Assembly: GCA_000320605.2 (NCBI GenBank)
Contig: KB445793.1
Span: 632,556 to 696,555, forward strand
Direction: 5' to 3'
Length of the DNA: 64,000 nt
Source: Gelatoporia subvermispora B
Lineage: Eukaryota; Basidiomycota; Agaricomycetes; Polyporales; Gelatoporiaceae
The notes beneath the pieces were generated by a model that worked only from the letters and a program-made list of their open reading frames with translations, was not told the DNA's origin and searched no databases. This document shows positions 1 to 64,000 of the stretch, piece after piece. Made by a program: the position numbers and the translations under genes. Every line of letters begins with the position of its first letter. Position 1 is the stretch's first letter.

Positions 1-1079
1 GCATTCGTCGGCGATAAATCAAGCGCGCCACCGCCAACGTCACGCCACGCGGGTCCTGGCCCTGTCCGCCACCTGTCCCTGGCAGTTGGCTATGACCATC
101 CTACAACTGCAGCCCGCCCACCTGCCGCTCAGCTCACCTCCACGTCAATCCCAGCATGATCCATCCATGCGTTTCCCATCCCCGCGCTTCCCATTCCCTT
201 AGCATCGTATATACATGGCTTCTTCGCTGTCTTTTCTGTTGCGCGCTGCTTTCGGGCTGTCAGCTCCTTCGCTCGCTCGCTTTGCATCCTGAGTCGCCTG
301 CAGTCCTGCTTCTATCGTCTTATGTTTCGTCACTCGGCCGTCTAGCATCAGGAAAATGTATTATTTGCTTTGACGCCGCTTTTCCCGCTTTGGGGGCGCT
401 TATAGACCAAAAAGGACGCAAAAGCGATTGAAGCAAAAATGAGATTTTGCTGATGCTAACCGACCGCTCACTTTGACCATGGTCGCCTCTGGTCGCCTTC
501 TGGAGTTGGACCTGCCAACACTGTCGTCTGTTCCGGCAGACGGACAGCAGCTTCTTGAAAATTTGACCACCCGATAATCTAGCAGTCGTAGTAGTAACGT
601 GACAACCGCTGACAACTGCGTTCAACCCGACTAATTGTCGAGCTTTGAGCTTTGCGAACAACAGCGGGCCTTCGTCCCCCTCCTGGAGCCAGGTGGCCGT
701 GCTACCGTACTTTAGTATCTTGGACTGGTTGCCTTCAGCTTTCTGGGCTTCATTTGCCATAAACACGGATGGCGGTTCTATCCGACCCGAATGCTGCCGT
801 GGGAGCAGCGGATGGGGGTTGGAAGTATCATCATCCGAATAGAGCGGGATGAAAAGTCCGAGAGAGAGCGGATTCTTGATTATATGGCAGAAGGTGGAGA
901 ATATGATTAAGTTCTACAAGACAGGTGCCTCGCTTCGCTTCGGCCCTTGGTTATCATTAAGTTCTATAAACGGTATGTCTGACTTTGTCAGTACTTCTGT
1001 GGTGATGTTTTTCGAAAGTCTGTCTGTATGAAACAAAAGTCGAAGAAGCCGAGTTTCCTATTGTTCTCCAGTACGCAAA
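1..1079. other. Non-coding; holds a diverged copy of the hexosaminidase upstream region
   Basis: I see no convincing gene here. The part from about 490 to 830 is a diverged copy, in the same orientation, of 4445-4760, the region upstream of the hexosaminidase gene at 5060. Both share blocks such as gagccaggtggccgtgctac versus gagccaggtggtcgtgctac, plus tgtcgagctttg and agcgggcc. The same block recurs inverted near 58200-58450. The left edge is therefore a further fragment of the duplicated hexosaminidase neighbourhood. Confidence 0.55.
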
Positions 1080-1232
1080 GTCCCACTCAAGCGCCGAGGT
1101 CGCACGCACGCATGCGCGCGGAGCGCGCACCACGACGGCTGGAGGTTGATCGACTTAACGCCGCGCTGGCGCATGCGGAGCGAGGCATCGTGCAAATGGG
1201 CCTGATCGCTCCGTCCAGAGCAGGTGCTGACC
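1080..1232 (-). pseudogene. Truncated beta-hexosaminidase last-exon fragment
   Basis: Read on the minus strand, this piece matches the last exon of the intact hexosaminidase at 54388-54640. It starts ggtcagcacctgctctggac, jumps over roughly 100 bases, then resumes with cacgatgcctcgctccgcat and runs past the stop codon. The internal deletion removes the conserved block that reads NLDPIVWPRA in the intact gene. The fragment is closer to the 52-54 kb gene than to the one at 5060-7381, because it reads QHLLWTE where the latter has EQLLWTE. No upstream hexosaminidase exons are present, so this is a dead fragment. Confidence 0.75.
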
Positions 1233-1450
1233 CATACAATGCATGTGTAACAATGTTGCAGCGTGACTTCGAAATCGATCGAAAAGCGAGGAGGACATGA
1301 TACATCACTTCTATTACAATGAACACGATGAAAAAACTGCCATGATTGTGAATAAGTAGAACTCCCAATGGAGTCGCTCCATCGTAGTAATATATCTGTT
1401 TATCAATTCTTCTAGGATTTGTGTCTACACTTGCGATTACACATCAACCC

Positions 1451-3224
1451 TTACACCGCACTGAATGAGGTGGTCCCGCCGACCACAACCCTCACAAACT
1501 CTTCGTCGCTTCCCAATGAAATGAATGAATCGCGGAGTTTCGAACCAACAGTGCGTTGTGCGGCGCAGGCGGAAGTACTCAGATCATCGTCGGTGGCGTT
1601 ATCTCCCCAAGCCATATCCGGGTCGGACGTGTCGTAACTGTGGACGACTTCCTCGCCCATGTTGTCGACAAACCCTTGAAAGCGCAGACTGCCGCTGAAA
1701 GTGTGGGACTGGTCTTCAGTCTGTATTGTTTCATCGAGTCCCCCAAGCTGTGAACTGGAAGCAATTTGGCGGAGGTTGAGAAGGAAGTCTGCAATTATGA
1801 TCGACGAGATCCTGGGGTCTAGATCAGTACTTGTCTCGTACTTCAATATGGTTGCTTACGGGGTTGAGAAGAAAGTGACAGAGAAGACGAAGACCTGCCA
1901 AGATATAACATGTCAGAGGACGGCGGTTGCAACTTAGTATATCCATACATTGCTTCCATTCGCGACGATGTTCAAGACGTTGGAGCTCAGCAGGATGCTA
2001 TGTCGCATGTGAACATCACACAGAATATAGTCCACATCAGAGTAGGCCGCCTACATGAAGTATATAGTACCTAATGAAGCAGATATTTAGCAGCAACTAT
2101 AATAGATCAACTGATATGTAGCGTACCGTCTCTGAACAACAGCGTTGCTAAAGGTGTCCTCACATGGTTGCGGTCGGCATCCCGCTTGACGTGCCAGGTC
2201 CTGTGCCAGGTTACGATCAAGGCGAGAATGTCTGCAGCGATAGCGCAGAGTCTTGTGCCTAGTGTCACTGAATATGGCCTTCAGTGATTACTGACACCTT
2301 GTATGAGAGTACCGACGTACAGCTAGCCAATTGATAAGATGTGTTCGTCCAAGTATCCAAGGAGGACTCACTTTGTAAGTGCAGTTGGACTGAGGTTACT
2401 CCCGGAGTCACATACTACGCCAAGCAGTGGTAGATTTTTGATCTGCTCCCACGACGATGCAAAATCGGTGTACTGCAATATTCGTCGGATCAGAGAGGCT
2501 AGGAGTTGACATTGTCAAAGGACCAGAACGTACCGCATTTGATCCCACGGGTATGAGATTGAGCAGGAGGACGGCTGCAGAAAGAAGTACATTCCTGTCG
2601 CTGATTGCAAGCATTCGGACAGCCGAGAAGACTGCAAATACGGCTTAGGTCCCTGCAGTATCCTCAACCTGGTGTACTCGCCTGCCCAAATAATTGCCAG
2701 GACGAGTCCCACGGCATCATTAGCGAGCTGCAGCCCTATGCAACTAAACTCGTGGGAAGATAGTGAGTGATATGCTACAAGGGTCTATGACTGCCAAGAA
2801 CCTCTGTAGGTTTGCATATGAGAAAAATGTTGGTCAATAGGGACCTGAGAGAACTCACTGAGAGTGTCTTCAACGGGATTAGACTTGTAATCTCTTGGAC
2901 CGCCCAAACGAATACGGCCCATCGATTGACATGAAATAGAGCTGTAACGCTGCTCCATTTCCTTCCCCACATGAACTCAACTTCCTGGGCTAGGGTAGAG
3001 GCGTGGTAATAGAAGACCAGGGCTACATGTGACGGCTCAGGGCCCAACTTTGGCGGCCGATAACGACAGCACGCACTCGAGGCTGCAACGGTGCAGCAAC
3101 TACCTATCCAACTTATCGGCCGATTGTCAAATGTGAAGGTATCTGTAGCCGGGAGTACTCACTTGGCCTGAAGGAAGGGAAGAAGATCATATTCGTCGAT
3201 ATCATGTGGGCCGTAGAGAAACAT
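1451..3224 (-). CDS. DUF6533-type multi-pass membrane protein (left inverted-repeat arm)
   Basis: This is a membrane protein of the large Agaricomycete DUF6533 family; its role is unknown. The first exons give FLYGPHDIDEYDLLPFLQAK, then a short exon reading WIGSCCTVAAS, then the signature block YYHASTLAQEVEFMWGRKWS followed by VTALFHVNRWAVFVWAVQEI. A later exon gives a hydrophobic segment around NVLLSAAVLLLNLIPVGSNA. The last exon encodes an acidic tail with GFVDNMGEEVVHSYD. Splice sites for the first three exons are clean GT-AG. The frame stays open upstream of the chosen ATG to about 3374, and the same extension is open in the right-arm paralog, so a longer N terminus is possible. The paralog at 59706-62087 lies in the opposite orientation. 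Confidence 0.75.
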
Positions 3225-3374
3225 TTTACGTCGTATGTCACCGTAATAGGTTGTTCCGCTGAGATTATACGGCACTTCTGCACTAGAGGGTACTCTCACA
3301 TCCTCGTCCGGCTTTATAGGGTACCGAACAGAGCGCGTGCAGTGGTAGATTTGCAAGGCCAAACCACTTGACAC

Positions 3375-5059
3375 GCATCAGCTTCCCTTTCAAAGCCTCT
3401 CAATCAACGCATGACAAGCGTGAGGAACACTGTCCATCTCTCGTCCATCCATCGCTCGTGTCTAAGCTACGATGGTATCAGGGCAACCCAGCGCTTCGAG
3501 CAGTTCTCGGAGGGTACATGACCATGACCCAACCACACGGACGATCATCCTTCATGGCAAGCGTGAGTCCGCAGTCATAGGCACATGCTTTATGCAAGGG
3601 GCAGCCATGGTGTCAGTAGTGAGAGTATTTACACAAAGGATGTACCAACATCAAATCTCATTGGAGTGATCGATAGATAGTGACGTTGTGTCGAGCGCTC
3701 CGACACCACGAAGGTGGTGCACAGTTCGTTGATCCATATACTGTCTGTTCAATTGTTTTGATGAGATAGAAAAGTCGATCATGGCTATTTTTAGCTGTCC
3801 ATTTGGGGAGCCGCTGTGAACGGAAAGGTTTTAGCACCAAACCTTCATCGCTATGTTTTGCGGTAATCACCCGAACTGGACGAAGACTTCTTGGATTCAT
3901 GAATCATTCATCAATTCATCTGTCAAATTAACCCATCGCTGGCTTCTCAAAGGAGGATTTAGCTAGATTAGCGTACCCGTAGTAGCATCAAGGCAAAAGG
4001 AGCCATAGAAGTTTGTCACTCACTTGATCAATGGGCAGAAGCTGCCGTCGGGGGAGTCTTCGACAGAGAATCTACCAAACCGTGTTTTTCCCGTAGCATC
4101 AGAGGACTTGACCAATCATGATGCAGCGCGGCAGGTATGTGACGAAGGCAGGACACATACCCCGGAACTTTATGAAGCACTGGGAGAGGAGACACCAGCA
4201 AAGACATTGGCTGTGTTGATACCATGTATCGCCGCTCTTTTCAAAGAGGTAGGATCTATGAATAAAATCGCTTGAAGTCTGAGATATCTTGGAAGTGAGT
4301 ACGATGTCGCTGGGCGTATTCGATCTGTGATGTTCTAGCGTAGCAAAGTCTGGAAACTTCAAACCGCAGCAAACATTCAGGAATCAGTGGGATATGTATT
4401 TGACAGGAGGTAGCACATCATGTCGCGACGCTCGCGGTTAATGTGGTTGCCTTAGGAGTTGGACTTGCGAGCACTGCTGTTCGTTTCGAAGGGTCAAACA
4501 GACAGCAACTTTTGGGTCTTGACCGCCCGGTGATCAAATAGTCGTTGCATACACGTGACATCCCACTAACAGCTCCGCTCAATCCGGCCAGCTGTCGAGC
4601 TTTGCGGACAGTAGCGGGCCATCGGTCCTCTCCAGAGCCAGGTGGTCGTGCTACCGTTCTTCTATCTCGAATTTGCTACCTCCAGGCTTCTTGACTCGAC
4701 ATCTGCCCTGATGGACACGAATGATGGTTCTACCCGGCCAGGATGCCGCTGTGCGAGCAGTGGCTGGAAATTGGACATATCACAACATAGATACCCTGAG
4801 GGCTGACAGTATACTATGCATGTTGAGCTCAAACATGAATTCACGAGCACTCAAGTCGCGGGCTTCAGAGCTCTAGGTGAGACATCATGGCGCCTTTTAC
4901 CAAATTCCACCGCTATGCATGTGTCTCGTGGCAAGCATCATGTGGTCAGCCTCAGATGTCTTGCCGACATCGAAGGTGAAGCGAGTTGGACGCCATCGAA
5001 GAAGCAGAGGCTGGTAGATAAGCTCGGCGTGCCATGCAGGTTGCTTTGCAGGTCCCGCT
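3375..5059. other. Intergenic part of the left inverted-repeat arm
   Basis: This spans from the DUF6533 gene to the hexosaminidase start, which are divergently transcribed. I see no gene that can be supported. Several stretches match the right arm in reverse complement. The part at 3400-3620 matches about 59330-59530. The part at 4010-4220 matches 58690-58930, where both copies share the peptide-level string RQVCDEGRTH in a short open frame. The part at 4445-4850 matches 58040-58450. The short open frames are not conserved in length between arms and are probably not translated. Confidence 0.5.
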
Positions 5060-7381
5060 ATGAAGCACCACGTCGCACTCTTCGCCCTCCTGGGGAGCGT
5101 GCCCGCCACTCTCGGGCTCTGGCCTATCCCGAGGTCGCTCGAGACTGGGACATCCGCTCTGAAGCTTGCTGCAAACTTCAACATCGAGCTTGATGTACCC
5201 AACCCGCCTGCGGACCTCTCCGCGGCGGTCTCGCGCAGCGCGAACTATATCAAAACCGACAATCTTGAGCGACTTGTTGTCGACCGCGGAGCATCGAACA
5301 GTACTGCCGTCGCACATGCGCCCCAGCTGAAGTCGCTGGTCCTGTCTCTGGAGTCAGGATCGCCCGTGCGTAGTATCATGGAGGAGGCTACCCTTGAGCT
5401 TGGTACGAGAAGAGAAGAGTACAAGCTAGACGTGCCTGCGTCTGGTGCATCGGCAACTCTTACAGCAAATTCTACTCTGGGACTCTTGCGTGGCTTGTCG
5501 ACATTTGAGCAGTTGTGGTATGATCTTTCTGGAGAGACGTACACGATTCAGGCGCCGATCTCAGTGGTTGACACTCCTGCATACGTGAGTCACCACTCAG
5601 TACATGTAGGAATTACGCCAACATAATATGTCAAATTTTATTCTAGCCATTCCGTGGATTCATGCTCGATACAGCGCGTAATTAGTGCGTTTTGCGACGA
5701 TGTACCATTACTTCGTGAATTGATTCTGTTTTAGCTTCGCTGTCTCCGATATCAAACGCACGCTCGATGCTATGAGCTGGGTCAAGGTCAGCTGCCGTGT
5801 AATTGCTTTGTATGATGAGTTCGGTCCAACATGTTCTCTCAGATGAGCCAGCTCCATTGGCATGTAGTGGATAGCCAGAGCTTCCCTATTCAAATCACCG
5901 GATTCATGGACCTGGCTGAAAAGGGAGCGTATTCGTCATCGATGATTTACACCCCTGAAGATGTGCAAGACATAGTTCAATACGCGGGAGAGGTATTCAT
6001 CACACCTTCTAGACTGGAAGTACTCATGACAAAACTTTCCCGCAGCGCGGAATCGATGTCATGGTTGTACGTCTCAGAAGTTTATTGGTTTGGCTGCCAT
6101 CTCACTTAATGTAGGAAATTGACATGCCCGGTCACACTGCTATCATTTCCGAAGCACATCCTGACTTCGTCGCGTGTGCCGAAGCATCCCCGTGGGCGAC
6201 ATTCGCTAGTGGTGAGCCCCAGTGCCTAATGAAACCATTGATCTCGAGGCTTGATACTCTCTGGCCTTTAGAACCGCCAGCTGGCCAACTTCGATTCGCC
6301 TCCGCAGCAGTGCAGAATTTCACTGTCGGGCTGCTGAACGAGGTTGCGAAGATGTTTCCTTCGAACATCGTCAGCACTGGTGGAGACGAACTGAATACGG
6401 AATGTTACACTGAAGACGCAGAGACGCAAGCGATACTACAAGAGACCGGGCAAGACCTTGAGCAGGCGCTCAGTGGCTTCATACAGGCTGCCCATGGTAC
6501 ACTCAAGGCACAAGGGAAGACACCAGCTGTCTGGGAAGGTGTGTAATTTCGACGAGACTGCAAGAGTAGTACTCATCCGTTCTCAGAGATGGTTCTTGAT
6601 CACAATGTAACACTGTCGAATGATACAGTGGTGCTGTATGTCATGCCGCTATGATTGAGTTTTGCCACTAATTACGCTGCAGTGTGTGGATATCCTCAAT
6701 GGATGCTGCGGCCGTTGCTGCGAAGAACTTCAGAATCGTTCATGCACCATCTGACTACTTCTATCTTGTGAGTGTATCAATATCAGCAGTAAATCTTCTC
6801 GTTGATCTCATTGTTCTGGGAAGGATTGCGGAGCCGGCGAGTGGATAGGTAGTGATCCAGAGGCGTACGTGTGAACACAATTCGTCGCTCTCTGCGTTAC
6901 CAACGTGGCACGAATGATCACAGGAACTCTTGGTGCGATCCTTTCAAGACATGGCAAAAGGTGATTAGTATTCTCCATTCCGAAAGTAGGCGTATTACTG
7001 AAGAACCTAGTCATACACGTTCGATCCTCTTGCCAACCTGACCGAGGCTCAGACAAGTCTGGTCCTAGGCGGTACGTAGCACGGACATATCCCCACACGC
7101 AGACTCACCTGACGCGGAACTCTGCAGGCGAGCAACTGCTCTGGACAGAACAGTCCTCTCCCGCGAACCTCGACCCGATCGTCTGGCCTCGTGCCGCGAG
7201 CTCTGCTGAGGTGTTCTGGACCGGTGCGACATTACCCGGCGGGAAACCTCGCAACGGGACCGAGGCCCTCCCTCGCTTGCACGACGTCGCGTTTCGGATG
7301 GCGCAGCGCGGAATTAGAGCAATTCCCCTGCAGCCGCTGTGGTGCGCGCTCAGGCCGGGGAAATGCAACCTAAACTCTTGA
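5060..7381 (+). CDS. Beta-N-acetylhexosaminidase, GH20, secreted (copy 1)
   Basis: A secreted exo-enzyme removing terminal N-acetylglucosamine or N-acetylgalactosamine from chitooligosaccharides and glycans. Thirteen exons splice to 558 residues: 5060-5584, 5647-5684, 5735-5786, 5843-5992, 6046-6066, 6115-6211, 6272-6538, 6587-6635, 6683-6767, 6824-6864, 6924-6960, 7011-7071 and 7128-7381. A signal peptide (MKHHVALFALLGSVPATLGL) is followed by the GH20 N-terminal domain. Catalytic-domain landmarks are PFRGFMLDTARNYF, LHWHVVDSQSFP, EIDMPGHTAII and STGGDELNTECY with the Asp-Glu catalytic pair. The C terminus has EQLLWTEQ and QPLWCALRPGKCNLNS. All junctions keep frame and no lesion is visible. 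An extra intron after DVMV is absent from the second copy at 52464. Confidence 0.93.
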
Positions 7382-8437
7382 AGAGAAGTGTCGCTTGTGT
7401 TGGGAGAGGAAAACTACCTGACTTTGCTAGTCCCGCTGCGCATCTGCCCCTGATCCTGTTGTTGTATAAGCGCGAACGTTCGACTAGTGTCGTTCAGTTA
7501 CGAGTGCGATCGGGTACGTTCGTCCTGTGTGAAGCGACGCGGCGATTGCACGCAACATCTCTCGCGAGAGCGAGCACAATTCGCTGCCCTATTACGCTAC
7601 TGGACGTACAGAGGACGGGACTTACGCCAATGGTTCCGCCTGTGCAGGACATCGGTCCTCACTCGCGGTCTTGACTGCGCATCGGGTGAGTTTCCGACGA
7701 CGACCTCGGAGGACACGTCGACTTAGCAAGCATCCGCCGGGAATCTGAACGGCACCCTCCCGGTGGCCGTGTCACTGCGGGGTATGAGATGGAATTCACG
7801 GAATGCAATTGTATAATGGAAGGTCAGGTGCTGCGTCGCCACCGGGGCGCCGACTGGTGGTCGTGAGGACACAAGTCATGGTACTCACTGAGCGCACGCT
7901 GATGGCTGATCCCCCAATGCAACATGAAGTACCGGCCGCATAGATGAAGGGGGGCAGCTGTCCCGGATCTTGTCTAAACTTCGAGCGTTTGCACGTTGTC
8001 AAAGAAAGCAGCCCGATTCGCCCGGGTGCGGGTGTGGCCTGCCTATGCGCGCAGCGCTGTGCAGCGCCTTGTATCAACGCTGTTGGTCCGGGGTAAATGC
8101 CCCGGATGAGTGTCGCCGAGGTGTCTGTGCGAAGTCATGGGAGTTCGGGTGTAGCGAGAGTCGGAAGGCGCGGCTAAAGCGTCGACCTAGCGGATCTTGA
8201 GACCGTCTTCCCCAGAAGCTGTACAAACCGTAACCAGGCGTTCGTAAAATGTCTGGGCCTTGCATGTGCCATTTTGTCGTAGAAATTTACGGAGCCTGAC
8301 GTATAAAATGGCGTGCAAGAAGAACCGAACGGCGACACCACCATCCGCGTTAATCCATTTGAATCCGCATCTCCGTCTCTTACCGTCATCTGCTTGCCGT
8401 CGCCAACCTCCTCATCGCACGCAGCGCGCAAGCCTTG
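7382..8437. other. Intergenic; glutamate dehydrogenase promoter at the right end
   Basis: No gene is supported between the hexosaminidase stop and the glutamate dehydrogenase start. The open frames here are short and carry no recognisable domain. A TATA-like tataaaa lies at 8302-8308, about 130 bases before the glutamate dehydrogenase ATG, and is a plausible core promoter element. Confidence 0.4.
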
Positions 8438-11400
8438 ATGTCGACCCCGGCCAGCTCAACGCCCAACAGCGGGGCTTCGACCCCGGCCTTCCTGGCTGAC
8501 CCGAGCAAGCAGCATTTGCATGTGCCGGGTCTCCAACCGTCTAGCAGCGAGCAGTCTGTGCACAAGATCAAGAACGTTCCCGGGTACACCACGCCCGTTT
8601 TCAAGGAAAAGGAGGAGCAGAGGGCAAAGGTGCAATCTACGGTTGCTGCCAAGGTCAGTCCCGTCTTTCCCATCATCATCGGAGGCTGTCTCTGGAGAAG
8701 CCTCCTCTCTGGACGCGTCCCATATGGACGAGCACGCGACCTCTGAGATCTGACACGCCCTCTCTCAGGGTTTCATCCCTCGCGAGCTCGTCGCCAACGA
8801 AGTTAACTGGTTCTACGGGCACCTTGGCATCGATGACACCTACTTCGCGAACGAATCCGTGGAGGTAATCTCGGACCACATCATCGCGCTTTTCGGCGCC
8901 AAGGTCCTCGCATACACCAAGCACGACCCGTCCAAGCTCGTCATCGACCTCGAGAACATCGACCCGAATGGCAAGGGCGCGACTTTCATCCATACCAGCC
9001 CGCCTGGTCTCACAATCACCGAGGGTCCTGGTTCGACTTGCGAGGCGCGGATTGACGAGCTCTACCTGGACAAGTCCACGCCGACGAACGCGTACCGTCT
9101 CGAGACATACCGCTCTCAAGGCTCCATCTCAGCCACCGCAAGCCAGCAGTTGCGCTGCTACTTTGTAGACAAGTGTAACTTCCCCCAGAACCCGCCGCCA
9201 TCGACGCGTACGGATGGGTGAGCCGATTCTTCTTGTACGCGTAACCTTGGTCTGACGCGTGAATCTCAAGCAAAACCGACATTCGCACGGTTTCTGACCC
9301 TGTCTTCCTCGAGAAAGCGAGCGAGAACACGCTGGAGATCTACCAGCGCGTCATGTGGCACGTCGAGACGCGTTACGGACCCGTCATTGAGGTTTTCGAA
9401 GTAGAGGGCAGCCGCGAGCGGCGTTTGGTCATTGGATACAAGATGGGCGGAACGAACAAATTCTTCAGCGCCCTCTCCAATCTCTACCACTTCTACTCGC
9501 TCTATTCGGCGCGGAAGTATGTTGGTGAGTACCGACTTGTCTCACTGACCTTGAGGATCACTCTTACACCTGTATAGAGCAGTTCTCCAACGGTATCACG
9601 ATCATCTCGTTGTACCTCAACCCGCTCCCGGGTGCGAACGCGCCGCCGATTGAGCACTCGATCTTCCAGGTCATGAAGGAGGCGTCGTTACTCTACTGTC
9701 TACCGGACAACCCCTTCTTCTACCCCGGCGCCGGTCCTCGTAACGGACACGCTGTCCAGGAGGCTACCTACGCGTGTAAGTGCTTTTGGATAATCCATGC
9801 TTCAATCTGAATCTCACGAGTTATTGCGTAGACTGCGGCTGGGTCTTCGCACAGCACTTCTGTAACAGGCTCGGCGCGTCCTACCTCGCGTTGAAGAACA
9901 TCCTCGATGAGTCAAACCCGTCGCATGCGGAAGTTCTGAATGACATCAAGCGCCGCTTCCGTGAGGAGACCTTCACTCGCGAGAGCATTGCTCAGGTCAT
10001 CCACGCTCATGCTGATCTGGTATGTATTTTACCTCGCATCCACGGGATCGGCTTCATTATTCATGGCGGGATGTAGATCAACCTGCTCTACGTGAACTTC
10101 GCCATGGTTCACTACCCGACGGACTCGGCCTCGCAGCTGATGTGAGTATATGCGGGTATTGTGCCTCCCACCGCAACTCAATATTGCTGCAGGCCTACGC
10201 TCTCGTATCAGCGTTTGCAAACCCAGGTTCCCTTGTCGGACCAGGAATTGTACGACAAGATCCGACGCAGCGTGCACAACAAGCACGAGCTGCAGGTGCT
10301 TGAGAGCTTTTTGATCTTCAACAAGTGCGGTTGTCTCCTGCCTTCACTCGAAGTCAACTGTTTACGAGGCTCGGTTTTGCAGGCACGTCCTTAAGACCAA
10401 CTTCTACCAACCAACGAAGGTCGCCCTGTCCTTCCGCCTTGCTCCTGACTTCCTTCCCGAGGTCGAGTACCCGAAGAAGCCGTTCGGCATGTTCTTCGTG
10501 ATTGGTGAGTGACACACTGCTTTATTCTGAGCATGCGAATTCATGAGGCTTTAGGCGGAGAGTTCCGTGGCTTCCATATTCGCTTCAGGGATGTCGCTCG
10601 TGGCGGTATCCGTATCGTCATGTCTCGCAACCGGGAGTACGTGGCTTTGAACAGTTCGTCGACGTTAGCTTACGACTGATTTTCAGGAACTACTCGATCA
10701 ATCAGCGCATGCTGTTCGACGAGAACTACGGCCTGGCGTCGACTCAGTCCCTGAAGAACAAGGATATTCCTGAAGGAGGTGCTAAGGGTACCATCCTGCC
10801 TTCGTACGTTCTCCGAAGTCGTGTCAGTCTTGACCCCTCTGACCTCGATCGAATAGGCTTGGCGCGAGTCCGCGACTCGCTTTCGAGAAGTACGTCGATG
10901 TAAGTGATTCACATACCTCCTTGAGAGAAAATCCGCTCATCTGTGTCACCTAGGCCGTCATCGACCTCCTGATTCCCGGACGCAGCCCTGGCATCAAGGA
11001 GCAGTTGGTTGACCTCTATGGCAAGCCGGAGATGCTCTTCTTCGGTCCTGATGGTACGTACAGATTCGATACATGCTGAGGCGCTGGTTAATGTGTGCAT
11101 TCTCCAGAGGGAACTGCCGACATGATGGACTGGGCAGCACGTGAGTACATTCAGGTATATATTGAGTATTCGCGTATCAACTGTGGTATCTACTCCCAGT
11201 GCACGCTCGTGCACGTGGTGCCGAGACTTGGTGGAAGTCGTTCACCACCGGCAAGAGCGCGGAGACGCTCGGTGGTATTCCTCATGACAGGTTCGGAATG
11301 ACCTCGCTCTCGATCCGGCAGTACGTCCTGGGTATCTACAAGCAACTCGGTCTCCGAGAGAAGGATATCACCAAGGTCCAGACTGGTGGCCCTGGTATGT

Positions 11401-12679
11401 CCTCGCCGATCGTTACGAACCTCTCAATCCTGACGCATCTGGCCTGTCACAGACGGTGATCTCGGTTCCAGTACGTGTACCCTATCGGTCGATTTGGATT
11501 TCACAGACTTATTGGTCCACTACAGACGAGATCCTTCTCAGCTCAGACAAGACAGTCGCAGTCATTGATGGCAGCGGTGTTCTCGCGGATCCCAACGGTA
11601 TCGACCGCGAAGAACTCATTCGTCTGGCCAAGCTTCGTGTGCCTGTTGGAAACTTCGACAAGTCGAAGCTCAGCAAGGATGGCTATCTCGTCCGCGTTGA
11701 GGACCAAGATGTCAAGCTGCCCTGTGAGTGAGCCTGCGACACTGAGTGGCGCTTGTACTGACTACTCTCATAAGCGGGAGAGGTCATAATTGACGGCACG
11801 GACTTCAGAAATAGCGCTCACCTGCGTTTCAAGGCCGACCTCTTCGTGCCCTGTGGTGGAAGGTCAGCTCACGCGTTGGTCTATCGCAGCATATTTTGAC
11901 TTAGTGATCCTAGACCGGAGGCTGTGAACATCTCCAACGTGGCTACGCTCGTCGACGCTGAGGGCAAGCCTCACTTCAAGTACGTCGTCGAGGGTGCGAA
12001 CCTCTTCTTGACACAACAAGCACGGCTCTTCCTGGAGAAGCGCAAGGTCGTCCTGTTCAAGGATTCCAGCACCAACAAGGGTAAATGTTTGCAGATGTAC
12101 AAGTCGCCAGCGCTAACACTCGCTCTAGGTGGCGTGACGAGTTCCTCTCTTGAGGTCCTCGCTGGTCTCGCCCTGTCCACACAAGAATATGTCGACCTCA
12201 TGATCTTCAAGGACGGCAAACCGTCAGAGTTCTATGAGAACTACGTGCGCGACATCCAGCAGAAGATCACCGAGAACGCTGCGGCGGAGTTCCACTGCAT
12301 CTGGCGCGAGCACGTACGCTCGCAGGGCGCGAAGCCACGCACACTCATCTCGGACGAGCTGTCGAGCACACTTAACAACCTCCAAGAGGAGCTTGAGAGC
12401 TCGGACCTGTACGGCGACATAACGAACAGGAAGGCCGTCATGAGGCGCGCGATCCCGAAGACACTCGTGGACCAGATTGGATTGGACACGCTCCTCCAAA
12501 GATTACCCGAATCGTACCAGCGTGCTCTGTTCTCGAGCTGGGTTGCATCCCACTTCGTACGTCGTAATCTCGCTCATCTTGCGTTACACTTGACTAACCC
12601 ATTACCGCAGATCTACAAATATGGCGTCAACGCCTCATCCGTAGACTTCTACCACTTCATTCGTGACCTCTCACTGTGA
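8438..12679 (+). CDS. GDH2: NAD-specific glutamate dehydrogenase (large fungal type)
   Basis: Catalyses oxidative deamination of glutamate to 2-oxoglutarate and ammonium, the catabolic arm of glutamate metabolism. Twenty exons splice in frame to 1053 residues, the size expected for the large fungal NAD enzyme. Recognisable stretches include FIPRELVANEVNWFYGHLGI near the N terminus, GGEFRGFHIRFRDVARGGIR, the catalytic lysine region KDIPEGGAKGTILPS, HARARGAETWWKSFTTGKS, GGIPHDRFGMTSLSIRQYV and KYVVEGANLFLTQQARLFLE. The start is the first ATG, giving MSTPASSTPNSGASTPAF, a low-complexity N terminus. Introns are 43-115 bases, all with consensus ends. One exon (11453-11470) is only 18 bases. No frameshift is seen. 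Confidence 0.95.
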
Positions 12680-13798
12680 TGCAGGGCCAATACAGAGTAA
12701 AGCAGCAGTAAAATCTCAATTTGTAACAAAACAAGCATAGGACGTTCTGGCTCCTCCCGAATTATCTGTATGTTCGATGTAATTGCTGAGCACACCATTG
12801 CAAAGAAATAGATAGCACGTTTCTCGGTGACATCATCCCTAGCTACTGTACTCAAGTCTTTGGCCAAACAACCAAAATGCTAGTGCAGGGTAGCGGCGCA
12901 AATCTCGGACTGACTCACGCATTGAAGAACCCACTAGATGCTGAGCTTCCGTCTCTACCGTCAGCCGACCCACTGCTTTCTCCGCAGCTAGTTTGGGTCC
13001 TCAAAGTCCTATTCTTTTCACGTCATGAATTTGGGTGCTTTGTGTCAGTACGAGACTTTCGGCTCCCAAGGGTATTCGCCAGCCCAGGTAATACTAGTCG
13101 CTATAGATGTTACTTTCTTGTAAGCCGAAGGAGAAGCAGATCTCACGAATTCTACGATGGTGCCTTGCCCTATTTCGCAGCTATTCGCATCCAGCTCGTA
13201 CAACGTTGGTGTATGAATGTCATAGTCCAGTGCACATTTTCGCTACTTTGGTCAATTGGTGGTTGTTCGGTTCTTATCATACAAATGCGAAATGCTTCAA
13301 GCATTCTGATGATAATCATGAGACCACGTCTAGTGGCATGTCTGCGGGCATGCTTCCATTCAGGTATACACTCTTGAAGATTGCCTTGCGGCCCAATTAT
13401 AATCATCGTCCGCCGCTGCAAGCGTATTGTCTTATTCCTGAGTTACTTGGGTACACGAATAGATCAAAGAGAGGAGTGCCTTCTACAGAAGACCCGAGAA
13501 TAGAAATTTTGGGACCAGATTCATTAGCAGATTCGCAAATCGTCATCGTTGCCATGTTTGAATCCCGAGACAAGAACAAGAATAGCTACTCTGCGAGTGC
13601 CATAGTGCGCTCAAGCTTCCCGATGAATGTAATAAATTGATCAGGTTGTGATACATCGATACTTCGTCTCGGCTCCGAGCATCATGCACTGCGAGACACG
13701 CCCGTTTCAGGTTCCTACCACCGAGTTGCACACCCATATTATGTGGTCTTGTGGTATGTTGGTGATGACTCTTGCAGCTGTTTTCATAACGGGGGGCG
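12680..13798. other. Intergenic, no supported gene
   Basis: Two overlapping open frames of 166 and 177 codons occur on the plus strand at 12877-13377 and 13107-13640. They have no recognisable domain or homologue, no consistent splicing and compete for the same DNA, so I do not call them. The first few hundred bases include the 3' end of the glutamate dehydrogenase transcript. Confidence 0.4.
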
Positions 13799-14544
13799 TA
13801 CTATCATTCGACCCCTAATGCAAAATTCTGGAGGAACACAATATATCTCAGCCGTGAGAGGGGATACGGGTGTCAAACTTTGACCAATATTTAGCTTCGC
13901 ATCTCCTCTATCGATCTATCCAGTAATGATGAGAATACACAAAGAACTCAGCCGTTCGGAAACATTCCGGGCGAGAGGGTCGGTTTTGAAGGGGTAATGC
14001 AAAACTTGGTCACAGCGGGTCACAGTGCGCCGACGGGATTGACCGTCGGCACCCCACCGGCATGGGCGGCATATCACTCTGGCCGAGCGGACAGTAGACT
14101 TCACGTGTGCATCTGAAGTGCAACCGAGACGGAGCTTCAATGCATGATTTCCATTCAAGGCGAGGTGGCTGGCGTTTGTCACAACTCAGACAAAACTCTT
14201 AGCTAGAACTCGCAGCTCCTATCCTGGATATGTAGTGTCTGCGCCATTGGAAAGGGTGCAGCGAGTAGATTATTGTAGCGAGGCGTCAAGGGGATAGGCG
14301 CAGGAGATCGGGTTGGATCTGACGATAAGTGTTCATTTTCGCCACTTTTGGAACATGGCTCGGCCGTATTTCTCATGTTAACTCAAGAACACTACACCTC
14401 TCTTCGTGATAATACCCTGAGTATATGTAAAATTGCGTTACGGATAGAATGGCGCAGGAATTATGAGAAAATATGAAGAATTGCATGTCCTATCCACGAT
14501 TTTGCATTAGTGGTCTGTTTTGCATTAGGGGTCGAACGATAGTA
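13799..14544. mobile_element. MITE-like element with 27 bp terminal inverted repeats
   Basis: The left end (13799-13825) begins tactatcattcgacccctaa and continues tgcaaaa. The right end (14518-14544), read as reverse complement, begins tactatcgttcgacccctaa and continues tgcaaaa. That is 26 of 27 identical bases facing each other 746 bases apart. Both ends begin with TA, which would fit the TA target duplication of Tc1/mariner-type elements. Degenerate internal copies of the motif occur at 13997-14008 (gtaatgcaaaac) and 14503-14515 (ttttgcattagtg). No transposase frame is present, so this looks like a non-autonomous element. Confidence 0.65.
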
Positions 14545-16789
14545 TCACACAGTCTCGCTCCATTACTATTACTAGTACATGCCCATGTTTGGCTCTTTTT
14601 CACCTACCTCTCCACCCGCCTATTCGCTCTCGCAGTGCACGCCCGCACGTGCCTCCTTCCTATCTCGGCTTTCCCGCATGCTCCTCTCCCTTTTGCTCAG
14701 TTCTCTTACCTTCAAGTCTGCGACTTTTCGTACTGCTTCATTGACGGATGTTCTTCTTTCGCTTGATGGCCCCGTGCTTCATGACCATCCAGCTCTAATA
14801 CGCGGAGCCGTTCCTGAATCCTCCGCGCGAACTGCACACACTCCCGCATAACTGTGGTTTTCCACCCAAATACACGCCTACTGCCTCGACAGTACCTCGT
14901 GCTTGCTCAGCGACGTTCCCATTATTTCCTTTCTGTGCACCCACCGGTCTCCGACGTTGCCCACCCCGCACTGTTCACAGTACCGGCCGCCGATGTTCGT
15001 GGACCGGTGGTTCGATGGTGTGCATACATACTCGAGGTCGAGGTCGAGGCCGCCGAAGGCGGCAGCACTGTTGCCGTTCTCATGGCCTACTTCTGACATG
15101 CCTTTTTCGAAACTTTGGCGGTCCCGGACCACGTGAAACATAACAGGCCTGCATATAACTGCATAGCGTGATTGCTGCACCTTAGCCACAATACCTACGG
15201 TTGGCCTGTGTATCTCTGTGTATCTCTATGTAGTTATCCGTATTCGAGGTTCATTCATATTTGAGAGTCGTACTATTCAACGTCGCCCAGCGTAACCGGA
15301 TCGGCTTAGCTGGCCGCCGGAGCGGAGCGTAGGCATGTCTTGTAGGTATTAGCCCTTTCTAGTCTTTGTGTACGCCGTCCCGATACCGTGACTAAGAGTC
15401 CAAATGGGGTGCGAACATGCGACGGCAACTCGGCAATGGAGCAACGGCAAGGCGGCAGTGCAGAAAGTGACCAATAGCAGCCTGAGTGAGTGATCGAGCA
15501 TTTCTGGCAGAGAAAAGTGAGGTCGATCACTTGCAAGACCCACTGCAGATGCAGCGGGAACTGTTGTAAATACGATGATTTCGTCAATACATATTCTATT
15601 CACATTCTACCCTGCCGCTCGGAGCTCCGTCTGGGCTATTGCAATTGTCGTCTACCTGTCCGCCGTCCGCATCTGCTGGTTCCGCCGCCGCCGCCGCCTT
15701 CTGTGCTGCCTTCGCCACCCCTCGTTCCTTGCGCGCCTTGGCCTCCTTCTCTCGTTTCGCCTCTTGCATTTGGCGCAAGCTCGCAGCCATTTTCTTGTGT
15801 GTACCTACACGGTCTTCGACAAATGCCACCGGCGTGTTAGGCAGTTTGTACGGGACACGACATCACCACGAGGACTCGTTGCTGGCAAGACTCAGTGTGC
15901 GACTGCTCCACCGTTCTCCCCGTCTGCAGCATGCATATCTCGTTCTACCCATCTGCTTAACCTGCTTTAACATTGTGCCCGGCCTACTATCCTAAGCCTA
16001 ACCAGTACCTCCTGCTCCGTCTCGTCTCTTACTACGTTTCCGCCCTCTGTTCCTACCTCTTCTACTTTACTCGTCTGTACTCAGGACCTTCTCTATTCTC
16101 AGCACATTTTCACAGGCCCCCTATCGTTCACACTCTCTACTGATCCTATACACTGGCTGTTGACTAGCTACACGTCGATTCACGTGTTCCACTTGTCTGA
16201 TTTCCATCATAGCTATCCCTCGTTTTCATCGTTCCCTCTGAACCGTGCATATGTGCTTCGCGAGTGACTTGTTGGCTACGTTACGCATACTGTCCTGCGT
16301 CTTTGTCCGAAGTTCGTAAGTCACTCGTCACGCGTAGTCGCTCGATAGCTTCATCCAATCTTGATACCCTCTGCTGACCATCCAGCAAATGCTGGGCTGA
16401 ACTCTTCGACAAAATCACCTCGATGAAACCATCGGAACGGTCTTATCGTGATGCGTTCTCAAGAATCTGCTTAGCTTGAACTGTCGGAATACTAGACGCC
16501 GTATCTGCCGATTATTTGCCCTTGGCTGAAGAATCTGGTGAAGGCGACTTCCAGGCTACGTGTCGAATATGCCTCATGCTCTGCCCTGTCACCAGCTGCC
16601 GATGCAACGAATGGAATGCCTTCTGTATCATTCCTTGTCTTATAGTGCTGTACACACGGTGCAGCTAGCTATGCGCTAAAGTTTAAACCCTATTGAGGGG
16701 GAAATCTTTGAACATGTAGGCGCCCCCATTTAAATACGACAGTGACTCGACTGGAACCGTTCGTTCTTGATCTGCGTAATCAGACCGAA
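14545..16789. other. Gene-poor intergenic stretch
   Basis: I see no gene that can be firmly supported in these 2.2 kb. The only frame with protein-like composition is a small minus-strand one at 15596-15790, listed separately. The sequence has CT-rich runs and otherwise nothing recognisable. Confidence 0.35.
15596..15790 (-). CDS. Small Lys/Glu/Ala-rich ORF, doubtful
   Basis: An ATG-initiated frame of 64 codons reads MAASLRQMQEAKREKEAKAR, followed by KERGVAKAAQKAAAAAEPAD. The composition suggests a charged helix. It has no signal peptide, no recognised domain and no partner exons that I could splice. It could be the C-terminal remnant of a larger protein such as a transposase, or a chance frame in GC-rich sequence. 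I list it only because it stands out in an otherwise empty 2.2 kb. Confidence 0.2.
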   Translation of the reverse strand: MAASLRQMQEAKREKEAKARKERGVAKAAQKAAAAAEPADADGGQVDDNCNSPDGAPSGRVECE

Positions 16790-19693
16790 ATGCCTATGGT
16801 ACGTACCTTGCGGGCACTGTACTACAGTCTCCTTCGGCGTTTTGCTTCACCGATCCTCCATCCATGGACCCGTTTCGTGCTGTTCCTGCATCGCTTGGCT
16901 TCCGCAATAGCTCGTGGAAGGGATCATCAACCACCCCCAGACAAACCTCCCGCTGAGACCCAAAGTCGTCGCGGAAACACTGCGTTGCCATCCTCCATGC
17001 CGCGCAGGCCTCCGGATATGCTTAGTACGTTGATCTAAGCTCGATGGCTTGAAACTTATGTTAATAGGAACCGTTTGAAGCACCGGCCTATATTGTGGGT
17101 AGAGATGCTGCGGAAGCTAATGCGCGCTATGCGCATGGTGTCGACCCGCGAGTCCATTCGCAAGGAACCGCTTGGGTCACCCCGAACCCCGATCGTGCGC
17201 AGAGACAACTCGGTGCGATAGATCATGGTGAAGGGACACCAAATCACAACACTAGACTGTACACGAGCCACGGCCGCGCCATGTCACAATTTCCGGTTTC
17301 AGCGCCCGCTGCCGTGACTAGATCTAGAGATCGGATCACATACCCAGGACTATCCTTGGAAGCGTCTCGACCATCTCCGGGTGCTTTACGAGCCGGGTCT
17401 AGTCTTTCAAACTTTCGTGCAGGCGGACCGTCGACTTCTCCACTTCCACCATCCTTATCGGGCATATTGTGGCATGCTGGTACCAATGATCAATTTATAC
17501 GATCTGAATTTCAGCGGAAATTATATCCAATGACCGTCATAACCCGTTACAAAGATCTTAATCGAACTGTGTACGTGAAGATACCACGTCTGAACTGCGT
17601 ATCTCAGGTCCTCTAACGCTGACTGTTCAGCAAGGAGTACAATCTTAACGACGTTTATATTGATCCCACTAAAAATTACTCCTTGTACGTTGCTAAAACA
17701 GTACCCGCATGGTGTAATTTCACGTATGGGATATTTAGGATCGCCAATATGCCTTCCGACTGGTGCCCTTGTATGCATCCTGGGGGTGCGTTGTACTTTC
17801 GGCATACTACGAAAGTGAGACCTTCAGACTCGTGGCCTCCAAATCGAACCTTACAGAATGTACAGCCCATTTTAACGGACGCATTTGTGATCGAACCTGA
17901 TATAACGCAAGAACTACATGAATTCATACAGGTCCTGGAGTCATGCATGAGATACAAGGGCATTCATTCATCAAAGGGGAGAATTGAATGTGTCTTGCAG
18001 CTCGAGAAGAGAGACTTACCCCCATGGAAATGGAGATGGAGTTACTACTTCGTGGATCATCAGCGACGACAGCTTTTTTGGCTGGAACCAGTGTCTCTCG
18101 GATTACTGAGCAGCAAGAATGAACTTGACGTACTCCAGCGTGTCGATCCTAATGTGTATGAGGTACATATCAGTGAGTGACCCTACTTCTTGTGCATTAC
18201 CTGGTACATCAAACACAGCGGCAAATATCGATAGAACATTGGTTGGAATTAAAGTACTGGTAAGTCGCGGGTCTGTTTACTGAGTTCTTGTGCCTCTAAC
18301 ACGAATGTTTTGATAGGACTCACAGAGAGATGTATCCCATAAAGGCGAACATTCCGTTTGATATTTTGTCGCATTGCAAGGGTGCTCTCGCTCTGAGCCT
18401 ATTAAGTAAGATCAGTAACGATATTCATCTGCGCCGTTCGATAACACTACCGTGACAGATGGCGTAATCTCAACGGAAGAAACTCTGATGACTTACTCGA
18501 CCACTCAATTGCAGTCTATGATAGACATCATCGATGCTGCATGTCAGGACAACAAGCCGACATCTGCTCCAGAAGGCGGAAGTTTACTGACTACACATTC
18601 AGAATACACTGTTTGTATAGTCGGTTAGCCCCATTAAGGTGATGGTTGAGGACCAGGCTGACTCTGTGATCTACCTATCCACAGCACGGATCATGACTTT
18701 CTTTGGTCAGTGATATGCGACGCTGCGATGTGGCGATTGGCGTCAACTTTGAACTAACCTGAAAACCCTCAACTAGCGTTTCATCGATTTTACAACTTCC
18801 ATGGACAAGTTGGAGCGAGGTTGACCAGAAGCCAAGCGAAAACTGCCGAGAACGCTCAGAGAACAATGTTCCTGAAGCTTCTATCTCCAGTGCTCTTTGG
18901 TGCCCCCGACGTTCAGTTAGAGAGTCTTGAGAGGATTTGGATCAATTGCGAAATGTCCTATCCCCATTGGTCTGATTTCATACAGAAGATGAGGCAGGAA
19001 TGGTTTGACTTCCTGCTACCGGTTCGTGTCATTTCTGTTCGAATGTGTGCTATCTTGCTAACCAGATAATCAACGCCAGTCAACAGTTTTGTTATCGGCC
19101 AACATGGCATTTCTGGCTATTCCAAGTGTCGCTCCTCAGGGCGATAATCTCGGCCTCACTGCTGCAGAGATCATCAGTTATATCTCAATGACAGCAAGTA
19201 TGGGTAGTATCATTCTGTCCTTACTTCTGATACGACAAACTGGCCACCACCTTCGGGAACGCGAATCCGCAAGTAAAGTGGTATGCTAGCAGCGCGCCTC
19301 CCCTCATGCCAAAGGTCTGATATCATTCAGGTGCGATTTCTCAGGTCCCGACAGCGCATCCCTGCTTTAGGCACGGAGGCTCTCGCTGTCGTGTACAGTC
19401 TCCCTTATGGACTAACTCTATGGGCGTGCGTTTTCTCACTTTATCAAACATCTTGCTTCTCAGAGATTGCTCACCGGTGTCTCCACAGCATGATCACGTT
19501 CCCGATAGCATTCTCCTTCGAATGCTTCAAGAGAGGCGACGATATAGCAACCTTCACGATCGCGGGAGTTTGGATCGCCATCGCCATTACGGCCGTGTGG
19601 TGTATATACGTTGGATGGGATTCATGGAACACCGAAAGCCTATCAGGACGGGTATGTGATATTCGACATCCCAGAAATATGTCGGAATATTAG
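16790..19693 (+). CDS. WW-like domain protein with C-terminal membrane anchor
   Basis: Belongs to a family I know mainly from Agaricomycetes, function unknown. The conserved core has two WW-like blocks, MPSDWCPCMHPGGALYFRH and WSYYFVDHQRRQLFWLEPVS. Further exons give ISIEHWLELKYWTHREMYPI, then ISTEETLMTYSTTQLQSMID, then RFYNFHGQVGARLTRSQAKT. The C-terminal membrane region begins STVLLSANMAFLAIPSV, followed by helices around SIILSLLLIRQ and TIAGVWIAIAITAVWCIYVG. At least nine introns are evident; one inside the last helix region (about 19426-19489) is needed to give GLTLWAMITFPIAFSFECF. The start is uncertain: MPM at 16790 spliced to EPFEAPAYIVGRDAAEAN at 17068 keeps frame but needs a roughly 270-base intron. 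Confidence 0.65.
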
Positions 19694-20046
19694 CATTGAG
19701 ATTATACTCACGAATGCGTCAGATATCCAACCTGTTCAGGAAACCCGGCACGGAGAGACCAGAGAATCATGACGCGTACGAACCTCTGTCGGTGGCGTCT
19801 AATGCGTGACATTGTTGCACCAGGCTTGGAAGCATGAAACACAGGATCATCGACCTGGGCGAGATCATACTGTGCTGTAGTCAGATGGGACATGTACTGC
19901 TTATTATTGCGATTTACTCCAGTGACAGTGGTACAATCATATGACGGTTCCTTCTCCCTTGCACGTCGGCACACGCAAGACTACGAACTACATTTTCTCT
20001 TCGCCCTTCCGATCCACCAGTCACAAAGTCATTCATATATGGCGGC
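19694..20046. other. Short convergent intergenic region
   Basis: Lies between the plus-strand WW-like gene and the minus-strand dehydrogenase, so it holds two 3' ends. Nothing else is recognisable. Confidence 0.4.
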
Positions 20047-21455
20047 CTACCCTAATTGCGCAAGCCCGTCACGAATGTACTCCTCGAACAGAGCCTTGTA
20101 ATCGGCGTGCCACCTACTGAGTGCAGGACGACCCTCTGCGACGTCGCCTGCACCCCACATTATACGAAGCTGGTCGAGCTCGGCGCTTGTATCGTTGTCC
20201 GGGCAGATGATGTAGAACTTGCCCTGGCGGACGCGGTCGAGCTGATCGAAGGTTCAGAGTCAGTAAAAGTGCCATTAAGGTGTCATCAAGTGCGACTGGG
20301 TGGATATACGCGTGCGACATACCATGAACAAGACTGTTTCTTGCGGAGTCCAAGCGCCAGCTGGCTTCTCCTTACCGCTCGACGCGCCAGTCAAACCAGT
20401 CCAAACCCAGCCGGGACTACAAAAGGGAACGGTAAGTGAACCGGTGTAGTGTGCGAGCGAGATATGACGCACACTAGAAGATGGGCGGTCAAGTTTGCCG
20501 AAGGAGTGTTGCGAAGCTCATGCGCGAGGCCCTCAGTGAGGGACTTGACAGCTGCTTTTGAGGCATTGTACGCTGCATTACCGCTGTGCACTTGTCAGGG
20601 CACGGTCAAGAGATTGCAGCAGGATAACTCACGGGGGGTTGGTGATGCCCTGCTTGGAACCAGTGTTGATGATGACAGCCTGGTTCTCCTGGTGCAACAT
20701 CGAAGGCACGAAAGTGTGCTGAACGTTCACAATACTGAATACGAATATTGAATGGCACTGCCACCGCGCATATAGTCGAGTGCAACTTACCCAAACAGAT
20801 TGACATCGAAGATCTTGTGCCAGTTGTCCAGGCCATCCCATGACGTGCCCTTGATACCGATGCCGGCGTTGTTCATGAGCACTCCGACCTGCAGAGCCGC
20901 GCAGAACGTATGGGAAGGTCATACACGCGCACAGCGCGGAAGTAGCAGCAGCGGCAACGAGCATGAGTGACGCGCGCAGTCGTCTCGCCCGGCGGGCTGC
21001 TCACCTCGCCCCACGCCTCGTACACCCGGTCGCGCAGCCGGACCACCTCCTCGAGCTTGCTCACGTCCGTCGGGATGGCGAGCACGTTCGCATCGCCAAC
21101 GATTGCCGCGACCTCGTCTCGTGCAGAGTTCAGCTGCGCTTCGCTCACGTCCGCGAGGGCGACCTTCATGCCGATCCTACGTGTAGAGGAGTCATAGCGG
21201 ACGCAAAGAGTCAATCGGGGCTGATCAGCGCTGGCCGTGGATGTCCAATACGTTCCGGCGCACTCACTTGGCAAATTCAAGCGCAGCAGCGCGTCCGATG
21301 CCGCTTGCAGCACCGGTGATCACTGCGACACGTCCTTCATGGATGACGGGGTGCACGTCCTTGTCCATCGTCGGCGCGAGGGGGTTTTCGAATGCGAAAG
21401 ATGAGTTGGGTCGCAAAGGCGAAGGTCGGCGACGGCCGTTGAGATTGAGAGACAT
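20047..21455 (-). CDS. Short-chain dehydrogenase/reductase (SDR)
   Basis: A classical Rossmann-fold NAD(P)-dependent oxidoreductase; substrate unknown. Seven exons splice in frame to 319 residues: 21455-21268, 21176-21005, 20888-20791, 20734-20633, 20583-20473, 20416-20323 and 20241-20047. The cofactor-binding motif is VAVITGAASGIGRAAALEFA. VGVLMNNAGIGIKG carries the NNAG motif. IINTGSKQG supplies the catalytic Ser and YNASKAAVKSL the Tyr-Lys pair. The C-terminal part reads FYIICPDNDTSAELDQLRIM. The initiator is the ATG of MSLNLNGRRRPS. It lies 5 kb from the peptide-precursor gene and could be a tailoring enzyme, but nothing in the sequence ties it to that locus. Confidence 0.92.
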
Positions 21456-22363
21456 GGTGAGAACGGATGGTCTATGTATGTGTCTGGGCAGGAAAGGGGG
21501 CTTCAGGCCATGTGCTCTGGTGGAACTGTAATAGCTGGCACTGCTATCTGCAATCCGGATTGGCTGACTCGAAAAAACTCGGAATCGATGCGGCCTAGGC
21601 GTGCATAGGATCAACATCCTTACACTCTCTTCAGCCTTTTATAATGTCTGATCTCTGGATGTCTCAGGATCGTATTGTGACGTTGAGGGCGGCAGACGAG
21701 ACCCTCATCCGCGCCTTTTCCCGTTCTATTCGCCGTCCGCGATGGCGCCGCCCACTGATTTACCGGCAGCGTGCGATATGCTGCTTGTCTCACATCTCTT
21801 CTATGCTTCTCATCATTCGTGGCTACCGGCATAGTCCCCAGTTCAGAACAAGGACAACTCGATGCAGACCACTCCTGCAAACGTTCGACTGGCAAGTTGG
21901 AGAACGTTGGCGCCACGGGGCCCCCAACATGACGCAAAATAAGGCCTAGAGCAACATGTGCGTGCACCTGACCTGCTGTGCGACGCCTGAGCAGTGCCCC
22001 AGCTCGACGTTCGCATGCTCAGCGCCTTATATGCCGCCGGCCATCGAGTGCTAGTGGTCAAAGGTGCCTGCTTCGACACCAGATGACCGCGACCGGACCA
22101 AGCTCGTACCTGCGCGTACCCACAGGCACTGCTCCTGCAACTCCTTTCATCGGACATGTCATCGTGGCGTGATACTTGTGCGCGGAGTGCAGTCTCACGG
22201 AAGGATGAGGAATTTGTCGCGAGGCTCCGAATGGGTATACTTCCGCCGTCTACCCCTCTTCTTACTGCCGATGCGCAGCGGGCAATAGGAATCCCCGGCG
22301 GACATGCCACTTTGAGGAAAAGATGACGCTTCGCTAGGGGGACCTAGATCCTGGAACGAGTAT
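21456..22363. other. Intergenic, no supported gene
   Basis: Separates two minus-strand genes, so it should contain the dehydrogenase promoter and the permease 3' end. A 155-codon minus-strand frame at 21843-22310 has no recognisable domain and a composition like random GC-rich sequence. I do not call it. Confidence 0.4.
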
Positions 22364-24468
22364 CTATTTCTCCTCAACGGAGGATGTCGACGAATCAACA
22401 CTACCGATATTCGACAGTGGCCCCACGAACCACTTCCTCGCGGATAGCAGCCACGAAGCCGAGGCGAATATGAAGACGGCTAGGATGATCACCGCTGCGT
22501 AGTCTATTGGAGTTCGTCAGTATGGTACGACCGAAACATTCTGGTACCGAAAATATCACGTACTCATCTCCTTCGCGTTCGTGTGCCGGTCAGGTGGGAA
22601 ACTCAAAAGCACCACTATGAAAGCGATCCATGCAACTGCTACGCTCCCAATGGGCGTGGACCATTTCCCCAGCGAGAACGGGCCCTGTGCCAATTTTCGT
22701 CTGCCGGACGTCACGCGTAGGAAGATGGGTGTACCATATGACGTGTAAAGACCAATAACGGATGCTCTACATGTGTGCTGTTAGCTGTTTTCCACGCATA
22801 CATCCCGCTTTGGTGCAACCTACCCGGCTAAGGAGTTGAAAGCTGTCGCAGAGAACCCGAGTAACCCACAGATCGCAGCGAGCACTATGACAAGCCAAAC
22901 CGCGTTGACCGGAGTCTGCGTGTATGGATTTATCCGCTTCCACCACCGTGATCCAGGTAGCGCATTGTCCCTAGCGAAGGCGAACACTACTCGGGACGCG
23001 TCTACACCTTGCGCGGCGCCGCACAGAAACTGTCGCAGCGGAAGTCAGGGAAACTTCCTATTCCGAGTGCACAGGCTCACCTGCGCGATAATAGTGAAAC
23101 TCCAGATCGCCATCATGCCCTTCTTTCCCACCACGTCGAGTAATAACTGTCCCATAGGCAGCGCAAGCTCTGTCTCAAGAAGCGATGGCACGGAGACAGT
23201 AGCGAACGACGCGGCGATAAGCAGAAGCCATCCTAGTCCCCCAACTGCAGCGCAGGACACAAGGATCGCAATCGGTGCAGCTCGGGCTGCTCCGGCGACT
23301 TCCTCAGATATGTGCGCAGCGGAGTCGTCTATGCAAGATGTGCTGAATATCAAGATCGTCCCCACACAAAGGGCGGTAGTGCTCACAGCCAGTCAGGGAC
23401 CACATCGGCGCAGCGAACGCGAGAAGGAACGCCCAACCGTCTGGAATGATCAGTATACTTCCCGTGATTGATGTTCATTCACCTACCGTTCGCCCAGCCC
23501 GTATTATTCTCGAACATCGTGAACGCATCTTTCGTCGACACCTTCTGATCTCCCGAACAGACAAGAAGCGCGATAATTGTAGCTATGGCGGTACTCACTA
23601 CCCATCTGCCATTATCCATATATCGTCCTGCTTCGAATCGGGAGAAGACTCACGAGTCAGCGTTCCGTAAAATAGATTGAGCCTTGCAAGAATCTTGGTC
23701 GCTGCAGAACATATCACGCCATGCACGAATAGAATCGCAAGAAGTATCCCATAGGTCGGGCCAGCACCAAGGACAATACTACCGTCTGTTCCAACAGCTA
23801 TCGCAGTCGTGATCATCTGCGCCCTTCGCTCCCATCGTCAGTTCTTTGCATTCCGATGCAAATGCACATGCTTACACTGTATAGTCAATTGAACACACGA
23901 GCGTCACTTGGCCCGTTACGTTCGCCCATCCAGTGATCCAGCTCGCCAAGGCTTCGTATCCTTCTGGCGCCAGCTTCGCGGAGAAGTAGTACAGCCCTGC
24001 GCTCGTCCTGTTCAACTTAGCTATCGGTACCCCGAAGATGCGAGACGCTCACGCACGGCATAGATGATGCCAACTCGGCCATGGATCCGGCGATACACAT
24101 GATAAACAAGCACGGAATGAGCCATCCGAATACCATTCCGACATGCCCACCTTTTCGTTTGTCAGATTTGTTCATCTGAAACTTCTTATTGGCTCGTACC
24201 TGATACCAATGGAAACGACAGGGTTGACGAAACTCCCCCGATCACCGCCATGATGGAGAACGAGAATGCGATCGTCTCGATGAGCTTATTCGAAGCATGT
24301 CAGCAAACACCACCACTACCAAAAAGCCGCACACACCGAGAACTCGCGCTTGAATTCGCTGCGATATCCAAGCTCTGCAAGTCGCACATCATCTGCATTC
24401 GTGTGGTCGTCCGACGACGCCGAGTCGTTCGGTACAGTTTTATCGCTGTAGATGATTGCGGACTTCAT
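22364..24468 (-). CDS. APC-family amino-acid permease (GABA/choline permease-like)
   Basis: A plasma-membrane amino-acid/amine transporter with about twelve helices, roughly 540 residues. After the ATG (MKSAIIYSDKTVPNDSASSD) the family signature reads LAELGYRSEFKREFSLIETI, then AFSFSIMAVIGGVSSTLSF. Next come GGHVGMVFGWLIPCLFIMCI, SAGLYYFSAKLAPEGYEALA and ASWITGWANVTGQVTLVCSI. A loop DSAAHISEEVAGAARAAPIA follows, then FLCGAAQGVDASRVVFAFAR and TPVNAVWLVIVLAAICGLLG. The protein ends STSSVEEK. Exons are joined by short GT-AG introns and I see no break. It might import or export amino acids for the nearby peptide locus, but equally may be an unrelated nutrient transporter. Confidence 0.88.
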
Positions 24469-25113
24469 CCTGATATGCGAGACGGGGGGGCAAGGCGCAC
24501 ACTACCGCAAAGCCAAGTGGACATACTGGCTTGCGGGGTGGATAAGCAGAGTCGACACGCGGGTTGACGGCACCCTCGGTCGATAAGCAAACATGTTCTC
24601 AAGCTTGTGCGAATTGAATTCGCTGCGGCGCGCGCACGGGGTCTCCTGTCTGTGAAGTCATCCTCGGGGTTCCCACTCTTCCCGGCCACGTTGCGCTATA
24701 CATCTTGATTGACTTGGCGCTACAAGGCTCCAAACTATATTTATGTGGGCCGCCCGGTTCTCAATGATTGCGGCGTTCATCGTCTTGTCAGCTCTTCGCT
24801 TGGACATAACGACTTGGTTGGCTACGACTTCACAAGAAGCTTGTATGGGCCCGGCTATCTGCGGGGTGGCCATGTACCCCAGAGTCACTCATGTCAAGCA
24901 GTATCGGCCAAGAATGGTGCTGTCATAACAATAACAAGATACATAATCTCCAAGCCCGACGACCAGTACAAAAGGAATACAATCACAACTTGTGGCGTCA
25001 ATCTCTTCCAGAACACACCCATTGATCATCGCAAGAATCAGGAAGTACACCTGAATCGGAGCGCAGAATCAGCGGCGGAGCACAATGACCGCGCGGGTTG
25101 ACGCACCGTATGC
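24469..25113 (-). other. Intergenic, with a possible decayed transporter fragment
   Basis: Read on the minus strand just past the stop of the repeat protein, a frame runs VYFLILAMINGCVLEEIDAT and then SCDCIPFVLVVGL before hitting stops. It is hydrophobic and loosely resembles the VWLVIVLAAICGLLGF region of the adjacent permease. If real, it is a relic of a permease duplicate. Alternatively it is simply the 3' region of the precursor gene. A splice from the last repeat exon at 25119 to 25047 is also possible and would change only the last few residues (SECTS in place of SE). Confidence 0.25.
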
Positions 25114-26346
25114 TTACTCGGAAACCTCCTGGTGGACGTTGTTCGCAAAGAGCGCGCCCGCGGTCGGCTCTGGGATTGCAATAAGCTACCGCCTTCTCCA
25201 TGTGGTGCACAACTCACCGTCCGCGCGCTCAGCAATCTTCTGGTGGACATGCTCTGCAAAGAGTGGGGCAGATTTCGCGGCTGTGTTCTTGGTTACTAGG
25301 ACGAAAACTGGTTTATTGAAGTCACATACCGTCTGCGCGCTCAGCAACCTCCTGGTGAACGTTGCTCGCAAAGAGCGCACCGGGGGTCGGCTCTGGAATT
25401 GCAATTAGCTACCGGCCTCTCTATGCAGTGTACAACTCACCGTCAGCGCGCTCAGCAATCTTCTGGTGGACATGCTCTGCAAAGAGTGGGGCAGATTTCG
25501 CGGCTGTATTCTGGGTTACTAGGCGGCGGAAACTGGAATCTTAAGTCACATACCGTCTGCGCGCTCAGCAACCTTCTGGTGAACGTTGTCCGCGAAGAGA
25601 GCACCGGGCGTCGGTTCTAGATTCTTGGTCAAAGGACAGTCACAGGTAATATCGGGGCTGCGTACCATCTGCGCGCTCAGAAACTTCCTGGTGCACATTA
25701 TGGGAGAAGAGAGCACCAGGCGTCGGTTCTGTGAAGAATTCAGCCTCCGTCTGTGTCTATACCAGACTCGCTGACCATCCTCGCGCTCGGTTATCTCTTG
25801 GTGGACACTGCCTGCGAAGAGACCACCGGGCGTGGGTTCTGGACAACGCACTCGGCACCGGTACTCTAGTAAACTTCGGACGATTACCCACCATCAGCTC
25901 GTTCAGCGATCTTCTGGTGCTCAGTGGGCGCGAAGAGCCTGTTGCTGTCGCGCTTCTCGGCAACTTCCTGGTGCACGTTGTTCGCGAAGAGTGCACCCGG
26001 AGTAGGATCTACGTCGATGTGGCAAGGATATGAGAATGAATGCCGGCTGCACCCTGCATTGTCAACTTACCGTCCGATCTGGGCACCTTCACTACCTGGT
26101 GGACGTTGTCTGCAAAGAGCGCGCCGGGCGTCGGAGCTAACCATGCTATTTAACAGGGTACGCTATGCCCGAACAAGGCGGAATACTCACTGTCATCGCG
26201 GCGCACTGATATATTGCCAAAGATGAGGAGGTGAGTGGGCGTTCGGGCTCATGCTACGGTGACAGATACTGACATGGAACCACCGCGCAGCTTCCAACCA
26301 CAGCCAAAGCAAGTACGGCGAGGATAGCGGACAGCCTAGCGTACAT
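25114..26346 (-). CDS. Secreted tandem-repeat protein, candidate RiPP precursor A
   Basis: Eleven exons splice in frame to 244 residues: 26346-26274, 26205-26191, 26136-26071, 26008-25892, 25838-25776, 25728-25666, 25616-25554, 25518-25441, 25392-25330, 25295-25218 and 25169-25114. Exon 1 is a signal peptide (MYARLSAILAVLALAVVGSC, then AVVP). Exon 2 is a 15-base microexon giving LRRDD, a dibasic Kex2-like site. Each later exon encodes one repeat close to TPGALFADNVHQEVAERAD; exon 4 carries two, the second starting RLFAPTEHQ after AEKR. Two exons encode a variant with NTAAKSAPLFAEHVHQK. LF and, four residues on, VH are nearly invariant, and an Arg recurs at the end of each full repeat. All ten introns are phase 1. 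Resemblance to UstA-type precursors, together with the divergent UstYa gene, suggests peptides are cut out and modified. A structural cell-wall protein is the alternative. Confidence 0.82.
25218..25616. repeat. 223 bp near-identical tandem duplication inside precursor A
   Basis: The block around 25169-25392 (one TAAKSAPLF exon, one TPGALF exon and their introns) is repeated with a 223-base offset in 25392-25616, with few differences, introns included. The TPGALF-type units starting at 25169, 25392 and 25616 are spaced 223 and 224 bases apart. High intron identity points to a recent exon-pair duplication within an older repeat array. Confidence 0.8.
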
Positions 26347-27745
26347 CTTTTACGGAATGTGAGGGGATTGGAAGGTGACCCTTATACTCTGGATGGACCC
26401 TTCGAACGTTCTGGTATAAAAGGGTTTCCTGCATGCTTCTTTTGTCTACCGGGGAGTGACATAACGGGGGCTATGACTTACACACATGCTCCTCCACTGC
26501 GTATGTCGTTCAATCTGCACGGCGCTCTGAATAGAACTTCGACATCCGCATTTGTTCTGATGATCACGAGTGTCTTGAGCGGCTTAGGATCAGATGTCCT
26601 GTCTTGGTATAGCCTCCATGAGAAGATGTTACAGCGCCCCAAAGCTCCCGAGTCGGGCAGCTGCATGCTTATCCCCATTCACAAGGCGGGCGTAAAGGGA
26701 GAAGCATACGCACCTAGAAGAGAGCTTAGGCGAGGGCTCGGAGCTCGCCTATGGGAGGCCTGACATCAGAAAATCCTCGTGGACGCCACGATGGAAGGAG
26801 GGATTGCGGCTAGGCTAAATGCCACTGCCACACGGACATCCTGCGGCGCGCTGTCCGACAACGAGATAGAAGCGTACCGGCGCATGTGATCGCGCGCGGA
26901 TGATAGCACTTCAAATGTCTCACCCTCGAAACATGACGGGAGATGGACGGGTCAGTGGCGACTTTCGCATCTATTCGCAGTCATTCAGGTGCAGCGCGCC
27001 ACTGCATGGAATGTCGACCCATTGGAAACCTGTATCTGTTGCGATCAGCTCGTTCCTAAGTTGACATAGTTGCGCTGGATGCCAACACAAATCGCGGCGG
27101 TGACACTGGCCGCAGTGGGGTTCCGAGGGGCCACTAAAAACGGCGAGCAAATATCAGACAAACATGGTCCTGTGACGCAGTTACGCAGCGCATTAGGAAA
27201 CTTGATCAGTCCTTTGGACCTTTCTTGCTCCGGATGGGCAAATCTTCAGGCGTGACCAAGTTCGCCTCCGAGAACCACGCGCCCATGTCGAACGCAAGAG
27301 GTGCATGATGGGAGAAGTTGTGCCAGATGAAAGACAGTGAGCCCGGCCGGGAGCAGTTCTATCATGTTCGGGTTCACTGTTTTACTCTCAGCCGTATCGC
27401 CTTCAGCGGAGGCATTTTCGGTTTGACACATGGCCTTCCAAGGAGTGTCGATTCCCTCGAGGGTTTCGGAGGTTTAAGGGGGGCTGTTCGGTGGCATGCA
27501 GAGACCGTTTGCAGAGCAATTGGTAAGGAGATGGAAGGAAGACAAATTTCACGAAAGCAGCGATGCGCGCGAGATGCGTGGGCAATCCGGTCCTTAGGAT
27601 AGGCGCTGAGAATTCCTTCTGTACCGCCATCATGGCACCTTTTTGTCTCGATGATTCACATCCGGATTGTCTTCTGACCATTCCCTGCATCTAACAGGAA
27701 CTCTAGTGAAGCCATACTCGGTCTCAGAGTACCACGTAACCTACA
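26347..27745. promoter_or_regulatory. 1.4 kb divergent promoter region between precursor A and the UstYa gene
   Basis: The precursor (minus) and the UstYa-like oxidase (plus) start at opposite ends of this stretch, so it must contain both promoters. In precursor orientation a TATA-like agtataaggg occurs about 35-45 bases before the ATG (26381-26390 on the plus strand reads cccttatact). No gene is supported in between; plus-strand frames at 26359-26763 and 27318-27602 have no recognisable content. Confidence 0.5.
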
Positions 27746-28396
27746 ATGCTGCCCTCCCAGTCGACTCTGTCCTCAAGATTTGTCTTGGGCTGCATAGCCG
27801 CCCTCTCACTAGTCACCATATTCAATGTCGGCTTCACATGGTACAATATCGTGGTATTGAAGCAACTCATGCCTACCCAGCGTGACTACAGTACGTTCTG
27901 AGTCTCCTCATATCATGTAGCCTATCTTAAGTAGTGGGGCCCAGCATACATCGGCGACGACTGGCCCGCGCAGCTGCCCCTTCGCCTTCCGGAGGTGGGC
28001 CTTGTGCTCGAGAGCGGGGACGACCACTTTTCGCTGTACGACGACGAGGAGTGGGGCACACTCTTCCCCTCGGAGGGCTTCACGGATCTTGGCCCACGGA
28101 ACCGCACATTCCTTCTTTCCATGATCCACCAGATGCACTGTCTCGACGTTATACGCGTCGGCTTCGTTACCAACCGCACGGGCGCTGCGCACCATATCGA
28201 GCACTGCCTACGGTACCTCAGGCAGATGGTGCTCTGCTACGCCGACACGACGCTTGAGGACGACATGCCCGCGATTCTCGACGGCAAGTGGGAGCACGGC
28301 TCGAGCGGCGTGGGCAGTGTACACCGGTGTAGGGATTGGACGGTGTTGAGGAAGTATCTCTTGGAGTACCCTGCGTCAGATTATGTTCCCGAATAG
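27746..28396 (+). CDS. UstYa-like oxidase (DUF3328), candidate peptide cyclase
   Basis: Belongs to the UstYa/DUF3328 family, membrane-anchored oxidases that cyclise or hydroxylate ribosomal peptides in ustiloxin, asperipin and cyclochlorotine pathways. Two exons (27746-27890 and 27945-28396) splice to 198 residues. One N-terminal membrane helix covers about residues 13-33 (FVLGCIAALSLVTIFNVGF). The junction gives QRDYTYIGDDWPAQLPLRLP, typical of the family. Both diagnostic motifs are intact: HQMHC in SMIHQMHCLDVIR and HIEHC in AAHHIEHCLRYLRQMVLCYA. The end reads CRDWTVLRKYLLEYPASDYV. The acceptor at 27943-27944 was chosen because it alone keeps frame. Its divergent neighbour is the repeat-bearing secreted protein. 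Confidence 0.92.
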
Positions 28397-29701
28397 GTAC
28401 CGTCCGCGATCCTTCTCATGTTCCGCTCGCTCTTGATTCAATCCCGATACTCCACAACCCAGGTTGTACAGTATCCCTCGTGTGTTCCCTCATAGGCCTG
28501 TATTTTGAACTGCCGGATACGCACATGCCGTATCATCGATGCATCCCCATACGCAACGGAGATTGATTTCGATGCCCTGGCGGCGTATCTGTTGACCAGT
28601 TCCCATGCGTATCTATCTTCCGCGACGTTCAGCAAGGATCCCCGCTCCATCTACACCGATCCCATGCACTCTCGTTTGAGGCCTTGTCGCTGTTGTGCGC
28701 AGTCCGCAGAGATCGGTGGTAGCCTGCAGACTTCGTGATTGCCCTGGGATGAGAAGGGAAGAGAAGCTGAGAAGCTCCGCCTGATAGGCCGTACTTGTCA
28801 TGTCGCGATCTCGTCGCAATCTGATCTGAGGGGCACGCTGGCTTTTCTTGGCCCCTCAGCCAGGTGAACTTTGCACCAGTTCTGGCCCAGGTATGCCCTG
28901 GTGAGTACAGAAGAGTGATCATCAGGGAACAAAGAAGAGGTCGAAAGGTGTCGAAAGGTGTCAGTATCTTGGATGGGTGATTATGAGCAAGTCAGATTCG
29001 CCGCAGTGACCGAGAACCATGATCATTAGTCTCACGAGCGTCGGAGATGTCGCGGACGACGGTCCACGGAGAGTATATACCCATCACACTGACTCTTTCC
29101 AGGTACTCTTCAGGTCGCCACACAGCGTAAGCGATGACATAGAGAGTTTGAACCTTGAATCTGCATACGTTGGTGCTCTAGTGACGTGATGTCGGCTGAA
29201 CAGCGACAGATAAGCCCGAATAAAGTGCGTCGCGATAATCTAAATGCAATCACATCGTCCCTTAGACTCGCGAGTCTGTGGAGATCAAGTAGACTTTGAC
29301 ATCTCGACAAATCGACCTGAGCACATGATCAGCACTTCGGACGTCGACAACATGGCACGCCCTGCCAAGTGGCCAACGAAATAACAACGACGTCCTATCG
29401 CTCCAACCAACTCTCACCTGCCTTCATATCGCAGAAAGATAAACATCGCAAGGTTCTCCACTGTCAACCTGCCATCATCGCGCAGGAAAGGTCACAACGA
29501 TGCCAACAGCCCTTCCATCAGTACACGACAAAATCCAGTCATTGCCAAACCTTGAGTCCCTCATCAGGTACGAATACCGCTTCGCTTTCCTGCCTTTTCG
29601 GTACTTCGACGCGTGTAAGCCTCGAAAGGCAGGTAAGAAGTGTCAAAGTCGAAATCTTTCGCTGATGCTCGCTCCCATCGAATTGGCATTCTGCGAGTTA
29701 T
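28397..29701. other. Convergent intergenic region, no supported gene
   Basis: Lies between the UstYa-like gene (plus) and the P450 (minus), so both ends are 3' regions. A 97-codon plus-strand frame at 29369-29665 and a 97-codon minus-strand frame at 28629-28922 have no recognisable domain. A tight repeat gtcgaaaggt occurs twice at about 28949-28968. Confidence 0.4.
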
Positions 29702-32362
29702 CTACGACAGGAAGTCCTCCGCGCGCACGCGGCGCACGTCGAGCGGGACCTGCGGCGTGTGACCGTCCCCGGCCGGGGGGTCGAGTACCGGGACCTGCAG
29801 CCCGTTCATCTTCCACCGGATCTGCTTCCTGTTCCCATGCTCGTCCGCGCCGGACGGGAGCGCAAAGTGCATCGTGCTAAGCAGCGTCGTGAGGATTTGC
29901 TCTGCGCAGTAAATGAGTTGTCAGCGTGAGCTCGGCGTTCTCAGCGGGAGACTAAGCGAGAGATGACACGCACTCATCTCCATCTCGGCAAACTTGAATC
30001 CGCTGTGAAAGCAGGCGGCATGTCAGTGCCAGCTACTACGACGAACAGAGAGTGGACGGGACGTACATGCACGCGCGGCCCCCGCCGAGGAAGGTCATCC
30101 TGTATCAACCAAGCCAGGAGTTGAAATAAACGATCAGATTTAGCCACTAGCCCAGAAGCCAGAAGCCAAGGATTCGTAGAGCGGGGCATCCCCGCTCGCA
30201 ATTCAAACGCAATAGGACATCATCCAAACATCGCACTTACATCGACGCATACACCCCGGGGTACTTGACGCCGTTCCTGTTGCCGGGCGCGCCCTCCGCA
30301 GGCGCGTCGCCTTCACGCACGACGCCGTCGCCGTCCTCGCCGATGCGGATGCGCTCGCCGGTCGGCGTGAGCCAACGCGCGGGGCGCCACTCGTCCGCGT
30401 CCGCGCCCCACACCTCCTTGTTGTGGTTCGCGGCCAGTATCGAGATGATCACGTTCGTGTTGGCGGGAAGCGCGATCTCGCTGATCATCGCGCCCGAGGC
30501 GGAGCGCACGGGGAACTGCAGCGGTAGCATCGTGTCCTTGCGGGTCCTGCGCGCAATAATCGTTCAGTTGACTTTGTAACTCCGGTTCACAATTGCCCCT
30601 AGAGGGGGCAGGTGCGGAGGGGAGACATACGTGCGACTCATGAGTGACGTCGGCGGGTACACGCGCAGCGTCTCGCGTAGGATCGCGTCGAGGAAGGGCA
30701 GACCCATGAGCACGTCGTACGGGAGGTCCACGTCCTCCCAGCGCACGTCGCTCAGGCCCTGTGCCGCGGCGTACTCGCGCTTCGCCCGCCGGACTTCGCT
30801 GCGCAGCTGCGCCTGCACGGTCGGCTTCTCCGCGAGCAGGTACAGCGTGCGGCAGACTGCGATCGTAGTCGTCTCGAAGCCCGCGAAGATGATCGTGCTG
30901 GGTGCGGGGGGTTAGTGCGGCGCGGGCGGGCGCGAGGCGGGGGAGAGGGACGCACTTCACTTGCCCGAGAAGCTCCTCGTCCGTAAGACGGTCGGTGTCA
31001 TCCGAGGACGCGTTCGCCCTGACTATCAACCACATTCTCATCAGACTCTCGCTCCCCAACCTCAACGAGCAAACAACGCACGCATAATGGACATGATATC
31101 CTTCCCCCGCATCCTCTCGCCCAAATTGCCTCCACTACTGACCTCCCCACTCGTCGCAGCACCGTGTCCAAGCATCGCGGCCTTCTTCTCCGCGAAAATC
31201 TCGTGGCTGACGCGGTCCATGACGCGCACGATGCGGCGGAGCTCGTGCAGCTGTACCCGCAGCCGCGTAATGGGGAGGTACTCCACGAGCTGGTTGCGCA
31301 GGTGCAGCGAGAAGTTGCGCACAAAGAAGGGCACGAACGGGCGCAGGAGGATGATCGACAGCGCGGTGGGGCTATGTCAGACGGCGGAGTCGAGCGATTA
31401 GTTCGGATTGAGAGAGAGAGGAGGCCAAGGCGCACGAGAGATTCCGCACGGCCTTGGCGTACTCGTTTGTCTTGTCGGGCTCCAGCGCGTGGAAGGTGTA
31501 GCCCAAGTTAGCCTGGCAGACGTATTCGAGCGTGCCGCGGGACATCCACGGGACCAGGTCGATTTCATGAGGGTCTGGGGAGCGGTCATTTACAGTGCTA
31601 TTTTGTCGCTCTGAAGGATTCTGTACCTTCGCCTGGCGGGATCAAGCCCAACAGCACATCACGCATCTTATCGGCGATGGGTTGGATGACCGGTAATAGA
31701 TCCCGCATGTTCGCCAGAGAGAACACCGGGGTGAGCATCTTGCGCTGTTTCCTGTGTTGATCGCCTTCGGAGCATGGTTAGTAAGTCACGAAGAACTGCT
31801 TACAAAGATGTCATACCTAGAGTCGAAATTAAACCTTCGCCGAAGATGAGCTTGTTGCCCCTAGCAGAGTATATGCGTCAATATCCTTCTCCGCAGCAAC
31901 GACAGAGTTCGTCATTACAGGATAAACATGTCGGTCTCCTCGAATATGTGTTGCTCTTTGACTACGATGTTATGCAACGCTCGCGGGTCCGACACATAGA
32001 GTTGTAGTGTCTATCGCCCCAGGAATGAGCACTGTGTCATCCTATTTTCGGAATACAACTCGACTTACACCAAGCAAGCCATGGATCTTCACTGCGCCGC
32101 CGTACTTCTCGGCCAGCTGAAGGTTGTAATCCCATCCATCCTGGAAGATCCTATGGTAATTCCCTGTACACAATCGACACAGTCCGTATGAGCCACCAGA
32201 TCCGACGCCACAAAGGATCCAAATCCAAAGACCTTTCAGCCAATGCTCCTTCTCCGGGCCCGCTACATCCTCGAGCGGGTTTCGTGGGCGCGTCAATCTC
32301 CTGAACAGCTTCCAGAGAACGAGCGCCAAGAATCCAGTGCCAGAAAGTTGAAGCAGCGACAT
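29702..32362 (-). CDS. Cytochrome P450 monooxygenase
   Basis: A membrane-bound heme monooxygenase of roughly 550-570 residues in about a dozen exons. The N terminus MSLLQLSGTGFLALVLWKLF is a membrane anchor. Downstream are NYHRIFQDGWDYNLQLAEKY, LIFGEGLISTLGDQHRKQRK and MLTPVFSLANMRDLLPVIQP. The I-helix is AGFETTTIAVCRTLYLLAEK, the ExxR region ILRETLRVYPPTSLMSRT and the heme loop FLGGGRACIGFKFAEMEI, with the Cys ligand. It ends VRAEDFLS. An insertion rich in acidic and small residues (about IRIGEDGDGVVREGDAPAE) precedes the heme loop. It is convergent with the UstYa-like gene and is a natural candidate tailoring enzyme for the same product, though this is inference. Confidence 0.93.
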
Positions 32363-33998
32363 GCTGTCTAAGTCGGGCTCACGCGAGAGCAGAGTGCAGA
32401 GATTGCAAAGTCCGGAGTGCGAACATGGACACGAAGACACTGCCAGCGAGTCCGAATGATAGCATCATTCCAGACTGTGATGCTTGTAAAAGAGCCTGAC
32501 AAGGCGGGTTCGCTGGGAGCTGCCATATGCCTCCGTGCGCAGCGCGATAAGCGGCGCGCAGGCGCCTGCTTGCTCAATGCGTGCCTCTGCACGTCTAAGA
32601 CGAGGACGAGGGACTCGTGATGGACGTGCTCATTGTCCCCGACATCAGTCAACGGGCATACATCGCATGTGCAGATTGCTTTCAAAAAGTGTCGGTGGAC
32701 TTGCGGCGGGCTTGTGTGGTCCTGGAAAACAGGCAGACAAACCGGGAGCAATTCGCGTGGGAAGCGGAGGTCACGTGCCGCATCTGAATGCGCGGAAAGA
32801 GAATCACCGGAGCGATTTCGAATAAGATTGAGGAGAAAACCCCCACGCACTTCACAACGATGTAAATTAAACGCCTACACTATACATTGCCGCCAAAAGA
32901 CAGGATGTAGTGTAGACAATCCGGGTTCTCGATACTTTTCAGCCACGTGTCTGCATGGCACGTGATGCGGTTTAAACGTCCCGTGCCGCCAAGTGAATAT
33001 GTTACAATTATTTACGTACCGTATTGTACCTCCCGAAAATGTTATATCCTACCCTAATTGCGAAAGCAGACTGCCTTGAGAATGTCTGCGACCAGCTGCT
33101 CGGGTTGACATATTTGCGTTTACGAACTCAAATTCTGGTCCCCTGGTCTCCCATGACTGTCCTTCTGCTAGGCAACAAACGTTCATCCTCCAGTGTGCCT
33201 GGCGGAGATCCCTCATGCATGCGTTCTAGAAAACCATAAGCGGCAAAACCCCATCATCTCCCTGAAGTCCGTCGACTCGACTGCTTGCAGCTGCTCACGG
33301 CTGTGAATATCGTGCTGCAGATCTGCCGGTAGTACGGTGCAATTGCGCATCAAGCTGATAGATGACTTGACGCGCCAGCGACCAGCCCAAGTCGCCATCA
33401 ACTAAGGAGATAGGACGTTGATTGCCCTCGGTGGACGGTCTCAGGACCCAGGTCAGGAAGCGCATGTCAGTGAATGCGCATCTCATGTTCTGTGCACGCG
33501 ATGCGGGCGGCAGAGCGGTTTTGCAAAAGAGATCACTGCTTCTCCGAACCCGGATCCACTTATACGAGCACCGCGGAGAGTGCACGAGGCAGCTCGACCC
33601 CGCGCGGAGATGACTGCAACCCCAGGCCTCCCGCGTCGCTTTCCTGCTGGATGACTTTGAGCGTTGGCCCTGAGCAGTGTCGGTGCCACGATGGCGTCGG
33701 CAAGCATGGAGGCGCACAGCGCATCGGAGATTGGGCCTGGGTGCATACGTCGGCGGCTGAGGGCGGCTACGCGGATCCCACCCGCATGCCTCAGCTGGCG
33801 CACATGGGAATTCGCAGATACGTTGGCGCTAGAACCGCTCGTCTGCCGGGCTGATTGGTCGAGTTTGGGAACATGTCAGTGGCCTGCAGGGCGCAGTACA
33901 TATGCGCCAGACTGCTGACTCCAGGAAGCGGCACGCCTTCCCCGGATTCTCTCGGTCTGCGCTCTTCCTTGACCTCTACGTCCCCCTCCTCGCTCAAG
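32363..33998. other. Intergenic; P450 promoter and unexplained minus-strand frames
   Basis: The first part is the promoter of the P450. At 33295-33803 overlapping minus-strand frames of 106-140 codons exist, but neither shows a domain and no splicing links them. I see no supportable gene. GC content is high around 33500-33800 and lower around 32850-33100. Confidence 0.35.
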
Positions 33999-35258
33999 AT
34001 GGTCCTCTCGAACGATTTGGCAGCCCTCATCGGTTTCGGTTCCGAGGCATCACTATGGGGTGAGTTGTGCTAGCCTTCTATGCCACCCGGACCGCAAACA
34101 CTGACGTGAACACCACATCTATGTGCCGATCATTCTCGATGCGTTTGATCATGTAGGGATGTACACCGTCATCTTCCTCGTCTCGCTGTCTGTGCTCCTC
34201 TGGAGGCGTCGGACGCGTGACGTTAACTGGGTCATCGTCTCGGCCAACTGCTTCCTCTACGTGCTCGCCACGACGCACTATGCCATCGAGTTCAACCACT
34301 TTTACACTACTTTGGTATGTCACCGATCATGATCCTGATGCGCACCGTCAGAGCTGACATACCTACTTCACCGCGCACAGAACGCAATAGGCGTCGTCGG
34401 CTTCGCGAATGAGACACAGCAGCTGGTGGGGGCGGACCTGCTCATCTCGCTGACGGACTTTGTCGGCGACATGGTGCTCATCTACCGGTGTTACCTCGTG
34501 TGGGGCCGGAACTGGTACATCTGCGTGCTGCCCTTCCTCGCCGCGCTCGCTGGCTTCGGTGTGTGCTCCGCCTTCCCTTCTCTCCCACACACCCTGACAG
34601 TTTCCCACTCTAGCGTGCGTGTGTGGTGTGGTCCACCTCGTGGTCGCGGTCGCGCCGACGGCCCCGGTGGCACCCGCGGCGCTGGTCCCGCTGGGCACGG
34701 CGGGGTACGCACTGCCGCTGTGCACGAACGTGATGGTGACGTCGCTCATTGTGGGCCGCATCTGGTGGACGTCGCGCGGCGCGGCGAAGAACGCGGCGCT
34801 GCGCAGCACGATCAGCACGACGCGCAAGGCGATGAACATTGTCGTCGAGTCCGGCGCGCTGTACCTCGTCGCGCAGCTCATCCTCGTCGTGCTCTTCGCC
34901 CTCGGACACCCCGCGCAGGCGATCGTCGCCGTCATGGCCGTCCAGATCTACGTGCGTCCCCACGTTTGATTTACTTTGCAATGGGTTGTGCTGATATGCC
35001 GTGTGATAGGGTATTGCACCGACGATGATCATCATTCGGGTCGGCCTCGGCGTCTCGTCCGAGCAGACGACAAAAGACAGCGGGATGACGCACATCTCGT
35101 GGACGCGGCCGTCGCAGAACCGCGCGTTCGGGCAGTCGACGACGGTGTTCAACACGGTCGTCACTACGGTCACGCACGACGAGCCGATGCCCAACGAGAC
35201 GATGCAGATGAAGACGATCGACTCGCACACCGACAAGGACTCGATCAGCGCCGTCTGA
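33999..35258 (+). CDS. Seven-helix membrane protein, Agaricomycete receptor-like family
   Basis: Five exons splice in frame to 327 residues: 33999-34059, 34157-34314, 34381-34558, 34614-34951 and 35010-35258. Hydrophobic segments are around MYTVIFLVSLSVLLW, WVIVSANCFLYVLATTHYAI, LISLTDFVGDMVLIYRCYLV and ICVLPFLAALAGFACVCGVV. A further pair lies in GYALPLCTNVMVTSLIVGRI and VESGALYLVAQLILVVLFAL. VYRCYLVWGR-type sequence (here IYRCYLVWGRNW) is characteristic of a large basidiomycete family of unknown function with a GPCR-like topology. The C-terminal tail is Ser/Thr-rich and soluble. Link to the peptide locus is positional only. Confidence 0.82.
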
Positions 35259-36100
35259 GATCGTGATCGGAGCCTCGCCTTCTCTCGATCAGTATGGGTG
35301 TCTGGCCCTCCCCTTGTAGGCCTTGTCTACGGGCGCAGATGACATTTATTGGCATTTATTGGTATTCCTATCGCTTGTACTGTGGTCTTGACTAGTATAC
35401 CCACCAGTGTACTTGGGTGTATGATGACCCGTGTAATTTTGGGTACGGGGGCGCGTGTTGTTAGAATAGAGATAATTTCTCGAGATGCCGGTGTCTCCTC
35501 GTGCTGCAGCTGTTGGAGAGAATGCAACCTTAACCACATGCGCTACGGCTCCGTTCTCCGTTCCCATTCCCAGAGGTGGCCGGCAGCAGCTCCGGCATCC
35601 GCGCAGGAAGGTGAACCGGCCCACCCCGTGGCCGACAAGCCCGCGTCTGACGTGAACGCGTCTGCGACTCTGATACGAAAGAGAGCAGCGGTATCTCTTC
35701 CGGAGAAGGAGAAGGAGAAGACATCTGCAGACCCGCCGGCGGACGGGGATACACGCGAGCACGTCGTTTGTCCTGACATATCTTCCCGCCCAAGCCTGGG
35801 CGCACCGCCTGCACACTGCCCGCCGCAACGTGCACGTGAGAGTCGACAGGCAGGAACGGGGGCAATCAGCTACCCCGAGCATATATCTTCCCGTGCTGAG
35901 CGCCCTCCACGCGCTCATTACTTCCCCGGAATCTCTGCAGCTAGCGTGAGGTGAGGCTCTCCGTCGGTCTCGCGAGCTTCCTGTGCCGAAGCTGACTATT
36001 TCCGTCCGCCCCACCGCTGCTCTCACACCCACCCACCTTCCCTCCTCGACCCTCGTTCTGCCATTATCCATATGATCTAGGTTGCCTCGCTACAGCCGTC
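35259..36100. other. Intergenic, no supported gene
   Basis: Long frames overlap on both strands here (for example 35349-35954 plus and 35346-36071 minus) because the DNA is GC-rich and short of stops. None has a recognisable domain. It should contain the promoter of the small single-helix gene at 36101. Confidence 0.4.
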
Positions 36101-36418
36101 ATGTCGGAATACACGCCGCTCAGCCAGGAGCCCGACTGCGACGTCGACGAAAAGGCGAGCCTGCAGAGCAAGACCTCGTCGTCGGATTCGCTCCCCCTCC
36201 CCAGCGCACGGCACTCGTGGATCAGCGCACTCACCACCCCCGTCGTCGCGATCACGCTCGTCGCGTTCCTCGTCGCGCTGAACGTCGCATGCATCTCCGT
36301 TCTCGCGCAGCAGGTCCGAGACGTGCACTCTGCCCTCCAGCCGCACCTCGACTTCACGGACACCCGCGCTCTGCCACGGCCGGACCCGTACGACTCGCTC
36401 GCGCAGCTGTACAAGTGA
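36101..36418 (+). CDS. Small single-helix membrane protein with LPRPDPY motif
   Basis: An intronless 105-residue protein. It has a polar N terminus (MSEYTPLSQEPDCDVDEKAS), one helix (about TTPVVAITLVAFLVALNVAC) and a short outside tail ending LPRPDPYDSLAQLYK. Small proteins or domains with an LPRPDxY/Q motif after a single N-terminal helix are common in Agaricomycetes, and the layout resembles the N terminus of UstYa proteins, but there is no HxxHC motif, so no oxidase activity is expected. It may be a truncated UstYa relative or a separate family. It lies 8 kb from the UstYa-like gene. Confidence 0.65.
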   Translation: MSEYTPLSQEPDCDVDEKASLQSKTSSSDSLPLPSARHSWISALTTPVVAITLVAFLVALNVACISVLAQQVRDVHSALQPHLDFTDTRALPRPDPYDSLAQLYK

Positions 36419-39387
36419 CGATGGATAGTACTGGGAGGGGGCTTGGTGGATGGTTGTATTTGTGTATCGATACGTGGCGTATCTATCCGTCTGGATTCTG
36501 CTCGTCTGTCTTTCCATTTACAATACGCAGTGATCGCCGATACGATCGAAACGAGCGCTCTGCACACTGTGCTCGGTCCGTCAGCGCAACTGGAGGCGCA
36601 GTCATTTATTGCAATGACGGCATACCAAGCAGCCCCGCTGCTGTGCGCCTGCGGCAAGAGATTGAGTGTGTTCTTGGGCAAATCTCACCCCCAGCGCCCA
36701 TCTCGAGCGACCGACTTTCCAGCGCCAAGTTCGACATCGCCTACGACCGACGTCGACGTGTGCCTTGCCCACTCCCACCCCTCGCTGACCCAAAGGACCG
36801 CACTCTTGTCTAATGCCGAACGGGTACATTGCGTGCAGATTCGCAGCCCTGGTGTTGTACAACCCTGAGATGATATCATTGGGGCCGCAACCCTGCGCTT
36901 ATCGCGCAATCGTGCCAATGAGGACACCTCAGATTCGGATTCGCCAAGCTGGATCCCCCGGACCCACGATCTTTCATTTCGTCATCCTCCATCCTGGACA
37001 AGGGACAAGGTATTTGTTGCCTTGGATATTAGGTAGGAATAATACGATATGTCGACAAATATATGCTTAACTTGGAACTTGTGACCTAAATCGCGATTGA
37101 AGCTCTAACAATGCATATTCGCAAGCTTCTCGGCGACTGCATGCTGAGCATCAGTGAAATGCAAATGCCACTGAAGCGCTGCGGGACGATACGCCTGTCG
37201 GACGTACAGACTTGTGAGCTGATTCTCCGGTGTACTAAGGGTTGGACGAGTCGAAGACCTCCCAGCCAAACACGCCGACGGGTAAACTGCGAAGTATTTT
37301 GTCATCTGTGCGCCTTCTTCCAACAAATGTCATCTGCAGGTGCAGTGGGATCAAGCGTTTGCTCTCTTTTCCATTCCAGAGCTGAGACAGCACCGATCCT
37401 TCGACTTCGTCCAAGCCGCTCAGATCGTGATACAATGATATGATACTCTGAACGTCGATCGATAGCATACGGACACCCTGTCCGCAGGCGCAAGTCAGAG
37501 ATTATCGAGCAGACGGCTCTGCTGGACTGCCGATCCGAAAAATCTTCTCGTTGCAACGCTCCAGCGATATGAAAGGCATCTCGAAACTGATGGGACACCT
37601 CCTGCTTTGAGTCTGCGAGGAACATGACCTAGTACCTGGCCCGAACTGCATAATTGGCTGAAGGTCTTACGTCTCGTATGCTTCCAGCCTGTATTCAACA
37701 CCTTCAGCGTTTTGAATGTGAATATATGATGTCGGTCAGCCGCTAACCCGTGGCCGCCGTTCTAAGGTCTTAACTAATCGGCGCTTCGAACTTGTGTTAT
37801 GCGTCCAAGATCGAATCACGGGAGTTTGTCTCCGAATGCGCCAAGCCAGGACTACTGCAGTGAGGTGAGGTAACGGTATATCAGCGATGTACTCTACACT
37901 GTCGCCAACCTCGAGTATCTCGATCACTGCACCATGACAGACTCACTAACTTCGCGCTCGATCATTCTCGATGGATCCCGGCCGCGCACAATGCCAGCGG
38001 GTGGACGGGTCCTAAGAGATAGTGAGATCAATATAAACGGTGTTATTGATGTTACGACGGGCATTTCCATCACACCGGAGACAAGTTCGCCGAATCTGCT
38101 GAAGATACCCGTCTCGAGGGGAGCATCCTCAATGCGAAGCTCCAAAACCCGACGACACTTGGGCCGACGCGCCCTTCAACTTGGATATCTTGCTGACCAA
38201 TACCGATGGATGCTTGTAGTAGGCGCAGTTGTACTGCTCTTGGAAAAATTAGTGTTTGATTGGATGCTCTTGAGGCACGAATCCATTGCTCGCTCGCACT
38301 GCACCAATACTGCACTGAATCAAAACGAGCTTACAGGCAGATACACGTGCTTTGTAGGTTTTCAGGTAGTAGCCGAGTCTCGAGCGAGGTGACGCAAAAT
38401 CTGCACAGTTCGCGAAACGGGGATAGGATGCAATGGTATTCGTAATAATTTGCGATGAGTGTAATTTTCATTCTCCCCCGAGAGAGAGTAGAAAGCGTGA
38501 TTATATTCAGGGAGAGTTGGTCCTCTGGGTACGAGGACAAATTTTGCGTGCTAGAGGAATTAAACCACAGCACGACGTGGTCCAACGAGAATCAACGTTG
38601 CGAATTTCTTTTCCTGTTTCGCTGGTCTTCTGGCCGTCTTTGCCCACTCTCACTCTAGTATGTCAAAAGCGGCACAACATGCGAAAGTCCATCGTCCCAC
38701 ACCCGTATTTTTCACACATATGTTGAATCCCTTTTGTGTGCCTTCTTGGTGTGCGATTTAGCGGAATCAGTGACATCTCATTTTCACTTTTACTAATTAC
38801 CATGAATATATGACTGCTTCACAATACCCTGCGTGGAGGTGGAATGACGACATACCATCCCATTACTGTACGCTGCGAAAGTATGTTCTGCTCACCTGTG
38901 GCACATCGATAATACTCATGGTTGAGTAACTATCCGGCGTCATGTTCGACGACATCGGCATATGACCGACTGCCACGTGCGCCTTGATAACACGGCGCTC
39001 TCTGAGCTGGGAGGCTACTTTTCATTCAAGTATTGTCAAACCCACATATTACATGCAGGACTACGGTACTGACTCTGTAACACCCTGGGATGATATCACC
39101 CTTGTCACGCCCGCTGTTCACAAGCTCCCTTTCGGCTTTGCAGGTAGAGCGAGGAACTCCGATATGTCGGAAGAACATTGCGAAGCTCGCTCACATGCGT
39201 TCGCTACTTATACAGACGGAGTTTCAGCTCGATGCTTGCAGTCAAATTCTTCCACGGAATGGCATTCGTGGCTGAGATCACGAAGGTTTTGAGAAATACG
39301 CCTTTGATCGCAAATTGCGGATTCATATAAGAGCTGTAATATCGCGAGAAGTCGTATACACATCTTGACGACTCGGCGCGGAACCAC
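36419..39387. other. Gene-poor intergenic stretch
   Basis: Three kilobases without a gene I can firmly support. The best open frame is at 37934-38392, listed separately. The sequence from 38400 onward is AT-richer. The right end is the promoter of the small secreted peptide gene at 39388. Confidence 0.35.
37934..38392 (+). CDS. Hypothetical protein with one possible membrane helix, doubtful
   Basis: A single-exon frame of 152 codons starting MTDSLTSRSIILDGSRP. It has one strongly hydrophobic stretch, WMLVVGAVVLLLEKLVF, preceded by a basic segment RSSKTRRHLGRRALQLGYL. No family is recognised. The opposite strand also has a 73-codon open frame, so openness alone is weak evidence. Confidence 0.25.
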   Translation: MTDSLTSRSIILDGSRPRTMPAGGRVLRDSEININGVIDVTTGISITPETSSPNLLKIPVSRGASSMRSSKTRRHLGRRALQLGYLADQYRWMLVVGAVVLLLEKLVFDWMLLRHESIARSHCTNTALNQNELTGRYTCFVGFQVVAESRAR

Positions 39388-39600
39388 ATGCGTGTCCAGA
39401 TTCCATATATCCTCTTGGGTCTTGTCGTTGGTGCCGTCGCCACCAGTGTCTGCTCACCTGCACGTGAGTCACATAGTCGAATAGTGAAAACCGAATGACC
39501 TAACGTGCATGCATCGCACACAGCGAGCCAGTCGCCTACTACTCCTGGCGTCTTATTCGCGGAGCATGTGCACCAAACGGTAGGCATGAGGGGCCGCTGA
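39388..39600 (+). CDS. Single-motif secreted peptide, candidate RiPP precursor B
   Basis: Two exons (39388-39463 and 39524-39600) with a 60-base GT-AG intron splice to 50 residues. The first exon is a clean signal peptide, MRVQIPYILLGLVVGAVATS followed by VCSPA. The second exon carries one copy of the motif seen in precursor A: TPGVLFAEHVHQ, then TVGMRGR and stop. As in precursor A, the intron is phase 1 and the motif begins just after the splice. It is too short and too isolated to be called on openness alone; the match to repeats 13 kb away is the evidence. Arg residues at the end (MRGR) occupy the place where precursor A repeats end in ER. Confidence 0.72.
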
Positions 39601-40953
39601 GACACGTTTCAATGTAAGTGTAGATTCTTGTCACACGTACAACGACAGAAGGCCAATCATTCCACTGGGACAGGCGAGGAGGGCGTATGGCGGGACAAAT
39701 ATGAGATACCGACAAATTCCTTGTCGTAGAAGTGACTGCACTGACCAGCATTATACCCCGATTTCCGAATTTCGCTATTCGCAAACCGTCCATGCATGAG
39801 GTCTGCGCGCGCTATCCCAAGCCATGAGGTCATATACCTCGTGCAAGCAAACATAACTTTACTATCTTCGAACAAATGAACAACCTGACTTTGAACTGAG
39901 CCTTGAACTAGCGACGATCATTAGTTTCCCAATATCGTGCAAAACAGTCTAGCGACAGAAGCAACGATGAACCCAATTCTGCGCAGATATCTAAGCGTAA
40001 AACGTGCTCACCGGAATAGTACTTGTCCAGGAAGGATTGCGAATCCTAATGCATCGTGTGTCGAAAAATGTGAAAGGGGGAACTGGCACGCCAAATAATG
40101 ACCCCTCGGTACCGAGACTGAGGAGTGAGCAAAATGTCTGTTGTAGTCTGACTCTTTAGATGCAGAACGCCTACATTCATTGGTCGATGGAGAACGTCAA
40201 TGACCTCCGGAAGGATAGACCTGTAAGAGTGAGTACTTTGGCTCACTTTGATCGGGTTTGAAGTAATGTATTCTCGAACAACAGTTGTACGAGCTGACGT
40301 ACATACCTGCTACAAGGTTTTAGCTAAGTAGGATCACGCATTCTCGAAATCCATCGCACGTGTTCATCCCACAAGTTGACGCGGCCTGCATGTCGCACGG
40401 GAGTTCGCACTCGCGAGTCTAGGTCGCACACCGACTTCGAAGTGTGTCATGCTGATGTGCACAAGGTACCAGCATCCCGAGTCGATCCGCGGAGTGCTAA
40501 GCCAGAGTCTCGGTGGCTATCAACTTCTTCGTTCTTCTGCCAGTAGAAAGCAAGTCTGCTACGCGCTCGAGAGTAAGGTTTAGCATGCCTCTTGCGAAAG
40601 TCCTCTGTTGAACCGTCAGGAAGCTACCGGCTTTGTACAGAAACCGGCGGCACCAGACCGCGATTGTTCTCTTCGATACCGGTCAGAGAACAACACAATT
40701 CGGCTTCTCACTCATTTAGTAATGGCGCCCAGCAATCGGTCGTCTTCATGTGGGACGCCGGTTCGAGCAGTACCGGTGCTGTAAGGGCCAGCGACTACTC
40801 AGTACCGTCATGCCTATGACTCTGGTCGGGCTAGACTTAGTTCGCCGCATCTCACAGTTGTGCTGTGTTTCGAACTGAACTTTATTCGCCGAGGTGATAT
40901 AATGCTGCGTATGCGCGTGAGGTTGTGCTCGATCATACGCGCCGGTTGTGAAC
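39601..40953. other. Intergenic, no supported gene
   Basis: I looked for further copies of the LF-x-x-x-VH motif on both strands and found none I trust. A plus-strand frame around 40592-40819 reads TRPRLFSSIPVREQH, which is only loosely similar and has no signal peptide. Confidence 0.35.
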
Positions 40954-41180
40954 ATGACCCGGTCGTCAATCCCTTTGTTTATCGTCCTTGCTGTGATGTC
41001 TATGATCGGGTGTGCCGCTGGTAGTCCGATAGAAAACGCCGCTGCGACTACGAGTGAGTAGTCGCCTGGATGGTTCGGGTATCTCACTGACTCATTCGTG
41101 TGACAGCTACCACACTGTTTCCAAGTGGTGGACTGTTCAAAGGACGTGTCCATATGGAGATCAATGAACGGCCCAAGTGA
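40954..41180 (+). CDS. Single-motif secreted peptide, candidate RiPP precursor C
   Basis: Two exons (40954-41053 and 41107-41180) splice through a 53-base phase-1 intron to 57 residues. The N terminus MTRSSIPLFIVLAVMSMIGC is a signal peptide, followed by a Thr/Ala-rich spacer. The second exon encodes FPSGGLFKGRVHMEINERPK and stop. This aligns without gaps to precursor A repeat 3 (TPGGLFAGSVHQEITERED): GGLF, VH, E-I and ER are shared. Identical gene layout in precursor B (signal exon, phase-1 intron, motif exon) supports a common family. Confidence 0.7.
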
Positions 41181-42583
41181 AGCCCGGTGATGCACATGCT
41201 CTTGCTTGCTGGTGAGTGTCGTACCTATCAACTCGAATCGTCTCCAAGGAGTTGTATAGAACCCATGGATGAATCAGTTGATGTAGACAGTGATTGCCAC
41301 TTGAGCGGACACGTCAGGAATGTTATCGACCAAAGTGGGAGACGCGGAGCCAAGGGTCCCGATATAGCCAGGCCTTCCTTGTGCGAGGGGTTGGGTGTAT
41401 GCAGCATGTACCTCAAGATGGCAAGGTTGCCCATGGTCCTCTTTTACGACTTGTTCCTAGATGATGATCTAGAACCTCAGAAAGCCAGCGGTATTCCTCG
41501 TGATCGGAACGATAGCACCGAGCACGTCCATTGCCTCTCGCCAGTGCCACATCGATGAAGATGCTACGCAGCTGAAGCGGCGCCGCCGTACGCTCGCATC
41601 AGCGTCAAAGGAGATGACAGCTGTGACAACAGAGGGGAAGCTTCACATAACCCATAAGTCGAACACGTCGCCGCTATACTTGTTCCGATACGGGTATATC
41701 GGAGGCAAATAGCAAAGCCGGTGTTGAATCATGCGCCCAATATTGCCTGCTCTCCTGGTGATAACCATAGGCGGGACCGAGATAGCGTGCACTGGGAAAA
41801 TCCGCGGAGCCAGACGCACATGAGAACTCACGGAAAAATGGGATGGAACGAAGAAGAGAACTTAGTAAAAAGTCACTGGATAGGACCGGCGACTGGCTTT
41901 TCAAGCGTTAAGGAGAAATCCAAATAGTGGGGTCTTCTTCTTGCAGGGATAAGTTTATGCATGGGAATGTCGATGAAGGAGGTGAGTCAAAAGAGTCAGA
42001 AGAAGCGTCCAGGACTTTGTACTGGGGTGCAGCGAAGGCTAGTGAAGTTCGGATTAATCCAGGTGCTGGTAAATACCGCTGGGGCTGAAATGCTTGCATC
42101 CCGGACAGTGCAGAATCCAACAAACACATTGTAGAGAATACATGGTGGTCATCCGGGTCAATTATGACTTCATGGTACGATAGAGACGACAAGAGCTCGA
42201 TCTGGTGGTGGCCGTCGAAGACAAGCGGAGTTAACGCAGGCGCGGCCAAGACTCTGGGCCCAAAGTGGCACGCGCAGGCTAACCCGATGTATACAGCTCT
42301 CGCTTAGTGAAACACATAGCACTTGCAATCAGTCCACTCACCTTTCAGATGCGCAGAATCGCCTATAATGAGAGCTGCACACACAATAGACTGACTTGAC
42401 AAAGTGACTTATAGAGATACAAGCGTATGGTAGCTCGACGGAGGAACAAGGAGCCAATGGAAAAGGAGTGACACAGACGGGAAAGAGGACAGTGGGTAAT
42501 GGAAGAGAGAAGCAGGCACAATGAGAATGTCCTGTCCACCGCCCCTCCCGCTTCGCAGACGGCAGCGCACGGACTGCGTACAA
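41181..42583. other. Intergenic, no supported gene
   Basis: A 113-codon minus-strand frame (41908-42249) and a 123-codon plus-strand frame (41187-41558) lack recognisable content. The right end is the 3' region of the NOT2 gene. Confidence 0.35.
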
Positions 42584-44663
42584 TTACATCGCGGCCATGC
42601 CCATGCCCTGGAACGCGGCGAGGCGCTGTGTGGGCTGTGCCTGCTGCTGGTGCTGCGGCACGACGGGCATCTGGACGCTCTGTCCGGGCGCGGTAGTTGG
42701 CAAGGTCTTCTCCTCAAGGTCCGCGTAGAGCACAGTCATCTCTTTCCGCGACTTCTCCCAGTTCTCCGGGTCCCAGTACGAGTACGTGCCGTGCTCGCCA
42801 CCCGCAACCTTCTGAGAGGGCGTCGTGCCCGTCTCCTTCGTGATCCATAGACGCAGCTCCTTGTGAAACCGCCAGTTGCGGCCGAACCTATGTTGTCAGA
42901 TTCGTCAGCTCTCCGCGCGCACGCGCTCCTTCCATGATCCGACGTACAGTTCCTGTGCGGCAATTTCCTGCAATTGATCACGAGGAGATGCGTAGAACAT
43001 GAAGAACAACGTCTCGTCGCTGAAGGCAGCTACCTTTCCCGGGGTCGGCGGCGGCGGCTGCACGTTATAGCATCCCGGTAGATGGAAGTCGGGCTCTACC
43101 GTATGCGCCGCAGACGAGTCCGCCCATGGCGTAATGAACGTCGAGTACAAGCTCCTGCAGCACAACGTCCATCACCCTATCCAGCGGAGAGCGTCGACCC
43201 ACTTACCCTGGCGTCTGCATGTCTAGCCCCATAGTCCCTAGGTCCGTCCCTATCGAAAGCAGGTTCTGATCCGGATCAGCACTCTTGATCAAGGCCAGAA
43301 GGCCGAGGAGCCCCCATCGGTCCGCCGGCGACATGAGGACTTGCTGGGCGGGGGTTTGTGGTACTGCACTGGCGTGCCCGGGTCCCTGAGAAGGGTGTTG
43401 CGCGGTGTCACCTGCCGCGGTACCGTTTCCGAGGTACGGCGTCTGTTGCGCCCCCGCTAGCGCCGCGCCTTGGGTTTGCTGCTGATTGAATGTGGCTGGT
43501 GATGGCACCCCGGGCGGCGCGTTCAGATGTTGCACCTGCGCCTGCTGTTGTTGTGGCTGGGCTTGCTGGAGGTTCTGGCCGTGGTTTTGGTGCGCGCCAT
43601 TAGGTAGGTTGCCCTGCTGGAATGCATTTGCTTGTTGTGCACCAGGATTTGCGTTCGGTGAGCTCCATGCAACGGGTGTAGCTGTATGGTTGTTCTGGGT
43701 CTGATTGAGCTTCAGCGCATAGTTCTACAATGCGAGCAAAGTCTAAGCTCGGGGGCCATGAAAAAGTAAGATGCCACGTACCCGCTGCTTGTCCGTTTCT
43801 GACGCGAAGCCCCCTTGCACATTCCTCGTCTGAGCCAAGTTCAATAACCCCGGCTGCTGCTGCCCCGATTGTGCGGTCTGCACATTACCCGTCAAGGTGC
43901 CCAGTAACTGCTGACGATGTTGCTGGTCTGCGTGTTGCTGGAAACCATTGAGACCCGGTGGATGGCCATCCACCCCTTGTTGCGCCTGCTGCGTGTGCGT
44001 CTGCCCACCTAGCGCAGGGAAGTCATCCGCCGTGAAATCCCGCAGTAGATTTGAGCCCGCTGCTCCGACTCCCTGTGTTCCCTGTGCTCCCTGAGCCCCC
44101 GTACCAGCCTGACTTGCGTAACTCGCCGTATTCGTACTGGATGTCGTTGTCGAGTTGTTCGCAGGAGTAGATCCCAGCGCCGGGAAGTCGTTAGGATCCA
44201 GCCCTACTTCGCTTGCTGACGAGACGGATGGTGCGGTCCCTAGACTAGGAGTGGCATTTTGCGCGAGATGAGGGGGAAGATTTGAGTTGATGCCCGACTG
44301 TTGCTGGTGTGCCGCATGCGACAGTGGTGTTTGCGCTGTATGCTGTACTAGGGGCTGCTGCGTCTGTTGCTGCTGGAGTCCTGCCGAACCAAAAGGGAAA
44401 TTGTTCTGTCCTCTTTGCTGCTGCAGGAAATTCGGGGATGGCTGAGCGACAATGTTCTGTGCGGTCCGGTGATTTGGCAGTGTCGGATACCCTGGCATTA
44501 CATTTCTTGGAGGAATTCCATAACCAGGATACGGTTGACGATAGGGGCCTCCGAGGCCAGGATTTGGTGCAAGAGTTGGTTGTCTCTGCGGTGGTTGACC
44601 TGGGTGTGAAATGAGCAATTGCAGGGGCTCACACGAGTTCCAGCGATTACCTGGTCGATTCAT
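42584..44663 (-). CDS. NOT2: CCR4-NOT complex subunit 2 (NOT2/CDC36)
   Basis: A structural subunit of the CCR4-NOT complex that controls mRNA deadenylation and transcription. The long N-terminal part is low-complexity and Gln-rich (for example LQQQQTQQPLVQHTAQTPLS) with two DDFPALG-type motifs (LDPNDFPALGSTP and FTADDFPALGGQ). The C-terminal NOT-box domain is unmistakable: LLSIGTDLGTMGLDMQTPGN, FHLPGCYNVQPPPPTPGKVA, FSDETLFFMFYASPRDQLQE and IAAQELYNRNWRFHKELRLW. Further on are EHGTYSYWDPENWEKSRKEM and VLYADLEEKTLP. The initiator exon is only 13 bases (MNRP plus one base), joined to QPPQRQPTLAPN. The protein ends AFQGMGMAAM. No break is seen. Confidence 0.93.
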
Positions 44664-45000
44664 AGTTTTCCTTGCGGATGAATGAATCAAGCAGAGGTGG
44701 TAAGAGTGCGATTGGGGTGGAGATGATGAATATAATCGCTCGCTGTCTCGCTCGCTGGACTGAAGTGGCGGAACGAAACCGAAGTGCCAGGAGGCGCGGT
44801 CCACCAACTCAACTCCGCTCTGCCGGCATGTGTGCCCATCATCTTCTACCCCCACTTGCTTGTGCTCACAAAATCTAGACTGTATTTCTTACTAGCCGAC
44901 TGTGACTTTGGGCTTTACTGCTGTATTCTTAGACTATTTATCTGCACAAAAATTCGCCTGGGCGCTGTCACTCTGCGCTAGATTAGACGCGCGACTTGCA
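44664..45000. promoter_or_regulatory. Divergent promoter between NOT2 and RPC9
   Basis: A 337-base stretch between divergently transcribed housekeeping genes; it must hold both promoters. I do not see a clear TATA box. Confidence 0.45.
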
Positions 45001-45822
45001 ATGGAGGTGCGCTCAGTGTAACGCTGTGGCCTATGCATATAGACAGTCGTACTAGGTCGTCAACCAAAGGGCAGCATTGCTCTCCAACTATGAAGTCCTC
45101 ACGCTGCTGCGGGAGCTTGAGAGCGACCACCTAGCGCGGACCAAGACCGCCCTGCGTCTCAAGAAGGAAGAGGAGCAGTCTGGTACAAAAGTACACGCAC
45201 CACAGGAGGACGTCTGTGAGAACCTGCGAACCATCGAAGTGGAAGTGAGTGCCCCCATCATGATGTCTGCGGTCTGAGCGGGTCACGGAAGCTCGTGTCA
45301 GCTGCTAACCGAGATATCCTCAGGCGATACAGTACCTCTCGGCAGACTACCAGCCTACTGCGTCCCAGAGCGAAGCCGGCATTGCACAGCTCACAAAATC
45401 TCTTTCTGCATTTGATTTGACAAAGTCCGAGAAGCTGCAAATTGTGAACTTGGCACCAACAGAGCCAGTAGAGCTTTATGTTGTCAGTCTCGTACCCTCT
45501 AGCGTCTCATTGAGGTCCATAAGCTCACAAACCTGGATAGATCGTAGAGGAGCTAGAAGACCGCTTGGGCGACCACATGGACTCAATGCTATCTCTCGTC
45601 AAGGCATCACTATCAGAGCCAGCAGCTCCAACAGTAAACGGGGCGCCGGACGACGCTGGCGCGGGCAATGCACGCTTGCAGTACCCATCAGGCAACGCGC
45701 AAGTAGTATACGAAGAAGAGACCACATGGCAAGATTACCAAGTGAATGAGGAGGTCTTCGACGATACCGGCGAGGGCGCCGGGATTGAGGGCGACCTCGA
45801 CATGGACGACGATGGCGAATAG
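45001..45822 (+). CDS. RPC17: RNA polymerase III subunit RPC9 (RPC17/CRCP)
   Basis: A subunit of the RNA polymerase III stalk, which pairs with RPC25/RPC8 and contacts initiation factors. Four exons (45001-45017, 45070-45244, 45324-45482 and 45541-45822) splice to 210 residues. The N terminus MEVRSVAALLSNYEVLTLLR has the family's ALLSNYEV signature. The HRDC-like helical domain includes LTKSEKLQIVNLAPTEPVEL followed by YVIVEELEDRLGDH. The C terminus is acidic, ending EGDLDMDDDGE. The first exon is short, and the donor after GT at 45017 was chosen to keep frame with AALLSNYEV. Confidence 0.87.
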
Positions 45823-46069
45823 ACATGGAGCCTTACGATCACACTGTGTGCATGATTATTTGCTTGCATGGTGCGATATGCCTAGTACACAACATGTTTA
45901 ATCTGCGGTCTATAATATCTGTGGACTACTCAGAGTTCGTGCGAATCTGCAATATATGGATAATGGACAACTTATGTGCAAGCGAGTGGCAGGAGTAACG
46001 AGTGGCTGGTAACACAGATGAGAAAACCAGGGAAGCGGTGTGTGGAGGTAACGCAGCGAGGTGAAGGGG
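45823..46069. terminator. Convergent 3' region of RPC9 and the serine-rich gene
   Basis: Two genes end facing each other here within about 250 bases; polyadenylation sites for both must lie inside. No exact site can be assigned from sequence. Confidence 0.35.
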
Positions 46070-49067
46070 TCAGCGTGGAGCAAAGATAGCAACCAGGACG
46101 ATGAATGGGATGTATGTGAATATGGAGATGAGCGACACCACGCGGCAGCGGATGCGCCAAGTTCGCGCATCTGCATGGTGCATCCTTCAGCCCAAGACTA
46201 GAGACAGATGTAGCCACGTACCGTGCTCGACCTGCGGATCATCTAGTGTCACAGCCTTCTCTGTATCCGTCCCTCCTACTTCCCGCGTCCTCGGAGTGGG
46301 TAGGAAAGATGCGACCCACCATATAGGAAAGAGAACAAACCCAATAAAGAAACACCACGCATGTAAAGGAGAACCGTCCTCGTCTTCAGAGCGCAAGCGC
46401 AAGCTCCACTCAGTCGAATGCACCTTTGGTGGCCTGCGCGGGTCGCGCATGTGGTAGTTGCTCGACCGACTAATGGAAGGTGCGTGCGGTGTAACAATTG
46501 CACTGATCGGAAAGGAAATCTCGGACGCGCTCTTTCGTCGCTCCCGGCGCTCAAAAGGCGTGGTGTTCGCATGGTCAGTCGAGCCACGCGCAGCTGAACG
46601 CGACGACGTAGCCACCGAGCCAGCACGCATGAGGGACTGCGGCCCTGTGATGCTTACACGGCTTGTGCGACTAGTGCGACTGGCCCATGACCCGGATTGC
46701 GCCTTCGATAATCGGTGGTGAGCGAGCGGCTGTGCGGAGCCTGAAGGAGTGGCCGGGATGATATCCGGGGACGAGGTGGAGAGCCGGGCACGTTTGAACG
46801 AGGACGGTGCGCGGGAGGTCTCAGAGATGTTGTGAGGGCCTGGAGAGGGCGCGCACACGGCGATATATGCCTCGGACATATGACGTGAAAAGGGAGATAC
46901 TGCACTTACGATGGGACTCAGGCAGGACGAAGGTCGTATGCTGCTTATGATCGGGGGGCGTGATGTCAACTTCTTCCGCCTTGCGTTTCCCCTTCTTCTG
47001 CGCGGGAGTCTCTGGGACACTCTGAAGACCGGGCTCACTCGCAGACCGGCTGGGGCGCCAGTTGCTGAGCTTTTGGGCGGGGGCGGGGCCAGATGGAAAA
47101 GGAGCGGAGGACAGATTCTGAGGAGACGAAACAGAGATCATGGCTTGAGATGTGGATGCTACTGGATCGGCTTGGCTTTCATGAAGGCTGCGCGGGGCAC
47201 CCGAGATCGGAGCTATCCCGTTCGGGTGCTCGTCACCAGAGGTACCCGCGGCCTTATCCGACGCGTCTATGGCAACATCTCGCTCTTGCATCCTTCTGCG
47301 GTCGTGCTCAGTCGAATATTGCCGCTTGAATTTGGCGGAAAGGTGCCTGCTGTGCGGCCGCGATAAGTGACGGCCGCCGTCGCGTTCGACCGCTGCAACA
47401 CCGATATTCAACGGACGATGTTCAACACTTCACGAAATGAAAAGATGAAACGCACCTTCGAGCGGGTTAAGCGACTCGATCGACACCGGGGGCTGGAGAA
47501 GTGGGGGTATAGGGCGACGAGAGGGAACTTGGGAACAAGGCAGTGTCGATTCAGACCGATTGGCACCGGCCACGCGATCAGCACGTGCATCGGTTCCCAT
47601 CGGCATCCGGCCGGCCTCCCCGGCCGGCTGGCCGAGCGACATCGCTACGATCTGGTGTGCAACCTCAGCAGGCCAGCCAAAGTCGCTCGGGCGGGGAGAG
47701 CCAACACCAGCAGAGGCTTGGTGAGCGCTCCATTCGGCACTGGAACGCCGACTGGACTCGCTCTTCGAGCGGCGTCGAGTCGGGAGCGTCTCGGAATGCT
47801 CGAGCGAGGGCTTGCGGAAGATGTTCTGGACCTTGGGTAAACTAGAATATGTACGTAGCCGCACGTGTCGGCCAAATGTGAGTTGTGCTGGAGGAAATTG
47901 TACAGAATTCGCGTGAACGTAATCGTCCGCCTTACGGAGTCGCCGTGGGGGAAATGTCTGCCCATGCTCTTCTGGTCTGCTACGGGGAATGCCGGTGGCG
48001 TCGGATGGGACTTGAATATGATACTGAGAACGGGAGGAAGACCTAGATACAAATGCGGGATGGTTGAGTGAAGGCAATGGCGGAGGTGGTGACACTTGTA
48101 CAGAATGACGGGCTGATGATCGGGACCGAGAATGAGAGGAAGAACCTGGAGATGGATTGCCGAAAGTATGTTGCGGAGAATCGATACCAAGACCATGATT
48201 TTGCGATGTAGGAGTAGAAGTATACACATGTTGAGAATGAGCGGAATGCGTGGAGCGGGTCGTGAGTGATCGTGATCGTGTAGAGCGTAATGAGTCGTTC
48301 GGGGATTGTGTAAGAATTGAAGCGTACTCGACGTGGACTTCATCGCCAGGCTTCGACGAGGTTTTCTTGCCGGGAGTAGAGATAAGGGATTGGATATGAT
48401 TGATGTCGGAACTGTGAGAGGCGTTGACGTATTCATTCATCGAGACGAGAGATCCATAGATCAGATTGCGACCAGTTCTCTTGCTTTTCCGAGACCGCCT
48501 TGCAGTAGAGTCGAAACTACTCATACGAGACTCTCCGACAGTAGGATTCTGATTGCTCTTCTGCGCTGAGGGCTGCGAGTCCTGCGAGTGATGTCTGCCA
48601 AATGTGGACCATGGCGAGACAGATGATAGCTGACAGGAGAATCTGGACGAGCGTTGCTTCTTATTAGACACTGCAGGTACGCTCCCAGGAGACGAGTCCG
48701 CGCTTGGGACGATAGCAACATTTTCCTTGCCAACGTCCTTGAGTGATCGCTTACTGTTGCGGTCATCCTCGACATGGCTGGAGTCAATGTCTTTGAGGAG
48801 CATAGAGCGCCTCCTTGCCCGAGGGGGCTTCAAACCCGTGCTGTCTTCGCTGTCTTCACGCGCGTAGGTGTCCATGAATTGTGCCATGTCCGGGATAATC
48901 TTGCGCTCTATAGAGGGCTGCAAGACATACGCTGGAGGCGGTGTCGTGAGCTCTGGCGACGCTGAAAACGTCGTAGCGGTCGTAGGTGACGCATTCGAAT
49001 GTGCAGAGCCCGCCGTAGTCGACAGGCTGATAGCCCGCGTTCGTAAGCGGGCCAGAAATGATGGCAT
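46070..49067 (-). CDS. Large serine-rich fungal protein with C-terminal membrane segments
   Basis: A roughly 940-residue fungal protein of unknown function. The first exon gives over 500 residues of disordered Ser/Arg-rich sequence beginning MPSFLARLRTRAISLSTTAG. A short intron near 47400-47455 joins SLNPLE to AVERDGGRHLSRPHSRHLS. A second intron joins VLPESHR to PHNISETSRAPSSFKR. The conserved C-terminal part has WSLRLRSEDEDGSPLHAWCF, then FIGFVLFPIWWVASFLPTPR, then GGTDTEKAVTLDDPQVEH. A last exon ends DARTWRIRCRVVSLISIFTY, then IPFIVLVAIFAPR. The two hydrophobic stretches should be membrane segments. The VGGTDTEKAVTLDDPQ block is conserved among basidiomycetes as far as I recall, but has no named domain known to me. 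Confidence 0.75.
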
Positions 49068-49750
49068 ATCCTGTCAAACAAGCGTTAGGTGAGCCATGTA
49101 CGTCTATAATTCAGCATCAACGTACTGCCTGTAATTATGAGAGCCCCAGGCTCCCTATGTCGACCTTCAGGAAGAGATAAACGGGTGCGCCAACAGTTTG
49201 GATACGTGCGCCTGCGAATCTACTGAGCGGCGAACGTCATGAACTTAATTGCCATGTGCACAGTTATCTCTGAGACAGCAGTAATGAAGTATAGGGGTAT
49301 CAAGAGGCAATCTCCGCGAGAGACAAGAATACCTCAGAGTATCTCAGAGCATGTCCGGCGTCGAGGTCGGAGGACGGTGTCGGCTTGATACTTCAACTGC
49401 AAGTGCCTAATCGGGATGCCGAACATGTTCTTCCGCGGCAGGGTCTCATATCCGTTCTGGTAGTCTGTGTTGCGAAACACTCATTTACCGTCGTACGCAC
49501 GCGCAGAGGTAACGGAAACTATGCATTCGCCCCCTGCAGTCCGAGAATGCAGCTATGAGACGGGAATGAATGGATGAATGCAACGCAAGCGCGCACGCTC
49601 GTGGCGCTCGGCCGCGGCTGACCGTGGCAGCCCGTGACAATGACATCTCGTCACAGCATCGTCACAGCATCGTCACCGCTTCGTCACGCCGTTCCCAGGT
49701 CACGGCGCTCATCATCGTTCGCGACGTTCTCCAGCTCATATCCGCCTGCC
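49068..49750. promoter_or_regulatory. Divergent promoter between the serine-rich gene and the epsin gene
   Basis: A 680-base stretch between two outward-facing genes. A cluster of cgtcacagcatcgtcacagc-type direct repeats lies at about 49650-49690, just before the epsin start. No gene is supported. Confidence 0.4.
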
Positions 49751-51713
49751 ATGGACCGTCTCGAGTCTCTTGGAAACTCGCTCTCTCAGATCACACTCTA
49801 CGACATTAAGAGCGTGTACAATCAGGTGTGTGATAATTTGCCTCACCTATAGGATGGTGCTGACCGCCTGCGTAGGCGAAGAATGTGGTGTTCAACGTCA
49901 GCGAGATGGAAGCGAAGGTGCGGGAGGCGACCAACGACGAGCCTTGGTGAGCATCATCCGTACATGAATGGGATCGCGAAACTCAGTCTTCCTCAGGGGC
50001 GCGAGCTCGACGTTGATGCAAGAAATTGCTCAAGGGTACGCTCCTGAATTCGCACGATAGCGCAACTAGCACTTACATCCGTGCTTCCATTGTGCAGAAC
50101 GTTCAACTTGTGAGCATATACCCCACATCGCTGAGCTCCTCTCGGCTGATAACACGTAGCCAAAACTTCAACGAAATCATGCCCGCGATCTATGCGCGTT
50201 TTATGGAGAAGGAAGCGCGGCAGTGGCGGCAGATCTACAAGGTACGTATCAATACATGGGAAATTCGCGAGGGCTATTTTGATATGACGGACGTTTCAGG
50301 CGCTGCAGCTGCTCGAATACCTTGTCAAGAATGGCAGTGAGCGGGTCGTAGACGATTCCCGGTCACACATATCGACCATCAAAATGCTCCGCAACTTCTA
50401 TTACATCGACGACAAGGGCAAGGATCAGGGTCTCAATGGTGCGCTGCTTCTCTTCTCTTCCGCGGCTGAGGACGGCGTTTCATTTTGCCTACAGTCCGAA
50501 ACCGGTCGCGGGAACTTGTGGAACTGCTTAGTGACGTAGAGAAGATCCGCAACGAGCGACGAAAGGCAAAGGTCAACAAGCACAAGTACACTGGAGTGGG
50601 AAACGATCCCATGAGCAGCTTTACCTCTGGTGGCAGCCGGTACGGTGGATTTGGCAACGACAGCCCCGGGTACGGCGGCGGTGGCAGCGGCAGCTACGGC
50701 GGAGGAAGCAGCACATACAGTGGCGGAGGGAACGGCAGCTACAACAGTGGGGATGACTATAGTGGTGGCGGCTTCAGGGACAATGCCGGTCGGCGAGGAT
50801 TCCAGGAGTACGATGCAGGCGACGACGAAACGGTGCCGAGGCGGTCCAATTCTTTGGCCAGCGGCCGTTCGTCTGGGGCTGCCCCGAGCCCCCGCAGAAC
50901 AGCGACCATGCCGCAGACTTCCGCTCCCCCGCCCCCGAAAGCGAAGGAGCCGGAGCCAGTTATAGACCTGCTGGGTATGGACGACGATCCGTTCCCAGCA
51001 CCCACTCAGTCTTCGAGCGATGCAAACAAGGCCTTGCCTGCTGTCTCTGCTCTGCCACCCGTAGCAGGTATGCTCCTTGATCTAGCCAGCACTGGAGAGG
51101 TGTACTGAGGCATTCCCCAGTTGACGACGATTTCGATGACTTCCAAGCAGCGCCGCCCTCTGCAAACACGAACTTGAGCTTTGCGGCTCCGTCTGCACCA
51201 GCACCAGCTCCGCCGTATGTTCAGCAGACCTCATTCGTTGCGCAGCCGACATCGCCGCCGGCTATGGGTGTTCCGTCGCAGCCGTGGTCTCCACCCGCGC
51301 CGAACTACTCCTCTCCTCCGCCCCCCTCTATGCAGCCTATTTTCTCGCAGCCTGCGCTCACGCCGACCACTCTACACCCCACCTCGCCCCCGCCCCGTAA
51401 TGTGGCCTCACCTCCGGTTGTTGGTGGTGTACCGAGGCCCGCTGCGAGCACGCACAAGTCGACGGGAAGCACCAACTTTGACGACCTGTGGTCGATGTCG
51501 CTCGGAAGCTCGTCTGCGAGTAAGGCACCCGCGGGTGGTCCGGCGAAATCGATCAAGGTTCTGGAGAAGGAGAAGGCACAGGCAGGGATCTGGCAGGCAT
51601 CGGCAAACAGACCGCCGATGGGCGCACCCCTCGGCTCGTTTGGTGCGACAGGCACATCGTCTGCTGCTCCTCCTGCGTCCTCTGGCAACGGATTGGACGA
51701 CCTCTTGTTTTGA
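49751..51713 (+). CDS. ENT3: Epsin-like ENTH-domain protein (Ent3-type clathrin adaptor)
   Basis: A membrane-traffic adaptor binding phosphoinositides through an ENTH domain, acting at the trans-Golgi/endosome. The ENTH domain is spread over six exons: MDRLESLGNSLSQITLYDIK, KNVVFNVSEMEAKVREATND, NFNEIMPAIYARFMEKEARQ, LLEYLVKNGSERVVDDSRSH, ISTIKMLRNFYYIDDKGKDQ and RSRELVELLSDVEKIRNERR. A Gly/Ser/Tyr-rich linker follows, then VIDLLGMDDDPF and an acidic DDDFDDFQ motif of the kind that binds AP-1/GGA ear domains. A Pro-rich tail ends NGLDDLLF. The acidic ear-binding motif favours Ent3/epsinR over plasma-membrane epsins, and no UIM is seen. Confidence 0.88.
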
Positions 51714-52463
51714 TAACATTCGCGGCTGACTATCGCTGGTCTCGTTCTACATATATCCTATGACATGCTTTCGCTTTAGACTGGAACGGGTGGATTTGTG
51801 GGACTCTTTTGATAGCGCTGCCATTTGACTCGTCTCGACAGGATATGTCAGGGCTGATGATGGAAATATGTATGAGCATATGTTGTTGTGCATACTAGTA
51901 TCGAGCTACGGAGTACCTTGAGAGCGTGGTATCATGCACTGTCCACATGGCCAAGTTGGATCGGCTTCAGCCACCCGACCTGGGACTTGCGCTACCCCTC
52001 CTTGATTCCTCCCTCCATGTGGTCTCTTTTCTCCGCCATACTGTCATCAGAAACATTGCATATTTGTCCTCGGTATGTGTCATGGAAAGCTAGGCTGCTG
52101 TAAAAAGCCAGCGCGCTCACTGCTGGCGCCATCAATCCGTATCTCGCACCGCGTGTACCCGTTCTTCGAGCAGACGTCGCCGCCGCTCGTGATCACCAGT
52201 ACTGGCTATGATAGGGAGACAGGCTCACTCAGAATCGCTTTATCTGCTGCTGCGCCGAGATCGTGTCAAGGACCCACAGGAACGCGGCCATGCTGCTTGC
52301 TTCCGAATCGTTGCGTACCGAGATCGGTTTGCTTCCGCCGTCAAACGAGGTCAGCAGATATCCTCCTTCCGCGCTGTACACGAAGCCCGCAGGAGTATAG
52401 AAGGCCGCCGCCCCCGCATTATAATGCCCCGCGCTTGCCCCCTCCGAAGTTTGAGCGAGAGCC
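51714..52463. other. Intergenic; promoter of hexosaminidase copy 2
   Basis: Contains the epsin 3' end and the promoter of the second hexosaminidase. I see no gene. Unlike the first copy, its upstream region does not obviously match the 4445-4850 block. Confidence 0.4.
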
Positions 52464-54623
52464 ATGGTCCTTAAGCTCGCGCTGCTCGTCGCAGCCCTCG
52501 TCGCGGTTGTCTCTCCCGCTGCTGCCCTCTGGCCCCAGCCGCGCAACATCACGACTGGCTCGACGGCGCTGCGCCTGTCTCCGCTCTTCACCATCTCGCT
52601 GTCGTCGATCCACGGTGCACCGTCGGACCTGGTCGAAGCGGTCGCACGCGCGGAGACGTACGCCCGGACGGACAACCTTGGACGTCTGGTCGTAGGCCGC
52701 GGTTCGAGCGACGTCGCAGCGTACCAGCACGCGAAGACGTTGTCGGTGCTGGAGTTGTCCTTGTCGCAGGGCGCGAAGGTGCAGTCGATCACCACGGAGG
52801 CGCAGAAGCCGCTGGAGGAGCGCGACGAAGCGTACACGCTTAGTATCCCGAGCGACGGTTCTACTGCAAAGCTCACTGCGAGCTCGACGCTTGGTCTCTT
52901 CCATGGCTTGACCACGTTCGGCCAGCTGTGGTACGAGAATGCCGGCACGATCTACACCTTGTCGACTCCCGTGGATATCGAGGACTCTCCAGCATACGTG
53001 AGTCGTGACGTGCTAGTAATTCGACGCATCTCACGCTCCTAGACAGCCTTACCGCGGTCTGATGCTCGACACCGCGCGCAACTTGTAAGTATCATATCGC
53101 AGTACTTTGACCAGGTACTAAATGGCCTCCAGCTTCCCTGTCTCGGACATCTACCGCACACTCGACGCCATGAGCATGGTCAAGGTACGCTTCAGCTTGA
53201 TCGTCTAATGTCAATGGCTCAACTATCTGCGCCTAGATTAACACCTTCCACTGGCACGTCGTCGACAGCCAGAGCTTCCCCCTCGAAGTTCCTGGTTTCA
53301 CCGACCTCGCCGAGAAGGGCGCCTACGATCCGACGATGGTGTACACCGCGACTGATGTCAAAAACATCGTGGCGTATGCTGGCGCTGTGAGTGATGATCT
53401 ACGCATTGTCCGTTAGCGGTGCTCAACCAATTTCAGCGCGGCATCGACGTCATGGTAGAGATCGACACGCCTGGTCACACGGCCATCATCTCACAGGCAC
53501 ACCCCGAATTTGTGGCGTGCGCGCAGTCGTCTCCCTGGTCCACTTTCGCCAATGGTATGCTGCTCTTCGCATTTCCGTACGCGTACAAGACAAATGCTCA
53601 CGCACCTCTGCAGAGCCTCCTGCCGGACAGCTGCGCTTCGCTGACCCGAACGTGACGCAGTTCACGACGGAGCTCCTCCACGCCGTCGCGGAGATGTTCC
53701 CGGGCACCATGCTGAGCACCGGTGGTGACGAGCTCAACATACCTTGCTATGACGCGGATACGGAGACGCAGAGTCTGTTGCAGTCGTCGGGACAAACCCT
53801 CGAGGAGGCACTCAACGTGTACGTGCAGGCGGAGCAGAAGACGCTTGCGAGCGTTGGCAAGACGCCCGCGGTCTGGGAAGGTTCGTCAAAGCACATCTAG
53901 CGATTGACACCGAAAGCTGAATATTTGTTATGCAGAAATGGTGCTTGTACAGAATGTCACGCTTTCGCCTGACACACTCGTACTGTGGGTTGTAACTAAT
54001 CGAAGATACTGTCAACTTTTCTGACGCACATTTCGTTGCACAGGGTCTGGATCTCCTCGGATGATGTGAAGGCCGTTGCACAGGCGGGCTTCAAGATCAT
54101 CCACTCTGCGTCGGATTACTTCTACCTCGACTGTGGTGGCGGTGGATGGGTCGGCGACAACCCTTCGGGGTGAGTGGACACTGCTTCTGGCTATGCCATG
54201 CCTATGCTCACGAAAGCACGCGCTACAGTAACAGCTGGTGCGATCCTATGAAGACGTGGCAGCTCTCCTACACTTTCGACCCCGTCGCGAATCTTACCGC
54301 TGACGAGGCCAAGCTAGTCATGGGCGGTACGTTCCGATCACCCGACTGTTCCCCACGTAAAGTTGGGAGTTCTCACTCCGGCTCTAGGTCAGCACCTGCT
54401 CTGGACGGAGCAATCAGGCCCCGAGAACCTCGATCCCATCGTCTGGCCGCGCGCGGCGTCCTCCGCAGAACTCTTCTGGAGTGGTCCGGGCGGTAATGTC
54501 ACCTCGGCACTGCCCCGCCTGCACGATGTCTCGTTCCGCATGCGCCAGCGCGGCGTGAATTCGATCAATCTCCAGCCGCTGTGGTGCGCGCTCCGACCGG
54601 ATGCGTGCGACCTTAACGCCTGA
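52464..54623 (+). CDS. Beta-N-acetylhexosaminidase, GH20, secreted (copy 2)
   Basis: A paralog of the enzyme at 5060-7381 in the same orientation. Ten exons splice to 555 residues: 52464-52997, 53047-53084, 53133-53184, 53237-53386, 53437-53554, 53614-53880, 53936-53984, 54044-54169, 54229-54326 and 54388-54623. The signal peptide MVLKLALLVAALVAVVSPAA is followed by LWPQPRNITTGSTALRLSP. Landmarks are NTFHWHVVDSQSFPLEVPGF, MVEIDTPGHTAII and LSTGGDELNIPCYD with the Asp-Glu pair. Further landmarks are GGGGWVGDNPSGNSWCDPMK and GQHLLWTEQSGPENLDPIVW. Exon boundaries match copy 1 except that three introns present there are missing. It keeps the more canonical NTFHWH, where copy 1 has MSQLHWH. Confidence 0.94.
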
Positions 54624-54968
54624 GTGGGACTTTGGGCTACTGGAGAAATAATGGACAGGCTATATAAATACAATGTGTGTGTCATAATACTACTACTCAT
54701 TGAGGCTCCAGTGGAAGTGCGAGATCGTCAACTAAGACAGGGAAAGTGCGAGAGCGAGTGGACTTTATCGTGAATCACGTGCGGCGGCTAGCTGCAGATA
54801 CATCTTCGTTTTAGGTTCTGCACTCGAACGCTGATGCGAGTCATCGCCGAGAACTACGTATATATTAGTTTGTGATGGAATGGTGCGATTGTTCCGTACT
54901 TCGCTTTGCCTGCCTCGCCCAGTCGCTCTGCCTGCAGCTCTATAGCAATCGCTCTGCCGGCTTGCAAC
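54624..54968. other. Short intergenic region
   Basis: Lies between the hexosaminidase stop and the next DUF6533 start, both on the plus strand. Nothing else is recognisable. Confidence 0.4.
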
Positions 54969-56720
54969 ATGTCTCAGCTCGGTCTTGATACAGCAGAACT
55001 GATAACATTACTGCAATCTAAGTATGAATCTCGGGAATACTCTCAAATCCGTTGACTGACGGACCCACCCACGTCTCATAAAGCTGGACAAATAATTGCA
55101 CAGCAATAGCCACTTGCGGCAAGTACCCCCCATAGATGTGAACGACTTCCGAAGAACCTGACAGACGAAACAGCCCTTGTCTTCTATGACCATGCAACCA
55201 CCATTTCGCGTGAAGTCGACTATATTTGGGGACGCAAGCTCAATAGTGTGACACTCCTCTTCCACCTTAATCGTTGGACTTTGTTCGCTTGGGCAATCTC
55301 AGAGGCCTTGGACTTTATGTCACAGAATACAATTCCTGTATGCTGGTTCTTTTTCGAAACCCGTAGAGATATGGCTGACATTCCATTGTACATGATAGAG
55401 GTGACGTCATTCACTGCAACATCACAGGATCATACTTCTTGCTAATATTGGATCCTTGATAATGTCGGTACAGATGTGTTGGTTTCAGCATGTTGGACTA
55501 CATTTTGAATATCCTGCTCTTCGCAATTTGGGCACGTAAGTCATCCGGTAGTTGGCACAGAGAAATAGCTGAACCCCCTGTTAGTCTTTTCAGCTGTTCG
55601 GACATACGCTATTAGTGGTGGGAGCTGGTGGCTCTCCGTACTCGTCCTATGCCTCAACCTGGTCCCTCTCGTAACCAGTGCGGTAAGTGGTGTGAATGCA
55701 GTAAAATGAAAGTTGAAACAGCTGTCATTGACATCGGTGTCCAGTTGAGTTATTTCGAGAAAACGACATACCAGATGGTCTCTGTGCCCGTTCTCGGCCT
55801 GCAATGTCTCATTTCAGCCGACACCTCGCAATCGAGGCAGATCCAGTAAGTGACTTCGATTATCCCTGGCATTTTAGTAACGAGGGTCAGGTGTACGTAT
55901 GGTGTACATCGATTTGTGACAACACCTGACAATCTCCGATGAAGTCACAGCTGCATCAAGAACGTGCGTTATCACGTCGGACGTGATTGTACTGGTTATT
56001 ACCTGGGTAAAGACCTTCAAGATTAAGAGAGAAGCCGTCCGAAACAACGTCTCCGTGCCCCTTGTTAGCATGCTCCTCAGAGACGGTGAGTCACCTCTCG
56101 CACTGCTGTCGAATTCGAGATATACTGAAGGAAATAATTAGGAACGACTTACTTCATGTATGTATCGTGATAAATTACATCTGTCAAGTTCCGCGATGTC
56201 AATGCCATTCATCTAGTGCCCTGTTAACACTGAATATTCTAAGTATCACAGGTATCATAACCAACGTAAGCCCTTTCCCATAATAATTATCGCTGCCAGT
56301 TGAAGGACGTCATTTCAGGTCTTCACCGAAACCGTGAACATATTCGTAGTCCCGTATGGTCTGCTTTTGGTAACGACGCCCTAAGCTCATACCCAATTTG
56401 CAGCTTATTATCCATTGTCATATCGCATTTTCTCCTAAACCTTGGTCAAGTAACTCGATCGATGCAAGACGACGGGCTAGAGACACAGAGCTCTACTATG
56501 CGATTCGCTTCCTTCATCGATAACATGGGAGGAGACCTCGACGAGATGTCCGGTACTGAAATGACGTGGGCCGATGATGACACAGGTACAGATCAGACGT
56601 GCCAGGCAGGCAAGCATATGGTATATGTCTTCCTCCACTTGATCTAATTGCTGGCCACAGCTCGAGACACAGAGGATCAGACGCCCAAGACCGACTGACG
56701 TCGTTTCTGCAACCTGAGGT
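54969..56720 (+). CDS. DUF6533-type membrane protein (third paralog)
   Basis: The start MSQLGLDTAELITLLQSK joins through a short intron to NWTNNCTAIATC. The next splice appears to use a GC donor (TTGCG then gcaagt) to reach DETALVFYDHATTISREVDY, followed by IWGRKLNSVTLLFHLNRWTL, the DUF6533 signature. The 3' part has SIVISHFLLNLGQVTRSMQD, then MRFASFIDNMGGDLDEM, parallel to FLLNLRQ and RFQGFVDNMGEEV of the other paralogs. The middle exons (55450-56290) are hard to splice with confidence and the exact end is uncertain: stop at 56647 without, or about 56720 with, a last intron. The gene may be functional or slightly decayed. Confidence 0.6.
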
Positions 56721-57259
56721 TTTCCCGAACCTGAATATTGTTTCAAGTCTCAACCATAATCGTTCCATCAGCGAACCATGTAGCCCATCAAGAAAATGAC
56801 TGCCCAGATCATGTACAATTCTCGCATTACACTATCCCACTATATCTTTGCCATGTAATCTGACACGCAGGAGACACCCCGAGGCTCCTACGCACACTTT
56901 GTATACTTCAATGTACAGCGAATCCTAATTCTATGTATTTTAACACATTAATGGTACACCCGGAGTAGCAGTATCTTCTTTAGCAATCCGATTGTGTGGC
57001 TCATAACCGTCGTGGAGGCGAAACGCATCTGACCGGCCGGAGCTTCTGAGAGTTAAAGATCGTGAGGCTCCGAAATCTGGGGCTGATACTGGAATAGAAT
57101 GTACCGTCTGCGAAAGTCGCCCATGGTGAGGCTTTGTCGCATGCAACGAACTCGGGATGTGGTTATAAGAAGACACCAGTGTATCCAGGCATGTCCACAT
57201 CTTGATAAAGTGAAACGACGCCCAGAGTGATAGGCTTCTTTGACATACCACATAATATC
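56721..57259. other. Intergenic, no supported gene
   Basis: No gene is seen. The stretch ends where recognisable hexosaminidase pseudogene sequence begins on the minus strand. Confidence 0.35.
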
Positions 57260-57840
57260 GGGTCTACGCTACACGACAATCAGAACGTATGATCGAAATC
57301 GAGGAGGGGTGAACAATACCGCTCCCGCATATTGATATGCCGTGTACGTCTTCTGGCACGTATAGCATTGGCGGGGAATATGGCCCTCTTTTGCGGCAAC
57401 TCTATGAAGGCGGTGGCTTCTATATGGAAGCTCTAGCCATCCACAACATGCCAGTGAAATTGGCAATGTCATATGAAGCCACTCGTTATATGGGATTCAT
57501 AGCATATCCCGCGCACGGGCGACCCAGACTCAGAGGGGAGCACTCATGACTTCAGTTTGGGTGCATATGCTACAGCAGTACTGTTGGATGCTCCTCGGTC
57601 GACGATAAGTCGCTCGAGCTTGTCAGTCTTGATATGATTGGCGCTACCGAGACCGTCGCGGAGAGGCCCACTGGCGAATTGCGCACATCGAACTCGATGT
57701 CAAAGTCTGCAGCAAGCTTAGAACGGGTGTCATAGTCTCGAGCGACCTTGGAATAGGCCAGAAACCGAGAGCGATGGGCGTGCTCATCAGGTGGGCGAAG
57801 AATGCGACGTTGTACATCATAGCAGGGACTTGCTGGACGG
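57260..57840 (-). pseudogene. Decayed beta-hexosaminidase copy (right inverted-repeat arm)
   Basis: Read on the minus strand, 57840 down to about 57600 matches the first exon of the 5060 gene, including the LWPIPRSLE region and the DNLERLV region, but with frame damage. About 57460 down to 57310 matches the exon for HWHVVDSQSFP through YTPEDVQDIVQYAG, with many substitutions. The second and third exons and everything after are missing or unrecognisable. Position and orientation fit it being the right-arm counterpart of the 5060 hexosaminidase, now dead. Confidence 0.75.
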
Positions 57841-58450
57841 CTTACATGGCATGTTGAGCTTATCCATCAGCCTCTGCTTCTCCGATGGCGTCCAACGCTT
57901 CATCTTCAATACGCTAAGATATCTGAGGCTGACCACATGATGCCCGCCACGAGACACATGCACAGCGGTGGAATTTGGAAGGAGGCCCCACGATGTTTCA
58001 TCTAGAGTCTTGAAGCTCGGGGCCTGGGGACTCGTGCATTCATGCCCAAGCCCAACGGGCATAGTATACCGTCAGAGTAGTGTTATTGAGATATGTCCAA
58101 CTCAACCACTGTTCACACAGCGGAATTCTGGTCGGGTAGAACCTTCATTCGTGTCCATGGCAGATGTGCAGTTCAGAAGCGTGAAGGTGACAGATTCGAG
58201 ATAGAAGTACGGTAGCACGACCACCTGGCTCAGGAGGGGACCGATGGCTCGCTGCTGTCCGCAAAGCTCAAAGCTCGACAGCTGGCTTGGCAGAGCTTAG
58301 CGGGTTGTCACGTGTATGCAACGATTTTCCTTGAGCATCGGGCGGCCAAGACTCAAAAGTTGCTGTCTGTTTGACCCTTCGAAACGGACAGTACTGCTCG
58401 CAAGTCCAACCTCTGAGGCGACCACATTGAGCGTGAGCGGCGCGACACGA

Positions 58451-59705
58451 CGTGCTGTCTCTTGTCAAATACATATGCCACTGATTCCTGAATGATTGCT
58501 GCGGTTCGAAGTATCCAGATTTTGGTACGCTTGAACCATCACAGATCGAATACCCCCAACGACATCGTACTCAGTTGCAAGAGATCTCAGACTTCAAGCG
58601 ATTGTATTCATAGACCCTAACTCTGTGAAAAAACCGGCGATACATGGCAACACGACCAATGTCTAGTGGCTGTTCTGTTATGGCGTCTCCTAGGCTCCCA
58701 CCGGTACTTGATAACGTTTGGGGCTATGTGTCCTGCCTTCGTCACAAACCTGTCGCGCTATACCATAATTAACCAAATCCTCTGACGAGTTGTACGGAAC
58801 ATGATTGATAAATCCTCTGACGGTTTGTACGGAACATGATTGGTAGATTGTGTATCGAAGAACTCCCGCCGATGGCAACTTCTGCCCATTCATCAAGTCA
58901 GTGACAACTTTCCATGGCTGTTTCTGCCTTGATGTTGCTGCGAGTACGCTAGCCCCGTCAAATCTTCTCATGAGAAGCCTGTCTTGCCTTGATAGCATGT
59001 CGTGGGTGAAGCCAACTTTTGGACTGTTGGGATTTCATTAATCTACAATGTCTTCGTCCAGTTCAAGCGATTGACGCGAAACATCATGGTGAGGTCATGG
59101 TGCTGGAAAACCGTTCCGTTCATAGCAGCCTCCCGAGTGGGCAGCGGGAAGTAGTTTTGATCGACTCTTCTATCTAATCCAACAATCAGACAGACAGTAC
59201 ACGGATGAATAAGCTGTACATCACCTTCGTGGCGTTGGAGCGCTCTGGACAACGTCACTATTCATCGGGAACTTCAGTGAGATCGAACGTTGAAACATCC
59301 CTTGTGCAAAACTCTCACTACTGACACCATGGCTTCCCGTTGTGCAGAGCATGTGCCTATGACTGTAGACTCACGCTAGGATAATCGTCCATGTGATTGG
59401 GTCATGGTCGTGTTACCCTCCGAAGACTGCTCGAAGCGCTGGGTTGCCCCGATACCATCGTAGCTCAGACCCGAGCGATGGACGGACGAAAGATGGGATA
59501 TATTCTTCACGCTTGTCATGCGTTGGTTGAGGGGCTTTGAAAGGGATGCTGATGCATGTCAAGTGGTTCGGCATCGCAAATTTGTCACTCTATACGCTCT
59601 GTTCGGTATGCTATAAAGCCGGACGAGAATGTGAGAGTACCCTCTAGTGCAGAAGTGTCGCATAACTTCAGCGGAACAACCTATTCCGGTGACACACGAC
59701 GCAAA
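58451..59705. other. Intergenic part of the right inverted-repeat arm
   Basis: Corresponds to left-arm 3225-4440. No supportable gene. A 102-codon minus-strand frame (58690-58998) matches a left-arm frame only in part, RQVCDEGRTH, and the two differ in length and start. Confidence 0.4.
58780..58850. repeat. Short tandem duplication, about 37 bp unit
   Basis: The unit reads tcctctgacgagttgtacgg followed by aacatgattgataaa and is immediately repeated with one or two changes. The left arm has a single copy at the matching place near 4090, so the duplication arose in the right arm. Confidence 0.6.
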
Positions 59706-62087
59706 ATGTTTCTCTACTGCCCAAATGACATCGACGAGTATGATCTTCTTCCCTTCCTCCAGGCCAAGTGAGTACTTCTGTCTACAGACACCTCTTTACA
59801 TCTGACGGCCGGCCGACAAGCTGGATAGGTAGTTGTTGCACCGTTGCAGCCTCGAGTGCGTGCTGTCGTTGTCGGCCGCTAAATTCGGCCGCTGAGTCGC
59901 CACATATAGCCCTGATCTTTTATTACCATGCCTCGACCCTGGCTAAGGAAGTCGAGTTCATGTGGGGAAGAAAACGGAGCAGTGTTACAGCTCTATTTCA
60001 TGTCAATCGATGGGCAATATTGCTTTGGGCGGTCCAAGAGATTACGAGTCTTATCCCGTTGAAGACACTCTCAGTGAGTTCTCACATGTCGCTGGTAGCC
60101 AAAATTTCGCTCATCAACAAATCTACAGAGGTTCTTGGCAGTCCTAGACCCTTCAAGCATATTACTCACTATATCTTCGCGATTTCCATCCAACTAGTTA
60201 CATAAGATTGCAGCTCGCTAATGATGCCGTGGGGCTCGTTCTGGCAATCATCTGGGCAGGCAAGTGCGCCAACTTGAGAACACCGCAGGGCCCTAAGCCG
60301 TATTTGCAGTCTTCTCGGCTTATCGAGTGTTTGCAATCAGCGAGAGGAACGTACGTCTTTCTGTAGCGGTCCTGCTACTCATTCTCATACCCGTGGGATT
60401 AAATGCGGTATGTTCTGGGCCTGTGACGATGGCAAATCTCAACCTCTCTGGTCTGACGAATATCGCAGTACACCTATTTTGCGTCGTCGTGGGAGCAAAT
60501 CAAGAATCTGCCACTGCTTGGCGTAGTATGCGACTCCGGTAGTAACCTCAGTCCTACCGCACTTTCAAAGTGAGTGCCATGCGACTTAGATCCTTGGGCA
60601 AACTCATCTCAACGATTGACTAGCCGTATGTTGGTGCCCTATACGGCCCGTATCAGGGATTACTGAAGACCATATCTAGTGACACTCGGCACAAGACTCT
60701 GCGCTATCGTTGCGGACGTAATTACCTTGATCATTACTTGGCACAGGACCTGGCACGCCAAGCGGCATGCCGACCGGAACAATTTGAAAACACCTTTGAC
60801 AACGCTATTGTTCAGAGACGGTACGCTGTATATCATCATATATGTTATAATTACTGCTAAACATCTGCATCATTAGGTTCTATTTACTTCATGTAGGCGG
60901 CCTACCTGATGTGGGCTATACCTGTATGATATTCACACGCGGCATAACATCCTGCTGGGATCCAACGTCTTGAATATGGTCGCAAATGGTAGCGATGTAT
61001 GGGTACGCAGCGCTGCGACCGCCGTCCTCTAACATGCGATGTTTCGGCAGGTCTTCATCTTCTCTGTCACTTTCTTCACGACCCCGTATGGGCGATATAT
61101 CATGACATAATAGATTTGTACACGTGTTCGAATTACACGTGCATAGAGGTGACCCAGTAAATCATACGCACCATAGGAGTGCTACGGAATTTGTACGCAT
61201 GTGGACAAATATAAAATACATGCTTGTTTTAGATTTTGAGAAATCACGCTACCTGAGGGTGGGTGAAATTGACGCTACTCTTTACAATTATACGCGCCGG
61301 TGTATACTGAACGCCACCACTTTACACACTGTGGCTGGCAGCCACAACCTTCTCACTTGCCAGATACTCGATGCTTCCGCGCTGTCAAATTTTCCTCTCT
61401 CGGTTTGGCTCTGTAATTTTTGAACAACGTATAAAACGAAAAGTAGTGTTCAACGTGTAAATGGTGTGGCTAATGGTGGTGGATTTTTTTGTCGCATTAC
61501 ACGAGCGTGTTTTTTCATACGCGGTATTAAATGCAAAATTGTTATATCAGCGTGTTTCTTTCTATATTGCTCGCTCATGTGTCTATTTTAGGGGTCCTGG
61601 GAGGTTTGGACGCATATTTTGGCACACTCGAGAGGTATGAACAGCAAAATTAATTATGTCATGATATGTCTGCCATAACCCCGTAAGCATGGATCTTGAG
61701 CTACGCAGCAAATACTGACTATACTCCAGGATCTCGTCGATAATTGCAGACTTCCTTCTCAACCTCCGCCAAGTTGCTTATAGGTCACAGCTCGAGGGGC
61801 TCGATGGAACAATGCAGACTGAAGATCAGTCCCGCTCTCTCGGCAGCAGTCTGCGTTTTCAAGGGTTTGTCGACAACATGGGTGAAGAAGTCGTCCACAG
61901 TTACGACACGTCCGACCCGGATATAGCTTGGGGAGATGGCATCACTGACGATGGTCTGAATACTCCCACACATGCCGACCCATGCACAGTTCGTTCGGAA
62001 CTGTGCGATTCGTTCATTTCATTGGGAAGCGATGTGGGTGTCGTGAGAGCTGTGGTCAATGGGACCGTATCATTCGGCGCGGCGTAA
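59706..62087 (+). CDS. DUF6533-type membrane protein (right inverted-repeat arm)
   Basis: Paralog of the 1451-3224 gene in mirror orientation. The first exon reads MFLYCPNDIDEYDLLPFLQA, then WIGSCCTVAAS, then TLIFYYHASTLAKEVEFMWG and SSVTALFHVNRWAILLWAVQ. A later exon gives FAISERNVRLSVAVLLLILI. The acidic tail includes GFVDNMGEEVVHSYDTSDPD. An upstream in-frame extension to 59556 is also open, as in the left copy. A 589-base insertion with terminal inverted repeats sits exactly at the donor of the intron before the last exon (after VFIFSVTFFTTP). It duplicates the donor, so the element could be spliced out with the intron. Middle-exon splicing is less certain. Confidence 0.7.
61081..61685. 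mobile_element. Small TIR element with 8 bp target duplication, in a DUF6533 intron
   Basis: Comparison with the left-arm paralog shows an extra 597 bases here. The insertion is bounded by direct copies of accccgta (61081-61088 and 61678-61685), a single copy in the left arm. Inside, the left end tgggcgatatatcatgacat(aat) pairs with the right end whose reverse complement is tggcagacatatcatgacat(aat), 20 of 23 bases identical. A TIR plus 8 bp duplication fits a hAT-type non-autonomous element. The right TIR begins two bases inside the duplication, so the exact edge is uncertain. Confidence 0.72.
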
Positions 62088-63494
62088 GAATTGATGCCTG
62101 TTTGAAAGTGTAGACGCAGATCCTAGGAAAATTGATAGGCAGGTATATCACTGATGGATCGACTCCGTTGAGATTCCTCGTTATACTATTTATAATCATG
62201 ACAGGTCCCCATCGTGTACTTGTCACAGAACAGATGCCTCATGTCCACCTCGCTTTTCTTTTCGACCGAGCCCGACGGTCACGTTGCAAAATCGACATAC
62301 ATGCATTGTATGGGCGCGGGGACGCCAAGTTTGCATTTGAGTGCCTAGCGTATGATCGACCAAGTCAACATCCTCTCAGCTATGCATGCAGCATTTTGTC
62401 AGTTGGACTGCAGAGAAACAGGACGAGTTAGTAAGTGTATTGATTAGTCTGATGCGGCTCACCGAAGTTAACCTCACACGGGATGCCGGAACGCTACCCA
62501 GGCCAATAACCGAACAGGGGGCGCCAACACATCGTAGGGATGCACCGTTGGTATGGTACTCGGGTGGTATGGTACTCGGGTGATCATTTAGCGCTATCGT
62601 TTCGTGGTACGTTATCAGCAATGCGCACCTCCGAAACTCTCGAAAACGACGTAATATCACGGCTGCGGAATGTGATACTTACATTGACCTGATCCTCCGG
62701 AACCTCAGGTACACTGGGTTTGGACTGTTCATGGCCCCCTTCTAGACCTTCGGCTACTGTTATGTCCACGATAGCGCTCTGGTTGTGTCTCTTCGGCAGT
62801 GTAGCGTTGAATGAGGTATGCACCCTCTTCGAGTGTGCACAACTGGGGGACTACGACAGGTACGAGTGCCTCTCGTAATTTGCATTATTTTTCTCTTCCC
62901 GTTTATCCTATCAGGTCTTTCTCGTGTAGGATATTCAGGACCACAATTACGTATTCATACCGTATGTCGGCCAAGAACACCTCCAAAAAGGCGCTTGTTC
63001 CGTGGTCCGACCCTGGCCTGGGATAGTTGACCGAAGATGCCGCATTAACGTACAGTGAAAGATCACTCCTTGCAACAGGTACTGTTGCTCCGCCTTCCGA
63101 AGCCATTTGGTCGCGATGGACGGTCACGTAGCGTACACGTGATCTAGTGTCTGTCTAACGAATAAATCCTCCTCCTCCTCCAGCCTCCATGACTGCGGCA
63201 GCGGTACAAAAGTGCATCTCTTCGAAGCTGTACTGCCTCGACAGAAATCAGGAAAATTCAGATGAAAGTCCTAATGCAAAGCAGACAGTACTGTCGAAAT
63301 ATTTGCAACGTTTGGAACCATCAGGAAGGTAAAATTTGCCACATAGCCACTGATGCAAGGAGTGGTCTTGATGGTAGCAGTGATCTTCCACTCATGCCAC
63401 AGTGTGACTGATACGGCTTATCTCACGCATAGCAACTTGACCTTCCGTACTTAAGTACTGCGCAGCTGTTGGAAGCGATGACCGTCTCGCTATC
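62088..63494. other. Intergenic with an uncertain minus-strand gene
   Basis: No firm gene. A possible minus-strand gene is listed separately. A 17-base tandem repeat (gtatggtactcgggtg) lies at about 62548-62582. Confidence 0.35.
62584..63105 (-). CDS. Hypothetical minus-strand protein, doubtful
   Basis: Two open blocks might be joined by an intron near 62845-62950. The first reads MASEGGATVPVARSDLSLYV and, later, SAFLEVFLADIR. The second reads SFNATLPKRHNQSAIVDITV and, later, PSVPEVPEDQVN, followed by a good donor (gtaagt). No family is recognised, and I could not fix a single frame-keeping splice. Confidence 0.2.
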
Positions 63495-64000
63495 ATGTCT
63501 GGGTCTAGGCAACTGATGTCAAGCGATGTGGTTGCGTCGCTGAAATCGAAGTAAGCTCGCCCATTCACTGATCATGTCCAGGCTAATATTGGTGACATTC
63601 CTAGCTGGGTGAATAACTGCGGCAACATGGCGGCGTGTGGTGAGTCTCATCGTGAATGACGTTGCTTGTGTTTGTCTGAAGACAGTCTATACCTGCAGTT
63701 CTCGTCCTGTATGACCACCTGACGACCCTGTCCCAAGAGGTCGAGTTCATATGGGGTCGCCAATTCAGCAGCGTCACTCTGTTGTATCATCTGAATCGCT
63801 GGACTATATTTGTATGGGCAGTGAATGGGTTCATACCGGGCCTAGCAACACTTTCGGTAAGTGCGCGACATTTGACGTTACCCACCGCCTAGTCGTTGAC
63901 ATGAACCCAGGGGTATGGCGCATAACCACTGCATAGTCCAGAATTCTAAGACATTCTGCGCCTCCAAGGTGCATTGGAATGGAGATTTTTGGTGAAGCCA
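63495..64000 (+). CDS. DUF6533-type membrane protein, partial (fourth paralog, runs off the end)
   Basis: Starts MSGSRQLMSSDVVASLKS, splices to NWVNNCGNMAAC, then to VLVLYDHLTTLSQEVEFIWG and RQFSSVTLLYHLNRWTIFVW, then AVNGFIPGLATLS followed by a clean donor (gtaagt) at about 63856. This is the complete N-terminal DUF6533 signature. The remainder lies beyond the window. It is closer in layout to the 54969 gene than to the inverted-arm pair. Confidence 0.78.

Follow-up and report, generated by a model that had tools for sequence, protein, structure and literature searches.

The closest described counterparts of the gene reported here are the KEPs, the dikaritins and the precursors of the alpha-pheromone type. 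KEPs begin with a signal-like stretch, followed by three or more near-identical short units with basic cleavage sites at KR, RR, KK or RK boundaries; they occur widely among fungi, also in Agaricomycetes (Le Marquer 2019, PMC6339444; Umemura 2020, PMC7329392; Vogt 2022, PMC9769878). In the parts of Umemura 2020 (PMC7329392) drawn on here, DUF3328 genes adjoin 22% of KEPs, with 30.1% (as printed) for ascomycetes and 103 of 1,680 (6.1%) for basidiomycetes, and are almost never found beside KEPs of the pheromone type. KEPs beside DUF3328 in basidiomycetes are therefore not new as such. The same paper posed the question whether cyclisation hardly occurs in basidiomycetes, and placed Gelatoporia within one widespread KEP type without DUF3328. 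Le Marquer 2019 (PMC6339444) described STE13 signatures as marks of signalling peptides, absent from cyclic-toxin and epichloecyclin precursors. When Coprinopsis KEPs were expressed in Pichia, products seemingly arose by single-Arg cleavage and STE13-type trimming, and four agaricomycetes yielded peptides that were linear or carried minimal modification (Vogt 2022, PMC9769878). All of these screens were run on predicted proteins (PMC7329392, PMC6339444, PMC9769878). Those of Umemura and Le Marquer demand repeated dibasic sites, whereas of the two methods of Vogt one, RADAR applied to proteins <300 aa with a signal peptide, does without them and was used for Coprinopsis only.

Dikaritins (ustiloxin, phomopsin, asperipin, victorin) are derived from multi-core secreted precursors cut at dibasic Kex2 sites, and their clusters contain a UstYa/DUF3328 gene with two HxxHC motifs (definition in PMC12048977). 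Tyr is not indispensable in these peptides, since victorin is cyclised through Phe (PMC9233826). As far as the cited sections of the reviews go, basidiomycete RiPPs are the amatoxins/phallotoxins and the borosins, dikaritins are ascomycete products and no basidiomycete dikaritin is named (PMC9233826, PMC12048977). Large UstYa families nevertheless persist in Agaricomycetes, with 16 genes in Pleurotus and 22 matches in the genome analysed here. Precursors of the alpha-pheromone type, basidiomycete ones too, carry X-P/X-A dipeptide spacers between the basic site and the core. No description of a fungal precursor with one core per exon was found in the open-licence literature, in the parts seen, which does not by itself show that none is in print.

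Gene model and coding evidence

The window, a 64,000-nt stretch of Gelatoporia subvermispora B (C3:632556-696555 in the 37.7-Mb assembly), contains on its minus strand a gene running from an ATG at 26346-26344 to a TAA at 25116-25114. The model, which was built and then checked by script, comprises 11 exons and 10 introns, all of them GT-AG and in phase 1. Its coding sequence of 705 nt is in frame and open to the TAA, and encodes 234 aa. Exons 1 to 11 measure 73, 15, 66, 117, six times 63 and 56 nt, and introns 1 to 10 measure 68, 54, 62, 53, 47, 49, 50, 48, 49 and 48 nt (range 47-68). Retention of any of the ten introns leads to a frameshift or an in-frame stop. The features, in window positions, are:

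26274..26346, minus: exon 1, start codon and signal-peptide-like stretch (MYARLSAILAVLALAVVGSCAVVP), the signal judged by eye
26191..26205, minus: exon 2, 15-nt micro-exon giving LRRDD (dibasic RR), the least certain exon
26071..26136, minus: exon 3, unit 1, core LFADNVHQVVKVP, ending in P-R
25892..26008, minus: exon 4, units 2 and 3 (LFANNVHQEVAE-KR, then DSNR/LFAPTEHQKIAE)
25776..25838, minus: exon 5, unit 4 (LFAGSVHQEITE), 63 nt
25666..25728, minus: exon 6, unit 5 (LFSHNVHQEVSE), 63 nt
25554..25616, minus: exon 7, unit 6 (LFADNVHQKVAE), 63 nt
25441..25503, minus: exon 8, unit 7 (LFAEHVHQKIAE), 63 nt
25330..25392, minus: exon 9, unit 8 (LFASNVHQEVAE), 63 nt
25218..25280, minus: exon 10, unit 9 (LFAEHVHQKIAE), 63 nt
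25114..25169, minus: exon 11, unit 10 (LFANNVHQEVSE) and a stop codon at the Arg position of the other units
25095..25113, minus: stretch behind the stop resembling a normal exon end and splice donor (GCATACG/GTGCGT); repeat family D1 copy 25096-25174, 77%

A first-pass annotation, made from the letters alone, had proposed these coordinates, the strand, eleven exons and phase-1 introns, all of which were borne out by the checked model. Its "about ten near-identical units" came to exactly ten. The statement that each exon carries one motif holds for eight of the nine unit-bearing exons, exon 4 carrying two units. The dibasic site that it mentioned is present as RR before unit 1, by way of micro-exon 2, and exon 4 contains a second one, KR. 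The model is weakest at exon 2, which is flanked upstream by intron 1 (GTCAGT...CAG) and downstream by the donor GTGAGT; the frame survives its skipping, and the first dibasic site hangs on it. Less common donor types are used by introns 1 (GTCAGT), 5 (GTCAGC) and 6 (GTACGC). The N-terminus was judged by eye to be hydrophobic and signal-like.

The repeats stand out at the DNA level independently of the gene model. In a scan for peptide repeats over 20 sequences (the window and 19 further stretches of this genome) the array ranked second by copy number, below a Pro/Ala-rich low-complexity run and above its own antisense reading. Pooled over the ten units (13 codons, 45 non-independent pairs), pN was 0.197 and pS 0.615. 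The nine distinct units differ from their consensus by 27 amino-acid changes, compared with 43.2 +- 3.1 in a neutral simulation, and none of 5000 runs gave a number as low. When all six frames were compared over 12 codons, the annotated frame had the fewest amino-acid changes relative to neutrality (z -4.8) and stops in none of the nine distinct units; the best antisense frame reached z -2.4 with stops in two of the nine. By this test an antisense reading with repeats of the WWTLFAKSAPGVGS type on the plus strand was rejected. The units are thus constrained as protein, clearly so only in the annotated frame, and the array is a real, constrained and apparently unannotated gene.

Identity among the six 63-nt exons ranges from 62 to 98% over 15 pairs. 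The introns following them are mostly diverged, 9 of the 15 pairs lying within 0.07 of shuffled sequence. Those following exons 7 and 9 are 80% identical, however, and those following exons 8 and 10 83%, so exons 9-10 and their introns seem to have been copied recently from exons 7-8 and theirs; the copy also shows at the DNA level, as a 223-nt repeat. Copy number would have grown as exon-plus-intron blocks were duplicated in tandem; the symmetry of the exons (phase 1-1, 63 nt) makes such duplication neutral for the frame. Behind the stop, what looks like a former exon end with its donor is still legible; the stretch at 25095-25113 is thus likely the relic of a full repeat exon, as unit 10 probably once was. 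No decayed extra exons scoring above shuffles were detected upstream or downstream of the array.

Predicted cores, spacers and cleavage sites

The unit layout was derived by a notional cut of the protein after every Arg. After removal of the terminal basic residue, the core is of the type LFAxNVHQxVAE and has 12 residues in nine of the ten units, unit 1 having 13. L1, F2, H7 and Q8 are invariant, and A3, V6 and E12 occur in 9/10. The earlier statement that the units keep LF and VH therefore holds in full for LF (10/10); VH is found in nine units only, and it is HQ that occurs in all ten. What had been named as the "VHQ or ALF segments" is better read as one 12-residue core, LF...E. Neither Tyr nor Trp occurs in the cores, the single Tyr of the protein being in the signal stretch. 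Dikaritin products have a cross-linked aromatic side chain, and the cores have an invariant Phe.

All nine internal unit boundaries have an Arg, and eight of them are non-dibasic (seven Glu-Arg, one Pro-Arg); the only dibasic sites are the RR before unit 1 and the KR between units 2 and 3. Glu-Arg is a poor kexin site. In each of the nine units that have a spacer, this is made of eight residues, or four dipeptides, and is followed by LF. The first dipeptide (AD, DD, SD or ED) has D as its second residue in 9/9 cases and is never X-P or X-A (0/9). In dipeptides 2-4, on the other hand, P or A occupies 24 of 27 second positions versus 4 of 27 first positions, or 19 of 21 versus 2 of 21 when only the seven distinct spacers are counted. 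With each spacer shuffled separately, a procedure that ignores common descent, this STE13-like pattern was reached in none of 20,000 runs. Under a common permutation of the columns it was reached in 36 of 720 (5%), so that the pattern is suggestive, not decisive, once common ancestry is respected.

Two units deviate from the layout. In unit 3 the spacer is missing and LF follows Arg immediately (DSNR/LFAPTEHQKIAE). The last residues of unit 10 are ...VSE, with the stop codon where the others have Arg; seven others have Glu-Arg there. With core boundaries LF...E and a stripped spacer, the predicted peptides would be of the type LFADNVHQKVAE, with which units 3 and 10 agree.

Like the KEPs, the precursor combines a signal-like start with more than the three near-identical short units required and with basic sites, its ten tandem units exceeding the requirement of Umemura 2020 for at least three tandem repeats of at least 8 aa. 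Its units do not lie between KR, KK, RK or RR, and since eight of the nine internal boundaries are single-Arg it falls outside both the Umemura and the Le Marquer definition. Unlike KEPs it has most of its units on separate symmetrical exons, and within the lengths searched it is apparently unannotated. With the dikaritins it shares the multi-core secreted precursor and the adjacent UstYa/DUF3328 gene with two HxxHC motifs; it differs in its 12-residue cores without Tyr, its STE13-like spacers, its basidiomycete host and its dibasic sites, found at two places only. From precursors of the alpha-pheromone type, whose X-P/X-A spacer between basic site and core it resembles, it is set apart by the X-D first dipeptide, the lack of Trp, the mostly single-Arg sites and the UstYa neighbour. 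By its predicted layout the precursor works like a KEP and, the dibasic sites demanded of KEPs and dikaritins being largely missing, it is filed under neither.

The UstYa-family neighbour and searches for relatives

The first-pass annotation had pointed to DUF3328 genes, and a UstYa/DUF3328 gene with both HxxHC motifs indeed adjoins the precursor head to head at 1,399 bp. The features on this side are:

26347..27745, no strand: divergent intergenic region between precursor and UstYa gene, 1,399 bp
27746..27890, plus: UstYa-family gene, exon 1, N-terminal helix (AlphaFold model), probable membrane anchor
27945..28396, plus: UstYa-family gene, exon 2, with HQMHC and HIEHC
29702..32400, minus: cytochrome P450 gene, approximate limits, heme-binding loop near 30092; Pfam matches on ORFs 30567-30911 and 30240-30563

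The neighbour scored 67.1 and 63.2 bits against PF11807 (curated cut-off 25), which places it in the UstYa family, and by location and motifs the locus has the UstYa gene expected of a dikaritin cluster (PMC12048977). Over 198 aa it matches CERSUDRAFT_111944 (Gelatoporia subvermispora B) without a single difference, in agreement with the splice model used here. Relatives were found in many Agaricomycetes, including Taiwanofungus, Grifola, Neolentinus, Heliocybe and Boletales. When 53 of the 119 relatives were aligned, H110, H113, C114, H132 and C136 were invariant and H135 was present in at least 90%. The AlphaFold model (mean pLDDT 72.2, pTM 0.57) has a long helix at residues 10-41 and is otherwise of modest confidence. 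No solved relative was found by sequence at E up to 1, and Foldseek of the model against the PDB gave no match at E up to 0.001.

The genome has 22 UstYa matches. A neighbour this close would be expected by chance with a probability of about 0.003 (22 x 4.7 kb / 37.7 Mb), an arithmetic done after the neighbour was known. In the matched part, 13 of the 22 have two HxxHC motifs and nine have no exact motif. The latter carry variants such as HQLRC, HQLYC and HQFQC, which suggests that the non-canonical subgroup in this genome is large.

For the other neighbours a Pfam survey covered 196 of the 231 ORFs of at least 75 aa starting at 6-46 kb (102/117 and 94/114), together with single ORFs; short exons can escape it. 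Besides one UstYa and one P450 it revealed no tyrosinase, peptidase or methyltransferase domain in the ORFs scanned (196/231, 6-46 kb). Other matches included NOT2/3/5, Rpb4, glutamate dehydrogenase, GH20 and an amino-acid permease. An ORF resembling short-chain dehydrogenases (20876-21319) stayed below the curated cut-off. The P450 gene lies between the UstYa gene and the housekeeping genes to the right, and its link to the peptide is a guess.

Relatives of the precursor itself were sought in a protein database, among proteins of 0.55-1.75 times the query length sharing exact words. Scoring of the 7,996 candidates with the most words in common gave none at E up to 1, and a 126-aa piece gave 11 candidates with none at E up to 10. 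The same database does hold fungal proteins, as shown by the identical entry for the UstYa neighbour, and the precursor nonetheless had no match there within these limits. An Endotoxin_C2 Pfam match of the precursor (E 0.03; 15.4 bits, cut-off 30.7) was taken as chance. In the genome there were no same-family copies elsewhere, all nine matches at E up to 10 being its own exons. Exon-per-unit precursors were likewise not found beside other UstYa genes in 18 stretches (eight other UstYa places) and 7 kb of the C25 group; the rest of that group was covered for 1.5 kb on either side of each match, and precursors of one or two units would escape.

Proposed processing, alternatives and a second precursor

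That the gene encodes a multi-copy precursor of a 12-residue secreted peptide, processed in some way, is by our estimate from its sequence quite probable. It would enter the secretory pathway and be cut after Arg by a kexin-type protease, at the two dibasic sites and otherwise at Glu-Arg (7) and Pro-Arg (1). A carboxypeptidase would trim the basic end, and a STE13-type dipeptidyl aminopeptidase would help to strip the X-P/X-A spacer. Because the first dipeptide (AD, DD, SD, ED) is no STE13 substrate, the trimming would need another step. Up to ten peptides of about 12 residues could be released in this way. The membrane-anchored UstYa protein may then oxidise or cross-link the core, most likely at the invariant Phe and at His/Gln, a step less certain than the cleavages. 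One match to the kexin P-domain and, at one place, three matches to DPPIV_N were found in the genome. As agaricomycetes are said to have three kex2 genes (PMC9769878), this machinery search is incomplete.

We give about even chances to the reading in which the gene is a KEP-like multi-copy secreted peptide precursor not covered by the KEP definition in print, its product perhaps being oxidised by the UstYa next door, and that UstYa acts on the precursor at all is itself roughly a toss-up. The gene model, the constraint on the protein, the regularity of cores and spacers, the single-Arg cleavage and STE13-type trimming that seem to occur with agaricomycete precursors (PMC9769878) and the adjacent UstYa with both HxxHC motifs speak for it; the mostly Glu-Arg boundaries, the X-D first dipeptide, the lack of Tyr and Trp and the small number of enzyme domains in the ORFs scanned speak against it, as does the wide spread of the UstYa relatives in Agaricomycetes, whereas that database, for the lengths covered, gave none for the precursor. 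Several of the same observations fit a linear pheromone- or hormone-like precursor, processed identically to LFAxNVHQxVAE and left unmodified, with UstYa as an unrelated neighbour. The STE13-like spacers, tied to signalling peptides and absent from cyclic-toxin precursors (PMC6339444), the minimally modified peptides recovered by peptidomics from four agaricomycetes (PMC9769878), the cores without Tyr and the sheer size of the UstYa family in the genome all agree with it. It leaves unexplained the head-to-head UstYa gene at 1.4 kb with intact HxxHC motifs (chance about 0.003, computed after the fact), and pheromone-type KEPs are almost never beside DUF3328 (Umemura 2020, PMC7329392). We regard this linear reading as a tentative possibility.

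An unprocessed secreted repeat protein of the wall, of adhesion or of surface activity would have ALF...AERAD as a short helix, EPTPG as a turn and Arg as a plain helix residue. The eight non-dibasic boundaries out of nine and the regular 21-residue period of exons 5-10 are compatible with this. In Ustilago, the peptides that come from the repeat precursor Rep1 form fibrils and remain on the hyphae, though Rep1 is processed. The helical hydrophobic moment of the cores was not above that of shuffled sequences (P 0.14-0.26, four cores), and an amphipathic helix reading of the cores was rejected. Arg is kept at all nine internal boundaries in spite of differing neighbours (KR, PR, ER), unit 3 drops its entire spacer yet has Arg before LF, and unit 10 stops just before Arg. 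An unprocessed protein is accordingly rather unlikely. Much less likely still is an effector with repeat domains that leaves the cell uncut, similar to the SP7 family known from mycorrhizal fungi: the signal-like start and tandem repeats are shared, and SP7-like genes have a conserved intron before the first repeat (PMC11333574), but there is the UstYa neighbour, and the host is not mycorrhizal. Gelatoporia subvermispora is a white-rot wood decayer. Just as improbable is a chance or decayed array without protein product, for which the absence from the protein database within the length ranges searched might be cited; ten consistent pairs of splice sites, a single frame and strong constraint are hard to reconcile with it.

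Returning to the KEP-like precursor with a possible UstYa modification, the first-pass annotation had called the gene a candidate basidiomycete RiPP precursor. A multi-copy secreted precursor beside a DUF3328/UstYa gene has stood up, a classical dikaritin has not (few dibasic sites, no core Tyr, STE13-like spacers), and modification is something that we infer; the RiPP label is taken here as a hypothesis. What is new is the way in which one basidiomycete locus combines nearly one core per exon with single-Arg sites, STE13-like spacers and an adjacent UstYa gene. The wider proposal, a UstYa-modified, dikaritin-like peptide of a basidiomycete whose cores are symmetrical exons, representing a class of single-Arg-cut precursors missed by dibasic-based mining, we consider doubtful. 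If it is true, exon duplication, and possibly alternative splicing, would alter the number and mix of cores with the frame untouched. The locus offers one agaricomycete UstYa a concrete candidate substrate and exact predicted peptides. Such substrates may have been missed for two possible reasons, their single-Arg sites and the placing of cores on 63-nt exons that gene finders may drop.

A second putative precursor, of more classical appearance, was noticed on the plus strand at C5:363909-364127 (L054; L042:3909-4127), with one match in the genome. It has three units, RRD(D/N)EAEFDPNINSGW..., in which FDPNINSGW(F/I)... segments are split by RRD(D/N)EAE, and lies 3.2 and 4.4 kb from two UstYa matches. 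Like the exon-built precursor it shows the succession of basic site, acidic dipeptide (DD/DN), X-A and core with UstYa matches nearby; it differs in its dibasic RR sites, its three units on one exon and its unrelated core (FDPNINSGW...). As it came to light only through a look at the surroundings of UstYa genes, it is no test of the UstYa association. The same contig has two UstYa pairs, L009/L018 and L013/L017, and the 20 kb covered around the second pair showed no repeat precursor. Tree branches between L009 and L013 and between L017 and L018 are very short, and the two pairs appear to be the products of a recent duplication.
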